Shown: one piece after another, positions 1-64,000 of the stretch | How the letters are laid out: each line of letters starts with the position of its first letter | Numbering within the stretch: position 1 is the first letter of the stretch | Origin: Bolinopsis microptera | Lineage: Eukaryota; Ctenophora; Tentaculata; Lobata; Bolinopsidae | Length of the DNA stretch: 64,000 nucleotides | Assembly: GCF_026151205.1 (NCBI RefSeq) | Contig: NC_087077.1 | Span: forward strand, 2,728,001 to 2,792,000 | Reading direction: 5' to 3' | Notes under the pieces: model-generated | Database searches by the model: none | Seen by the model: the letters and a program-made list of their open reading frames with translations, nothing else | What the model was told of the DNA's origin: nothing | Made by a program: the position numbers and the translations under genes

Positions 1-946
1 CAAAGTCTGGCAGCCTAGATAACGAGATCTTCTGTTTGATTTGATCATTGTACCGAGGCATCCGAATCAGGTATAAGCACGGGTTGAGTGCAGCATTCAG
101 GAATACTGGAAAACAAAGCATCATCAAGTATCCGTACCACTTCGTATCATCAATGAATTGTTTCACTATTTCTGAGTGTAAGTTCTTTAATCTCACATTA
201 GAAAAGAGCAGTTGCACAATAGTTGGGGTGTTGCACGCCAGAAATATGGCTGTGAAGAGTGCTATTGTAGTGGAAACCTGTCTTGATCTTTTCTCTGCAT
301 CAATGTTGGAGGTTGGTGCCGCCTTCTTTCTCATCAGAGCCACAATACCAACAATAAAACTTACAAAAACTGCTATTGACGGCACAGCGAACTCTGTGTC
401 GAAAGTGGTATAGTAAAAATTTGTTGCCCAAGAAGGACTTTTATCCGTGAACGACAATACGCATGCTGATACCAGTTGCAGATATACCGGTTTAACCCAG
501 CCTTGGGCTAAAAATATTATATCAGTGAAAATTAAGAAAGCAACGTAACCCCCAATAACAAACGCCACTAGCTTAGTTTTGATTCGAATGAATCTGTGTG
601 GTGAGACAATAGCGATGGTCCTCGTTACACTCAAAACAGCAACCAGGAAAATGGACAGTCTCACCGAAAATAATACTGTCATGAGATAGGTTGAACACAA
701 TGCGGGGATTCCACAGAGCATAGGCTTCCTGTTGTTCAGAAGAGATGTTAACACAGGGAGAGATGAGATACTGGTAATGATATCTACAACAGCTATTGTG
801 ATGTAAAGTTTATCTGGGAGGGTTTTCAGTTTGTTTGACCAGAAGAACCGCAAAGCTGATATGTTTCCCGCGAGCGAAACAACAAGAATTATTATCAGAA
901 GAGCTCCAATTATCTTATCGGCTGTTTCGGACTGCTGCAATACCAT
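1..946 (-). CDS. Rhodopsin-like GPCR, copy 1 (3' end beyond window)
   Basis: An uninterrupted minus-strand reading frame starts at an ATG at 944-946 (MVLQQSETADK) and runs off the window edge, so the C-terminus is missing. It matches the GPCR at 4176-5276 throughout: a first membrane segment near residues 11-33, a TM2 with the LPDKLYI entry, TM3 followed by SVTRTIAIV where a DRY motif would normally sit, and a TM7 with NPCLYLIRMPRY (an NPxxY form). I infer a plasma-membrane receptor of the class A fold; the ligand is unknown. It appears intronless within the coding part. A likely 3' splice acceptor (ATATCAG) just upstream of the ATG suggests a 5' UTR intron. It is a tandem duplicate of the next gene, including upstream DNA, and a transposon sits about 30 bp upstream of the ATG. 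Confidence 0.85.
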   Translation of the reverse strand, partial: MVLQQSETADKIIGALLIIILVVSLAGNISALRFFWSNKLKTLPDKLYITIAVVDIITSISSLPVLTSLLNNRKPMLCGIPALCSTYLMTVLFSVRLSIFLVAVLSVTRTIAIVSPHRFIRIKTKLVAFVIGGYVAFLIFTDIIFLAQGWVKPVYLQLVSACVLSFTDKSPSWATNFYYTTFDTEFAVPSIAVFVSFIVGIVALMRKKAAPTSNIDAEKRSRQVSTTIALFTAIFLACNTPTIVQLLFSNVRLKNLHSEIVKQFIDDTKWYGYLMMLCFPVFLNAALNPCLYLIRMPRYNDQIKQKISLSRLPDF

Positions 947-974
947 TTCTACTCCTGATATTTGAAGTTTTAGG

Positions 975-1533
975 CAGGGATCGACCGGGGACGAAATTTA
1001 GCCGGGGCCGGGGCCGGGACCAAGTTGAATCAGCCGGGGCAGGGATTAACCGGGATTTTGAAATGTTGCCAAGGCCGGGGCCGGGGCCGGGATCGGCTAA
1101 AATATGCCGGGGCCGGGGCTGGGGCCGGGATTTTTTAATCTAATTTTGAACATTTTTGTAAGTTTCCGGAAACTCGTATCAATGTAAGCTAGCTTCAAGG
1201 TCAACCTAGAAGGCAGCTACACAATGTTAAGTATAATTACAATGATGTCAAGTCCTCGTATTTAGATTTTTCACTCGATCTCATGTTACCGAAAATTTTG
1301 TGTTTAATTTAAGTCTAAAAATCAAGATAGATTCTGATAATCTATCGGTTTAAATTGAGGCAGAAAATACGAGAAATCCCGGCAAAAATTGACAAAAAAC
1401 AGCCGGGGCCGGGGCCGGGATTGGTGGCCTCTGGCCGGGGCCGGGACCGGGATTTTTAAAATTATTTTGCCGGGGAAAAAACACAAATCCCGGCCGTATC
1501 CGGGGCCGGGGCCGGGATCCCGGTCGATCACTG
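975..1533. mobile_element. hAT-like non-autonomous element (MITE), 559 bp
   Basis: The element is bounded by an 8-bp direct repeat GTTTTAGG (967-974 and 1534-1541). Its ends are inverted repeats CAGGGATCGACCGGG and the complement of CAGTGATCGACCGGG (14 of 15 matching). An 8-bp target duplication with CAG-starting ends is the hAT pattern. The inside is made of G+C-rich CCGGGGCCGGGGCCGGGA repeats in opposite orientations near both ends, with an AT-rich middle and no coding capacity. The paralogous upstream region near 5300 lacks it, giving an empty site. The C-rich ORFs that cross it are not genes. Confidence 0.85.
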
Positions 1534-1541
1534 GTTTTAGG

Positions 1542-3123
1542 TAATTTTGATAAAAAGAATAGTGGATCAGACTTTTAAAAGACGACTCAAATTATTACCA
1601 ACTCAAAGAGGCATTTGGAGTTATGGATAGATTTGGCTATTGAACATAGTTTGAAAAGAAAGTTCGACAATTTTGTGATTGATCGAACAAAAGATTTAAA
1701 TCATATTAGGAAAATATCTCATTCACTTGATAAACATCTTCTGATCGTTTCGGTTTGATTATAATTACTCCATGTTCATAGTTACTTCATGAACTCATGC
1801 ACAACGACTGTGCAAACACAAAATACAACACCACCGTCTGAAATTCTTAAGCTCCAGATAATCTAAATTCAATCCAAACAGCAATAAAACACAAGTGTCT
1901 AGACTCTAGGTTTTATTGATTTAGGAAATTACTCACAACGTAGTGAATTACTGCGATAAAAGTTGAAAAACAAAAATGTTACTGAGTATACTGAACAGTA
2001 TTAGTTTAACTATTGGCTATTGCACTGAGTCCAGACATAGCGAAACCTTTTAAAAATCATAAGGGCAGATGATTTCTGATCCATAAGAAGTACCTTATTT
2101 ATGAGTAAGAACAAGCAAGTAGTAGTGAATAGTCGCACATGTGGACTGTGGTATTAAGCCCGTTGTCATAGGATCCGAGCTAGTCAGGACCAGAATCTAA
2201 AGTCCCAAACCGTACCCGAATAGTCGTATCCTCGGAGCCAGATGTTACAGAATCAGACAACTCTCGTCACAACTGATAATATGTGCGATTAAATTTTAAA
2301 TGTAGTACAAACTGATAACAAAGCAATCACAGAAAAAGGAATGCTACTATAATGATCTTAGCACATGCACTTGCAGCACCTGCGCGTTACTTTGCTGTAA
2401 ATGTGAAAGAGTTTAATATTTTTATCTATTATCCAGTTTTCCATTAGTCTACTTCTAGTCTGACACTCTCACAGTCACACTCACAGACAATGACATACAT
2501 ACCACACAGGAAATAACGTCTGAATTATAATAGTGATAGAACATGAAAATGTAACCGTTGTGTGAACACATTAACAAAACTTCAGAGAGTGTAAGAAATT
2601 CAGCTTTCTGAACCTCACGAGGTCGTACGCATGGGGTCGCTTAAAAAGTTAATGGTTACCTGGGGACCCCAGGCTTAATGTTCATTGATGATGCGGCGGA
2701 ATTACAGGCTGTGTGCCACCCATTAACTTAGACGATGCTAATGACTATGAATAAGCTTTATAATAGAATTATACGTTTGGTATTGTCATGATAATACCAA
2801 TACCATTAGAGCATTAGCATTTAGCATCATCATGACATCAATAATCTAAATCATCATGAGTCATGCCATTAATATTACGATAAATCAACGATTTTGCTTG
2901 TCCCTTTGAAGCAAGAACCCTCTGTTTACGATGCTCAAGTAACAAAATTTAAAATATACATGACAAACATCTTGGTATCACTGATAGTGATATGGATGCG
3001 TGGTTTGCAGTAGGACCTGTTTCACGAAATATTACGTGATATCAATTATACTTACACAGCTACTTTTAATCGGTCTCCTATAAATAGTTGTTAGCCGTCA
3101 TTGTTATGGAGACATTTCAAAAA
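1542..3123. other. Upstream region of GPCR copy 1, no gene seen
   Basis: There is no convincing coding sequence. Stretches up to about 2280 match the upstream region of GPCR copy 2 (for example the GGATCCGA neighbourhood at 2170 and 6016), so this is part of the duplicated unit. The remainder is AT-rich and holds one degenerate copy of the ultra-short repeat at about 2656-2721. Confidence 0.6.
2656..2721 (-). mobile_element. Ultra-short repeat element, degenerate copy
   Basis: The sequence begins TTACCTGGGGACCCCAGGC, the same end as other copies, and includes GGCGGAAT and CAGGCTG motifs. The far end is diverged (no clear GTAA). Imperfect inverted AAGTTAATGG / CCATTAACTT flanks it. Confidence 0.5.
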
Positions 3124-3418
3124 TGTACAACATAGTTGGTTCGTGTGTCATTTTTTTTCGGGAAAAGTGCGTGAAGTGCGTTCTCCGGAGGCACATTAAC
3201 ACAATTAAAACAACAGATCATAAAATATTAGCAAGAAATTAAAAACAAAGGTTATGAAAAACAGTTACTTTCCATACTAGAAAGATATCTTTAAACACTA
3301 TTGTGTGAACTGCAATCGAGTTGAGTGCAGTTCGGTTGAGTCTTGTAGAGATGGCTATGTGGCCATTTAATCTTTATTATCATTTGTTATTATTTATTAT
3401 TATTATCTTGTCATGTAA

Positions 3419-3504
3419 TTACTGCAGGGCGGCGCTCAGCCTAGGTCATTCCGCCGAATCTCTATTGTTTATGAACATTATAGCCTGGGGTCCCCTGCAG
3501 GTAA
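3419..3504 (+). mobile_element. Ultra-short repeat element, copy in tandem unit 1
   Basis: This is an 86-bp unit starting TTACTGCAGGGCGGCGC and ending CCCCTGCAGGTAA. The flanking 9-mers GTCATGTAA and GTTATGTAA look like a target duplication with one change. The interior reads CATTCCGCCGAATC then TTATGAACATTATAGCC, shared with copies near 3620, 39379 and 42325. Confidence 0.65.
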
Positions 3505-3619
3505 GTTATGTAAATATATTCTAACAATAAGCTTCCACTTGAGTCTTGTAGAGATGGCTATGTGGCCATAATCTTTATTATCATTTGTTATTATTTATTA
3601 TTATTATCTTGTCATGTAA

Positions 3620-3702
3620 TTACTGGGCGGCGCTCAGCCTAGGTCATTCCGCCGAATCTCTATTGTTTATGAACATTATAGCCTGGGGTCCCCTGCAGGT
3701 AA
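3620..3702 (+). mobile_element. Ultra-short repeat element, copy in tandem unit 2
   Basis: This is the second copy, carried by the 200-bp tandem duplication rather than an independent insertion, because the flanks are the same as those of the copy at 3419. It starts TTACTGGGCGGCGC and ends CTGCAGGTAA; the 5' end lacks the CAGG of copy 1. Confidence 0.65.
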
Positions 3703-4175
3703 GTTATGTAAATACATTCTAACAATAAGCTTCCACTATTTTTATAGTCTCCTTAGATCAGTTAATAAGAGATGGACTTTCATGGTGACAGTATTAGTGT
3801 AAATGTACACTGTATAGTGTAAACCAAATATTACTACTAGTAAGTAGTAGTATGGTAGCCTAAGATTATTTTTTAAAAAGTGTTATTATTCAATATATTG
3901 AATATCTTCTAAAAAGTAAAAACGGTATTTATTCGTACGTATTTTTGACTTGTTTCGTGCGTTAAGTGCGTGAGGTTTTAAAAGTGCGTTAAGTGCGTAG
4001 GAACCAACTATGGTGTACATTATTGAACATTGGGATAAGCTTTCCAGACAAATTGTCAATACTGTTGTTTCATTATCAAAAGATCAACGAGTACTGAGCC
4101 ACAATGTTTTTGGCCTTTATCATTTACAATGCTTATTTCTTATGCCACTTTCTACCACCCATTGAATTACAATAA

Positions 4176-5276
4176 TTAACAAATTATTCGTAAAGAAGAA
4201 ACCTTGTCCGATCCAGAATGAGATTGTCCGTACAAGCCAGTCGTCCGTAAAGTACAAATATTCTCCAAAGCCTGCTGCTGTGAGTCCCTCCCCTCTCTAG
4301 TAGCACTACGCCTTCCGATCAAAGTACTGCTTACCCCAAGAGCAAACAGGGAGATCCTCTGTTTAGTCACGTCCTTGTACCGCGGCATTCTAATCAGATA
4401 AAGACACGGGTTGAGTGCAGCATTAAGGAACAAGGGGGAACAAAACATCATCAAGTATCCGTACCACTTTGTTTCTCCAATGAATTCCCTTGCTTTTGCT
4501 GAGTATTTTGCCACCGAATATGAAAGTGAGTAGACAATGATAGCAGGCGTGTTGCACACCAGAAATACGGCTGCAAATAGAGCAATTGTCACGGAAACTT
4601 GTCTTGATATTTTGGCTGTTGTAACAGCTTTGTTGGAGGCAATTGGGGAAACATTCTTTTTCATCAGAGCTACTATTCCAATTATGAAACTCACAAAAAC
4701 AGCTACCGACGGTGCAAAGATTTCAATTTCAGCTTTGGTAACGTACAAATTTCTAGCTCCAAGCGGGATAGTCTCCGTACATTCCAGTGTGCAGCCAACT
4801 GTAAATTGGTTGTACTCAGTTGTGAACCAGCTTTGGGCAAGGAATACCCCATCAATGATTATCATAAAAACTGCATAGCCGCCTATTACCATCACCACTA
4901 ACTTTGTCTTGATTTCTTTGACTTTATGTGGAAAGACAATAGCGATAGTTCTCGTGATACTCAAAACAGCAACCAGGAACATTGACATTCTCACCGCATA
5001 ATTAGCAGCCATAGTATAGGTGTAGCATAAAGCAGAGCTAGAAAAAAGCGATGGTTTCCTGTCGTTCAGAAGCGAAGATATCACAGGAACAGATGAGATA
5101 CTGGTGACGATGTCTACAATAACTATCAGGATGTAGAGTTTATTTGGGAGGGATTTGCGTCTATTCGACCAGAAGTAGAAGAATGCTGACACGTTGCCCA
5201 CCAACGAAACACCAAGGATTATCGCAAGAGAATAACCGATTATCTTATCTGCTGTTTCAGACTGTTGTAATGCCAT
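4176..5276 (-). CDS. Rhodopsin-like GPCR, copy 2
   Basis: This is a complete single-exon frame of 366 residues. Seven hydrophobic segments can be seen: TM1 about 13-34, TM2 about 46-68 (LPNKLYILIV), TM3 about 87-108 ending SITRTIAIVFPH in place of DRY, TM4 about 125-145, TM5 about 190-210, TM6 about 232-256 (CNTPAIIVYSL in place of CWxP) and TM7 about 278-300 with NPCLYLIRMPRY. The cytoplasmic tail is basic and Ser/Thr-rich. I infer a G-protein-coupled receptor of the class A fold with an unknown ligand. An acceptor-like ATATCAG lies 8 bp before the ATG, so a 5' UTR intron is likely. It is a tandem paralog of the gene at 1-946. The overlapping plus-strand frame at 4537-4878 is its antisense shadow. 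Confidence 0.88.
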   Translation of the reverse strand: MALQQSETADKIIGYSLAIILGVSLVGNVSAFFYFWSNRRKSLPNKLYILIVIVDIVTSISSVPVISSLLNDRKPSLFSSSALCYTYTMAANYAVRMSMFLVAVLSITRTIAIVFPHKVKEIKTKLVVMVIGGYAVFMIIIDGVFLAQSWFTTEYNQFTVGCTLECTETIPLGARNLYVTKAEIEIFAPSVAVFVSFIIGIVALMKKNVSPIASNKAVTTAKISRQVSVTIALFAAVFLVCNTPAIIVYSLSYSVAKYSAKAREFIGETKWYGYLMMFCSPLFLNAALNPCLYLIRMPRYKDVTKQRISLFALGVSSTLIGRRSATREGRDSQQQALENICTLRTTGLYGQSHSGSDKVSSLRIIC

Positions 5277-7067
5277 TTAAACTCCTGATATTTGAAGTTT
5301 TGGGTTTTTTATTGACAGAATAATGTGTCAGACTTTTAAAAGACGATTCAAATTATTACCAACTCAAAGACTAAAGAGACACTTTGAACGATATATTTAA
5401 ATTATATTAGAAGAATGTCTTGTTTTTGGTTTGATTAGGATAAACACTTATACTGCGCCATGTTGTACAATGCTGATAGTTGGATAATATCAGGTTGGAA
5501 GAGACAAGGACAAATGAAAAATCATGAGACTGATAAACAGCGAAGTACTCAATCATTTGATGTTGTACAATGATTATGGCTCATTTACAACGACAGTCCG
5601 TCTTAAAATCCGTCTGACTCTAAAGTGTTAGATAGTCAAGTTTCAAACAACAATAGGACACAGGTGTTTTGCCTAGGTGGCTGTTGTTTCGAGGATTAAC
5701 TAAAGTGAATTTAATAACTGCGATATAAATAGATCTAGTTCATCATATTTGAGCTCAGTATTATACTGAACAGTATTAGTATGACTACTATACATTTATA
5801 CAATCAACTAACTAGTATAAACAAAGGCCCCGAGAAAAACTTCCAAAACTTAATCAAATGATCAGTAGAACTGGTTCAGAGGTCAGACATCGGGAAAAGT
5901 TTTAAAATTATGAGGGTTATAATTCATAAAAAGTGCCTAATGCATGAGTAAATACGAGCTAATAAATAGTTGCACCTGTGGTATTTCATTCGTGCTTAAA
6001 TGCCCGTTGTCATAGGATCCGAACTCTAGAGTCTCACGTTCTAGAGTCCCAAACCCGACTAGCAAGTCGTATACTCAGAGCCACGTTTCGCAGAATCAAC
6101 TCAAAGAAGCAACCGATGCTTGGTAATCCGACCCCTCCTAGATATAAATTGATCAGATGATAACTCGAGCAAAGTGTAGCAACAACAAAGCCTGAAGTTT
6201 GCAGGTGATTAGATTGATTGGCTCCAGTGATTGAGTGACTACCAGATGCGGCTAATAACCAAAGAAATACAAAGAAACGAATGTTTCTGTTGCCTTTGTT
6301 TTTAAAAATTGCTTTATTCAGTTCAACTACAAACCAATTGATATCTGGCAATTAAATTGACAGAAAAATCATCCTCCGTGACTCAACAATACACAAATCA
6401 GTAAATAGATTTTTTTGGCGCGTGACTGTGATTCTGGGGTTTGATTAGTAAATAGCGGCAGCTGATTGTAAACAAGTTATTATTGCAAGTTTGTCAATTA
6501 TTGCTGCAATTGTGTTGAATTATACTGGGGTCCTGCTTATTCGATTTTGGGGATATTTACAAATTGTATTTTAAAATATTATGACAAAGTAACAATAATA
6601 ATCGAAATAAACATCTCGCAATTGGAAACATATGTCCCTACAGACAGTCTATATAATTTCCAACATATGGTCAGGGTAAAATTGTTTTCTTCTTTCGTGC
6701 AATCTGCTCGAGCCATCTACAATCTATAAAACTTGTCACGATAGTCAATCGTATAAAGGGATATTATTATTATTAACCAATAACCAATAACCATCACCTG
6801 GTCTCATCAAATACCAATATCAGTATCGTAATAGAATACAGAAGCTTGAAAGATTTGGGTTTGGTATTGAATTTATGAAGAGCATAATATTTATCGAATA
6901 ATATTGCCGAATTTGATTCGTTGATTTAAATATATTACACCAATTGGGGGCTTAATAACATCATCAGCTCAGATTTGTTGGTATTTAATGAAGGAAAGAT
7001 CACAAGTTATTTTATTTTTTAATAAACCTGTCCAAACCAAGCAAATCAGTAGGCAATATTAACACTT
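5277..7067. other. Upstream region of GPCR copy 2 and spacer
   Basis: I see no gene. The stretch 5310-6100 resembles the upstream region of GPCR copy 1 in blocks (CAGACTTTTAAAAGACGA near 5330 and 1570; CCCGTTGTCATAGGATCCGA near 6002 and 2160), so the duplication covered promoter DNA too. From 6360 on the sequence is AT-rich without recognised features. Confidence 0.55.
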
Positions 7068-7380
7068 TAACAAATAAATCAGACCAGTTTTGTGTCATAT
7101 AGTGTCTACTTTCTTGACTTGTCGCCAACAAATCATCCTATGAGTATGACTTCGGATATTATTCATAAAATTTTCTCAAAGGCTATCCCTCACTGGAGAA
7201 GAACAATGTTAAAGAATATTACACTACGTGAGGCATGTAGGTATATGCTTAAAATCCCACAAAACCAATACAGTTCTATCCTTATCAGTAGAATGAAGAA
7301 TCACGAAGGACCAATCCTCTCTTGATGTTAGCACAAGGCCAGGAAAGTCACCTTGATTGACGAAGAAATTTTACTGTAGG
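7068..7380 (+). pseudogene. Decayed fragment of a BTB-gene paralog
   Basis: This matches codons of the BTB gene at about 10140-10450: AATCAGACCAGTTTTGTGTC, then the segment equivalent to KILSKAIHHWSGH and to LQILPNQYN, then GAAGAAATTTTA. Where the intact gene reads CVIEC, this copy has a TAG stop (ATATAGTG). Other length changes also break the frame. Only the middle/C-terminal part remains and no BTB domain is left. I infer a relic of a tandem duplication. Confidence 0.7.
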
Positions 7381-9230
7381 GACTACCGGTGGGAGATGTA
7401 TAATTAAAAATCCAACAGGATCTTGTTCTCTTCATTGTGCTGACAGTAAAATTTACTGTCTGGTATTATAGTGGTATTACATTTCTGGACAGGGAAACGA
7501 ATTCTGTGCCAACTCATGGCATTTATTACATTTTCTAAAACACAAATATCCAAAATAAATTTAAGTAGGCTGAGCACTGAAAATAAAAATGACCAATAAC
7601 TGGGCGGATCCATTTCTATCTAAAAGGTTTTTGTGATTTTGTGTTTGTCATCATCCACACGATATCAAGTTATCGTCAATCTAGTTAAAAGAGTGCACTG
7701 CGTTTCACTGCTTAACTTACTTGCTTTAGGACTTAGGAGTGAGGTGTCATTTTTAACTAGTTTGAATCAAAAGCGAGTAGCATTGTGATATTTTATAGTC
7801 CATACTAACTGAGATATGGGCGATTTTGTTCATTTTTTGCGATTATTTGAACACAAAATCCACAGTTAGGTAGATATTGAGCTGACAACCATAGAGAATG
7901 TGTAGTTCAGGCTTACCTTTCATATAAAGTTGATTTGATTCAAAAATATTGATATTTGACCAATTTATGGGCCAAAATCGATCAAATTAGGCGCTTATGC
8001 CCAAATATGGGCATATAGTTTTTAATGCCTTAATGCCGTAGAAGGCACAAACTGCAAACATTCCATCTACATTCTACATCAATGATCTGCCACATTCTTT
8101 CATGAATCTTAATGAAGGGCTCTTATTTACGTTACTGGTATAAACTTACAAGAGGCTGATGTGATACAACATTGAGCTGCTGATCGAATTACACACATTT
8201 GCAAGGAATGATGTTGAACCAGTGTAGTTATATTGTGTTCTTACTTTTAATTGTGTTTGAGTTTCTACGATTTTTGTTGTTTCCTTCTTAACAAATATAT
8301 TTCAAGGGTAGTCATTTGTATTATCTATCTACTCTTGTTTGTTTTTGTTGTTGTAATTTTGTTTATAATACCGCCCCGGATCTCGTAACGGTAGATGGTC
8401 TAACTCAAGGGTTGGGTGTAAATTTACGTTGTAAGTCCTTAGAAGAGAAGCACGTACGGTACGTACCTTTAAAAAAATTACTGTACCTTTGAAACTGAGC
8501 CATAAAGTACAAAAGTCACAATTTAGCTAAATTTCGAAAATCGCGGCGAGTTAAACATTTTCTGCTGTTCTGAAATGTTCACTCTGATTCAAAATTTAAT
8601 TATTTAACTGGCATGACAGTCTAAAGTATTTGTTCAATCACGATATTATGAAATAAGCTCTATCATCTATTAGCTTTATGCAGTATAAGTTCGTCACTTA
8701 AACATTTAACGTTAAAATTTTTCCCATTTTTGTACCGAATTTTTGTACCGAATTTTTGTACCGCAAGAGGAAAGGTGCAAAAGTATAAACTCGCTCAGTT
8801 AAAACTGGCTGCATTAGAGTAAATGTAATTCTGAGCACCTATCACGTAATACGTATCCAATAGTAATACTTAATAGGCTCCACTGCCATGTTTTCCAGAT
8901 TTTCTTCCTAATCTTATTTTTATAAGGGTGGTCATTTTTGTTATCTACCTAGTACCTACTTTTAAGTCTTAACGTGTATGATATCATGAATAATAATTAT
9001 AAATTATTTGTTAATTGTGGAGTGATCGTGAATATGGTAGATGTGATGGTGGTCACATGGTAGATGTGATGGTAGATGTGATGATGGTCATAGTGTTGCC
9101 ACTATAAATAGTGGCAACATCAAAATTATATCACAATCAGGTAAATATTAAATCTTTAAATGTAACACTAACAGATAATCCCGTCCTTTATTAGATTGAA
9201 GGCAGAAAAATCTGGATAACCGCTGCAGAG
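7381..9230. other. Spacer upstream of BTB gene
   Basis: AT-rich sequence without a supported gene. Small tandem repeats are visible: TGTACCGAATTTT x2-3 near 8732-8764 and GGTAGATGTGATG repeats near 9033-9080. A likely 3' splice acceptor (TTATTAG at about 9189-9195) precedes the BTB start, suggesting a 5' UTR exon somewhere in this stretch. Confidence 0.5.
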
Positions 9231-10772
9231 ATGACAGTGAAGCTCGAGTTCAACAATGATTTCACGTACTTCCTGGAAAAGGATGAATTTAATGATTCAG
9301 TTCAGATTGTAACGGAATCTGAAATCATTAAATGTAGTGCAGTGTTATTAGCCCAACATAGTTCTGTGCTCAGAGAGTATATAAAAGAGGACAATGAATT
9401 ATTCCTTACAGACAACAAACACGTCAGAGAATGTTTGACCATTCTTTATGGTGGTTCAGTCAGTCTGACTGAGGAAAACTTCCAAGATATTCTCAAGTTC
9501 ATGGTAGCTTTTGACATTCCTGGAGCTCGAAAGCAAGTCTTGGATTGGATGTCCGAAAATAGATGGAATTTGGACAATGCAAGCTTGTTGATCAATGGTT
9601 CTATGGTTGCCACCAAGGCCATTGAAGGCAAGTGGACGTGCTCAAAAGAAGATATTTACAAACCGTGTAGGTTGTTCTTCGCACAACACCTACCCAAAAT
9701 AATCGTACCAGAGGGCACTGATGAAAGGTACAAAAACCTTGACAGTGCCATAGACGATGTTATCTCAGGAGTTGTAGACAAGAAGGAACTACTCACTATA
9801 CTGCTTCACCAAGATCTTATCCCGGATTATATTCCGTGGGTCAATATGCTTATAGACCAGTCCAACTACAAACTTTTATTGGATTCGTTTGAAAACTCCG
9901 AAATTTCGAATGCAATGTCCCTATGTCCTCGCACTCAATTTGAAGACCTTTTTGAGAAAATGGAAGATTTTGACAATATAACATTGAAGGAATATAAGCA
10001 TTTAAACAGATATAAGATGAAACTTAATGAAAAAATAACCGTGTTACAGTCATTAAGATTCATGAAAGAAAGTGGAAGTCTTTATTCGTGCTGGAAGATC
10101 CTTGATGCAGATGGAATGTGTGTGCTTTCTACAGCATTTACAGATAAATCAGACCAATTTTGTGTCATAGAGTGTCTCCTGTCTTGGCTTGCAATCAATA
10201 AATCATCTTCTGACTTGGATATTGTCCAAAAAATTCTCTCAAAGGCTATTCATCATTGGTCAGGACACCCACCGATTAACATAAACGTTCAAGCATACTG
10301 CACGGTCTATATAAATAATGCTATTGATATGCTGCAAATTCTACCAAACCAGTATAATGCAATCAGTAAGATCCCGAAAGATCGACAAAGTTTCAATGTA
10401 ATGTTGACCGCAGCCACCTTCGGCGAAGAAATTTTATTGACATTATCTGGACGAAATCAGTTTACTGTTAGTGTTACTCTGTACCAGGATAGAACCCCAA
10501 AAGTTAGCTGTGATAAATCTTTTGGGAACTACCATTTGTACGTCTACGCTAGTAAAACCGTTTACGATAGAGCAGGAATCTGGAATTCTACTAGAATGCC
10601 TCTCTACTGCGATCCAGACAGCGCTTACAAAACTCTTAAACTATTCCCGTATTGTCAAGTCGGTAAACTTGTAAAGGTCCACCCTGCACCTGCCCAATAT
10701 AATAATCCCTACATTCAATACGTACCAGTTCAAGACAATATAACGTTCTCAGTTCTCTGGGTTAGTGTCTAA
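9231..10772 (+). CDS. BTB/POZ-domain protein, 513 aa, single exon
   Basis: The frame is complete from ATG to TAA. Residues about 17-115 fit a BTB/POZ fold: FNDSVQIVTESEIIKCSAV, then LLAQHSSVLREYI, an acidic loop, then VRECLTILYGG and ILKFMVAFDIPGARKQVLDW. BTB domains dimerise and often recruit Cullin-3. The rest (about 120-513) is not a recognised Kelch or MATH domain; it contains helical stretches and a C-terminal beta-rich part. The N-terminal half could include a BACK-like region but I cannot confirm this. The start was chosen because the BTB begins within 20 residues and the upstream frame is closed. A broken paralog lies 2 kb upstream in the same orientation. Function beyond protein binding is unknown. 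Confidence 0.8.
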   Translation: MTVKLEFNNDFTYFLEKDEFNDSVQIVTESEIIKCSAVLLAQHSSVLREYIKEDNELFLTDNKHVRECLTILYGGSVSLTEENFQDILKFMVAFDIPGARKQVLDWMSENRWNLDNASLLINGSMVATKAIEGKWTCSKEDIYKPCRLFFAQHLPKIIVPEGTDERYKNLDSAIDDVISGVVDKKELLTILLHQDLIPDYIPWVNMLIDQSNYKLLLDSFENSEISNAMSLCPRTQFEDLFEKMEDFDNITLKEYKHLNRYKMKLNEKITVLQSLRFMKESGSLYSCWKILDADGMCVLSTAFTDKSDQFCVIECLLSWLAINKSSSDLDIVQKILSKAIHHWSGHPPININVQAYCTVYINNAIDMLQILPNQYNAISKIPKDRQSFNVMLTAATFGEEILLTLSGRNQFTVSVTLYQDRTPKVSCDKSFGNYHLYVYASKTVYDRAGIWNSTRMPLYCDPDSAYKTLKLFPYCQVGKLVKVHPAPAQYNNPYIQYVPVQDNITFSVLWVSV

Positions 10773-12450
10773 GACTACTTTAGTACTATATAGACTTGGT
10801 TCATACGTATCTGTTGGTTCTTTGCTTTGTTTTGATTTTGAAGAGTAGAGGTTTTAAAATATCCGGATCGAAAAGTTGTTTGTAAGTCGCTTTATTGTGA
10901 TGATTCTGATTCAAAATGTTTGATCATTACGTTTTAGCGACAAATGAAAATGCTCTTTTTCAGGAATATTCCCATTAAAAGTGCATTTTTATTTTTTACT
11001 TGTCGCAAAAACGGAATGACCAAAAATCTTAAATCAGTGCTTTGGTTGGTTTTATTATTGTAAAACCTGATCTCAAAGTATGTGTAAGAATATTTCATTT
11101 TAACAAATACTTTATATATACAGGGCACAGGCCATATTATGTTCTAGCATCACATATTTTAGTGATAAGGTAATACTAATAGTGTTCCAAAGATTTATTT
11201 ATACTTTATTTCATGTCCGTTTTGCCTAACATTTGTATTTCCTTTATAAATTTAGCTAGGATGTGACAGTACAGTAGTTACTTAGTTAGAGAACAGTATT
11301 AATGTGACAAGGTCGGGCTAGTCCCAATTGTCATGTTGAGAGAGATCAGACTGATCAGAGAGAGGTAGAGAGAGAGGTAGAGAGGGTTGTTGAATTAGGA
11401 GATGAGGAAATGTGACGTCATTGAAGGGCGGATCAAAGAGAAAAGTAGCTCATTCTTTTTGCAATTCCTATTTAATTCTTTAATTATGATAATGAATCAA
11501 TTTGCAAATATTGTTTAAATTTGTCTCAGTTTTAGTTTCTGGGGAAAAGAGAACTTGAGACTCACCACTCGGATGACAACACGGGAATACAAATTTATTT
11601 GTAAACTTTTTCTGGGCTACCAGAAAGGGGAGTTTTTTCGGTCGAGGTAGCATAAGCTTTGATAAAAATAATGGATGATGATTAATCACTCGACTGTCAC
11701 GTTACTTTTTAAACACGTTATCTTGGTGGCCCTGAATGACTATTCGAAATCATAGCTCTCTAATCTGATCCCAACCCTGACCCTAACCTAATCTCTAACA
11801 AAAGCATATGCTGAAACCTTAATCCTAACGAGAAATTTGACTAACTTCATTAAAGGGTCATATCACGTGATCGAGACAGTTTTTCGCCAATATCTCGCCA
11901 GGGGAGCATTTTAACCCTATGCGATGGGGTGATCGACTGTAGAGGGGCCCTTTTAGAAAAATCTCAAAGATCGACTGTAGAGTGATTTAGCACGCTCAAA
12001 AAATAATTATTTTTCATTGTATACCTTATCGGACCTTATTTGGATGGATATTAATTGATCGCTGGAGGCCCTAACTTTCATCTTAATGTCCGTTCAAATA
12101 AAGTCCGTTCATTTAAGGTCCGTCCAAGTTAAAGTCCGTTGAATGTTTTTCAAAAATTTGTCCACTTCGAACTTTTTGTCCAGAATATGACAATATGGGA
12201 ACTTTATTGTGTCGTATTGTGCCGTATTGTATCTCGTTATACATAACAAATTAGTAATACATCATTTGGCGTAAGGAACCCCTAAGGGATAAATAGCAAT
12301 TAGTAATACATTATCACTCTTCTTTCCTATTCTCTTGTTATAGATTGAAAATTCAAAATACACAAAGAGGCCATAAGATTGGCCATAAAGCTCAGGTTTA
12401 AAGGACCACTTCATGAACTGAATAAGGTCAAAGAGGACAACGATTTGCTG
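10773..12450. other. Spacer, no gene seen
   Basis: AT-rich sequence. It contains an AGAGAGGTAG short repeat near 11350-11385 and several GTCCGTTCA/AAGTCCGTT repeats near 12087-12150. No coding region could be supported; the short ORFs here show no family resemblance. Confidence 0.5.
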
Positions 12451-12617
12451 ACCGTAGTTTGATGCTCCATTATAAGTTCGTGAACAATTCAAATGACAAA
12501 GTTAAGGTTTTCCTCATATTCATAATTCTGAATTCAGTTTGTATTTGTGCGGCTTCGTGTGCACCGGGCATCCTCTCCCCCTGCCCGATGCGATGATGGG
12601 TATGCACTATGCAGAGG

Positions 12618-13001
12618 CGCTCCTACTAAATCGCTCGCCCAAATTTTAAGAAAATTCTTGTGAAAAGGCTCTTTGGGTATGAAATTGATATGAATCGGTG
12701 TATTTTTGGACGCTGATTCCGAATCACCCCCATGACGTAGGGTAAAAATGCTTCCCTGGAGAGTTATGGGCAAAAAACCGTTTTGGTCACGTGACAGGCT
12801 AGTAAAACATGAATTCGATTGTTTAGGGCTCGGGTTAGGGTTATGGTTGTGGTAAGGGTTATGGTTAGCTTCGAGGTTATGGTTAGGGTTAGGGTTGGGA
12901 TTAGGGTTTTATAAAATAAATGTAAAACCGTTTTGTACGGCTGCAAAACCATAAAAACCAAAGTCACGTGAAATTTTTGGGCGAGCGAATTAGTAAGAGC
13001 C
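12618..13001. mobile_element. Mutator-like MITE (384 bp), copy 1
   Basis: The element is flanked by the 9-bp direct repeat ATGCAGAGG (12609-12617 and 13002-13010) within repeat family X. Terminal inverted repeats are CGCTCCTACTAAATCGCTCGC at one end and, on the other strand, GGCTCTTACTAATTCGCTCGC. A 9-bp duplication with long inverted ends suggests the Mutator (MULE) group, which is an inference. The interior contains a degenerate TTAGGG tract. A second copy holds the LINE at 26515-29046. Confidence 0.8.
12826..12912 (+). repeat. Degenerate telomere-like TTAGGG tract inside a MITE
   Basis: Units such as GGGTTAGGGTTATGG and GGTTAGGGTTAGGGTTGGG are interspersed with variants. The same tract, in reverse orientation, occurs in the second element copy at about 26370-26443, so it is part of the transposon and not a separate interstitial telomere event. 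Confidence 0.75.
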
Positions 13002-13071
13002 ATGCAGAGGGGTGTACCTTTTACTTTTAGTCTGCGACAAAGCAAAGTGTGATATGCTATAATTGTGTTTT

Positions 13072-13555
13072 ACTGTGCGACAGCCGAATTAGCGGTTTCG
13101 GACAGGAGTCGTTTTTGGCGACATCTGTGATCTGTCCGACTTTCGGATCACATTTGTAATTTCGGATCACATTCGTATTTCACAAGCTCACGGGTAATCT
13201 TGTGAAGTTGCTCCCACTGTCCTAGTGCTGATCTGATCCATCGATAAGTGATTGACTATTTGAGGACAGGATCGTTCTAGCTAATAAATTTAAACTATTG
13301 TCCAATTAATTGACATCGAATGAAAATAAACTATGGTAGAGTTTAAGAGTTCAGCTCAGATCAATAGATCATATCTCGAATTGGAAATGTTAAGTATACA
13401 AAGTAGCTAGTAATAGTTCAGATCATGTCTCCAATTATAAATGTGTCGTATTGAAATTTATAGATCACAATTTCGGACAGATGTCGGTTTTTTCTTAGTC
13501 GGACAAGAGTCGCAGGGTCGGACAATAGTCGCTGTCGGACAAATGTCGTATTACC
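13072..13555. mobile_element. Inserted element rich in TCGGACA-type repeats
   Basis: This segment interrupts repeat family X relative to the two other copies. It has repeated 14-15-mers of the form TCGGACAnnnGTCG near both ends, in direct and inverted orientation (for example TTCGGACAGGAGTCG at 13099 and GTCGGACAAATGTCG near 13535). No ORF of note is present. Boundaries are approximate. Confidence 0.5.
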
Positions 13556-13775
13556 CTTATAGGCATAGCCTTGGCCTTTTATTAGTCTGTCATAATCCCG
13601 CGCCATATCTTCAATCAATATGAACACTGAAGCCTGAGATCCCCAAATAAATTGTGTCATGTGAAAAACAGTGAATATTATGGTTTTGTGGATTAATCGT
13701 AATATATATATCGAGCAAGAACCAAAGCAAACATAATTTTTGCTGTTGCATAACCTCGCCACGTGATTCTGCTTA

Positions 13776-14054
13776 TTTGGTTCACAGGTTTTTCCTAGAC
13801 TTTGTGATCGGACTTAAACTTTCTGTACCAGTATTTCGTTATCTTAGAATTTATTCCGCTTTTATTTTATTCCCACTCTCGACTCCTCGCTAGCAGTCCG
13901 GTTAATTTAGTATCTCTAGGTACCTTCTCATTTAATCATTAGGACCTATTAAAGAACATCTCACCCTCTCAGAAAACTCCGTTTGGAGATATTTCTTATT
14001 ACGATCTATGTTATTAATTTTCCTTGTGTTTGAACTCTGTCACTTTTTAACTTA
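13776..14054. other. Short spacer
   Basis: I see no feature between the repeat-family copy and the LINE fragment that follows. Confidence 0.5.
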
Positions 14055-14726
14055 CTTACTTTGGATACTTTGGAGAGATTCGTAGATTCCTCTACTGGGC
14101 ATCGCTGCTGCCTTATTCATACTCCAGTCCAGCAAAGAATTTCCATTAGGACAGGTTTAATTGCTCACAGGTGGGTTATCTGGAAACGGTTTAAGAAATG
14201 CTGATAGTTTTGCTTTGAACAGCAGTGGGTCTTCAATGTGGTGAAGATCTGATGGAATGGTGTTCCATAAACGTGGCCCCATTACTGCAAATGAACCATC
14301 ATACAATGACTGTTGACGTTGAGTACTGCTCTTGCTGAGACTTGGAATGGTGGCCTTGATTCCGTGTCTTGATGGAGTAGAAAAAATAATCCCAAGGTCA
14401 TTTGGGCAGCGTTGATGTAAGATTTTCCACATGTGGATGATAATATAACGCTCTCTCCTCCTTTGCATCGACATTAGATTTAGTGCTTTGAGCCGCTGCC
14501 AATAGTCAAGATGTTGAACACCCCAAATCCTTGAGGTGAAAGTACGCTGTACTCCTTCAATCTGTTGGATGTCTGAGATTTTACTGGTATTCCACAGAGG
14601 GCAGCAGTACTCTAAGTCTAAATGACTTCGGATAAGTGACTTGTAAAGTGTCAACATTGTGATTCTATTTCTGCACTTGAACGCACTGAGCACCCAGGCT
14701 GCCACTTTTCTAGCTCGAGATGCCAT
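14055..14726 (-). mobile_element. 5'-truncated LINE, 3' fragment of the RT family also seen at 34.5-36.9 kb
   Basis: A minus-strand frame of about 190 codons (14157-14726) matches the C-terminus of the LINE ORF at 34577-36877 residue by residue in blocks: TLYKSLIRS, EGVQRTFTSRI, QRRRERYIII, YDGSFAV, PDNPPVS. The 5' part, including endonuclease and RT core, is missing. A 3' UTR with an AAGTAAGTAAGTT-like tail follows. It abuts the start of the next LINE on the opposite strand. This is a dead-on-arrival copy produced by truncated reverse transcription. Confidence 0.85.
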
Positions 14727-14879
14727 AGAACAGCATTCTTACATTCTATCAACATGCCTACCTTCTCCAAATTCATCTCTGGTCGGACAGGATCTCAACA
14801 GCTACTTGACTCTGATGGAAACATCTACTGTCGGAGATGGTTGAGGGCTTTCACAGAGGATTTAAATCCCGAGTGCATC

Positions 14880-15636
14880 GCCCAAAGCCCTCTGTTCAAG
14901 AGTATGTGCGAGCTATCAAAGAGCAGCAAGTCATTACTGACTTTCACATCGACAGGTTGAGTGTTGGCAAGACACCCGCTAAGAGGCGAAGGATGTCTAT
15001 TGACTTGTTAATTTAAATCAAAAGTACGGAGTTAAACTGGGCTAGATATAGGGTAGAGTTCACATGTTCTGTAAATCATAGCTGGTGGATCACATCAATT
15101 CAATGTACTGTACACTGCCTCAAGTTTGACAGCTATGAGGATACGACTAAAAAAACAAAGCTATTGAACAGCACCATCAAACGACTCAAGCCCGAATGCA
15201 TATATGTTCACACAGGGATAAATGACCTTCTCAAAAAGAAATCTGGTCTCGTGAGTATCGTTGAGGAGTTCTCCGAGCACCCATGATGAACACAACCAAA
15301 GCCCAAATATGCTTCTCAGGACTGATTCCATCGAGCAACGATAAAGCCCTCAATGAGAGAATCAGCATCGTCAACAAAGATGTTGAAGACTATGTGAGCT
15401 GGCTCCACAAACACAAGCCGGTTGCAAAAGATAGGATCTTTACCTTCCAAAATGACAGCATCGGTGACCAAAACTTTTACACAAGTAACGAAGGGTTCAA
15501 GCTGAGAGAACGAGGTCAAAAAATGCTGTGGGTGCGCCTCCGTGAAGGAATGAGGAAAACAATGCGCTTACCTCGAGTAAGCTACCAACCAAAGGACAGA
15601 TCCAGACGCAGCACGAACAGGTTTAGAGATGAATAG
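14880..15636 (+). pseudogene. LINE ORF1 remnant with SGNH-esterase-like domain
   Basis: Several frames carry pieces of one protein. One reads RLKPECIYVHTGINDLLKKK, with the GxND-type block of SGNH hydrolases. The open segment 15283-15636 then reads CFSGLIPSS...NDKALNERI...VNKDVEDYVSWL and GFKLRERG, which sits where the family's DxxHLNxxG block falls. A stop and frame change at about 15283 separates the two parts, so ORF1 is broken. ORF1 proteins with esterase domains are known in CR1/L2-type LINEs. The last codons overlap ORF2 by 8 nt in the sequence ATGAATAG. Confidence 0.65.
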
Positions 15637-18600
15637 CCCCCCTAAGATGAGACACTCACTCAAACTCATGAGCTGGAACATCAACCACCAGCGTGACAAA
15701 TTTGAGGGTGTCAAATTCGAAATTGACGAGGTCCAGAAGCTCATAGCTGGCCACGATATCGTCTGCCTACAAGAAACTAAAGGACAGGTTTCTATGCGGG
15801 AATTCAAATGCTTCAACGCCAACAGATCGGATAGCAACTCAGGTGGCGTGTGCACAGCGATCCGGAAGCACTTGGCTGCAGGAGTAGTCAGAGTTCATTT
15901 TTCCAAATGCGACGACATACTCATCGTAAAGCTTAAAGCCAAATACTTCAACCTTGACAAAGATCTGAATCTTATCAATGTGTACGACTCGCCAGCTCAT
16001 GGCTCATACAAGAAACGAATGCGTTCCAAAATGGAACAATATACAACCACTTGTGAGCACTTAGAAGAGTGTCTATCAAATATCCCCGACTCCGAAGATG
16101 CTGCCATACTTGGTGACATGAACGCGCGGACCGGCACATTGAACGACTTCCTTATACCATGCGAGTCTAGGGACCTTCAAGTTGAACTCGATCCTCCCCA
16201 GCATTCTATATCTCCTACTGAGGTAGCCTCTAGAAACAACCAAGATCGGATTCTCAACTCCAACGGCAAACCCTTCATTGAGCTACTCCAGACAACTGGA
16301 ATGATAATCCTAAACGGAAGGACAATTGGGGACATATTTGGCAGTCCAACTTGCATTCAAAGAAATGGAGTAAGTACGGTCGACTACATTTGCGTGTCCC
16401 ACAGCCTCCTTCATCGGGCAAGGTTCTTCAAAGTTGGTGACCTCACCCCTTATTCTGACCACAGACCAATATCCACCACTTTAACCACTAACATAAGGAA
16501 CATTGTGATGGCTGGCGACATCTCGAACGAAATGGAGCTCAAATTCGCATCGATCCCGAAGCCATTCAAGTGGACCAAAGATGCCTGCTCTGGACTTGGT
16601 ACCACAGAAAAATTCAAGTCAGCCCAGAACACCGCTCAATTCAAAGAAAAAGTTGATTCTCTTCTTCAAACTGATATTTCCTCCCCTGACGACATTCGCA
16701 GTTTCAATGAAATTGTGATTGCCACCTTTACTAACCTGGCAAGTCAAGTTACCACCCAGAAAAGTGGAAAGCCCAGTACTAACAAAAACAAATGGTTTGA
16801 TTGGAGTTGTAGGCATGCTAAACGATTAGTCTGTAGAGACGAAAGAGCCAAGAATAACACCCACATCGATCCTATGCTCGTGGAATCCAACCGAGCAAGA
16901 TTTTACCTCCGTAAGAAAGAATACAGGGCACAAACACGAGCTAGAAAGGGAGCTTACCTATACAAACTTAACGAGAAAATCAACCTCAGCAACAACATCA
17001 ACTGGGCTGCTTTAAAAGACCTCTCGTCCGCTTGCAAGGACCCCGATACATTCGACATATATGACCTGATCGCATTTCACAAGTTCTTCAACGACCTATA
17101 CAATCAGAAGTGCAAGGACCCCTCGCACGGTGGACTACAAACGAACACTTCGACCAACGAAGCTGGTGAACAGGGAACCGAGTACCACCTCGAGCCACCA
17201 GTCGAACTTGAAAAACTCAACACAGAGTTTACTATCCAAGAACTGGAGAAAGTCACCAATAAGCTCCAGAATAACAAAAGCGTTTCATGTGATCTTATCT
17301 CCAACGAGATGCTCAAGAGCTCCAAACTCGGTCTCCAAAAAGTCCTTCTGAAACTATTCAATGGTTGCCTAACGCAAGGAATCTACCCCTGGAACTGCTC
17401 AATAACTACCCCCCTACACAAAAAGGGGGACAAGCAGAACCCCGATAACTATAGAGCAATCACAGTCGGAAGTTGCCTTGGAAAACTCTTTGCATCCCTC
17501 CTCCTTGATAGGCTGATCGAATTCCGTAAAGTCGTCTGTCCCGACTTCCCTCACCAACTCGGATTCAGAGCTGGTGCCCAGTGCTCTGACCATATCCTGA
17601 CCCTTACAACGATCATCGAGAAGTATACAAAGAAGCTGAAGAAGAAAATATTCGCTTGCTTCGTGGACTATCGTAAGGCGTTCGACACAGTTTGCAGGGA
17701 GGCTCTCATGTACAAACTCAGTAGACTTGGTATCGGAGGAAGCTTCTTCTCTTGCCTCCAGAACATGTACAGCAACTCAGTTACCCGTATCAAACTGAGC
17801 AAGAAGCTGTCGGACACCATCGATGTCACCATTGGTACCGAACAGGGGCATCCAATGTCGCCGGAGCTCTTCAAGGTATACATTTATGACCTCTCCATTA
17901 GACTAGCAGCTCTTGAGGACTTGTCAATTCCAGAACTGAACGGCTTCCCGGTCAGCCATCTTCTGTGGGCAGACGACCTGATACTTTTGGCACTCGACGC
18001 CAAAAGCCTGCAGAAACAACTTGATTGCCTGTACGAATTTGCAAGTAAATGGGAACTGTCAATTAACATCGACAAAACCAAAATCATGGTATTCAACTCG
18101 AGCTCTCGTTTGCTGAAGTGCTCCTACGGGTTCAAACTAGAGAACCTGGACATCTCATCGGCCAAATCTTACTGCTATCTAGGCATTCAATTCAGTCTCA
18201 ACGGTTCATTTAAAGGTGCCATGAACGAACTGAGGAAAAAAGCACTAAGAGCATTTTTCTCGATCAGACGCATGGTCGACACTCGAGCATTAACAACAAA
18301 AACCATGCTCAAGCTTATAGACAGCCTCGTTAAACCAGTCGCTACGTATGCCTGTCAGATATGGCTACCGTGTACAAAAATGGCAAAGGAGATGGCTTGC
18401 GCTGATGGTTCAAGACAGAACCTTGCTAGAGCTGCAACAAAGGACGCACTTGAGACAACACACCTGAAAATGCTGAAATGGGTGCTCGGCTTACACAAGA
18501 AAGCTAACAACAACTTCTGTTACGGAGATACGGGCAGGTTACCATGGGCCCTGTCGGTACTACCACAATGCCTGAGATACTTCGACAGATTGTCTCAGAC

Positions 18601-19303
18601 ATCACCCGACGTGAGCAGCGTCAACTTTCTTGTACATCAGACATTCCAAGAGCAGAAGAATCTAAACCTCTCTTGGTATAAGACCTGGAACTCGATCGCT
18701 CAGTCTGAATCCAAAGCGGCCAAATTCGCTCGATCCGACCAACACAGAGCAGAAGGAACGACCTCAACTGCACATGGAAATTTGGTTGATCACTTTGTAA
18801 AAGATTGGAGAACAGATTTAGCATCCCAAAAGAAAATGCAATTTTACTGCACTATCAAACAGGTATTCGGAGAGGAGCAGTATCTCAATCTAAAGAATAG
18901 TCAATGTCGCATGCACATAGCAAAAATCCGCTCCAGTAGCCATGACCTTCTTATTGAGAGAGGGAGATACACAAAAGAAACTGGAACGTGGACGAGAGCC
19001 TGCAGATTCTGCTGCAACAAGGATAACGTTCAAGGCTTAGAATATCTCCCCTTTTTCGAAGGAACAATCATTGAAAATGAAGAACACTGCCTCACTGAAT
19101 GTCCAATGTACCACTCAGCGAGACTCTCACTGTCGGAAAACCTTAAGAGTCTTTTGCTGCTCAAGGAATACGGAGCTATCATGAATTCTGCCCATGTGCA
19201 AGAACTGGGCAAATTCCTTTGCAACTGTCACCGCATCAGGAACCCGAAAAAGACGCCAATACTGCCTGTCACCCCATCAGGACTACCAACTCAACAGACA
19301 TAA
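15629..19303 (+). CDS. LINE ORF2: AP-like endonuclease and reverse transcriptase, 1224 aa
   Basis: A full uninterrupted frame. N-terminal endonuclease: LMSWNINHQRD near residue 12, CLQETKGQ near 47, GDMNARTG near 165, YSDHRPIS near 275. Reverse transcriptase: DNYRAITVGS near 605, FVDYRKAFD near 676, GTEQGHPMSP near 735 and LLWADDL near 778. The catalytic DD pair is present but is preceded by W where F or Y is usual. A C-terminal Cys/His patch (CRFCC...EEHCLTECPMYH, about 1125-1160) fits the zinc-knuckle-like end of such proteins. It would nick target DNA and copy the element RNA at the break. The open frame suggests recent insertion, but the broken ORF1 argues against present autonomy. Confidence 0.9.
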   Translation: MNSPPKMRHSLKLMSWNINHQRDKFEGVKFEIDEVQKLIAGHDIVCLQETKGQVSMREFKCFNANRSDSNSGGVCTAIRKHLAAGVVRVHFSKCDDILIVKLKAKYFNLDKDLNLINVYDSPAHGSYKKRMRSKMEQYTTTCEHLEECLSNIPDSEDAAILGDMNARTGTLNDFLIPCESRDLQVELDPPQHSISPTEVASRNNQDRILNSNGKPFIELLQTTGMIILNGRTIGDIFGSPTCIQRNGVSTVDYICVSHSLLHRARFFKVGDLTPYSDHRPISTTLTTNIRNIVMAGDISNEMELKFASIPKPFKWTKDACSGLGTTEKFKSAQNTAQFKEKVDSLLQTDISSPDDIRSFNEIVIATFTNLASQVTTQKSGKPSTNKNKWFDWSCRHAKRLVCRDERAKNNTHIDPMLVESNRARFYLRKKEYRAQTRARKGAYLYKLNEKINLSNNINWAALKDLSSACKDPDTFDIYDLIAFHKFFNDLYNQKCKDPSHGGLQTNTSTNEAGEQGTEYHLEPPVELEKLNTEFTIQELEKVTNKLQNNKSVSCDLISNEMLKSSKLGLQKVLLKLFNGCLTQGIYPWNCSITTPLHKKGDKQNPDNYRAITVGSCLGKLFASLLLDRLIEFRKVVCPDFPHQLGFRAGAQCSDHILTLTTIIEKYTKKLKKKIFACFVDYRKAFDTVCREALMYKLSRLGIGGSFFSCLQNMYSNSVTRIKLSKKLSDTIDVTIGTEQGHPMSPELFKVYIYDLSIRLAALEDLSIPELNGFPVSHLLWADDLILLALDAKSLQKQLDCLYEFASKWELSINIDKTKIMVFNSSSRLLKCSYGFKLENLDISSAKSYCYLGIQFSLNGSFKGAMNELRKKALRAFFSIRRMVDTRALTTKTMLKLIDSLVKPVATYACQIWLPCTKMAKEMACADGSRQNLARAATKDALETTHLKMLKWVLGLHKKANNNFCYGDTGRLPWALSVLPQCLRYFDRLSQTSPDVSSVNFLVHQTFQEQKNLNLSWYKTWNSIAQSESKAAKFARSDQHRAEGTTSTAHGNLVDHFVKDWRTDLASQKKMQFYCTIKQVFGEEQYLNLKNSQCRMHIAKIRSSSHDLLIERGRYTKETGTWTRACRFCCNKDNVQGLEYLPFFEGTIIENEEHCLTECPMYHSARLSLSENLKSLLLLKEYGAIMNSAHVQELGKFLCNCHRIRNPKKTPILPVTPSGLPTQQT

Positions 19304-19710
19304 TACAGATCAACCATCATTATGCAGATTTCACGATCTGTTGTACGAGGAAGGAACACTAGTGATTACTGTTTCCAGTACGTTGTGACTGTGAGTGGGA
19401 GGACTGTTTGAGTATGAATGTGTCTTTTGTGGACTCGAATACTAATATCGCAGTTTAGTGACCATTGAAGTTGCCTTTTACTACTTCCTCTTATGTTAAA
19501 TTATTATTTCAGCAATTGTTTCTATTTCGGTTGTTTGTACGGGAGTTAAATTTTAAGTGATTTTTTTTTAAATTTTCATGATTCTTGAATCTCGAATTTT
19601 ACTTACTCTAGATATGTTATTCATTCATGTATAGTCGAGACGATGGTGTTAGTGCCATCTCCGACAACTTTACGTTTAATTCCGTTTAATTCCGTTTAAT
19701 TCCATCACTA

Positions 19711-20382
19711 ATTGTACGTCACATCACTAATCATACGTGATATGATCTGACCCCTAATAATCGGGGGCCCCCCTTTGTCGTGCAGCCGACATGATGTGAC
19801 CACGACATATCAGAAGACACTATAACTCCAAGATCTTTAACCAGAAAAATAAAAAAGAAGAATAAAAACTAAAAAACAGGACACCCATTGTTTGCACCCC
19901 ATGTAACGTTTTATACGTTGCAAATTTGTTTTTGAGTCCGGAAATTCTTGTTTTATTTTGTCAGATATCTAAAATACTCTTGCAATAGTTATTTATGTAA
20001 ATAGCTATCTTGATTGAATGTGGATACGATAAATCGATTAAATTTATCGTGCCCAGGGCCAGTGTGCTCATCAATAGAAGTGCAGGAATAATACCGACTC
20101 AAATTAGCACAAATGTTGCTGAACCTTCACAAAACTGAAAACACTAAAGGAATACCGGTATTTGAGGAAGTATATTGTAATTAAGCTGAAACCGGTTGGA
20201 TTTAAATATTTCGATTATGGAATTTTAAACGATAAAATTGACTACAAAAACAAATGATTTTACAAAATTATTTGAAACAAATTGATCCGGGAACTTTTCA
20301 TTATTCAAACGGGCTACTCGGTATAAATCTGGAACAGTCCAGGCACACACCGAGTATCAGCTGGGAAACAGTCTAGGAACCT
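19711..20382. other. Spacer with a repeat shared with 37.5 kb
   Basis: The stretch 19878-20035 matches 37531-37680 closely (ATGTAACGTTTTA.ACGTTGCAAA, TTTTTGAGTCCGGAAATTCT, TTATGTAAATAGCTAT), with weaker similarity further on. Each copy lies just downstream of the 3' end of a minus-strand gene. No coding content is seen. Confidence 0.6.
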
Positions 20383-22644
20383 TTAAATATTACCAAAAAT
20401 ATCACCAGTTAATAATTTGGTTATCAATCTTAAAGATGGGCTTCGGTCCGTGTATTTGATTAGCATCGACTCAATCTTGGGAAATCGTTTGAAGTTTCTG
20501 ACAAGTTTTGAAACTGTTTCAGAGTTTCCTACCTCGGTCGACAATTCAACAACATCGAGGACATATTCGATCGGATCCCAAGTTATGTCAAGCTCACTTT
20601 TTTTTTGTTCATATCCCGTAGCTCCTCAGCTTTAAAAATTGTTTCAATCATCATTGATAATATTCCGTTATCTATCATTCTTTCCACTCCTTCTTTGCCT
20701 TTGAGCCGGAAAACATGCATGGTGATAAAAATTTGGTTCAAGCAAGATTCAAAGCTGCTGAGGGTAAGTGGGTGTTGTTTCAATCTATTCACCATATCTT
20801 CGAATATTCCAGATTCATCATTTCCATCTTTTGCAACTGCAAGGCCAAGAATGTCCAGAATCTGGTATTGTCGTTGTGGGTACAATCTTGCAGCACGGAT
20901 GATTAAGCCAATTGAATCTTTGGTCAATATCTTCATCATTATTCTATACGGTATGTTAACAATAAAGAATTGTAGAAAACCTATACAATTGCTCATTACA
21001 GTTAAATCATCGGTTAATGATAATTGGTTTTGGCTGGTAATTCTGTTTAATAACTGGAGAGCACTTGGAAAGAACCGTATCATATCCACAAGTTTCACTT
21101 CATCTCGAAACCAGTTTATTGCTGTGATGCATGTATCCTGTAATTGCTGAAAGACCTTAATATTGTTTGACAGAACTTCAGCATGAGATATAATATCAAC
21201 GATACCCTCTTTCACAAGGAAACGATTAGCTTTTTGTATGTCAGATTCATCCATGCAAAACAATATCATTGACTTCGCCATACATATTATGAGAGTCACG
21301 ATATCTGGCAAGAATATTGCATTTGTCTCGATTCGTTTAACATAAGTAAGGGCACTTGATACAATTAATAAAAGTTCTTCAGAGTTATCGTAGTTTAGTG
21401 TAAATGGTGATAAAATCAAGATGTCTAGCACTTGTTGGAAAATATCTTCTTCGTTCAGGAAACAAGCCAGAAGGACTATTGACAACTCCACCTTTCCATT
21501 CATCAGTAAGTGATTAGTCTCCCCTGAAGGTGAAGAGCTTTCAAAAACGTCTTTTACCATCTGAAGCAGTGGTACAATCAATTGTTTGTCATTCCAATAT
21601 TTAACAGCTGTGCAGACCATTCTGGGAAAGGTAGGGTCACGGTTAAGTATACGGACCTTTACTGATAGTTGAAATTCGACATATGACGTCATCTAGCGTC
21701 ATCTAGCGTCATCTAGCGTCATCTAGCGTGAAATATCGCCAGATGATGATAGATGACGCTAGATGACGCTATCATCATCTGGCGATATTTCACGCTAGAT
21801 GACGCTAGATGACGCTAGATGACGTCATATGTCGAATTTCAACTATCAGTAAAGGTCCAAGTATACTGCTCAGGACGTTTGACCGTTCAGCCCCGAAGTA
21901 CCCCTCTACATATTCCATGATTTGGCCCCGGGAGAAATCAAACATGGGAAGGTCCCAAACATTACTATACGGATTCTCTCGAGCTTCTTTGATTTTTGAT
22001 GCAAATTCATCCGGATCACAGCTTAGGCTGTTTCCTTTTATAGGCTCAACTAAAACTGGCCGAAACTCTTTGCTGCTTGTGCTTTCCAGTGGGTCTCTTT
22101 CCTGTCCTTTCAAGCTTGTCTGGGGCTTAATTTCTGGGCGTGTTTTATTTGACTTACCAGCTTTTTGTTTACCTTCCGCCTTTTTGACGCCCTGATCTGA
22201 TATAAAATCGAGAATTGGCGCCACTTTAAATTCTTTTGCAAAAGAAGTTATAACATTTTGTAGTTCATCATCTTTACTTAGTATCCTCCCGAGATCTGAA
22301 ATGAACAGAAATTGTTTGATTTTAAGTTCACGATGCAAGTTACCACCTGAACATTAAAAATAGGAAGTACTTATTTGATGTAACCAATTTATCTGCAGTG
22401 TCCCGCAAAAACATACTTTTGTTTCACAATATTTACAAACAAGGCAATTAATGGTAATAAATCATAATGTGTACACCCAATGCTTACCAGTACCTCTTGC
22501 TGTTTCTGATATCGAACTCATATTAAACTTTTCAAACTGATCAATCAATTCCAGAACTCTGCGTCTGTTCTTCCGCCGTCTGTTGTTTTCTTTTGTTTTG
22601 ATACTATTTACTATCAGGTCTACTGTCACACTTATTTCTTCCAT
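20383..22644 (-). pseudogene. Unrecognised gene family member A, interrupted by a MITE and a frameshift
   Basis: Exon 1 is 22488-22644 (MEEISVTVDLIVNS, basic stretch KENNRRRKNRRR, donor GTAAGC). Exon 2 begins at 22346 (acceptor TTCAG; phase fits) and runs to about 20383. Exon 2 encodes a Lys/Ser-rich linker, then a segment with NPYSNVWDLPMFDFSRGQI and a long helical leucine-rich part that looks armadillo-like; I do not recognise the family. Two lesions occur. A 206-bp MITE with its 8-bp target duplication lies after SSIL (21653-21858). Further on, nine A residues near 20600 close the frame, whereas ten would extend it by about 70 sensible codons to a stop at 20383. The MITE lesion is proven by paralog B; the A-run could be a sequencing error. 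It may be a recent pseudogene or a partly functional allele. Confidence 0.7.
21653..21858. mobile_element. Palindromic MITE, 206 bp, inside gene A exon 2
   Basis: The element is flanked by the 8-bp duplication AAGTATAC (21645-21652 and 21859-21866). The two arms are almost perfect inverted repeats starting GGACCTTTACTGATAGTTG. Inside are several tandem copies of GATGACGCTA / TAGCGTCATC in opposite orientations, around a centre that also pairs (GATGATAG...CTATCATC). There is no ORF. The paralogous gene at 26130-26143 has the single empty site. The 8-bp duplication would suit hAT or a related superfamily. Confidence 0.92.
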
Positions 22645-24312
22645 TCTATTTCTATAACTGATTTATCACACGATCATTATAACATTTATAACAAGTACGT
22701 GTGAAACTGGTTGAATATATATGTTTCAAATGATTAATTATAAAATGAATTATCGCTTCAGCTAACTTACTTAGTTCAACTAAACTATTTCAATTCTATT
22801 CGTAATGAAATATTTACTCGCACGCGTTAGCAATGTATATATTTATTTGGAAATTCGGTTTTTAATAGAAATGGAAGAAAAAGAATAACGAAGCAGAGGA
22901 GAAACCACTAAATAAAGGATCAAGACGAGGACTCCAATATTAATACTATAAATAGAAAACGTAACGGGAAATATTTCACTGCTCGCAGCTTGTAATGTTG
23001 GACTTGTCTTCACCATCATCACGCCTAAGATTAACTCAATTTTGGTGACAAGACACTGATAAATTAAATGGGCTTGCATGGAATCGTGGATGCAAATAAT
23101 TTTAATAAAAAACAAAACGTCTAAGGTGATGTGTTACTGAACATCCATCACGTTCATACGAATACATATGCAGAGTTATCATAATTACATTACCAAAATG
23201 CACCCGGTAACGAAATTCAATACTCAGATCTAAACATTTTAAGTTTCCAGAGAAAATTTTACAAAAAGACTTTTCTTTGTGCTTGCACATTAATAACCTT
23301 ACGAAAATAACTTTCCGAAAATTAAATGAAAACTGATAAATTCTATACTACGACTTTATCTGAACTGTGGAAATTGGGAAGATCTTCCAATCAACAAGCA
23401 CCATGCATCTCAGTAAATAACTCTAACCAAATCGTCGTTTGAATGTGGGACAATTTCAAAAACTTAACTAAAGTATTAGCAAAACTGCACGTTTTGCTCT
23501 AGATACACACTTTTTTATAGATTTTACCGGCGTATCCTCTAAAATCACCTAATTTGTTCAATTTTAGGGAGGGGCACCAAAAAGGGAGGGGGGCGCTTTT
23601 TCGGCGGGGGGTGGGGTAGGACACCAACAGGCAACGTTACCCAGCGGCGGTTTGCCCACTATTTCCGATCCAAAAATACAAACCCCCTGGCTCGTGCAGC
23701 AAACTGATCTACTGAAAATAGTACCATTCACTTTAGCTAGGATTAATGTTGTTGATCCCACGGTCCAAGTCCAGGCTCTCACTGCACAGTGCACAGTGCA
23801 CTTATCGCATGGATGCAGTTTATGTACGGTTATCAAATTCAATTTAGCTTCACTAGGCTCCCTGCTCAACAGCTGTGTAAACAGGTATTGGAAAACTGGA
23901 GGCGGTCTGTGGTGATCCGCTATTTAGTACTACAGCTTAATGTTAGTGTGTAATAACATTACAACCGAGCTGACAACCAACTAGACGTGATCACTAATCC
24001 CCTGGTACATCGCGATAATGTTAGTAACAGAAACAGAATCAGTCAGCATGTATGAGAGGATATAATTGTTATGAAGTAAATGCTGCCTGAGATCCAAAGA
24101 ATAAAGTATTTCTACGGTCTGAAGTGAAAAGTAGTCTACTCGACAAAAATTGATTAGCTTGAATGAATATGCGCAATGTGACATGTGACTGTGAGATCAT
24201 TTGAATTTTGATATTTCTTCATATTTTCAGGTTTTTCGAAATAGTAGATGGTTCTAAATAACATTGTACAGACATCTTTGCATGTACCCCTCCGCCAGCC
24301 TGACTGTATACT
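22645..24312. other. Upstream of gene A, no further gene seen
   Basis: Mostly AT-rich. A G-rich patch lies at about 23567-23640 (AGGGAGGGG, GGCGGGGGGTGGGG) and a CACAGTGCACAGTGCACT repeat near 23785-23802. The frames through the G-rich patch show no protein family. Confidence 0.45.
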
Positions 24313-24790
24313 GGTTACGATAAAATGATGGGTCGGGCAGCGTTTGAAAAAATAACCGTAAGCTCCATTAAAAGTTCGTGAACAATTGCCTCATATTCAT
24401 AATTCTGAATTCATAACAGAGTTTGTATTTGTGCGGCTTCGTTTGCACCGGGCACCCCTCCGCCGGCCCGATGAGATGATGAGTCCGTAGACTGCAGAGG
24501 GGGTGTATCTTTTACTTCTAATCTGCGACAATTGCAAAGTGTAATAATGTTAATTGTGTTTTACTGGGCGGCGCTTATAGTTATAATTATATTAGTCTGT
24601 CATAATTCCGTGCCATATCTTCAATCAATATGATTATGAACATTGAACACTGAGATTCCCAAGTAAATTGTGTCATGTAATGTGAAAAACAGTAAATATT
24701 ATAGTTTTGTGGGTATATAAGTGTATATATCGAGCAAGAACCAAACATAATTTTTGCCGTTACGTAGTCTCGCCAGATGTGTCGATCACG
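24313..24790 (+). mobile_element. Repeat family X, copy 2
   Basis: This is an uninterrupted copy of about 480 bp beginning GGTTACGATAAAATGATGGG and ending near a CGATCACGCGCG motif. It serves as the reference showing where copy 1 was interrupted. Terminal repeats and target duplications were not found, so the class is unknown. Confidence 0.65.
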
Positions 24791-25179
24791 CGCGTGTTTT
24801 CAGAAAGGCAATTGGTCGATCTTTTGACAATAGTTGCGATTTGCCATATTTTATTCATTCGAGTACGGTCAGACCATGAACTTCCATAATGATCAAAGAC
24901 AAAATGACACAAGAATTGTTGACAAAAATTGCTAAAATCACATCAAAAGGTATAATAATTAATATAATAATTAAATATCTTATCATTCGACGAAAAAACA
25001 AAAATGCCGTTTTTAAACGCCAGATTTTATCGACGATTAATTTTTCACCGAAATGCTTTTACTGTTAGAAATTAATGATCTGCTCTGTAATAACGATTTT
25101 CAGTGAATTTGAACATGAGGATTAAGATTAGTTTACAATCAACGCTGAAAGTACAAACAAAATTATTTTTAAACATTAA
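24791..25179. other. Spacer downstream of gene B
   Basis: AT-rich with nothing recognised. Confidence 0.4.
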
Positions 25180-26277
25180 TCATTCAAATGCCCAATATAA
25201 ATAGGCCACTTTGTCGATGCACGTTGGACAGCCATTAATTGGGCAAATTAAGTTTAAACAAGCAAGCTTCTGAGTTAATGTTGGTGAGTGGGCGCTGTCT
25301 TTGATCACTCCACGTTTATCTTTTGTAGCTGCTAAATCGAGAATATCTAGAACCTGGCTTTGTCTTATTGAGTAGATTCTCGAAAAACGGATGATTAAGC
25401 CAATTGAATCTTCGTTCAATATCTTCATCATATACGGTATGTTAACAATAAAGAATTGTAGAAAATGTAAACAAGTATCCTTTATGTGATCATCTACAAT
25501 CGATATTTGTTTTTTGCTGAGCATTGTGTTTAATAACTGAAGAGCACATGGAAATATGGGCAGCAGATCCACAGGTTTCACCTCTTCTTTGAACCAGTTT
25601 ATTAACAAAATGCTCACACCCTGTATATATATTAGGCGAAGTAAGTCGCAATCTTTGTATGCAGACAGAACTTCAGTTAGAGCATCAACGATACCCTCTT
25701 TCACAAGAAAACGTTTAGCTTTCTGTACATCAGATTCATTGAACTCCAAGTGGATTGTTTCTTCCATATATTGTATGAGAAGCAAGATGTTTAGCTGCAA
25801 AATTAGTGAATGTGTCTCGATTCGTTTAACATAAGTAAGGGCACTCGATACGAGTAGTAAAACGTCTTCTAACTTATTGTACTCGACTGGAAATGGTGAT
25901 CCATGAAAGATTCCTAGAACTTGGTTGAAAATATCTTCTTCATTCAGGAAACAAGCCAAAAGAGCGGTTGCCAACATCACCTTTTCATTTACTAGCCATT
26001 GACAAATCTCCTCTGAATCAAACGACCTCTTCTCAAAAACGTGTTTTACCATCTTAAGTAGTGGTACAATCAATCTCTTGTCATTCCAATATTTAACGGC
26101 TGTGCAGACCATTCTGGGAAAGGTAGGGTCACAGTTAAGTATACTGCTCTGGATGTTTGACCGTTCAGCCCCAAAGTACCCCTCTATATATTCCATGATT
26201 TGGTCCCGGGAGAAATCAAACATGGGAAGGTCCCAAACATTACTATACGGATTCTCTCTAGCTTCACTGATTTTTGA
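25180..26277 (-). pseudogene. Gene family member B, 5' end lost to a transposon
   Basis: The open frame from 26277 down to a stop at 25180 matches gene A exon 2: SKISEARENPYSNVWDLP, FDFSRDQIMEYIEGYFGAER, FPRMVCTAVKYWNDK, LLACFLNEEDIF, SSALTYVKRIET, KRFLVKEGIVD, FLQFFIVNIPY, KDSIGLII-type blocks. At 26277/26278 the match to gene A ends exactly where the Mutator-like element begins, so exon 1, the linker and the promoter are absent. The C-terminus also diverges and stops about 50 residues after the block DILDLAATKD, much earlier than in A. An ATG at 26221-26223 is available, but no promoter context supports expression. The low number of other lesions suggests the truncation is fairly recent. 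The family is not recognised. Confidence 0.75.
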
Positions 26278-26364
26278 GGCTCTTACTAATTCGCTCGCCC
26301 AAAAATTTCACGTGACTTTGGTTTTTATGGTTTTGCAGCCGTACAAAACGGTTTTACATAAACC

Positions 26365-26443
26365 ATAATCCCAACCCTAACCCTAACCATAACCCCGAAG
26401 CTAACCATAACCCTTACCACAACCCTAACCCTAACCCGAGCCC
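26365..26443 (-). repeat. Telomere-like CCCTAA tract in MITE copy 2
   Basis: AACCCTAACCCTAACCATAACCCC and related units are the reverse complement of the tract at 12826-12912, as expected for the opposite orientation of the element. Confidence 0.75.
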
Positions 26444-26514
26444 TAAACAATCGAATTCATGGTTTACTAGCCTGTCAGATCACGTGACCAAAACGGTTTT
26501 TTGCCCATAACTCT

Positions 26515-29046
26515 CTTACTACTACTACTACTACTACTACTACTATGTCGGAGCTAAGTCCGATCTACGCCAGAAAACCCCCTCCATATATCCCTGTCCC
26601 GCATCAGGGTTCGCAGTTCCTCTTTAGAGTTTGTCCCAACTTCCTTCAGTAACATAGACAAGTAGCTTTGTCTTGGTCGGCCTTGCTGTGCTCTACCGTG
26701 CGTAGGTTCCCATAAGACTAAATCACTGGCAAGTAGCTCAGGATGTCGGATGCAGTGTCCCGCCATTTTTAATCTCCTGCTTCGTAACTTGTTTGACAGC
26801 CTTGGGAGGCTACCATACAAAGTTATATTGCTGACCTTGTCCTTCCATGAGATACCCAGCACCATACGCAACATCTTTGTGTATGTCCCGTCCAAACTTT
26901 TCTCTTGAGCCTTTGTCAGTGTCCAGGTTTCTGATCCGTAGAGCAGTACTGATTCACAAGCCGCTATGAACAATCTAATCTTTAGGCTCTTTGAGAGTTT
27001 GGATTTCCAGATATCCTTCAGTCTATGTAGGGCACCCCACGCTTTTCCCTTTCTAACCCTTATCTCCCTATCTGTGCTCTCAATCCAGGAGCCTAAGTAG
27101 ATGAAATCATCTACATTTTCTATGGCTTCTCCGGATCGACTTTGTAGGTCGCTAGATCGATCCTCCATATTCAGTGTCATGACCTTGGTCTTGCCTTCGT
27201 TTATGTGTAGTCCCACGCTTGCTGCCGCCGATTCTACTCTGAGCAGGAACTCGTTAGCCTTGTCCATGTCCTCAGATATAAGTGCTATATCATCTGCAAA
27301 GTCCACATCGGTGATGATCTTGGGCCCCACTCTTCTGCTTTTTCTACGTTCGAGGGTGAGTCCAAGTCGCTCCGCATCATCGCCTATGGCTTGCCTCATA
27401 CAGTAGTCGATGACTATTGCAAAGAGGTAAGGTGCTAAGGTATCATCCTGTAACACACCTGCAAGTATCTCGAACAATTCAGTTTCTCCGTCTGGAGTTA
27501 GGACTTTGGCCATTGTCTTCTCGTACATGAGCCGTATAAGCTGCACGATTTTGACTGGAATGCCGTAAGCTTCTAGAATCTTTAGCATTTTCCCACGATG
27601 TACACTGTCGAAAGCCTTCTTAAAGTCTATAAATGTCAGAACAGCTGGCAGTTTCCGACTCTTGACACCCTCTATAAGACGTCTCAGTACCAATATCTGT
27701 TGAGTTGTTGACCTTCCTGGTCTGAATCCATTCTGGTTTCTACGCAGAATTGTCTCGATTTCTGGCTTCAACCGGTTTAGAACCATCTTGTTTAGAGACT
27801 TGGCAACTAGGGATGACAAGCTTATTCCCCGATAGTTCATTGGTTCGCTAAGGTCGCCCTTCTTTGGAATTGGTATGATGTTGGCAGTTGACCATTGGTC
27901 TGGTTTCTCACCTTTCAATAGAGCATTGTTACAGAAGTCTAAGACAATTTGATCAAGGTCGCATCGTTTTAAGACTTCTGGGGCTATGTTGTCGTCACCC
28001 CATGCTTTCCCTTCCTTTATGCTGGACTTTGCTTTCCTGTACTCATCCAACGTAAACGGTTCTGTTCCGATATTCAGAGGTGGGTGGACTGGATCAATAT
28101 CCTCTTCCGCGTTCTCTACCGTCGGTGGTGAGCCGAGAAGAGTAGCAAAATAGTCCTTCCATTTCTGAACCCTTTCCGTTGGTGAGTTTCCCTTGATTTT
28201 GCCAGTATATGATGGAGCTTTACCTGTGATCTTGTTGATCATGGTCCAGCTTTTAGCATGTCTGCCCTGCCAACTTGCTTCCTCCAGTTCCCGGACCTGC
28301 CCCTCCAGCAGGTGCTCTTTGGCTGCTTGATAAGCATCGCCTAGCTTCTGTTTGCCCTCTTGAACAGCTATTCGGTTGTCTTCTGTAGCATCTGAGTGGT
28401 ATTTTATGCTACATTCCCTCAGCTTCAGCCTGGCAATCTCAACACTTGGAGTCGCTGAGATTTTACATCTTTTCTTTTTCTCCTTTTCAGGTAGTAAAAG
28501 TCGAGAAGTTGTCCTATTCGCATCAATAAAGCATTGGTACCTTTCTGTTGCCGTCTGATCATCCTTTTCAAGTATGGAAAAGCGGTTTTTAACTTCCACT
28601 GTGTACCTCTCTTGTAGAGCGATATCAGTTTTAAGTTTAGACCAGTCCAGAACCGGAGCCCTCTTCTCCGTCTTGCTTATCCGTAGACTAAGCTTTACCC
28701 TTGCTACGACTACTCTGTGATCCGAGCCAATACTGTGGAAACTACCATATGCTTCGGAGTTCTTGACGGAGTTCCGCCATTTCTTCCGGCAAATGATGAA
28801 GTCGATTTGAGATTTACTTTGACTCATATCTGAGAGATATGTCCAGAGTTTACCTCTTCGCTTCTGAAATCTGGTGTTTGTGATTTCTAGCTGTCGCTCC
28901 AACAGCATATCCTCTAGCAGTCTACCATTTCGGTTTGCTGGACCCTTGTGGAAGGATGTCCAGTTTCCTGATGATGAGACATGCGCATTGAGGTCTCCTA
29001 CAACGAATAGTAAGTTGTGGGCTGGTATCTGGTCGACTCTCTTGTA
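26515..29046 (-). mobile_element. 5'-truncated RTE-like LINE with triplet-repeat 3' tail
   Basis: The insertion is bounded by the 14-bp duplication TTGCCCATAACTCT (26501-26514 and 29047-29060). The empty site, in opposite orientation, is present once in the MITE copy at 12618-13001 (AGAGTTATGGGCAA). The 3' end on the minus strand is a (TAG)n-type microsatellite (26517-26545), as in RTE-type LINEs. The 3' UTR is very short. The 5' end lies within the endonuclease domain, so the copy is truncated. Confidence 0.9.
26554..29046 (-). CDS. LINE ORF: partial endonuclease plus reverse transcriptase
   Basis: The frame is open from the insertion boundary to the stop at 26554. Endonuclease remnants: VVGDLNAHVSSSG just upstream of the first ATG (28906-28908), then SQIDFIICRKKW and SIGSDHRVVVARV. 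Reverse transcriptase, counted from that ATG: MNYRGISLSSL near 355, QNGFRPGRSTTQ near 393, FIDFKKAFDSVH near 425, GVLQDDTLAPYLF near 475, DFADDIALI near 535. The usual QGD triad reads QDD. The C-terminal part includes LYGSETWTL and RRLKMAGHCIRHPE, typical of this LINE group. No internal stops were seen. The N-terminal endonuclease part is missing, so it is not autonomous. Confidence 0.85.
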   Translation of the reverse strand, partial: YKRVDQIPAHNLLFVVGDLNAHVSSSGNWTSFHKGPANRNGRLLEDMLLERQLEITNTRFQKRRGKLWTYLSDMSQSKSQIDFIICRKKWRNSVKNSEAYGSFHSIGSDHRVVVARVKLSLRISKTEKRAPVLDWSKLKTDIALQERYTVEVKNRFSILEKDDQTATERYQCFIDANRTTSRLLLPEKEKKKRCKISATPSVEIARLKLRECSIKYHSDATEDNRIAVQEGKQKLGDAYQAAKEHLLEGQVRELEEASWQGRHAKSWTMINKITGKAPSYTGKIKGNSPTERVQKWKDYFATLLGSPPTVENAEEDIDPVHPPLNIGTEPFTLDEYRKAKSSIKEGKAWGDDNIAPEVLKRCDLDQIVLDFCNNALLKGEKPDQWSTANIIPIPKKGDLSEPMNYRGISLSSLVAKSLNKMVLNRLKPEIETILRRNQNGFRPGRSTTQQILVLRRLIEGVKSRKLPAVLTFIDFKKAFDSVHRGKMLKILEAYGIPVKIVQLIRLMYEKTMAKVLTPDGETELFEILAGVLQDDTLAPYLFAIVIDYCMRQAIGDDAERLGLTLERRKSRRVGPKIITDVDFADDIALISEDMDKANEFLLRVESAAASVGLHINEGKTKVMTLNMEDRSSDLQSRSGEAIENVDDFIYLGSWIESTDREIRVRKGKAWGALHRLKDIWKSKLSKSLKIRLFIAACESVLLYGSETWTLTKAQEKSLDGTYTKMLRMVLGISWKDKVSNITLYGSLPRLSNKLRSRRLKMAGHCIRHPELLASDLVLWEPTHGRAQQGRPRQSYLSMLLKEVGTNSKEELRTLMRDRDIWRGFSGVDRT

Positions 29047-29189
29047 TTGCCCATAACTCTTTTGTATTGCGTCATGTGGGGTGATTCGGAATCAGCGTCC
29101 AAAAATACACCGATTTAGATCAATTTCACACCCAAAGGGCCTTTTCACAAGAATTTTCTTAAAATTTGGGCGAGCGATTTAGTAGGAGT

Positions 29190-29816
29190 AGGTAGTGCGC
29201 CATCGACAGTGAGCCGCGCGTGCCGACTGTAGGATGGTTTCTTTGTTCTTAGCGCTAATTTCGGCCAGCACAATTTTCTTCAAACAAATAGATATTGAGT
29301 ATCCTTCCCGACCTCCAATTGCAACAAAAATTGATAAGCTTACTCATAGACTTACAAGGAAAGTGTCCGAAAAATTTAAAGCATATCAAACTGCATCAAA
29401 CATTATGTTACAGCTAAAAGCAGCGTATTTTGCCCCATTTTGATCACTATATCAACTCCGATATCCACCAAATTTTTCGGACAGTTGTGAAAACCCTATT
29501 GGAAGGTCGTCGCCAATTTCCAGAATGATCTCATTTAAGGAACTGAAGATAAATCCGAATAATACGACAAAAATCAACGAATTTGGACGAATTTGGTCAA
29601 ATTACGCAACTTTTACAGCTACTTTTGCTCCAAAAGCCGCGCACCATCAAATATGGCACCTAGGCGAAACTCACTGATCTTTCCAAAAAAGGTATGACAA
29701 ATTTAGTATTGTGAAAATTCTCACAGTCTCTAGAAAACAATGGTACAAAAAATTTTAAAATGATCCGAGCAAGTTTATTTTTATGGTGCACCCCCTAGTA
29801 GGAGCGGGTTACGATA
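29190..29816. other. Spacer between transposon copies
   Basis: No gene seen. A stray TAGTAGGAGCG at about 29795 resembles the end of the Mutator-like element and abuts repeat family X copy 3. Confidence 0.4.
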
Positions 29817-30279
29817 AAATGATGGGTAGGGCAGCGTTTAAAAAAGTAACCGTAAGCTCCATTATAAGTTCGTGAACAATTGCCTCATAGTCATATTCAT
29901 AATTCTGAATTCATAACAGAGTTTGTATTTGTGCGGCTTCGTTTGCACCGTGCACCCCCTCCGCCGGCCCGATGAGATGATGGGTCCGAGGAGGGGGTGT
30001 ACCTTTTACTTCTAATCTGCAACAAAGCAAAGTGTAATATATTAATTGTGTTTTACTGGGCGGCTTTAATAATATTAGCCAGTAGCACTTAGCAGCTGTC
30101 ATAATTCCGCACCATACCTTTATTCAATATGAACACTGAAACCTGAGATCCCCCCAGGCCAAGTAAATTAAAATTGTGTCATGTGAAAAACAGTAAATAT
30201 TATAGTTTTATGGATTAATCGAGCAAGAACCAAACATAATTTTTGCCAACCTCGCCAAATGCATCGATCACGCGCGCAC
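29817..30279 (+). mobile_element. Repeat family X, copy 3
   Basis: This begins GGTTACGATAAAATGATGGG and ends near CGATCACGCGCGCACGCG. It lacks the insertions found in copy 1. It carries several small indels relative to copy 2 but the same order of blocks. Confidence 0.65.
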
Positions 30280-31320
30280 GCGTTTTGACTTCTTCCATGG
30301 CAACATAATTAGTAACCATTATATTACCGTCTAAAAAATTTTTTGTCAAAAATTAATTTTATAAAGTCTAAAAAAAATTGTGTCAAAAATTAATTTTATG
30401 AAGGAGTAAGTTGTCAAAGGATGCGCATTTGTATATTCATTTATTGCTTGTTTAATTTGTTTTTTGTGTTTAATTTACGATTATTTGTATTCGAGATTCT
30501 GCGATTAAATTTATTTTGTTGATTGTAATGTTGTGATATTGCATAATTTATTGTAAATGTAATATATGTTTCAGAAAATTATGTAATGTAACGCGATGGA
30601 AGTTCTTTAAGCGGGCAATTCCAGTCCAAACCCTGGAAAAATGACATAAAAGATTCGTTTTCACTTGTTTGCATGAAAAGCATTAATAATATAATAGGTA
30701 ACGAAGCGCGACAAAAAGCTTCCCTTGCACGTGAAGCCTCAGTTCTGTGATCGTTTCTAATAAATCCGATTACCGTCCGTCCGTTTATTGTTTGGTTCAG
30801 AAAAAGTTCAGGAAAAGTCAAAAGTTCAGGAAAAGTCAAAAGTTCAGGAAAAGTCAAAAGATCGCAGGAAGATCATTAGTAAAAGTAAATCAGTCACTGT
30901 CTACTATTCGTTATGGGTAATTCCTATAGTATGGATCAGTTCAGTGACATTGTAAGCACAATTTAAAGCATTTGCGGCCTTTTTTGCTTATCGACACAAA
31001 TATTTTCGTCATTAGTTTTCTCAAAACCCTAAAGTGCATCACTAATTAAAGAACCATAAATAAAATACCTTTTTCAATTGAACGATTTGTCACAAGGCCT
31101 AGATTTTTAATTTATTATGTGTTATGACTAATTTTTGATGAAGGACTGTGTTTTGCATTACGTTGCGCCATTTTGGCCAATTATCCTATATTAAGTTTAA
31201 TTAGAAATGCCTTGCCGTATACCTACGCTATAATTTACTGATAATACCCGTTTCATATAACTATATGATCATAGTCATACAATGTACGAACGTAGCGCCA
31301 GTTGCTTTACAAATTTTCAA
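30280..31320. other. Spacer, no gene seen
   Basis: AT-rich. It contains a direct repeat of AAAAATTAATTTTAT near 30348-30400 and a triple tandem AAGTTCAGGAAAAGTCA at about 30803-30860. The short reading frame over the latter is a repeat artefact. Confidence 0.45.
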
Positions 31321-31403
31321 TCTTACAGGAGCTCCTGTACGTCTAGACGTACTATTTGACAAGCAGGAAGGTTGGAAATCATAAACTTGACATAAAATCT
31401 CAA

Positions 31404-33480
31404 TCGGTGGAACAGTTTCAAAATCAGACAGGACACGAGGAGGAAGTTAGTGCCAGGGTAAGTTTAAAAAGTTGAAATGGCGTTTATTATCCGTTCTCAG
31501 TGTATTTTTAAATTTCATTCATAAACCATATGAATATGATATCTACATTTGAACCCTGTCCTTTTTATGACCCACTATACTAATCCTGGTGTCTCATTTA
31601 AACTTTTAAAGCATTATAAATCTAAATTAATTGAGGTAATTGATAATCATAGAGTTGATCATGATGTGTGGACTATGGTATTATAGAGTTATAGACAGAG
31701 TTTCTACTGATCCCTTTTAATTGGAAATTCTCAGCATCGAGCCAAGTTTCCAGTTGAGGACCAGAAAATGTGCAACTATCCAGTTCCTACTCTGAAAAAG
31801 AAGAGGATTTAAAAATACAGTTGGAGTGCGAGAAGACGAAGAACCGCCTTTCGGAGGAAACAATCGAAATGAAGAAGGGTCTGAAAACAATACCTAAAAA
31901 AACTGTCGGAAGTGGAAGAAGATTTATCGAACATCACACTAACTCAGACTGCTGTTGAAATTGATATGGACCCAATGGACTGCTCACATGAATCTCAATT
32001 AGGATCTTGTGAAAGATCTACTACTTTTTGATTTTATTAGCATCAATTTGTTTCCAAGCCAATGTTGGTTATTCTGTTTTCTGATGTACGCTGCGAACAT
32101 GGAGTTTACTCGAATGCAGGCCTGAAAGCCAATGACCGGAAAAGATATTACATCGAAAAATTATCGAAAAGTTCAACCCTTTCCATTTTCAGCAATATCA
32201 GAGATCTCATACCCATAGACTTGATACCGAAAACGGAAAACCGCATCCTTGAACATCATGTCCACGTGAAAATTGATTTTGAGGATTCAGTTGAACTTCA
32301 AGTGGATGTTCTGGACGCTAAAGATAGAGTATCAAACAATTTTGTTAGCGCTAAGGACTCGGGTACTGATCTTAAGGTACAAACATTTTGTGATAATGCT
32401 CAATTTTTATCTAAACCATCATATTTAATAATTTTTTAATGGTTTCTTTTACATAAACATTTAAGAAACGGTAAAAGATTATTTTCGACATTTTTGCTGC
32501 AATAGTAAACCAATTTTGGACAATTTCATCATTCACGACGTCGAACATACCACGTCGTCGTCGAACGCGAACCATGCTTTTGGTGTAAGCAAGTTTTTAA
32601 TGCCTCACCCGCCTAGTTACGCAATACGCATGGCGACCAACATTTTGTAAAGTTGCTCCGTCGCAAAGTTATTTCTCAGTTTTAAAATGTTTCGTGCGCG
32701 CGATTTCACGAAAATTGACTTGTTGTATTTTATATTTTGCTGCATGCATAGTGTGAAGCTTGTTCGCTCTAAAATGTTATTTTAGTACTTGGTAAGTTTA
32801 ATGGAAGTTCCTCATATTCCCAATATTACTGGTGTTTAATTTATCTGCAACTTAACCAGGCTGATGAAAGTATACACAAAAATGAATCCTACCAAGACTC
32901 TGCTCGCTCCAAACTATGCAATATGGACACTAGACTCCAACAAGCAGAACAGGAGATAGTCCGTTTAGTGAAACAAGTCACTGGATTAATCAGTTAGTTA
33001 CTGTTTCAGTTGAATTACTCTTTTCATTTGATTTATGTGTCAGATCCAAAATGAAAAACGTCCAAACTTGTTGAATATAAAGGACTTATTTAAAATTTGA
33101 AACTTAAATGATTTCCACACAATGTTCCTCACCAAATAATTTTCCTAGGAGACGATGAAGCTAATAAGAAAGAGCTACAAGCAGCACATGATTTGATCGC
33201 TCAATCTAACGAAGTAATATTAAAGCTCCAATCTAACGCCCATAGTATGGAGATCATATACAAAAGTATGATCAATCAATTTACTGAAGAAAAACAGTTT
33301 CAAGAGGAAATTTCTCGCATTCCGAAGTAACTCAGGAAAACGGGAATCTCTCTTGTCAAGGTGGAAGTGTACCTGATCTCTGAACTATCACAGGATATGG
33401 ATAATTCTATTCACAGGATCAGCCGAAAGAATTAACAGCTCTTGCAAGATCTAGCTAACTTTGCAACCCAACAACACCTT
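31404..33480 (+). other. Possible exons of a coiled-coil gene, or its decaying relic
   Basis: Several short coding-like blocks in one orientation are flanked by splice-like sites. They are 31409-31456 (QSVEQFQNQTGHEEEVSA, then GTAAGT); 31753-32030 (SEKEEDLKIQLECEKTKNRL, then after a seven-A run a different frame LSEVEEDLSNITLTQTAVEID); 32062-32439 (LSKSSTLSIFSN, VHVKIDFEDSVELQVDVLD); 32862-32998 after an acceptor (SKLCNMDTRLQQAEQEIVRL); and 33150-33330 (KKELQAAHDLIAQSNEVILKL). The heptad-like leucines and charged residues suggest coiled coil. The pieces do not join in one frame, and the second needs a frame change. I cannot name a family; it may be a pseudogene or contain sequencing indels. 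Confidence 0.35.
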
Positions 33481-34434
33481 AGCTCGAATAGAACTGTTAT
33501 AACATCACTGGATTTGCAATAACCCTAACTTGATACTAACTTAACATCAGAGTTGAAAAATACGTATTTAACGTATTTTATAAAATATCAAAAAAACGTT
33601 AAATACGGCGTATTTTATTTTCGCTGAATAAAATTCGTTAAAATACGTTACAAGTGATTTTGTAGCATTAAGAGCTCCAATGAAATAATAAGTACTATTT
33701 CTAATTATACAAGTTAAAAGTTTGATTAAAACTCGCGTAGCTCTGTAGTTTATCACATCGCGTATGATTTAAGGGAACTGTGCACGTGCTAAAGCGTACC
33801 AAAGCGTGCAAATACGAATTATTTTAACTTGATACTAACTAACATACTCACATCGTATGATACAATCTCTAACAAACAAAACCTACAAGAACCAAGTATA
33901 AATGCAAGCATATTGTTTTGATAATCTTCTCGAAGTTTTGATAACGAATAGAAAGATAAATGATAGATATTGACGCCTAGAAGAGGACACGGCAAGGATA
34001 TTTTTGTTAAACGTCTGCGATCACTGATGTTTGACAAACGGTCGATTTATGCTTATAAAGTTATAAAGTGGTACTTGATTAAATTACTCTGATGAAAATA
34101 CACAAGGTGTAGTTTTCGTCCATCTTTGTAGCTTGATATGATCTCGTCATTATTTGGAAATATGGTTATAGAGACTGTTCACTCATGATATGAAACATTT
34201 AATTTCCGAGCACATGATGTGCATAATTTCCAACCGATTTGGTGGTAATAATATATACCTCCGAGTAAAATGAGCGAACAGTTTCTTCCGAGGAATAATG
34301 ACTTTCGATTTCAAGTTCATCTGATTTCAAGTTCATCTAAAAGATGAATTATTGCGCTATTGTTAAATAGCCGCATAGTATTATATGTATGTTCAAAGTT
34401 TGATATCTCCAATAATAGCTGGATTTTGAGAATT
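33481..34434. other. Spacer, no gene seen
   Basis: AT-rich. Near 33555-33655 there are several inverted copies of AAATACGTATTT/AACGTATTTTA-like sequence that may be a degraded transposon. Nothing else is recognised. Confidence 0.4.
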
Positions 34435-34542
34435 AATACACGATAAAAGGTTACTTGATAAAAGTTACTTGATTGTTATATTAAGTGACTTCAAGTTATT
34501 TGTTTAAAGTGACTTGATTGTGTTATTAACTAACTTGGTAAC
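34435..34542. repeat. Degenerate tandem repeat, left of LINE
   Basis: Units resembling AAAAGTGACTTGATTGT...TTAAGTGACTT...AGTTATTTGTT. The same units continue at 36880-37060, so the LINE was inserted into this array. Confidence 0.65.
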
Positions 34543-36877
34543 TTGGTAAGGTTTATCCTCGTAGCAGGAAGGGTCATCAGATGTCTGACCACCGTGATGG
34601 CGTGTAGTCTACCAAGGAATTCGACCAGCTGCACGTATAACCGGAAACCGGAGGGTTATCCGGTATCAAAGCAAGAAACTTAGACAAACTGACTTTGAAG
34701 CTGGCAAACGTTTTCTCGGCTTTCACTTCACTCGGCACCTTATTCCACAGTTTGGATCCTTTTACTGCGAACGAGCTATCATACAGTGTCTGGTTTCTCA
34801 TCGAACTCGACTTTGATAGAGAAGGAACAACTGCTTTAGTGCCATATCTGGATGTTTCCACAAACTCGATGCTACAGCTATTTGGAACAACGTTATGGTA
34901 CGTTTTCCACATCACCAAGATGATGTATCTCTCCCTTCTCCGTTGCAGGGACATTAACTTCAAATGAGCTAGCCTCTCCCAGTAGTTTAAGCTGTATAGA
35001 CCACCAATGCGGCTTGTAAAGGTACGCTGGACCCCCTCCAAAAGCTGAATCTCTGTCGTCTTGACTGGGTCCCACAGCGGACAACAGTACTCCAATAAGC
35101 TTCTGACTAGAGACTTGTAGAGGGTCATCATAACCACTTTATCCCGTGTCTTAAACACACTGAACACCCAAGACAGTTTACTTCTAGCTTTGGTGACCAT
35201 ATCCCCGACGTGTTTAGACCAGCTCAGATCGCTTGACACTTTTACACCAAGGTCTCTAACGTTTTCTACGGGATAAAGAGTGACGTCACTAGAAACATTG
35301 TAGAGGAGACTTTCTACGTAAAAGGGAAGTTCACTTGATAAGTTCCTCTTATTGTGTAGGTGGTTTAGGAGTTCGAACTTCTGCTCGTGTAACTTCATGT
35401 TGTTACATAGGGACCAATCTATAATGCTGTAAAGATCAGTCTGAAGAAGTTGGCAGTCTTCAAGGCAGCTAATTTGCTTGGAAACCCTAGTATCGTCTGC
35501 AAAGAAGCTCACTCTAGAATGCTTAACCACGTCCTCTAGGTCGTTGATGAACAACAGGAAGAACAGTGGACCTAAAACACTGCCCTGAGGCACCCCGCTT
35601 AACACCTTAGCGCTGTCTGAATGCACACCGTTCACGACAACAACTTGGTCACGACCAGTTAAGAAGGATTGAATCCATCTTAAGAGCTTCTCCTGGAATC
35701 CATATCTTTTCAGCTTAAGAAGAAGTAGATCCAAGTCGACTTTGTCAAAAGCTTTCGCAAAGTCGAGGTAGATTGAATCGGTGTCATTTCCTTTCGTGAA
35801 ACCTTCGTAAATGTCGTCAAAGTGCTCCAACATTTGGGTGAGACAGCTTCTATTTGACCTGAATCCGTGCTGTTTGTCCGATAACAGATCATTAGAATCA
35901 AGGTACTGGGTCATGTGCTTTCTGACGACCCTTTCATACACCTTCACTACGTGAGAAGTCAGCGTCACAGGTCTATAGTTTACAGCTTCACATCTGCTAC
36001 CTTTCTTGAAGAGAGGAGTGACATATCCGGTCTTGTAGTAGCTTGGGACGATGCCAGACGACATAGATTCTGTCCAGATGAGATAGATAGGGACCGCTAA
36101 GCTAGAGGTACATCTTTTCAGCAGGATGGAGGGGATGCCATCGGGTCCCGGTGCAGAGTCAAGCTTTAGTTCCGATATAGCGTCCTTTACGTGGTCGAGA
36201 GTGAGGACAGGTTCTTTATCTCGACAAGTAATGGGCGGCACCGCAAATTCAGGCATGGATTTGTAGGGGCAGTTAGGGTCACTATAGACTGAGCAAAACT
36301 GAGTCTGGAGGATGTTCGCAAGATCCTTCTTCTCTGTGACAAGCTTATTTTCACTATTAAGAAGAGTTGTGATGTTTTGCTTCACTTTGGAGAACGATTT
36401 CGCGTAGGAATAAAAGTATTTCGGATTAGCTTTTATCTTATTCACCGCTCTCCTTTCGCCCTCATCAAAATGGTGTACTATAGCTTCCTTAATCTCAAAG
36501 CTGATTAATCCGATTTCGTCTTCAAGCTGTTTCATTCGAGCATGGTCGCCGCTGCACTCTGCCGCTGAAAGACGATTCTTGAGTCTGGACTTCTTCCTTC
36601 TCAGCGAGTTGTAGACATTCGGTTTTCCTTTAGGAGGTCGTTTCCTTGGGACATTTTCAAGACAAACGTTTAGCACTTTACGTGTAAAATTTATCGGAAA
36701 TTCTTCAAAGGTAGTGGAACCTCGAACCTGTTTCCAGTCCACACTACTGAGAGCTTCGTTAAGTTCCTCGAAATCAGTATGGTTAAAATCTAGAGCCCGA
36801 AAGTTCATTTCGTCCAGATACGTGAGCTTAGCTTCCTCAAGTAATGCAGGGTTAAAAGAGAGGAGAGCATTAACCAT
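34543..36877 (-). mobile_element. 5'-truncated LINE (CR1/Jockey-like RT)
   Basis: The retroelement has a long reverse-transcriptase frame (34577-36877), a very short 3' UTR and a short repeat tail (TTACCAAGTTACCAAGTTAG on the minus strand). The 5' boundary lies at about 36877, where LINE sequence gives way to the GTGACTT repeat. The endonuclease domain is absent. The family also left the fragment at 14055-14726. Confidence 0.85.
34577..36877 (-). CDS. LINE reverse transcriptase ORF, endonuclease missing
   Basis: The open frame runs from the ATG at 36875-36877 to the stop at 34577. Blocks: LDSAPGPDGIPSILLKRC near residue 235, NYRPVTLTSHVVKVYE near 300, QHGFRSNRSCLTQ near 335, YLDFAKAFDKVDL near 370, SGVPQGSVLGPLFFLLFIN near 425 and SFFADDTRV near 458. 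The C-terminal part has CCPLWDPVKTTEIQ and RRRERYIILVMWK. The Asp pair of the active site is present and I see no internal stop. The in-frame ATG further upstream (to 36901) is donated by the flanking repeat and adds eight residues of non-LINE sequence. Because the endonuclease half is missing, the copy cannot move by itself. Confidence 0.85.
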   Translation of the reverse strand: MVNALLSFNPALLEEAKLTYLDEMNFRALDFNHTDFEELNEALSSVDWKQVRGSTTFEEFPINFTRKVLNVCLENVPRKRPPKGKPNVYNSLRRKKSRLKNRLSAAECSGDHARMKQLEDEIGLISFEIKEAIVHHFDEGERRAVNKIKANPKYFYSYAKSFSKVKQNITTLLNSENKLVTEKKDLANILQTQFCSVYSDPNCPYKSMPEFAVPPITCRDKEPVLTLDHVKDAISELKLDSAPGPDGIPSILLKRCTSSLAVPIYLIWTESMSSGIVPSYYKTGYVTPLFKKGSRCEAVNYRPVTLTSHVVKVYERVVRKHMTQYLDSNDLLSDKQHGFRSNRSCLTQMLEHFDDIYEGFTKGNDTDSIYLDFAKAFDKVDLDLLLLKLKRYGFQEKLLRWIQSFLTGRDQVVVVNGVHSDSAKVLSGVPQGSVLGPLFFLLFINDLEDVVKHSRVSFFADDTRVSKQISCLEDCQLLQTDLYSIIDWSLCNNMKLHEQKFELLNHLHNKRNLSSELPFYVESLLYNVSSDVTLYPVENVRDLGVKVSSDLSWSKHVGDMVTKARSKLSWVFSVFKTRDKVVMMTLYKSLVRSLLEYCCPLWDPVKTTEIQLLEGVQRTFTSRIGGLYSLNYWERLAHLKLMSLQRRRERYIILVMWKTYHNVVPNSCSIEFVETSRYGTKAVVPSLSKSSSMRNQTLYDSSFAVKGSKLWNKVPSEVKAEKTFASFKVSLSKFLALIPDNPPVSGYTCSWSNSLVDYTPSRWSDI

Positions 36878-37060
36878 GTTAAGTGACTTTGAGAAATACA
36901 AGTTACTCGATAAAAGTAACTTGATTGTAGTATATTTTAGTGATTTTGAGTTATTTGTTAAAAGTGACTTGATTGTAGTATCAAGTGATTTTGAAGAATG
37001 CTAGTTACTTGTTAAAAGTGACTTTGAAGATTACAAGTAATTTCATAAACGTGACTTGAT
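36878..37060. repeat. Degenerate tandem repeat, right of LINE
   Basis: About four units of TTAAAAGTGACTTGATTGTAG with AAGTGATTTTGA and AGTTATTTGTT segments, unit about 45-50 bp. This is the continuation of the array at 34435-34542. Confidence 0.7.
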
Positions 37061-37822
37061 TTTCAAGCATATGTTACCATGATGCCTATTATTTAATAGG
37101 AATATTCATCAACATCACTTAATGGTACTCATAATAACAGGCAATTTTGTCCTGAGTAATATTGCAAATCAATATATATATATGAATATGATGCGAATTT
37201 TTTTATTGGCATTAATTTAGACGAAAAACGTCATAGTTTATAAATACATGTGTGTAAATTTTGTGTAATTTTGTGTAAGTTTACATATATTTATCCGGTT
37301 ACAATTTTACTGACGAGAAAGATAATCAGTCTAAATTAATGCCAATAAGAGTATGTTTTGAAATTTCCAATATACTTAAAAGTCGAACTATGATACTTGC
37401 TAAATGTCTTATACATTATAGTGAATATCATATCATGTGATCGTATGCTCCGATTTCCATGCTATGCTATATATTTATTGATATCTTTGTTAACCAGACA
37501 AAGAAAAAAGAAACAAAAAAACTTTTAAAAAGGACACCCATCGTTTGCAACCCATGTAACGTTTTAAACGTTGCAAATTTGTTTTTGAGTCCGGAAATTC
37601 TTGTTTTATTTTGTCAGGAATCTAAAATACACTTGAAATAGTAATTTATGTAAATAGCTATATTAGTATATTGGTTGAATGAGATTTAAAATCAATAAAA
37701 TGTATCATGCTCATAGGCATAACTGTGTTCATCAAATAGATGATCAATATAAGTCCAAGTACCAACATCATAATTTTAAGCCAAATTTGCTGAACTTAAA
37801 AAACTTAAAATACTTATTATTA
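37061..37822. other. Spacer downstream of GPCR 3
   Basis: AT-rich. The stretch 37531-37680 is the second copy of the repeat at 19878-20035. No coding content is seen. Confidence 0.5.
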
Positions 37823-39329
37823 TCACTCCGGCTTGCTGGTGCTTCTCGAGCCATAGTTTGAGCAAACAACACAAGGATTGTTCCTAACGAAAGGGACCAT
37901 CTGGACCGCGTTATCATTGCTTACAGTTATACCAGCCACGATCCCGGACTCATTGTTTGGGATCGACCTTACTTGTTTAGCAAGCCGTTTCATCATTTTA
38001 GGAGTGAGGACATATATAAGAGGATCTGTTAGAGTGTTTAAGTAAAGGAGAACCTGCGCAGACCATTTGAGCGGACATGTTCCAGTCCTTTTGACAATAT
38101 CTATGATAATGAACGCTGGAACCCACGATAGAGAGAAGATAACAATCATTATAACTGCTCTGATAAGGAGACTTTTGTTCTTCTTAGTTCCGACTCGCTC
38201 GCTCCTGCACATTCTCCACGACATAGCAGAGTAAGCCACAATGTTGACCGCCAGTGTTCCTAGGCCACAGAACGCGGTGGGGAAATGATAGAAGATACTG
38301 TGTCGGAGCCACTCAGCAGGTTCACAAACACTACCAGCAGAGTAGTTGACAACAGAGCCGACCTTAGCTATCTCCTGGTAAATCACGATAACGATTGTAA
38401 CAGATAAGGGAAACAGCCAGCATAACAGGGTGAGTAGATGTTGTCTGCGGTGATGAGCGTGGGTTTTGTAGCTGAAAAGTGCAAATTGGTTTAAAGTAAG
38501 GTCAAAGAATAATGGCATTGAGCAGCTTATCTTTAAGTCTTATCTTTAAGAGTTCTGTAAGGGTAAGGAAACCAAGGAAACCAGGGAAACCAAGGAAACC
38601 AAGGAGACCAAGGAAACCAAAGAAACCAATGAAACCAAGGAAAGAGGATCGAGAGAAACAGAGCTGGATCAAGGGAATAAAAGGCCGGGAGCAAAGGGAT
38701 TAAAGGAGTCAGTGGGATTAAGTGGATCAAGATGAAATGGGTCAAAGGGAGAAAACAGGGAAATCTCAAATTATGACAGTCAGTTTAATTATCCAAATTA
38801 GAAATAAGCACCCTGCACCAACCTAAAAGGATAGAAAATAGCAGCTAGTCGGTCGGTTGTGATAGGGAGTACTGACAAGAAGTTGGCTGCCGGCAGAATG
38901 GATGCCAGATATACTCCAGTTTCGCACAATTGTTTAATAGAAACTGTACCAATAAAACCTGAAAATGTATTAAGTAGCGTGGCAGAAATAAAAAATGATA
39001 GAAATAATAATGTGTTACGATAAAAAATTTATATATTTACTCAGAATTGTGTAGACATCAGATTAAAGAGGACCTGAAACATGTTAGTCTCACTTACTGC
39101 GACCCCTGAAGATCACCCCAAACAGTGCCATTACTGCGTCAGATACCGCAAGATTCATGTACGCTTGATGGTACGATTTCTGATACTTTCTTTTCCAAGT
39201 AAAGTAAATCAGTACACAAATATTGATCAAGAAAGCTACGGTCATAATGCTAATGAAGGTTAGAGCAAACTTGCATTTTTTGCAATCCAGGTCAATCTTC
39301 AGTCCGAGTGGATTATGGTATGTTTTCAT
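37823..39329 (-). CDS. Rhodopsin-like GPCR 3, three exons, 338 aa
   Basis: Exons on the minus strand are 39329-39098, 38958-38823 and 38471-37823 (232, 136 and 649 bp). Donors are GTAAGT and GTTGGT, and both acceptors end TTTCAG or TTTTCAG; phases fit (AGT and AGC junction codons). The joined product has seven membrane segments: TM1 ISIMTVAFLINICVLIYF, TM2 AYMNLAVSDAVMAL, TM3 ASILPAANFLSVLPITTDR (DRY-like position TDR), TM4 LLTLLCWLFPLSV, TM5 CGLGTLAVNIVAYSAM, TM6 IFSLSWVPAFIII (SWVP for CWxP) and TM7 LTDPLIYVLTP (DPLIY for NPxxY). The extracellular N-terminus is short. It is unrelated in detail to the two intronless GPCRs at the left end. The ligand is unknown. Confidence 0.82.
38562..38645 (+). 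repeat. Purine-rich simple repeat in GPCR 3 intron 2
   Basis: (AGGAAACCA)n-type repeat with variants. It makes artefactual Lys/Pro/Arg and Trp/Phe/Pro frames on the two strands. Confidence 0.8.
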
Positions 39330-39378
39330 CCTAAATATTTTGCTCTTGGTTAATACAAATGTAAATCAAATATCAAAC

Positions 39379-39464
39379 TTACTGGGCGGTGCTCAGCCTG
39401 TCATTCCGCCGAATCTTTATAGCCTGGGTCCCCTTTGACTTTATAGCCTGGGGTCCCCAGGTAA
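39379..39464 (+). mobile_element. Ultra-short repeat element, independent copy
   Basis: Starts TTACTGGGCGGTGCTCAGCC, ends GGGGTCCCCAGGTAA, 86 bp. The flanks ATATCAAAC and ATATAAAAC fit a 9-bp target duplication with one change. An internal partial duplication of TATAGCCTGGG is present. Confidence 0.7.
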
Positions 39465-41780
39465 ATATAAAACATGTTTTTAAATTTACCCACAGAACTG
39501 AGTATATACGGATACCCAGGGTCCCAGGCTGCAGCTACAGCTGGTCAGCTCTTACTTATACATGGCCCAGGCTGAACACTACAGGGGGGGGGGGGGGGGA
39601 GGGGGCAAACACCTACGTACTGGGTATTATTTAACATATTACTTAGTTATGTTTCATATTTGAGACTTTTCAATTGGCATACTTTAACTATTGCCATCAT
39701 TTGAAAATTTGAAAATTTGAAAATGTTCAAAATACCAGGATTAGAACCTGTAAGACTGGCCTCCGCCCTCCAGCTCGCCATTTTTGACATTCAACATTTA
39801 AGCAAATTGATGATGTTCAAAGGGTGCAGGATGTTCAGCTCAACAAAATGCCGGTGAAAATTATTTCGTAGGCCCTCCAGATCCAGTCTTAACCTTAAAT
39901 TAGGCATAAGTCATTAGCTGAAGTAGCTCTGATACCTCGGATTAGAGCCTGTAAGACTGGCCTCCAGCTGCAGGTTTTTCAGTTCGACAAAATACCGGTG
40001 GAAATTATTTTAGGCCCTAAAATTACTTCTCCAGATCCAGTCTTAACCTTCAATTAGCTGAACTGTGCATATATATTATATATCAAAAAACAAGTAGTAT
40101 AGTGAACAGAAGGATAAAAAACGCGGAAACAGTAATCGTTGAAAAATTAAAGACGAGATCCTGACTGCAAAGTCAGGTCTCATAATTGTAAATTATTGTT
40201 GATTCTAACTAATGATAAATCGTTGTAATTATGCCTGCTGGTTGCTCCTTGTAGCAAAAACTAGTTAAGAAAATATGACGCAGATGGCACATGAAACTGG
40301 AAACCAAGCCTGAAAACTAAAACTAAAAGTCCCACCTATGCAAACTGGACACTAACAAATATCAGATAGGTGGGAAATTTGTTACAGCTGTTCACCATGC
40401 AGAGTCTCAGTAACCTGGGGCCATGAATTCATAAAGCGATGAAATTGGAAGCAGATGTAATATACAAACAGCATAGTATGGTTTGATCAGTTCAATTGCA
40501 CTCCGGACCATTCTCTGCTAGTAGTCAATAACTACACTGTGGTTACTGTAAGTGTAAGGTATAGTAGAAGATATTATTATTAGAAAAGGAGCGTCAGAAT
40601 TAAAAGCTTTAAGCCTTTCTTATCACCTTACACATGTATATTGTACATTACACCGCGACCGTCAGTAAGTAAACATTACAAATACAATAGTACAATGTGC
40701 ATATTGCATATCAATTATTATTTATATTGGTCGAAAGATCGGCTGAAAGAAAGATATAGCAATACCATAAGTATTACCATAAAGCAGTAATCATATGTTA
40801 ATGTAGTCAATGCAAGTTGTGCGATGGATCGTCCTCAAAGTATTTCAGATCAACCAACCTTCCGATCGAAAAAAAGGGGAAGAGACGCCACCATGCACCA
40901 AATCTATAAGTAAATATAATTATAGATAAGTATGTTAGCCGTATATTAGGATATCAGAGATGAACGCGGTTAGGATATGAAACTGGGACAATGCTGATCA
41001 CCGTATGAACAAACAAAACTGCAACTTATCGATGATATTAATATCACACAGACAGAAAGATAAGATTCTAATTTGGTGCCGAGGCGGCCAATTGATGGCA
41101 GGTGGGGTTATTATAGCTGTGGAAACAGCACAGCTATTAGTCCATGGTAGCTGTACGATTATACAGAATTTCATCAATTTGTACAGGACAGTCACAAAAA
41201 CAATATTATGCTTAATATCATGCTAGTGAATATGTTCCAGTAATTTCTCCATCGAAGTTTCGCCATGATCGATATTGGATCGTTTCCAATAAATAAATAA
41301 ACCAATCGTTGTGAATCATATTGAAATTACGGCCTGAAATACTTATGAAGCAGGTGGTTGAAAATTGCATTGTCGATCTACAGGTCCAGCAGAACAAATT
41401 GATTACTAAACACGATACCTCAATATTCTTCAGCTCTGTTCGGGCAGACAACCGACACAAACAGTCCACTAATTTTTGGGTAGCCCTGCCACTAACCACC
41501 TCCAGTACAAATTGAGGAATCATCCCACAAAATTGAAGAACGATGATCAATAATCTGTTGATCGAGCATTCAAGTTGCGTAGTTTCATTTTGCGCCAGGC
41601 TTCTTGGATATTGCCTATCCATTTGTTGGTACTATGGATGATGGATATTGCCAACTGCCAGTCATTATCGAAGTACACTCTCACTGCCGTTTTAAAATTG
41701 TTAGCTCTCGTTATCGCACTGCTTATCTGTTGATAATTACACCGCTACTGCGCTGCTAGCTTGTTGTGCTGATCTTAACG
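39465..41780. other. Spacer with small repeats, no gene seen
   Basis: It holds a G homopolymer at about 39583-39605 and two related blocks (ATTAGAACCTGTAAGACTGGCCTCC near 39740 and ATTAGAGCCTGTAAGACTGGCCTCC near 39940), each followed by TCCAGATCCAGTCTTAACCTT, an approximately 200-bp tandem duplication. The last 100-150 bp probably belong to the LINE derivative that follows. Confidence 0.5.
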
Positions 41781-42762
41781 ATGGCAGATTTGGACTTGGA
41801 AAGTATCAATTACATGTGGAATGAGATGTTCACCTGGAGCAAAGAGACTCTGAAGAAATTTGGCAAGCCTTACGGAAAGTTAAAGGACATTGCGGACGCT
41901 AAGAACTTCAACAGACTGAATAAGCCGGAGATTGTCGATGTGTGTGGTCGATCTTTTGAGTATACGAACTATCTTATGGAGACCGTTGAAGCGTATATAT
42001 AGCGTATAATAAGAATGTGTTGACTAGACTTCAGGGTCAGTTAATTGAGAAGCAAGAGCAGGTTATCAGTGTTCAGGCCGAGCTATCAGCTTGCAAGACT
42101 GAGCAACTAGAAGCGATGAAGAAAACTGTGTCAAGTTCAGTTGCTGATTCAGTGAAAGCGGAGTTCCAATCTTTATACAGCTCAGTCGTTCAAAGTTTGC
42201 CAGCACAGTCTCCAGTAATCAGCCCGGAAGCATTGACGTCTGTAGTCAAGACTATTGTTGCAGAGGAGGACCGCAGCAGGAACCTTCTTATCTTCGGTCT
42301 GCCTGAGGAAAAAGAAGAGAAGCTTACCTGAGGACCCCAGGCTATTATGTTCATTAACATAATATTTTTGGCGGAATGACAGGCTGAGCGCGGCCCAGTA
42401 AAGAGAAGCTCGAATCTCAAGTCAGTGAAGTTCTGGAAACTATTGGCATAAAGCCAAAAGTAGAGGCTCAGAGAATAGGAAAAAAGAAAACGGTTGACTC
42501 AACGCGACCAGTTAAAGTTACCACCTCAAACTCGCTCATCGTTAATCAGATTCTGAGGAATGCCAGGAACCTGCGGCAGAGTGAGAAGTTTAAGACAGTT
42601 TTCTTGAGCCCTGATTGGTCTGTCGAACAGAGGAAGCTCCGGAAAGATCTGGTACAGGACATGAAGAAGCGGGCACTTGCAGAACCGACCAAAAAGTTTT
42701 ACATAATAAGGACGGGCAAATTTATTGTGCCGATGAGAGCAACGGTTGACAACTTTTTTTGA
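41781..42762 (+). pseudogene. LINE ORF1 (nucleic-acid-binding type), broken
   Basis: The first part reads MADLDLESINYMWNEMFTW to ETVEAYI and stops. An apparent 11-bp duplication (GCGTATATATA) shifts the frame, after which it continues AYNKNVLTRLQGQLIEKQEQV, a coiled-coil-like stretch, then RNLLIFGLPEEKEEKL. A 76-bp ultra-short element interrupts it at 42325-42400. The frame resumes with VSEVLETIGIKPKVEAQRIG, RPVKVTTSNSLIVNQILRNA, RNLRQSEKFKTVFLSPDW and ends at 42762. The RNLLIFGLPE and RKLRQSEK-like blocks are characteristic of ORF1 proteins of LINEs that carry a coiled coil followed by an RRM-like domain. Not functional as read. Confidence 0.75.
42325..42400 (-). mobile_element. Ultra-short (76 bp) repeat element inserted in LINE ORF1
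   Basis: Flanked by the perfect 10-bp duplication AAGAGAAGCT (42315-42324 and 42401-42410). Element ends are TACCTGAGGACCCCAGGC and GCGCGGCCCAGTA. Removing it with one duplication copy restores an open ORF1 reading EEKEEKLESQVSEV. This is the clearest proof that the family is mobile. Confidence 0.88.
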
Positions 42763-43098
42763 GTGTGTGTTTCGTGTGCTGTTTTGATATGTTTTGGACC
42801 ATGTTTGTGAGGGACATATTGGTAGCTGTAGTTATTTTCTATACAAGACCGAATAGTCTTCAGGCTTTAGCTGAGCTTTAATTTCCGACGCAGATTTGTT
42901 GAGCCACTAGTCCATGATGGGGAATATAAACAATATATTTAACTCTTAATGGTCATAGCTACTTTTAATTTTATGAATCATACAGATTTTAAAGTACGCT
43001 GGTACGATTTTTATCTGTTATTTTTTGCTGTTCAATATCTATTTTAGTAAACATTAACTGGGGTAGTAAAACCCAGTTCCCAATCAAATCAATCAATA

Positions 43099-44285
43099 CG
43101 TTGGCACTGACTTTAAGTCGTTAACAATTGGCTAAAAAGTGATTATGTAATATGCAGATTGCAAACGGCCCCTTAATCTTTTAAATATAACAAGAAACTC
43201 CAGTGAAGTTTTGACATTTAGTTTATTTTTAGGGAAAGATTATATTAGACTTGGGCGTTGTTTTTAAACTATCCTTATTAATTAATTCATTGAACAAATA
43301 AAATTATTTAATTTCATCTTCTCAATTTCGATAGGAATATGTCTTGTCTATAAATCATGATTGATCACAATTCATCAACAAATAGAAATCACCAAAAATA
43401 ACAACTTGCACAAAACGTAAGTGAAACTTAAACAAAGTTTATACTCCTTAAAGTTAAAGTTAAAGATACTTCAACAATACTGTCTGTGTTTTACAGAGCA
43501 AGGAAACTAAGATATTGTGATCTCAAACACAAAAACCTCAGCTAATATCACACAAGAAACAGCGAAAATTACAAAAACTCTCAGGGAAATCGTCTATTAC
43601 GGTTATGACTTTATCGTTATTCATCCGGATATGTTGATATCGGTATAAAACGGCTGGTTAAAAGGTTGGTTAAACTTGGCAAATGGATCGGTTTTAAATT
43701 GCAATAAGCTATCTGTATGCTGTAAACTTTGCCTTAGGTGGTGCGATTAATCATAATTGCTGTTATAATCTCAATCCTTGTTCAGCTTGTTGTCCAGTCG
43801 CAATTTTGAAAGCTAAATGTATTGTTTTAAAATTTACAAAATGGTAATTTTTGTCGCCTATCAAACCCCATTTCCACACTTAAATCGAAAGTATATTTTC
43901 GTCGTAAACTTTTGATTCATTAATCAAGGTTTATACACTGTTAAACATATAGAATCTAAATAATCATTGTAAACGCAAATAATCATTGTAAACGCAACTG
44001 CTTCCACTTAAAAACACCTGAAAAGTTCAGAGCTCATTTAAGTATAACATACCGATCAAAGTAAATTCTAATTATTCGTTTATATTCTAACGATTTTAAT
44101 ACACTGCTAGTCTAGTTAATAATTCATTATAATATAACAGTTTACTAAATAGCTTTAAGAGTGTTTCGAGGTCAACAGTCAGATGCTGAGTGATGAAGTT
44201 CAGGAGATTCTAGGGATGGAAAGTACTAAGTATTAAATCCACTGTCCATGATGACCTGAATCTAGTCTGATGAGAGGACCCAGCC
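43099..44285. other. Spacer downstream of the ALDH gene
   Basis: AT-rich, no gene seen. A 36-bp motif around TTAGACTTGGGCGTTGTTTTTA (43247-43270) also occurs at 53663-53685 inside the RagC/D gene. Confidence 0.45.
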
Positions 44286-47200
44286 TCACTGCCCACCGGA
44301 CCCACTGCTACCAGGATAAGAGTAAGCGTAGGCGAAAGCAGCACCAGCCATTGTCGATGTGACGGCGTACTTCGCAAATCCATTGCTGGTTGGGGCATCT
44401 GTAAGGAGTACGCGTTATATATTGAGGGTGTGATTTTAGTATTAATAAGACATGCTTTTTGAGTTTGAAGCACTTCTCATAGTTACTTTGTCAACATTGC
44501 TTCACAAACTCTAAGTATGCAAAATAACCTTACTACACGAACAAACCATGCAGATCAAAATACACAAAATACTCATGCAGTCTAACAACTAAATATTAAA
44601 GCAGGAAAGTAAGACAAAGTTCGTTTCAACTCGACCTCTCTCACGTACAATTACATACTAGGCTTGTAATACGCCAGCGAGTAGATCAGGTTCTGCTTCC
44701 ACTCCGCGTCGTACGGGGGATATCTGAGGTTGTTGACGGACTCCATGCCTATTGGCTTGTGTAGGACGGATTTGTGGTGACTGAACTGGTCAAATGTGGA
44801 CTTGCCGTGATACTTTCCTGGGGTTATAGTGATTGAGATACCGTTACACCAGAGTGGTACACCAGAGTGGTACACCAGAGTGGTACACCAGAGTGGTACA
44901 CCAGAGTGGTACACCAGAGTGGTACACCAGAGCGGTACACCAGAGCGGTACACCAGAGTGGTACACCGGAGTGGTACACCAGAGTGGTACACCAGAGTGG
45001 TACACCGGGGTGGTACACCAGAGTGGTACACCAGAGTGGTACAGCAGAGTGGTACACCAGAGTGGTACACCAGAGTGGTACACCAGAGTGGTACACCAGA
45101 GTGGTACACCAGAGTGGTACACCAGAGTGGTACACCAGAGTGGTACACCAGAGTGGTACACCAGAGTGGTACACCAGAGTGGTACACCAGAGTGGTACAC
45201 CAGAGTGGTACACCAGAGTGGTACACCAGAGTGGTACACCAGAGTGGTACACCAGAGTGGTACACCAGAGTGGTACACCAGAGTGGTACACCAGAGTGGT
45301 ACACCAGAGTGGTACACCAGAGTGGTACACCAGAGTGGTACACCAGAGTGGTACACCAGAGTGGTACACCAGAGTGGTACACCAGAGTGGTACACCAGAG
45401 TGGTACACCAGAGTGGTACACCAGAGTGGTACACCAGAGTGGTACACCAGAGTGGTACACCAGAGTGGTACACCAGAGTGGTACACCAGAGTGGTACACC
45501 AGAGTGGTACACCAGAGTGGTACACCAGAGTGGTACACCAGAGTGGTACACCAGAGTGGTACACCAGAGTGGTACACCAGAGTGGTACAGCAGAGTGGTA
45601 CACCAGAGTGGTACACCAGAGTGGTACAGCAGAGTGGTACACCAGAGTGGTACACCAGAGTGGTACACCAGAGTGGTTAATAGAAATATCAACTAATGTC
45701 CATATTGCAGGTGAACACTAAACAGTTAGATTACAGATATCTTCAGTTAGATGCATAGGATATATTATTAAGTAAAGTAGCTTATATTATTAAGTAAAGT
45801 AGCTTATATTATTAAAGTAGCTTATATTATTAAGTAAAGTAGCTTATATTATTAAGTAAATAATAAGAACAGGAAATTACCGATGCCACTGTGACCAACA
45901 CCTCCGAACGGTAAGGTCGGTATCATCATGTGCATCAGACAGTCATTAACATCCAGCGTACCTGCTGACACCTTCTTCTTTACCTGAACATTTAAACGGG
46001 TTAATGCCAGTCTCTGGCTCCATAACATGAAGACCTTGTTTTAATTTGTATTGAAAAGCTCTAATATGTCACTTTGTAGCTGATTAAGAGTCACGCAATA
46101 CGGATAACGGATGTGGAACTAAAACTTTAGTCCTAGATATAGAATCGTTCATATCTCACTCAGTTTTTAAAAAATCCTCGATTTTACAATTTCAGCACCG
46201 ATCCTAACACAAAAACACAAAAACATGAATATCTCATACCTCATCGACAAGCTTAGCGTTGCTAGAAAACAGGTAACACACAAGGGGCTTCTCTCGGGTC
46301 CTGAAGAACTTAAAAACGCTCTGAATGTCCTCGTATTCCATGATGGGCAGGATGGGCCCGAATATCTCGTCCTGCATGACTTTAGAGTCCAGAGGAGTGT
46401 TGGTGAGGATAGTCGGGGAAATGTAGTTAGTTTCATCGTTAGTTTTACCTCCTGATAAGTTATATGGTTGCTCAATATTAAGCAATATTGATAAGAGATA
46501 TCTGGTAACTAGGTGATGTTATCAGAAATTTATATGAAGATATTTTTGGTCACTGTCACCAACATGTTAACCAACATTGGCTAAAACATGGTGCCATTTA
46601 GGTTTTGTTACTTGGTAATACACAATGAAGTTTCAGTTCTTATCAAAGATCAGTCAGTATAATTATATCTATCACTGAAACTGAAACACAATTACCCACC
46701 AATAACGACAGTTCCATCATTCATAAGAGACTTTAACCTGTTGTAGTGACCTTGGTTGATTATCCTGAAATTAGGTATTATTATTTAAGTCAGTCACGTA
46801 CTTTTAACTTTAAACGTCCCTCAAAAATGTGGAATCCCTCAAAATATACGAACAAACGTTAACGGTAAAGCTCAATTAATTAAAATTTTGCCCTTCAATT
46901 TAACTCCAATTGGGCGGCCAGTGGGGACTCTGAAAACAGTGTGTGTTGACCTGTTGGAGAGTTTACTCTCCTGAAAATAATAACACCCCAATAATGACAC
47001 GTGACTCTACCACGTGACCCTACGTTACCACGTGACCCTAAGTTACCACGTGACTATACCACGTGACCCTAAGTTACCACGTGCTCCTACCTTGCGAACC
47101 CGTCGCTCTGTTCCGGATCCTCTCCGTACATGTCAGTAATGTGCTGTTTCATCCTCTCAATCAGAGTTGGCATCTGCTTCTTGTGACAATATATGTAGTC

Positions 47201-49866
47201 CGGAGCTATGCAAGTCTGCCCAGCGTTCACACACTGTTCAAAGTACAAAATTGTCAATCAAACGGCGTTTCTTAAAACTCTTATTTTTAAAATATAAGAA
47301 AAGCGGTCTAAGGAATTAATTCCAGAATTGAATGACAAAATACCAAACGAATATTACCAAACCTTGCCCCAAATGATTCGTTTGGCGGCCGTGTCAATGT
47401 TAGTATTCTCATCCACAATAACAGGGCACTTTCCCCCCAGTTCCAGGGTGACGGGGGTCAGGTTTACTGCGGCAGCTTTAGCTACTATCTTACCCACTGA
47501 TACGCTCCCTGGAGAGGAGTTACTTGAGGGGTGTATTCGAAGGGGTGTATTTTATTAAAGGGGTATATCGGCCCCCCCCCCCCCCCCCGTATATCTGATT
47601 ACGCATGAATATTGTCACTGATTGAGGTATTTTAAAGATTGAGAACGGTTCATTTGAAAGACAATTTGAGACAATATGACCCCCCGTGAATGAGGAAGAA
47701 TTAAAGATAAATTACCTGTAAAGAAGATGTGATCCCACCTAAGTTTTAATAAAGCCGTAGCAGTATCAACCCCTCCCTCCAAAGTTCTGAAAATACAGTT
47801 TTAATTAATTGAAGCTAATTAGTAATTAGGCTTACTAAGGTTATTCATTGAAAATCTTGGATAAGTGGACTAATCTTCAATCTGGTGTTAACTACATACC
47901 CTACATAGTATCTTCCTAGTGATCTAAGTCTAAATAAGTGTGGATTATCCAGTATACCTGTAACACAGAGGATCCAGAAATAGGTCGAAGTATTTCTTCA
48001 TGACAGCACTAGCAGTGGGTGCTACCTCGCTCAGCTTCACCACAGCACAGCACCCAGCACATATTGCTCCTGGAGGGGCTACTGTCAGCATTTTATGAGC
48101 GTCAGGGATTTTTGATTCTTGTGAAACACAAGGAAATGTTCTTAAAAGGGAATAGAACTTTTGCCAGAATATTCTGATGATTTTGGGGCCGTGATTCGAA
48201 CTGCTCTCGGGGTATAAATCAATTTTTAAGAACTTGTGGAGATTTTAATCTTGTACGATTATTTACCAAAAGCCTAAGTGATGACAAGAGAGGAATGTTA
48301 CAAGTTTCCAACACATGATTCAAAATAAAATATTTGAATTACAGTACGCCCAAAAAAGGAGGATTAAGATAACCGATAATTGAATCAAGGCGATCTTTCA
48401 TGTTCGTCAAATCCCCATTATAACATTTACCGCCGATCATCACGAATATCAAAAGCCACTTGGAAGTTGATTTTCTGTACTTCCATAATCCATACACCAT
48501 ACACGTATCATTCCAACCGTTTTAATTCCAACTTGGTTGTTCCCCGGGCCGATCGTTAATACATGAAACAAATTTAACATAATCGCATTTTACGGCTCAC
48601 CGACGAGTGGACTCAGGGCAAGTTGAACAGGGTAATTCCAGGCCCCGAATATAACGATAACCCCCTTGGGTTCCGGACACAGATAAGCCTGGTCTATCTT
48701 GTTCAGAAGGTCCTACAGTTGGGGGTATTGGGTATTATACAATGTAATAGTTGGTTAGTACCTTGGTAAACCCAGCTGATAGTCTTGCTTTTTAGTTACA
48801 GAAATAAACCTCTACCGCTCGAACAACACCAACGAAAGTTTCGAAACCTCTTACCAGTGTGCTAATCAGTAAATGAATCTGTCTGCTGGGTTTACCATGG
48901 TAAAAATACAGAAATGTAATCAATTATCCTAATTACCTATGAGAGGCACCAGCGTACATTGCATAGGATAATTCCAGGTTCCTATAACTAGGATCATCCC
49001 CTTTGGCTCTGGGTGTTGGTACGCGTAATCTAACTTGTTCACTAAATCCTATGGATCAGCGAGTCAACATTCGATTCAAATCATTAAATACCTGTTAGAT
49101 AATTATATTACCAAACACAAAAATCAAAACTTGATCACGAAAATCACACGATAAGGCTCCCCTCGGCTCCCTAAAATATTACCCACAGACACAGTACTTA
49201 GTGGGTCACTAATAGAAGTTGTGACTACTGTGACAGCAGGTACAACTACTATCAGTGACCCGCTATCACAACACAGAAATACTCACGGTCTTAACATACT
49301 GATCTGCCATCCAACCCTTGAGGTGCTTCATAGCGTACCCCAGTTCACTCTCAGTAAACTTTAGATCCGTACCGTTGGTTTCCATCGGGTGCTTCCTCAT
49401 GTCTTTATGTACTGCTTCTAAATACTCCTGAGAAGATACGTGTTGGTGATGGTGGGGAGGTGGTTTGTTTTGGCACGTGACAGTGATTCTGAAGTTGGTG
49501 TGAACTGAAGGAGGACGAGCTAATCACTGGCACGTTTCAGCGATAATGTCAGCGAAAATCTATCAAAAGATAATGGTCACAATCCCAAATTTCAATTCTT
49601 TTTCCAATTAACAATTTAAGACTATTAAGAGTTCTAATAAACATAGTGGGCGAAGCGAAATCATATTGGTGTTGCATATAAATCAAGTTTAATAAGATGT
49701 TAATTAAACAGCTAGATTAATTGAATTGAACCTTTTCCATAGCTTTAATCATAGCAGCACACTTTTTAAGCTGTCCGATCCTATACTCGTAAGGCAAGGT
49801 GACCCCTGAGTCGAATGAAGTCTGAAGCTCATCCTGGATTTTCTGATATTCTTCTTCTAGAGACAT
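44286..49866 (-). CDS. ALDH3: ALDH3-type aldehyde dehydrogenase, 12 exons plus one alternative, 506 aa
   Basis: Exons: 49866-49732, 49427-49287, 49048-48937 or 48712-48601, 48078-47958, 47786-47716, 47508-47363, 47233-47091, 46764-46700, 46451-46240, 45983-45881, 44817-44659, 44398-44286. All phases join and introns are GT-AG. The enzyme oxidises aldehydes to acids with NAD(P)+. Visible motifs: EPKGxxxxxGxWNYP (alternative exons, Asn of the oxyanion hole), [13 protein letters not shown] (general base Glu), [16 protein letters not shown] (catalytic Cys), [26 protein letters not shown] and [17 protein letters not shown]. The length is typical of ALDH3, including the C-terminal extension. The last exon adds [20 protein letters not shown], moderately hydrophobic, in the place where some ALDH3 proteins have a membrane anchor. 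If the last donor (GTATGT) is not used, translation would stop after YYKPSM. A 13-bp minisatellite fills the penultimate-exon intron. Confidence 0.93.
44847..45678. repeat. Minisatellite, 64 x 13 bp, in ALDH3 intron
   Basis: The unit is CACCAGAGTGGTA on the plus strand; 832 bp is exactly 64 units. Variants (AGAGCGG, CCGGAG, CCGGGG, CAGCAG) lie only in the first about 16 and last about 7 units; the middle is uniform. It begins 29 bp from the acceptor of the exon at 44817. Because 13 is not a multiple of 3, all frames stay open and give artefactual proteins on both strands. Confidence 0.95.
45768..45860. repeat. Short tandem repeat TTATATTATTAAGTAAAGTAGC
   Basis: About four copies of a 20-22-bp unit, one shortened, in the same ALDH3 intron as the 13-bp array, ending 20 bp from the donor of exon 45983-45881. 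Confidence 0.7.
47563..47588. repeat. Poly-C tract in ALDH3 intron
   Basis: A run of about 19 C (GGCCCCC...CCCGTA) in the intron between exons 47786-47716 and 47508-47363. A likely place for sequencing or assembly length error. Confidence 0.8.
48601..48712 (-). other. ALDH3 alternative exon 3b (112 bp)
   Basis: Acceptor CTGTAG, donor GTGAGC. Encodes [17 protein letters not shown], then [17 protein letters not shown]. Same length and phase as exon 3a, 224 bp away. Joins in frame to the exons on both sides. Confidence 0.88.
48760..48901. promoter_or_regulatory. Intronic inverted repeat between alternative exons
   Basis: ACCTTGGTAAACCCAGC (48760-48776) pairs with GCTGGGTTTACCATGGT (48885-48901) with one mismatch in 17; the loop is about 108 nt. 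It lies in the intron between exons 3a and 3b. A role in splice choice is inference. Confidence 0.5.
48937..49048 (-). other. ALDH3 alternative exon 3a (112 bp)
   Basis: Acceptor CCATAG, donor GTAATT. Encodes [17 protein letters not shown], then [17 protein letters not shown]. Homologous to exon 3b at most positions; both carry the WNYP motif. Using both, or neither, shifts the frame (112 is 1 mod 3). Confidence 0.88.
49201..49263. promoter_or_regulatory. Intronic hairpin upstream of exon 3a
   Basis: Arms 49201-49222 and 49242-49263 pair at 19 of 22 positions (GTGGGTCACTAATAG with CTATCAGTGACCCGC), loop about 19 nt. It lies between exon 2 and exon 3a of the ALDH3 gene, near the exon 2 donor. 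Confidence 0.55.
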
Positions 49867-50877
49867 TTAGTAGCTAGCAATTGTTGTACGTTTAATTAAA
49901 AGACCCACTCCGAGGTGATACTGACATAAATAAGTGACAAAGATTAGGAACTGAAAAGATCAAAGAATAGTAATAACGAGAGGGGTGATAAAATCACAAC
50001 ATTATTGGTATTTGAATTTTTGTTAAATCAGGAGTGAGTTAACGAGGAAATAACCATGAACAAGGGAGCTGTCTAAAACGTATAAGCGCATGATACACCA
50101 AAGATAAACGAGTGAATTATCTCTAACAATTTGGCAAAACATGTGATAAAGATTTTCCACAATATCGTGTTACAACTTTATACTTTACAGTGTCATTCTT
50201 CAGGCCCTTTCGACTGTTCTCGAATGACAGGGAATTTTATTTGAACGAAAAACATACATTATAGAGCGTGGCATAACTCTGATTAGTCTTGAGTGATAAA
50301 ACGATGGACTTGTAAAAATAATTTTAGAATGAAATAACAATACTGTTCATTGTATAGTTTCAAAATTTCACTTTAACAAAATCATCGTCTGGTAAAGTTT
50401 TAGATACAGTAAAACCCCGATTTACCGCAAACCCCGATTCAATGTGAACAAACAAAACCCCGATTTACCGCGGCTATTCCCTTTCCCCAAACCCCGGCGA
50501 AAAATCGAGGTTTTACTGTGCTTACTTTCGATCAAAGCTTTGATTCAGATTATCACTTGAAAGAAAACTGAATCAATCTTATATCAAATTTTCACAAATA
50601 TCATATACCAAGACCTCATTTTAAATTCGAAGACAAAGCAACCTGAATGAGCAAAATGAGTGAATTCATGAAATACATTATACCGCAAAAACTTGGCAAA
50701 ACTTGGCAAAACTTGGAAAAACTTGGCACGTGCCCGTGTTATCTAAATGAAGTGTTTTGATAAAAAGTCTCTCTTACGGCGTGTATCTACTTACCACTCA
50801 TATCACTCATGGATACTGGCAGATATCGACTTAGCAGTGAGATAACATCACATTTATTACATGCTGTAAAATTGTCA
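49867..50877. other. Spacer between ALDH3 start and RagC/D stop
   Basis: About 1 kb between two minus-strand genes. It should hold the ALDH3 promoter and the RagC/D 3' UTR. The only structured feature is the small inverted-repeat element at 50407-50518. A run of AACTTGGCAA/AAACTTGG repeats is at about 50690-50725. Confidence 0.5.
50407..50518. mobile_element. Small pogo/Tc1-like MITE, 112 bp
   Basis: Inverted ends CAGTAAAACCCCGATTT and (complement) CAGTAAAACCTCGATTT; TA lies on the left flank, TG on the right. Repeated CCCCGATTTACCGC inside. CAGT-starting ends with CCTCGATT are the pattern of pogo/Tigger-type elements (inference). Confidence 0.6.
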
Positions 50878-53800
50878 CTACTTCACGGGTCTCCTTTTAA
50901 AGTGCGACTTTAACACATCGTCCATTCCTTGACTAAATTTTGCTGAAATACAACAATAATGCAGAGCAAGTTATAGTATCGTCCATTTTACCAGGGGATA
51001 AAACGTGTAACTGTTCATTAATGCGACTCATAACGTGGGAACATAGTTGAAATATTTGGCCAGTTGGTAGATCACCGACCGGCTATAAGCCGGCTTATAG
51101 CCGGCTAAAATTTTTATAGCCGGCTATAAGCCGGCTTATAGCCGGTTAGTAGCCGCTTACATTTGTTGTTGAGCGACGGCTATTAGCCGGTTATAAGCCT
51201 GCTATTAGCCGTTTTGGTATTAAAAGTGGTTATAAGCCGGCTATAAGCCGGTTATAAGATATTAACTCAACTACATCGTACTGAACGATAGTCAGGAGCC
51301 GGCTATGATCTACCAATTTCCCAAATATCTGATACTAGAATGGATATTGTAACAAAACTACAAGGTATCTAAATAATCTAACCTATATTGTATTGTAACA
51401 AAACTACAAGGTATCTAAGTAATCTAACCTATATTGTATTGTAACAAAACTACAAGGTATCTAAGTAATCTATCCTATATTGTATTGTAACAAAACTACA
51501 AGGTATCTAAAGAATCTAACCTATATTGTATTGTAACAAAACTACAAGGTATCTAAATAATCTAACCTATATTGTATTGCAACAAAACTACAAGGTATCT
51601 AAATAATCTAACCTATATTGTATTGTAACAAAACTACAAGGTATCTAAAGAATCTAACCTATATTGTATTGTAACAAAACTACAAGGTATCTAAAGAATC
51701 TAACCTATATTGTATTGTAACAAAACTACAAGGTATCTAAGTAATCTAACCTATATTGTATTGTAACAAAACTACAAGGTATCTAAATAATCTAACCTAT
51801 ATTGTATTGCAACAAAACTACAAGGTATCTAAATAATCTAACCTATATTGTATTGTAACAAAACTACAAGGTATGTAAAGAATCTAACCTATATTGTATT
51901 GTAACAAAACTACAAGGTATCTAAAGAATCTAACCTATATTGTATTGCAACAAAACTACAAGGTATCTAAAGAATCTAACCTATATTGTATTGTAACAAA
52001 ACTACAAGGTATCTAAATAATCTAACCTATATTGTATTGTAACAAAACTACAAGGTATCTAAATAATCTAACCTATATTGTATTGTAACAAAACTACAAG
52101 GTATCTAAATAATCTAACCTATATTGTATTGTAACAAAACTACAAGGTATCTAAATAATCTAACCTATATTGTATTGTAACAAAACTACAAGGTATGTAA
52201 AGAATCTAACCTATATTGTATTGTAACAAAACTACAAGGTATCTAAAGAATCTAACCTATATTGTATTGTAACAAAACTACAAGGTATCTAAATAATCTA
52301 ACTTATATTGTATTGTAACAAAACTACAAGGTATCTAAAGAATCTAACCTATATTGTATTGTAACAAAACTACAAGATATCTAAATAATCTAACCTATAT
52401 TGTATTCGATGAGTCCCAACTCTGTTAGACAGGATTCTTGGAGCAAGCACACCAGTGTCAGGTTATTGCAAATATACTTCGTTAGTATCACCTGATAAAT
52501 ATCATCTTATATTTAAACAGAATTAAAATTAATCGTAGGGAAACAAACCGGTTGATCGAGTATGGCATGTTTCCAATTTCCATACGATCACCCACGATTA
52601 TATCCATGTATGTACCTGGTTCCACTACAGTAATTAAATGAGTAATTCAATCCTTGCTCAGGCACCCCGCACAACTAACAGTAAGGTTACTTGCAACCAG
52701 AACGGTACTTACAGTGCCGTTGTCGAGATGGACCGAAGAGAAAGACTTGCTGTCGTAAAATGAGAAAGACTCGGGCGTGGTGTAGATGTTTGAAACGTCT
52801 GCCACCAAGTCCAACATATCACAACACATCTCGTACTTCTGCAGGATGAAAATATAACGTTATATTATTATTATTTAAAGTACATTGGTTCTTAAATTTT
52901 TATGAGATCCCAGTTTATATATTTAAAAAAAAACCTTCTGCTCTGAGGAGGAGAGAAAGTTTTTGTGGAGAGCCGCTCAGACATGGGCACCGTATTGTGT
53001 AAATTATTTAGGTATATTTTATGCAATATCTTTGTCGCATACGAGCGGGGTAGTAAATATTGTGTTTCGTTTCGTTTCGTTTCGTTTTCGTTATTAATAA
53101 TGTTATGTTTTTTTGATAATGATAGGTGGGGACGAAGTGAGAGTCTCCACTCAGTGTAGTAGACTCTCACTTCCCCAACTATCATTTTCAATTGTGATCG
53201 ACCCACTCATTAGAGCGGAAAAGATTACTAAAATGTTCTGTTTTGTCTGGAAGCGTCCTTTTGTGACAGGTTTTTGGGGAATTTGAAGAAAAATGTAATT
53301 ATAATTTTGTACAAAGCAAAACGAAACGTATGAATCCAAATCTAAAATGCAATTATACAGATTTGATTAGGAGATTGGTGGTTCTACGGAAAACGCAAAA
53401 TGAATTCATTAAACAGACATACATCGGAATTCGGTATGTTACTATCTGACCATTAAATAACAGTAAGTTATAACTTACATTAGTTGGAACTGACTCAGTA
53501 TCGGTAGCTATGTAACACTTAGTAGCAACGTCAAACAGTAACACTCTGTCCATCCCACAAGGCTCCTTGAGCGCGTTAAGCAGCGATTCAAACGTCGATA
53601 ATAACTGGAATAACGACTAGTAATGATGTTATGAGTAAGAAAAAGATTACCGCTCAAGGATAGATTAGACTTGGGCGTTGTTTTTAACTATCCCCTGTTT
53701 AGAATTTGTATTTAATAAGTTTTATAGCCGAGGGAAAAGTTGTCATGGGCCAAGGCTCCAAGCATTTGGTGGGTTAAGGCGGGTCAAAAGCAATTTTATC

Positions 53801-56800
53801 ATCTTTTCAAGATGAAATTGCATTTCATTGCATCTAATCTAAATTTACAGCAACTAAACTTAGCAGTAATCAAACTTCACGGAGATTATTTCATTGTATC
53901 GGATAAAAAAACACTATAAAATCACAAACTTCGTTCTTTGAAGTCTGAACATGCTTTCGAAAATTTGTGGACTTCATGACAGATAATACCGTAACATAAA
54001 TGTGACGTGTAATAATCATCAATGTAACATAACCTATACTGACTAAATTAATTATAAGCTGACCTCAGGTATGAGCTTTTGTCCCACAATACTGAGAGCC
54101 TCAAATATGCTGTAATCGTAGACTGACGTCAACTGAGTTTTAAGATTGATGGATATCCCCGCTTCTGACAATTCGTCGTTAACTCTGAAGTTTATGTCCT
54201 TTAGAGCTTCCGCTCGCTGATCATCTGAGAGACCATCCACTTTGTGGATAAACACAAACACCTGCAAATAAATTGCCTTATGGGACAAAATTTTCGACAA
54301 ATCGAGTTGAATAACTTGCGGATAGTGAGGCCATCAAATCAGCGAACACATATGTCGCGCTGCTGAAGAAGAAAAATAAACATCTCAAGTCAATCAGATA
54401 CGTGTGATCTGCATTATTACTCGTGAACACACATTTGGGGTGATGACGAGCTTAGCTCAGGGGAGATTTGGTGGTCAGTTAAACAGATTACATCCCTTCT
54501 GATAGATATGGGACATGGGTTGCTTAGCTCAGGAACTTTTATCATAAAGGATGGCTCTCGTATTGTATGAGGGGGTTTGGAATAACTTGTGTAATTTTAG
54601 TTATTAGTCAATAGTCATATGGTTATTATTACGTACAATATAATATATGATATTACAAAAATAAACTATAATATATAGTTTATATATTATATATATTATA
54701 GTTTATTTTTGTAATATCATATATTATATTGTACGTAATAATAACCATATGACTATAAATTGAGCACAGACTAGCGGCAACTAATATTAATGGATAAGCC
54801 ACACATCCTAAATTCCAGGTCCATATTTATACTGCCACATTCCCACTATCACTATTTTCCTATCAGCACAAAGCGTAATTGATTTTAACTATCACAACAC
54901 TACATATTCAAACTTATGGCATATCAATATCTACGATATCCTAACTCAGTCCCAAACAAACTAAGCGCGAGTCTTAAAAGTTGCTGGAAGCACAGTGGGC
55001 TTTATCTTTTGTTTAAATCAATAAATCGCCCTTTTCATTTTTTTATTTATCAATTGCATGCAATTATTCTGTTTAAGATTTTATCTATATATGTTATATA
55101 TTTAAAATTATGTAATAAAGTTATTATATTCGTAAACGTTGACTGGCTAATAAACCAGTCCCCAAACAACAACAAAAAGAATTATCGAGGATAATATGCG
55201 ATGAAATAGTGAATATATGCATTCTTCAGAGTGAGCTGCAATATAGTATTCGTCCAAACTTTATTTTTAGATTTTGCACAGTTACTTAATTTGTAATTTT
55301 ACTCCCTCCCAGCCGAATGTCAATTCCACAAGTTGCAGGAGGGTCTGTTGCTTTATGGCAGAGCTTAGACGTAGCATCCTGGGTAGTGGGTGTCTTCCAT
55401 GAACAGTTTATGGTGTATTAAAAATGACTTAAGTACAAATTTATGTACACCTCTTCGTTTGTCATCCACGAGCTGAGTCTTAAGTACAAATTTGTATTTA
55501 AGTTGCATGATTTAAGTTCACACTTAAATAAGTGTGACTTTGGGAGTCGAACTTAACGTGCACTTGGGTGCAACTGTCGTTTTGAGAACCTGACATGGCG
55601 AATCAGATCACGTCACAGGCGCAACTATCGGTAGGCCTTTCGAATACACTTGTCCTCAAAAACAGGAGCATTACGTTGAATCAGGTGATTGGGTTGGCAC
55701 TAGATCCCCACTATGGGAATCGTGCAGAAAGCCCAATTACGGTATCCAAGCACCATGTCACATGATTAACGATTAGGTAATCATTGATTACCCAATCAAT
55801 TTTGCTAACGAGATAAACAAATTGCTTGATAACTTCGGAATTTTCAATCCGTTTCGCAGTTGAGTGTTTCGTCTAAAATTTAGGGTGGCACCAAGAAAAG
55901 TATTGGTGTATGTCCCCTTAATGTCAAGTCAATTGTAACAATTATATTAATTACAAAGCAAATCTTGCATTCCACGCACGTTTTGTGCCTGGTCTCAAGA
56001 GACAAGAATGCATGTACCAGGTGGCTCACAGTCATCAAAAGTTTCACTTATAATCGTATTAACTGGCCATTATTGTATTTTGAATGAGATTATCTCATCC
56101 AAATCTCAGTAAAAATAGAGATTCTCGTTCTTTTGACAATTAAATAAGAAACTCACTCCGCGTCTGCTCTAACATTAATGAGTCCCAACTAATAATACAA
56201 TTATAATAAATGCATAAATAGTAATAAAAAAACTTTAGATAGCGAAGGAAGAAGGAGGCCTGACCTTTTTAAATGAACAATATTAGGTGGGCGGCAAAAA
56301 ATAGCGATGGGGCGGCATGTTTCGACGCTGGTACAGATCAGGATATTTTGGATGCAGACAAGAATCAAGAATGACGATCGCGATCGGTAAATCAACTTTA
56401 AACGAGATTTAACAGAATTTCTAAATGAGCCAAAGCCCCAAAATTGTTGATAGCACACCGATATGTCCGGACCGTTGGTCACTTCACAACACGACGGGGA
56501 AACCGGATATCCAGCATAATGCCGTTATTAGCGTAGTGTCGCGTCGCTCGGCCGGGTAATTTAAGCAAGTACGTGCGTGATGCGCGCTGCGCTTATAATT
56601 ATAATTGAAGCGCGGGAACATTAACATCCTTAACATCGCGTTCTCCAACAAAATATAAAGTAGACCCTTTCGAAGTATGTGCCGGAATTGACCTACGATC
56701 AAAACATTCACGTTAGCATGTGACTCTTTTCAATCTACACCACGGACCACCTAGAACTATAACATTATAACAGTACGGAGTTTTTTATAAAACGCTGTGC

Positions 56801-58718
56801 ATACTTTATCGGCCCACAACTTCAAGTCATGTGGTTATTTTATCGCAAAATTTGCTGGGTATCTTGGAGATAAATAGAAGATTGTTGGTACAAAGTCTGA
56901 AGTCTCTACTCTCAAATCTGTTACATCAGATTAACCGAGTTTTACAAAAATCGAACTGTGGAATATTTTCGGACCATGGTATCTGTCACGTGATGAGGCG
57001 ACCATAACACAGTTTCAGGAAACTTTAGTCATGGACCGGCAAAGTGTGCAAACCTTTTTACGTAGATTAAAACACCGTACCTCAATATTTTCAAGCATTC
57101 CCTTGTTATCCAGACCAACGAGTGTGTTAACTATCTTATCTAATGCCTCCTGAAATATAACATTTTGTAAAACGTCTACTTTAACTTAAAAGCTGTAATC
57201 AGTATCTAAAATTAAGTAAAAATAATATTTCACGCATAATTAACACCAACACTATCTAAATGATACAAAATAAACGGGTTAATATCAAACTAGAAGTACC
57301 TTATATTCTTCCAAAACATCGATAACAAAAATAAGAGCACATTTTCCATCAAAAATATGTGAGTAGTCTATTGCCGAGTCCTCCAATGCGTCTGCCTGAA
57401 AAATGGTTGGTAAAACAGAATGGGGATGAGAGCTTACTTTAGGTGAACATTTCGTTGATTCTGATAAAATCTTCAGGTTTTGTACGTAACAGTTCATAAT
57501 TTGTATCTAGATGAGCTGCCAGGTTTGCAGTAACTTTCATAAAAGTATGAAATGGATTTTTGCTACTTTGCACGAGTTTTTATTTAGGTATGTGTAGAAT
57601 TAAAGCAGAATGCTTCATAAATCTCGCGGCACAGGAGATGGTTGGGGTTGTGCCCACCTATGCTACAATGAAAGCTGTACCGAGAGGGCCGTGGTCGAAA
57701 CGCAATTAGTCAGGGAAATAGGATCCCTGCGGTCGACAAAATTATCATTATCAGTATGTATTATAATGTACGTTATTACACAGAATCAGGATATTGATTT
57801 CGAAAGAGTTTTAAGACAAATTTTCAATCGTGGTAAAAAAGCCTTTTTCTATGAAAAAACATCTATCTAAAATTGCTGATAAGAGATATATTGTAACAGT
57901 ATTAATACATAATTCTAAGAATTATGAGAATGACACAAGATATGATTATACATATAAATATGTACTGAAATGTTAACATTATTTTGATACCTACTTGCCC
58001 AGGAAAATCGTAGATAACATAGTCTATAAAACAGTTCTTAGAAACGTCCTCGTGCTCCAACTGGAATGTTAGAATGTGGTTAAAATCAACAGCACAACAA
58101 TATCAACTAGAGCTGCAATGTGTGATAAAAAAGCAAGTCAAACCAGTTTGATAAAATCAAGAAAGTGAACTCTACCTTGGTGGTGCTTTCCAGAAATATC
58201 GTCTCATTTGCACTCATCTTATGAAACACCACCTTCCTGATACTGGTTTTGCCACTTCTTCGCAGACCAAAAAGTAATATTTTCGGTTTGACATCATTAA
58301 TGTCTTCTTCTACTTCGGGATCATCCAGTGGAGGAGGGTTTATGGCTTGTGTTATTGGTCTCTGAAATGTTCATTGATCTAATGAATTTTGGAATGTGTG
58401 GTGATGGGGAAATGATTTGAATGGTTTTTTGAGGGTTCTGAGATTCTTCATGGTGATAAAACTTGTATTGTGTAACTAAGATCCTTTAATCATTATTTAT
58501 TTGAGACATTGCATTATTACTTGAAATCTCGCATTCTTCTACACTGTATATTATGTTTTAGAGATAAGACCTCATTTAATTAGGCCGAATGTGAAAGTCT
58601 GATATTTACAGCTCTATAATTACAAGTTGATCACAAAAATTTTTAAAATTACGAGTTTAATTTTACATACTTGACTGTAGGAGTTAGGAATTTGGTCATC
58701 ATCATCATCAACATACAT
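50878..58718 (-). CDS. RRAGC: RagC/D-type GTPase (Rag/Gtr2 family), 10 exons, 358 aa
   Basis: Exons: 58718-58671, 58361-58176, 58060-57995, 57395-57300, 57149-57081, 54261-54064, 53604-53479, 52838-52713, 52491-52395, 50942-50878. All GT-AG and in frame; the first eight junctions are phase 0. RagC/D pairs with RagA/B on the lysosome to recruit TORC1 when amino acids are present. Motifs: G1 [13 protein letters not shown] followed by [19 protein letters not shown]3 YDFPGQ, G4 [11 protein letters not shown], then [14 protein letters not shown] and the roadblock-like C-terminal domain ([43 protein letters not shown]). Human RagC/D are near 400 residues; here the N- and C-terminal tails are short. 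Translation starts 2 nt after an acceptor-like CTCTAG, so a 5' UTR exon probably exists. Intron 9 contains a large minisatellite and a palindromic MITE. The symbol names the family, since C and D are not separated here. Confidence 0.93.
51064..51316. mobile_element. Palindromic MITE, 253 bp, in RagC/D intron 9
   Basis: Ends TTGGTAGATCA and TGATCTACCAA form a perfect 11-bp inverted repeat. The interior is a series of GGCTATAAGCCGGCTTATAGCC palindromes and variants. No target duplication is recognised. It ends 32 bp before the 46-bp minisatellite. Confidence 0.7.
51349..52406. repeat. Minisatellite, 23 x 46 bp, overlapping the exon 9 splice donor of RagC/D
   Basis: 1058 bp is exactly 23 units of GTAACAAAACTACAAGGTAT + CTAAATAATCTAACCTATAT + TGTATT (plus strand), with a few substitutions per unit. 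On the coding strand each unit is AATACAATATAG followed by GTTAGATT and 26 more bases. The first 12 bases equal the end of exon 9 and GTTAG is its donor, so the array contains 23 donor sites, the first of which is the real one at 52395/52394. Confidence 0.95.
53079..53092. repeat. GTTTC microsatellite in RagC/D intron 7
   Basis: A short run of TTTCG/GTTTCGTTTC units beginning near 53064. Minor feature. Confidence 0.5.
53118..53187. repeat. Hairpin, about 70 nt, in RagC/D intron 7
   Basis: GATAGGTGGGGACGAAGTGAGAGTCT pairs with AGACTCTCACTTCCCCAACTATC, allowing a 3-nt bulge and one mismatch. Possibly the remains of a very short inverted-repeat transposon. Confidence 0.65.
53658..53693. repeat. 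36-bp repeated motif
   Basis: GGATAG ... TTAGACTTGGGCGTTGTTTTTA ... CTATCC in intron 6; nearly the same sequence occurs at 43240-43280. The short inverted ends GGATAG/CTATCC may be chance. Confidence 0.45.
54611..54756. mobile_element. Long palindrome, 146 bp, in RagC/D intron 5
   Basis: The left arm starting ATAGTCATATGGTTATTATT is mirrored by the right arm ending AATAATAACCATATGACTAT, with arms of about 66 nt and a short AT-rich centre. TA dinucleotides at both ends could be a Tc1/mariner-type target duplication. No coding sequence. Such perfect arms suggest a recent insertion or duplication. Confidence 0.75.
55010..55180 (+). mobile_element. LINE 3' end fragment with conserved hairpin
   Basis: GTAAACGTT followed by hairpin GACTGGCTAATAAACCAGTC (55141-55160) and a CCCCAAACAACAACAAAAAG tail. 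The LINE derivative at 43050-43098 ends the same way (GTAAACATT, hairpin, A-rich repeats). The left boundary is uncertain. Confidence 0.55.
55200..57080. other. Rest of RagC/D intron 5, no gene seen
   Basis: The intron between exons 57149-57081 and 54261-54064 is 2.8 kb. This part includes GC-richer stretches (about 56500-56600) but no reading frame with family resemblance. Nothing more is supported. Confidence 0.45.
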
Positions 58719-60093
58719 TCCTAGAGAAAAATCCTTTCGATAAATATATCGTACAATAATAATGAATAATCTGCAATTAATTTTTTAATGCATTATTTGC
58801 AATAAACTATCATTTAGTATTCAGAATATATTCTATAAATATGCATTGATCATGGCTAAACATTATTGGTCGTTTTGAAAGTGTCATGATACAAGAATTC
58901 ATGGCGGTCAGTTTTTATCGAATCAAAAAATATCCATCGCAAGTCACAACCGAAGATACAACCGATTAAGATGTAGCTCGCACTGAACACAACGTAATAA
59001 CAACAAAAACGATCAAAATTCCATTCCAACAATCTTTGCAGGTGCACGTTCAACAACTCTCGTTACTATGGTTACTATGCAACTTCTATTTGTTTACCTA
59101 ATTTGCACGTGGGCGGTCGTACATACAGACAGACAGACTAGAATAATTCTTTGAATTATAATAATGATTAGAAAGCTCGTGTTAAAAGGGAGGAAGCTAG
59201 TAGTATTCTTTAAAATAAATCACATACAGAAATATTCATCCCAACCGAAGATACAGCCGATTTAAATGTAAACAATTTAAACACAACATAATTACCACAA
59301 AATTGGGTTGCAGAGTTCTCCTGATTCCTCAGTTTTTTAATGTGGTTTTTGTTCTTGTTCAGTTCTGTCCATATTTTCTTCCTCAAATTATTTGTTACGA
59401 CTTCCGCGACTCATGCTGGTTCAGAAAGGAAAACCAAAGTGTTTTAATCATGTGATGCAGGCACGTGAAATATCGTAGGGGAGCGGACGATAATAAGATA
59501 AATAATTTAAATAGTTCAGAAAAATATAAATATTGTATTGTATCAGATGTATATCAGGTGTATATCAGTATCTATATCCTAAGCATTAAATAGCCATTCC
59601 CCATGTAGCAATGGTTAACACGTCATTTACACGGGTTTACACTTCCTGTGATAATGGTAATTAGGCGTCCTAAAAATGGTTTAAATCCAATATCCATTTG
59701 TTGAGCACGTTTATGTTAATGTTAAGTTGAAATAAGTAGCCCTTTTTTTGGGAAGCCCTGGATGATGCTTTCACCCCTTCAGGAAAGCACGTTCCCAATT
59801 TTTTTGATAATTGCACTCTTCATGCGGTTTGAAAAGTAACTAGTTTCCTGTTAATGTTCGACCTTAACTATTTTACTGTTTACATTTGCCTCAACAAAGC
59901 GCGTATCTTTAGATAAAGTGAAAAGTTTTAGTTAAGAAAACATACGGGCAACCTTACTGTTATCGTTCAACATAAGCATTTCAATTTATTCGTTCGCTTA
60001 TTTTAAAATCAGTTTCTTCGAGTATAGTTGTAGCTTTGCATTGAATGGAGACTTAATTTAAGTTGTAATAATTTCAACTTTTCAATTTTTCAG
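58719..60093. other. Spacer between RagC/D and sulfotransferase, with dispersed repeat
   Basis: It holds the head-to-head promoter regions of RagC/D (minus) and the sulfotransferase (plus). The stretch 58890-59185 is a repeat seen again at 60797-61090, with a shorter related piece at about 59220-59310. Confidence 0.55.
58890..59185 (+). repeat. Dispersed repeat Y, copy 1
   Basis: CAGTTTTTATCGAATCAAAAAATAT, CACAACCGAAGATACAACCGATTAAG, CGCACTGAACACAACGTAATAACAACAAAAAC and TTTGCACGTGGGCGGTCGTACATACAG blocks. High identity with copy 2 at 60797; the last part recurs at 63395-63440. Confidence 0.75.
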
Positions 60094-60653
60094 ACCAGAG
60101 CTGAGTCCAGAACTAGTTGTCCATGGCAGAAGTTCGTGAACATAACCGAAAGAGAGAAAAACTGTTCAAAATTCTCCCTTTTTGGACTCTTGTCTCTGTT
60201 ATTTTTATCCTCTTCTTGAAACCAAACTTTGGGTCTGTTATTTCAAGTGAATATTCAAAAGGCAATGTTACCAATGATTCATCTCACTCCACCTTCTCAC
60301 CAGTGGATCGAATAGCAAATAAACCGGACTATGGCAATGTTAAACTATAAAGCTGTTAGTCCACCCAACAAATGGAAATGCAGGAAACCAAGACATACTT
60401 ACTATTTTCCTAAAATCAAGACCATATTCACAGGCATCCCCAAATCCGGGTCTTCAAACTGGAAAGAGTTCCTAATGAGAGCGGAAGGTACCTTAAACAT
60501 GAGTTTAGGACCAAGTCAAGTCAATACCATTCACAAGTTGTATTCCGATGAGTTCCGGTTAGACGCTCATTCAAATGCTGCTGAAGTTAAGAAGGCAGTT
60601 ACAAGAGGTGAAAATATTTTCAGTTTTGCAGTGGTTCGCAACCCCTGGACCAG
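60094..60653 (+). pseudogene. Carbohydrate sulfotransferase 5' coding exon, copy 1 (2-bp frameshift)
   Basis: The exon begins after TTTTTCAG, has ATG at 60123 and a donor AG/GTTAGT at 60653. It encodes MAEVREHNRKREKLFKI, a type II signal anchor (PFWTLVSVIFILFL), then a lumenal stem. The 5'-phosphosulfate-binding loop TGIPKSGSSNWKEFL and the 3'-phosphate-binding FAVVRNPWTRLVSGY place it in the Golgi sulfotransferase family of the HNK-1/dermatan/chondroitin type, which moves sulfate from PAPS to sugar chains. Compared with copy 2, two bases (CT) are missing at about 60277. The anchor-and-stem frame therefore ends at a TAA near 60348, and the catalytic frame lies in +1/-2 relation. No downstream catalytic exons were found before copy 2. 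It may be a pseudogene, or the indel may be a sequencing error. Confidence 0.75.
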
Positions 60654-60796
60654 GTTAGTCTCCGGGTACAGTTTGATTTGGTTGGTCTTAATACTCTATA
60701 GCTTCTATTAAGTCATTCCTAAAATCGGAAATTTGATTTTCTTTGCGAGTTCTTTACTTAGAACTGGGATGAAGCTGCTAGTTTTTTATTTCTTTG

Positions 60797-61090
60797 GCAG
60801 TCAGTTTTTATCGAATCAAAAAATATACATTTATACATCACAACCGAAGATACAACCGATTAAGCTGTAGCTCGCACTGAACACAACGTAATAACAACAA
60901 AAACCATCAAAATGCTATTCCAAAAATCTTTGCACGTGCACGTTCAACAACCCTCGGCCTCGTCACTTACTATGCAACTTCCTATTTCTCATCAAATTTG
61001 CACGTGGGCGGTCGTACATACAGAGTACAGAAAAAATAATTCTTTGAATTATAATATAGACTAGAAAGCCCGTGGTCACACGGAGGAAGC
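60797..61090 (+). repeat. Dispersed repeat Y, copy 2
   Basis: Same block order as 58890-59185, ending GAAAGCCCGTGGTCACACGGAGGAAG. It lies 140 bp after the copy 1 sulfotransferase exon. Confidence 0.75.
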
Positions 61091-61099
61091 TAATTAGGG

Positions 61100-61205
61100 T
61101 TGCCATTATCGCGATGGGTACAATTTCTTTTATCGCGATAATCGATAACTTTTTCAAAATTATCGCGATAATATCGGTTATCGGCGATAAATTTGGCAAG
61201 ATAAT
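61100..61205. mobile_element. Fragment with TATCGCGATA inverted repeats
   Basis: AGGGTTGCCATTATCGCGAT at the left and GGCGATAAATTTGGCAA at the right, with several TTATCGCGATAATCGATAA palindromes between. It looks like a short hAT-type terminal remnant; no target duplication was recognised. Confidence 0.45.
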
Positions 61206-61794
61206 AAAAGTAATATTTGTCTGCACTCTGCATACTTGAATTATGCTCCTATGCTATGTAACCTTGTTACATCAGTCATCATCATTATATAGTTACAATA
61301 TCATTAATTTAATTTAATTTTCAAAAATGCAGAAACATTGAATCATGACAAATCCTTAAAGGATGACGTAAATGAGTTTTTAACTTTTGGCAAAGATTTT
61401 GTGGTGCATGTTACGTTAACTTAGGCCTCGAATACTCTAATATGATTAAAGAACGGAATTTCTAGCTTCCACATAAATGGAGATATCAGTTATCACGCAC
61501 GTCGCACACTAAATTTCTCGCTGCACACAGAACGTTCCTAGTTTGGAATGTAGTTCCCTCTCAGTACAGTGTTTATGTGATGTTTGCCTTCTTTTTTCCG
61601 TTCGTTAGAAGGCTCGATATTTCATTTTTGAAACGTTTGGATCGTTAAATTATTATTGAACATAATTGTACGAGAAAGTTTTACATCGGTATTTGACATA
61701 GAACAGACTTTAAAACCATAAAACATCCATTAAAACGCTCTAAATTCGCGAGTAAATTGCTCCCGGTAAGAAGTCATTGTATTTTCCGGCTGGG
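61206..61794. other. Spacer, no gene seen
   Basis: AT-rich with no supported feature. Confidence 0.4.
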
Positions 61795-62390
61795 GATGGA
61801 GGAGGACTCAGGAGGAGGACTCGGGAGGACTCAGGAGGACTCGGACTGATGAGGAGGAGGACTAATGAGGAGGAAGATGAGGAGGAGGAGGAGGTCTGAG
61901 TAGGAGCTGAAGAGGAGGATGAGTACCGGAGAGGAGGAAGGCTGATGATGAGGAGGAGGAGGAGGAGGAGGAGGAGGAGGAGGAGGAGGAGGAGGAGGAG
62001 GAGGAGGAGGAGGACTGCTGAGGTGCTGAGGAGGAGGATAAGGAGGACTGAGGACTGCTGAGGAGGAGGAGGACTGGTGAGGAGGAGGAGGAGGAGGAGG
62101 AGGATGAGGAGGACTGAGGACTGCTGAGGAGGAGGAGGACTGAGGAGAAGGAGGACTTAGGAGAAGGAGGACTTAGGAGAAGGAGGAGGAGGAGGACTGA
62201 GGAGAAGGAGGACTGCTGAGGAGGAGGAGGAAGAGGACTGAGGAGGAGGATAAGAAGAAGGGGGAGGAGGGGGAGGAAGAAGAGGGGGAGGAGGATAAGG
62301 AGGAGGGGGAGGAGGAGTGGGAGGAGGAGGAGGGGGAGGAGGGAGAAGAGGAGGATGGAAAGGAGGAGGAGAAGGAAGAGGATTGAGGAA
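61795..62390. repeat. GGA-rich microsatellite, about 600 bp
   Basis: (GGA)n interspersed with CTGA, CTGCTGA and AAGAAG variants. It gives serine/leucine/proline-rich artefactual frames on the minus strand. Confidence 0.95.
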
Positions 62391-62400
62391 GCATCTAAAT

Positions 62401-62714
62401 TAGACCGGTTCATTTTAGCAAAAGTTGTTCAAATAATTAGAAATTGAAAATATGTTTAAACAAAATGCCATCATCACATTTATATTAGAGTAGAAAGTCT
62501 CAAAGCACAGAAATGACGCTATCATGTTAAAAAATGCGATTTTCCCTATTTTACCTGTATAAGAAACGCTATAAAAATGGGCGTGGCCCATGAAGACATT
62601 ATCCGAAACACTAGAGTCAAAAAAATTTTTTTGGTTGTTCCTGACCCTATAGAGCAACTAATAAGATAGGGTTTCTAATTATTTGAACAACTTTTGCTAA
62701 AATGAACCGGTCTA
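62401..62714. mobile_element. MITE, 314 bp, with 49-bp perfect terminal inverted repeats
   Basis: Ends TAGACCGGTTCATTTTAGCA... and ...TGCTAAAATGAACCGGTCTA. The perfectly matching arms extend to AATAATTAGAAA. Flanked by the 8-bp duplication ATCTAAAT (62393-62400 and 62715-62722). No transposase. It is inserted right at the edge of the GGA microsatellite. Confidence 0.9.
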
Positions 62715-62722
62715 ATCTAAAT

Positions 62723-63374
62723 GTTATTCTCATAACATTTGTTGTCCTTTTTTGTCCGCCCTACTTTATGTCCGTTTTGAAAATATAGGGTACCGAACGG
62801 ACAAAAACGGACACAAAACATGGTCCGGAAGCCGAAGCAAACCGTATAAAAATCGGACGATCACGTCTGCTAAATACTTAAATAGTGTGTTTACACAGTA
62901 CTGAGAGGGCAGTTCTGAGCATAGGAACGTTCTACGTAACGCATCACTTTCTTAATTTAGCTGTAGCGTGGCGTAGGAAGTAGATAGAGATTCCGAACTT
63001 TCACAGAGCAATTACATATTATGACATAGCGCAATACAAGCATGCCCCAGATACACAGTACAAGGTAGCATTACGTCATCCTTTAATAAAATTAATATCG
63101 GTAAATTCGAACTTCAAAGATAAAAATAGAAAACTTTGATAGCATTATCGTGTGCTTTATTGCTTAATGCTTTGTTATAGAATCAATTGCAATATTGGCA
63201 TTGCCCTTTAATAACAAGCCCCTATTTCATCGAGTAGAACGTTACCAGCGATACGAAGTTGAGACCGTTCTTTCTCTCGACATATCGTGTACGTAGCCTA
63301 TCAAGAAGGGTTCGAGAAAGTGGCGAGTCTATGTCTTGACTCTTCCAGCTTGCTATCAATAAACTGAATATTCA
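62723..63374. other. Spacer, no gene seen
   Basis: No coding or repeat feature could be supported, apart from short GTCC/GGAC-rich sequence near 62745-62830. Confidence 0.4.
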
Positions 63375-63445
63375 CTTCTGCTTAAGCAGAAATAATTCTC
63401 TGAATTATAAGTAAGATGACTAGAAAACCCGTGGTCACTTGAAGG
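63375..63445 (+). repeat. Dispersed repeat Y, partial copy 3
   Basis: GCAGAAATAATTCTCTGAATTATAA and GACTAGAAAACCCGTGGTCAC match the ends of copies 1 and 2. The main body is missing. Confidence 0.6.
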
Positions 63446-63759
63446 ACTCTAAATGCTTAGAGGTAGTACCTGCAAGTGTATTCATTAAGCATTTAGAGTC
63501 CCGTAAAACTGCAGTTACAAGTTTGCTAGAGTATTTTGTATTTTTAGTAATTACGATCGATATCGGATACATAGTTACAAAATGTAAATCTCCAACTTTT
63601 TGCACAATGAACTGGAATGTTTTTTTTAAGTGGTATAAAAATGAAATAAACGATTTAATTTTTAGGAAAGTAAAATTAATTCCCTTGGTTTCTTAGTCAG
63701 TTTCAAAGTATGTAACGTCGATACCAAAGAGTCAGAACGAAGTCCAGAACTAGTTGTCC

Positions 63760-64000
63760 ATGGCAGAAGTTCGTGAACATAACCGAAAGAGAGAAAAACT
63801 GTTCAAAATTCTCCTTTTTTGGACTCTTGTCTATGTTATTTTTATTCTCTTCTTGAAACCAAACTTTGGGTCTGTTATTTCAATTGAATATTCAAAAGGC
63901 AATGTTACCAATGATCTTCATCTCACTCCACCTTCTCACCAGTGGATCGAACAGCAAATAAACCGGACTATGGCAATGTTAAACTATAAGGCTCTTAGTC
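63760..64000 (+). CDS. Carbohydrate sulfotransferase 5' coding exon, copy 2 (cut by window end)
   Basis: ATG at 63760-63762; 80 codons are visible and the frame continues past the window. It is nearly identical to copy 1 at 60123 from AGTCCAGAACTAGTTGTCC onward. It retains the two bases missing in copy 1, so anchor (LLFWTLVYVIFILFL) and stem (NVTNDLHLTPPSHQWIEQQ) run in one frame into MAMLNYKALS, the start of the catalytic part. I infer a Golgi type II membrane sulfotransferase, as in copy 1. The catalytic motifs lie beyond the window, so their integrity is not known. The leader upstream of AGTCC differs from copy 1, and no acceptor is evident there. Confidence 0.72.
   Translation, partial: MAEVREHNRKREKLFKILLFWTLVYVIFILFLKPNFGSVISIEYSKGNVTNDLHLTPPSHQWIEQQINRTMAMLNYKALS

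Follow-up and report, generated by a model that had tools for sequence, protein, structure and literature searches.

We describe here a class-3 aldehyde dehydrogenase (ALDH3) gene of the ctenophore Bolinopsis microptera in which the third coding exon is present in two tandem versions, and we consider it likely that these are used one at a time, by mutually exclusive splicing. The two versions, named 3a and 3b, lie in the minus strand of the window, i.e. the whole 64-kb stretch of DNA that was analysed, and encode alternative forms of the active-site segment carrying the WNYP motif. Mutually exclusive splicing is the best reading of the locus because it agrees with the gene model, with the outcome of each exon combination for the reading frame, with the constraint acting on the two copies, with their equal fit to the family profile and with the presence of a paralogue bearing a single copy of the segment.

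Gene model

The gene is complete on the minus strand between positions 49866 and 44651 and encodes a predicted product of 468 aa. It comprises 11 exon positions, or 12 exons when both forms of exon 3 are counted (Table 1). The acceptor is TAG at 3a and at 3b, and CAG at the remaining nine acceptors of the gene.

Table 1. Coordinates in the window of the ALDH3 exons and of the hairpins predicted in the introns next to exon 3a
Feature	Position	Strand	Basis
Exon 1 (start codon)	49732..49866	-	gene model and spliced translation
Exon 2	49287..49427	-	gene model; exon 2/3 junction common to the C3 paralogue
Exon 3a, 112 bp, 37 codons and the first base of a Gly codon	48937..49048	-	TAG acceptor, donor TAG/gtaatt
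Exon 3b, 112 bp, 37 codons and the first base of a Gly codon	48601..48712	-	TAG acceptor, donor TCG/gtgagc
Exon 4 (second-AG acceptor, most likely start)	47958..48069	-	PDB alignment, spliced model, C3 paralogue
Exon 5	47716..47786	-	gene model and spliced translation
Exon 6, LELGG segment	47363..47508	-	gene model and spliced translation
Exon 7, catalytic-Cys motif AGQTC	47091..47233	-	gene model, PDB alignment
Exon 8	46700..46764	-	gene model and spliced translation
Exon 9, EIFGP motif	46240..46451	-	gene model and spliced translation
Exon 10	45881..45983	-	gene model and spliced translation
Exon 11 with stop codon	44651..44817	-	gene model and spliced translation
Predicted hairpin, exon 2-3a intron	49199..49265; arms 49265-49242 and 49222-49199	-	0/1000 shuffles
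Predicted hairpin, 3a-3b intron	48759..48902; arms 48902-48885 and 48776-48759, 17/18 paired	-	0/1000 shuffles

Two AGs are candidate acceptors for exon 4. A start at the first one yields a product of 472 aa with a four-residue insertion relative to the relatives in the PDB, an insertion that is also missing from a second ALDH3 gene of the same genome, located on contig C3 (hereafter the C3 paralogue). Because of this insertion in the alignment, the start of exon 4 was moved to the second AG, which lies 12 nt farther downstream, at 48069, and is most likely the correct one; the sequence then runs continuously as PLI-GAI, matching both the relatives and the C3 paralogue. The full-length Pfam score, the PDB alignment and the search for copies in the genome were made with the first model of 472 aa.

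With this 472-aa model, Aldedh (PF00171) was the sole Pfam family found, nearly full length and with a score of 248.2 bits for either isoform. The closest solved structures among the best 60 of 245 PDB chain matches are those of human FALDH/ALDH3A2 (4qgk, E = 3.9e-119) and human ALDH3A1 (3sza, E = 1.7e-117). The alignment to these two proteins spans residues ~14-459; the WNYP, LELGG and GQTC motifs are kept, and the catalytic Cys, Glu and Asn motifs are all present in the product. Judged by its sequence, the gene is an intact class-3 aldehyde dehydrogenase gene, and its product a predicted enzyme.

A possible alternative last exon was noticed at positions 44400-44286 of the window (minus strand), spliced from inside exon 11 (last exon base 44655). 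It would add an in-frame tail of 38 residues, so that the gene may have two C-termini.

The two versions of exon 3

Exons 3a and 3b were found exactly at the positions given in a preliminary description of this DNA, which had presented them as homologous exons of equal length and common phase. Both indeed start in phase 0, end in phase 1 and are bordered by GT-AG. They share 71 of 112 bases and 22 of 37 residues, and neither contains an in-frame stop. As their length is 1 mod 3, the frame had been expected to be lost when both or neither are included, and this is what the spliced models give: joining 3a to 3b leads to a stop after residue 186 and skipping both to a stop after residue 102. The full-length enzyme of 468 aa is obtained with 3a alone or 3b alone, as had also been proposed. 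Such a frame break on joint inclusion or skipping is common in clusters of exclusive exons, without being required.

The pair combines several features expected of a mutually exclusive tandem exon cluster: the exons are adjacent and internal, equal in length and phase, homologous, open, bordered by GT-AG and frame-breaking. Nearly all the features that can be tested in the sequence support the prediction of mutually exclusive splicing made in the preliminary description.

When either copy was compared with the window by tblastn, the other copy was retrieved with an E value of 6e-14. No third copy of exon 3 is recognisable in the 64 kb by this search, because the next match had an E value of only 0.64.

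Age of the duplication and constraint on the copies

The identity between 3a and 3b is distributed unevenly over the codon, with 22/37, 33/37 and 15/37 identical bases at positions 1, 2 and 3, respectively. The difference between positions 1 and 2 taken together (55/74) and position 3 (15/37) is significant (Fisher p = 0.0008). By the NG86 method dN is 0.31 and dS is saturated. Since the amino acids are conserved and the synonymous sites saturated, the duplication is old and constrained, and these comparisons show that the pair has evolved under purifying, protein-level constraint. No duplicated flanks were detected in the 60 nt of intron on either side of the exons, which match at 18/60 and 22/60 positions for a 95% level of 22 in shuffled sequences, as expected of an old duplication.

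The alternative that survives best is that one copy is constitutive, the other being rarely used or recently dead, with its frame kept open by age or luck. The open frames alone are weak evidence against it, because 32-50% of simulated free copies of 37 codons remain without stops. The codon positions are more informative. Had one copy escaped constraint from the duplication onwards, on branches of equal length, an identity of 33/37 at position 2 would have a probability of 6.5e-5, and one of 55/74 at positions 1 and 2 a probability of 0.005. This test loses force quickly for a short free phase: for position 2, P rises to 0.010, 0.034 and 0.105 when 30%, 25% and 20% of the divergence is placed on the free branch, and for positions 1 and 2 to 0.056 at 40% and 0.37 at 30%. 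A recent release from constraint, corresponding to the 20% case for position 2, would therefore agree with the identity observed. Several features nevertheless speak against a dying exon, in addition to the identity at position 2. The splice-site pairs of 3a and 3b are both intact, and the two copies fit PF00171 equally well, with 42.3 bits for exons 3a and 4 and 42.6 bits for exons 3b and 4. Furthermore, each copy keeps 11 of the 12 columns that are identical in human ALDH3A1, human ALDH3A2 and the C3 paralogue, the departures being a Cys for Leu at position 31 in 3a and an Ala for Thr at position 32 in 3b. From their sequences neither copy looks decayed, and we regard a disused second exon as unlikely.

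Predicted effect on the active site

The preliminary description had also assigned the duplicated exon to the active site. This assignment stands by homology, the Asn and Tyr of WNYP being retained in both 3a and 3b. In the PDB alignment the motif of both isoforms faces Asn114 and Tyr115 of human ALDH3A1, and the isoforms differ from each other at the positions aligned with ALDH3A1 residues 117 (Met/Val), 119 (Cys/Leu), 120 (Thr/Ala) and 122 (Val/Ser). A docking study of ALDH3A1 reports bonds of the ligands to Cys243 and Asn114 and stacking on Tyr115, and it names Gln122 as a residue to which selectivity might be linked (PMC9007462). Since the residues exchanged by the choice of exon lie next to the catalytic Asn, the two isoforms probably differ in aldehyde preference. 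The altered substrate range suggested in the preliminary description can thus be fairly inferred from the alignment, as distinct from a result.

Predicted intron hairpins and proposed mechanism

Each of the two introns next to exon 3a contains a predicted hairpin (Table 1). For 10 of the 11 introns, the highest-scoring ungapped inverted repeat was compared with those of shuffled sequences, intron 10 being left out for its minisatellite; this comparison was post hoc, as it was done after the stem had been seen. The score was 15 in both the exon 2-3a and the 3a-3b introns, a value reached by none of 1000 shuffles in either case. For the other eight introns, shuffles reached the best score in 3/200 cases for intron 1 and in at least 20/200 for each of the remaining seven. 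Twelve inverted repeats with a score of 15 or more are present in the 64-kb window, including the two flanking 3a. When a stretch beginning at the end of exon 2 and reaching into exon 4 was folded, the mean pair probabilities were 0.90-0.91 for the 3a-3b stem and 0.88-0.90 for the exon 2-3a stem. As a whole, the exon 2-3a intron folds better than its shuffles (z = -4.58, 1/200 as good), whereas the 3a-3b intron does not stand out when folded in full (z = -1.44, 17/200 as good), its stem alone being unusual. The possibility that the arms belong to a repeat family was rejected, the exact 17-base pattern being found at only two places, which are these arms. A search for docking-selector pairing returned the two separate hairpins, plus weaker pairs between 48110-48123 and 49116-49129 and between 48110-48124 and 48440-48454, which may well be fortuitous.

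The predicted hairpin of the 3a-3b intron adjoins a branch-site-like sequence upstream of 3b, UACUAAC (48760-48754, with the A at 48755), the first two bases of which are overlapped by the 3' arm. The stem extends from 34 nt downstream of the 3a donor to 4 nt upstream of the A in UACUAAC.

We propose that an ancient tandem duplication produced the two copies of the third coding exon and that these are now spliced in singly. Transcripts containing both exons or neither would be cleared by the frame rule together with nonsense-mediated decay, as we infer from the spliced models. In addition, the hairpin may hinder the joining of 3a to 3b in the 224-nt intron by looping out 144 nt. Because of the position of the stem, the path from the 3a donor to the likely branch point of 3b would be shortened to ~38 nt, and the branch site would be partly paired. 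A distance of 38 nt may leave splicing unblocked in this animal, and if the 3b branch site is paired, the splicing of exon 2 to 3b would be affected too. The complete scheme, in which ALDH3 is an enzyme with two settings, the choice of exon swapping a wall of the substrate tunnel and the hairpin placing the 3a donor too near the 3b branch point, so that exclusion is steric and due to RNA folding instead of a short intron, is offered tentatively and seems to us rather doubtful.

The same frame outcomes could serve another purpose. Regulated double inclusion or skipping, both of which give an early stop, would send transcripts to nonsense-mediated decay and act as a switch of productivity, the isoforms being near-equivalent enzymes. 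Such a switch needs no divergence between the copies, yet 15 of 37 residues differ, some of them near the catalytic Asn, and a hairpin working as we suggest would counter double inclusion. We hold this explanation to be improbable and prefer the alternative use of 3a and 3b in functional enzymes.

Related sequences in the genome

The C3 paralogue has the exon 2/3 junction in common with the gene of the window, and its exons 3, 4 and 5 are fused into one. It follows that the intron downstream of exon 3 has been either gained in one of the genes or lost in the other. A single copy of the WNYP segment is present within the 8 kb examined around the paralogue. This segment matches 3b at 21/38 residues and 3a at 18/38; that of human ALDH3A2 has 19 matches to each copy, and that of human ALDH3A1 has 18 to 3a and 15 to 3b. 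For sequence comparisons of this kind the segment is too short to root the 3a/3b pair.

Among the best-scored candidates in the genome, there was no second copy of the ALDH3 gene of the window or of the two introns flanking its exon 3a, and in the DNA search neither the exon 2-3a intron nor the 3a-3b intron matched any place but its own. An assembly artefact or a chimera of two gene copies is thus scarcely credible, for even if the locus is known from a single assembly, these introns each have one genomic place, 3a and 3b are clearly diverged and not allelic, and the exons of the C3 paralogue are arranged differently.

Pieces of the C3 paralogue were also encountered in a young dispersed repeat, the four copies of which (L009 on C5, L010 on C12, L011 on C10 and L012 on C13) are 98.4-99.7% alike. 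A stretch of the last exon is present in all four, and a stretch of exon 2 with intron in three. The pieces sit side by side, and the exon 2 frame is interrupted by a stop in L009 and L010. From its sequence this repeat looks like a DNA-level capture of gene fragments by a mobile element.

Surroundings of the gene

Two minisatellites were found at the locus, one inside intron 10 (44845-45677; 64 copies of a 13-bp unit, 98% match) and one upstream of the gene (51345-52406; 23 copies of a 46-bp unit, 97% match). The upstream neighbour on the same strand, at ~53353-54333 (minus strand), is presumably a GTPase of the RagC/D type: its part 54052-54333 matches Gtr1/RagA (PF04670, E = 2.2e-17), and its part 53353-53616 scores 21.8 bits, just below the PF04670 cut-off of 22. 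Perfect inverted repeats of 67 bases resembling MITEs occur at 21653-21858 (72-base loop) and 54611-54756 (12-base loop). A family with the glutamate-receptor ligand-binding domain has 32 matches on many contigs of the genome, several of them in open frames of ~900 codons or more. One of the receptors of the genome (L014) has the iGluR ML032222a of the ctenophore Mnemiopsis as its closest solved structure, and another (L013) is closest to kainate receptors of vertebrates; a query of 117 residues of ML032222a gave one match at 80% identity and two more at 75-76%.

Comparison with known systems

Exclusion of tandem exons can be achieved by the geometry of the intron, as in the steric type known from tropomyosin, or by RNA pairing, as in the Dscam type. 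The hairpin of the 3a-3b intron would achieve the same exclusion by a different route, as it is a local structure, neither a short intron nor a docking-selector pair. If it acts in this way, the locus would be a small, testable case, of two exons and one hairpin, in which to study the enforcement of exclusion.

Among the best 60 of 245 PDB chain matches, human ALDH3A2 (FALDH, 4qgk) and ALDH3A1 (3sza) are the closest relatives of known structure, and they align with almost all of the product. To our knowledge, the human genes encoding them have no duplicated WNYP exon. Drosophila Aldh-III is likewise an ALDH3-type gene. It undergoes regulated splicing events which, in the sections available of PMC8041851, are placed in the 5'UTR, unlike the duplicated coding exon described here. 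It is also named as alternatively spliced in PMC5900714, where the portion available does not give the location of the event. The terms 'ALDH' and 'aldehyde' are absent from the main text of two surveys of such exclusive or tandem exons in human genes (PMC9741552, PMC5740500), and 'aldehyde' from that of PMC9013439 and PMC3228551. In the open-access papers searched we found no report of an exclusive or duplicated coding exon in ALDH3, which is weak evidence of novelty, and one clear case of exclusive exons in ctenophores, that of Mhc. In the part of PMC3912159 available, Mnemiopsis leidyi Mhc2 carries a predicted cluster of mutually exclusive exons in its motor domain. Like the gene studied here it is a ctenophore enzyme with a predicted tandem exon pair, but it is a myosin motor without any link to ALDH.

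If our reading is correct, the substrate of an aldehyde-detoxifying enzyme would be tuned by exon choice in a lineage argued, according to the title of PMC10232365, to be sister to the other animals. The two isoforms would then be naturally occurring variants of the active site in a protein that is otherwise unchanged, and of use for the question of what sets the substrate range in ALDH3. A close parallel is human CYP4F3: in this enzyme of metabolism too, two exons alternate, and the use of exon 3 or 4 (CYP4F3A and CYP4F3B) switches the substrate by tissue (PMC12380495). CYP4F3 is a P450 for which, in that source, the choice and the switch of substrate have been shown, whereas those of ALDH3 are predicted from sequence. 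The retuning of an enzyme by exclusive exons is thus of a known kind, and ALDH3 appears to be a new member of it.
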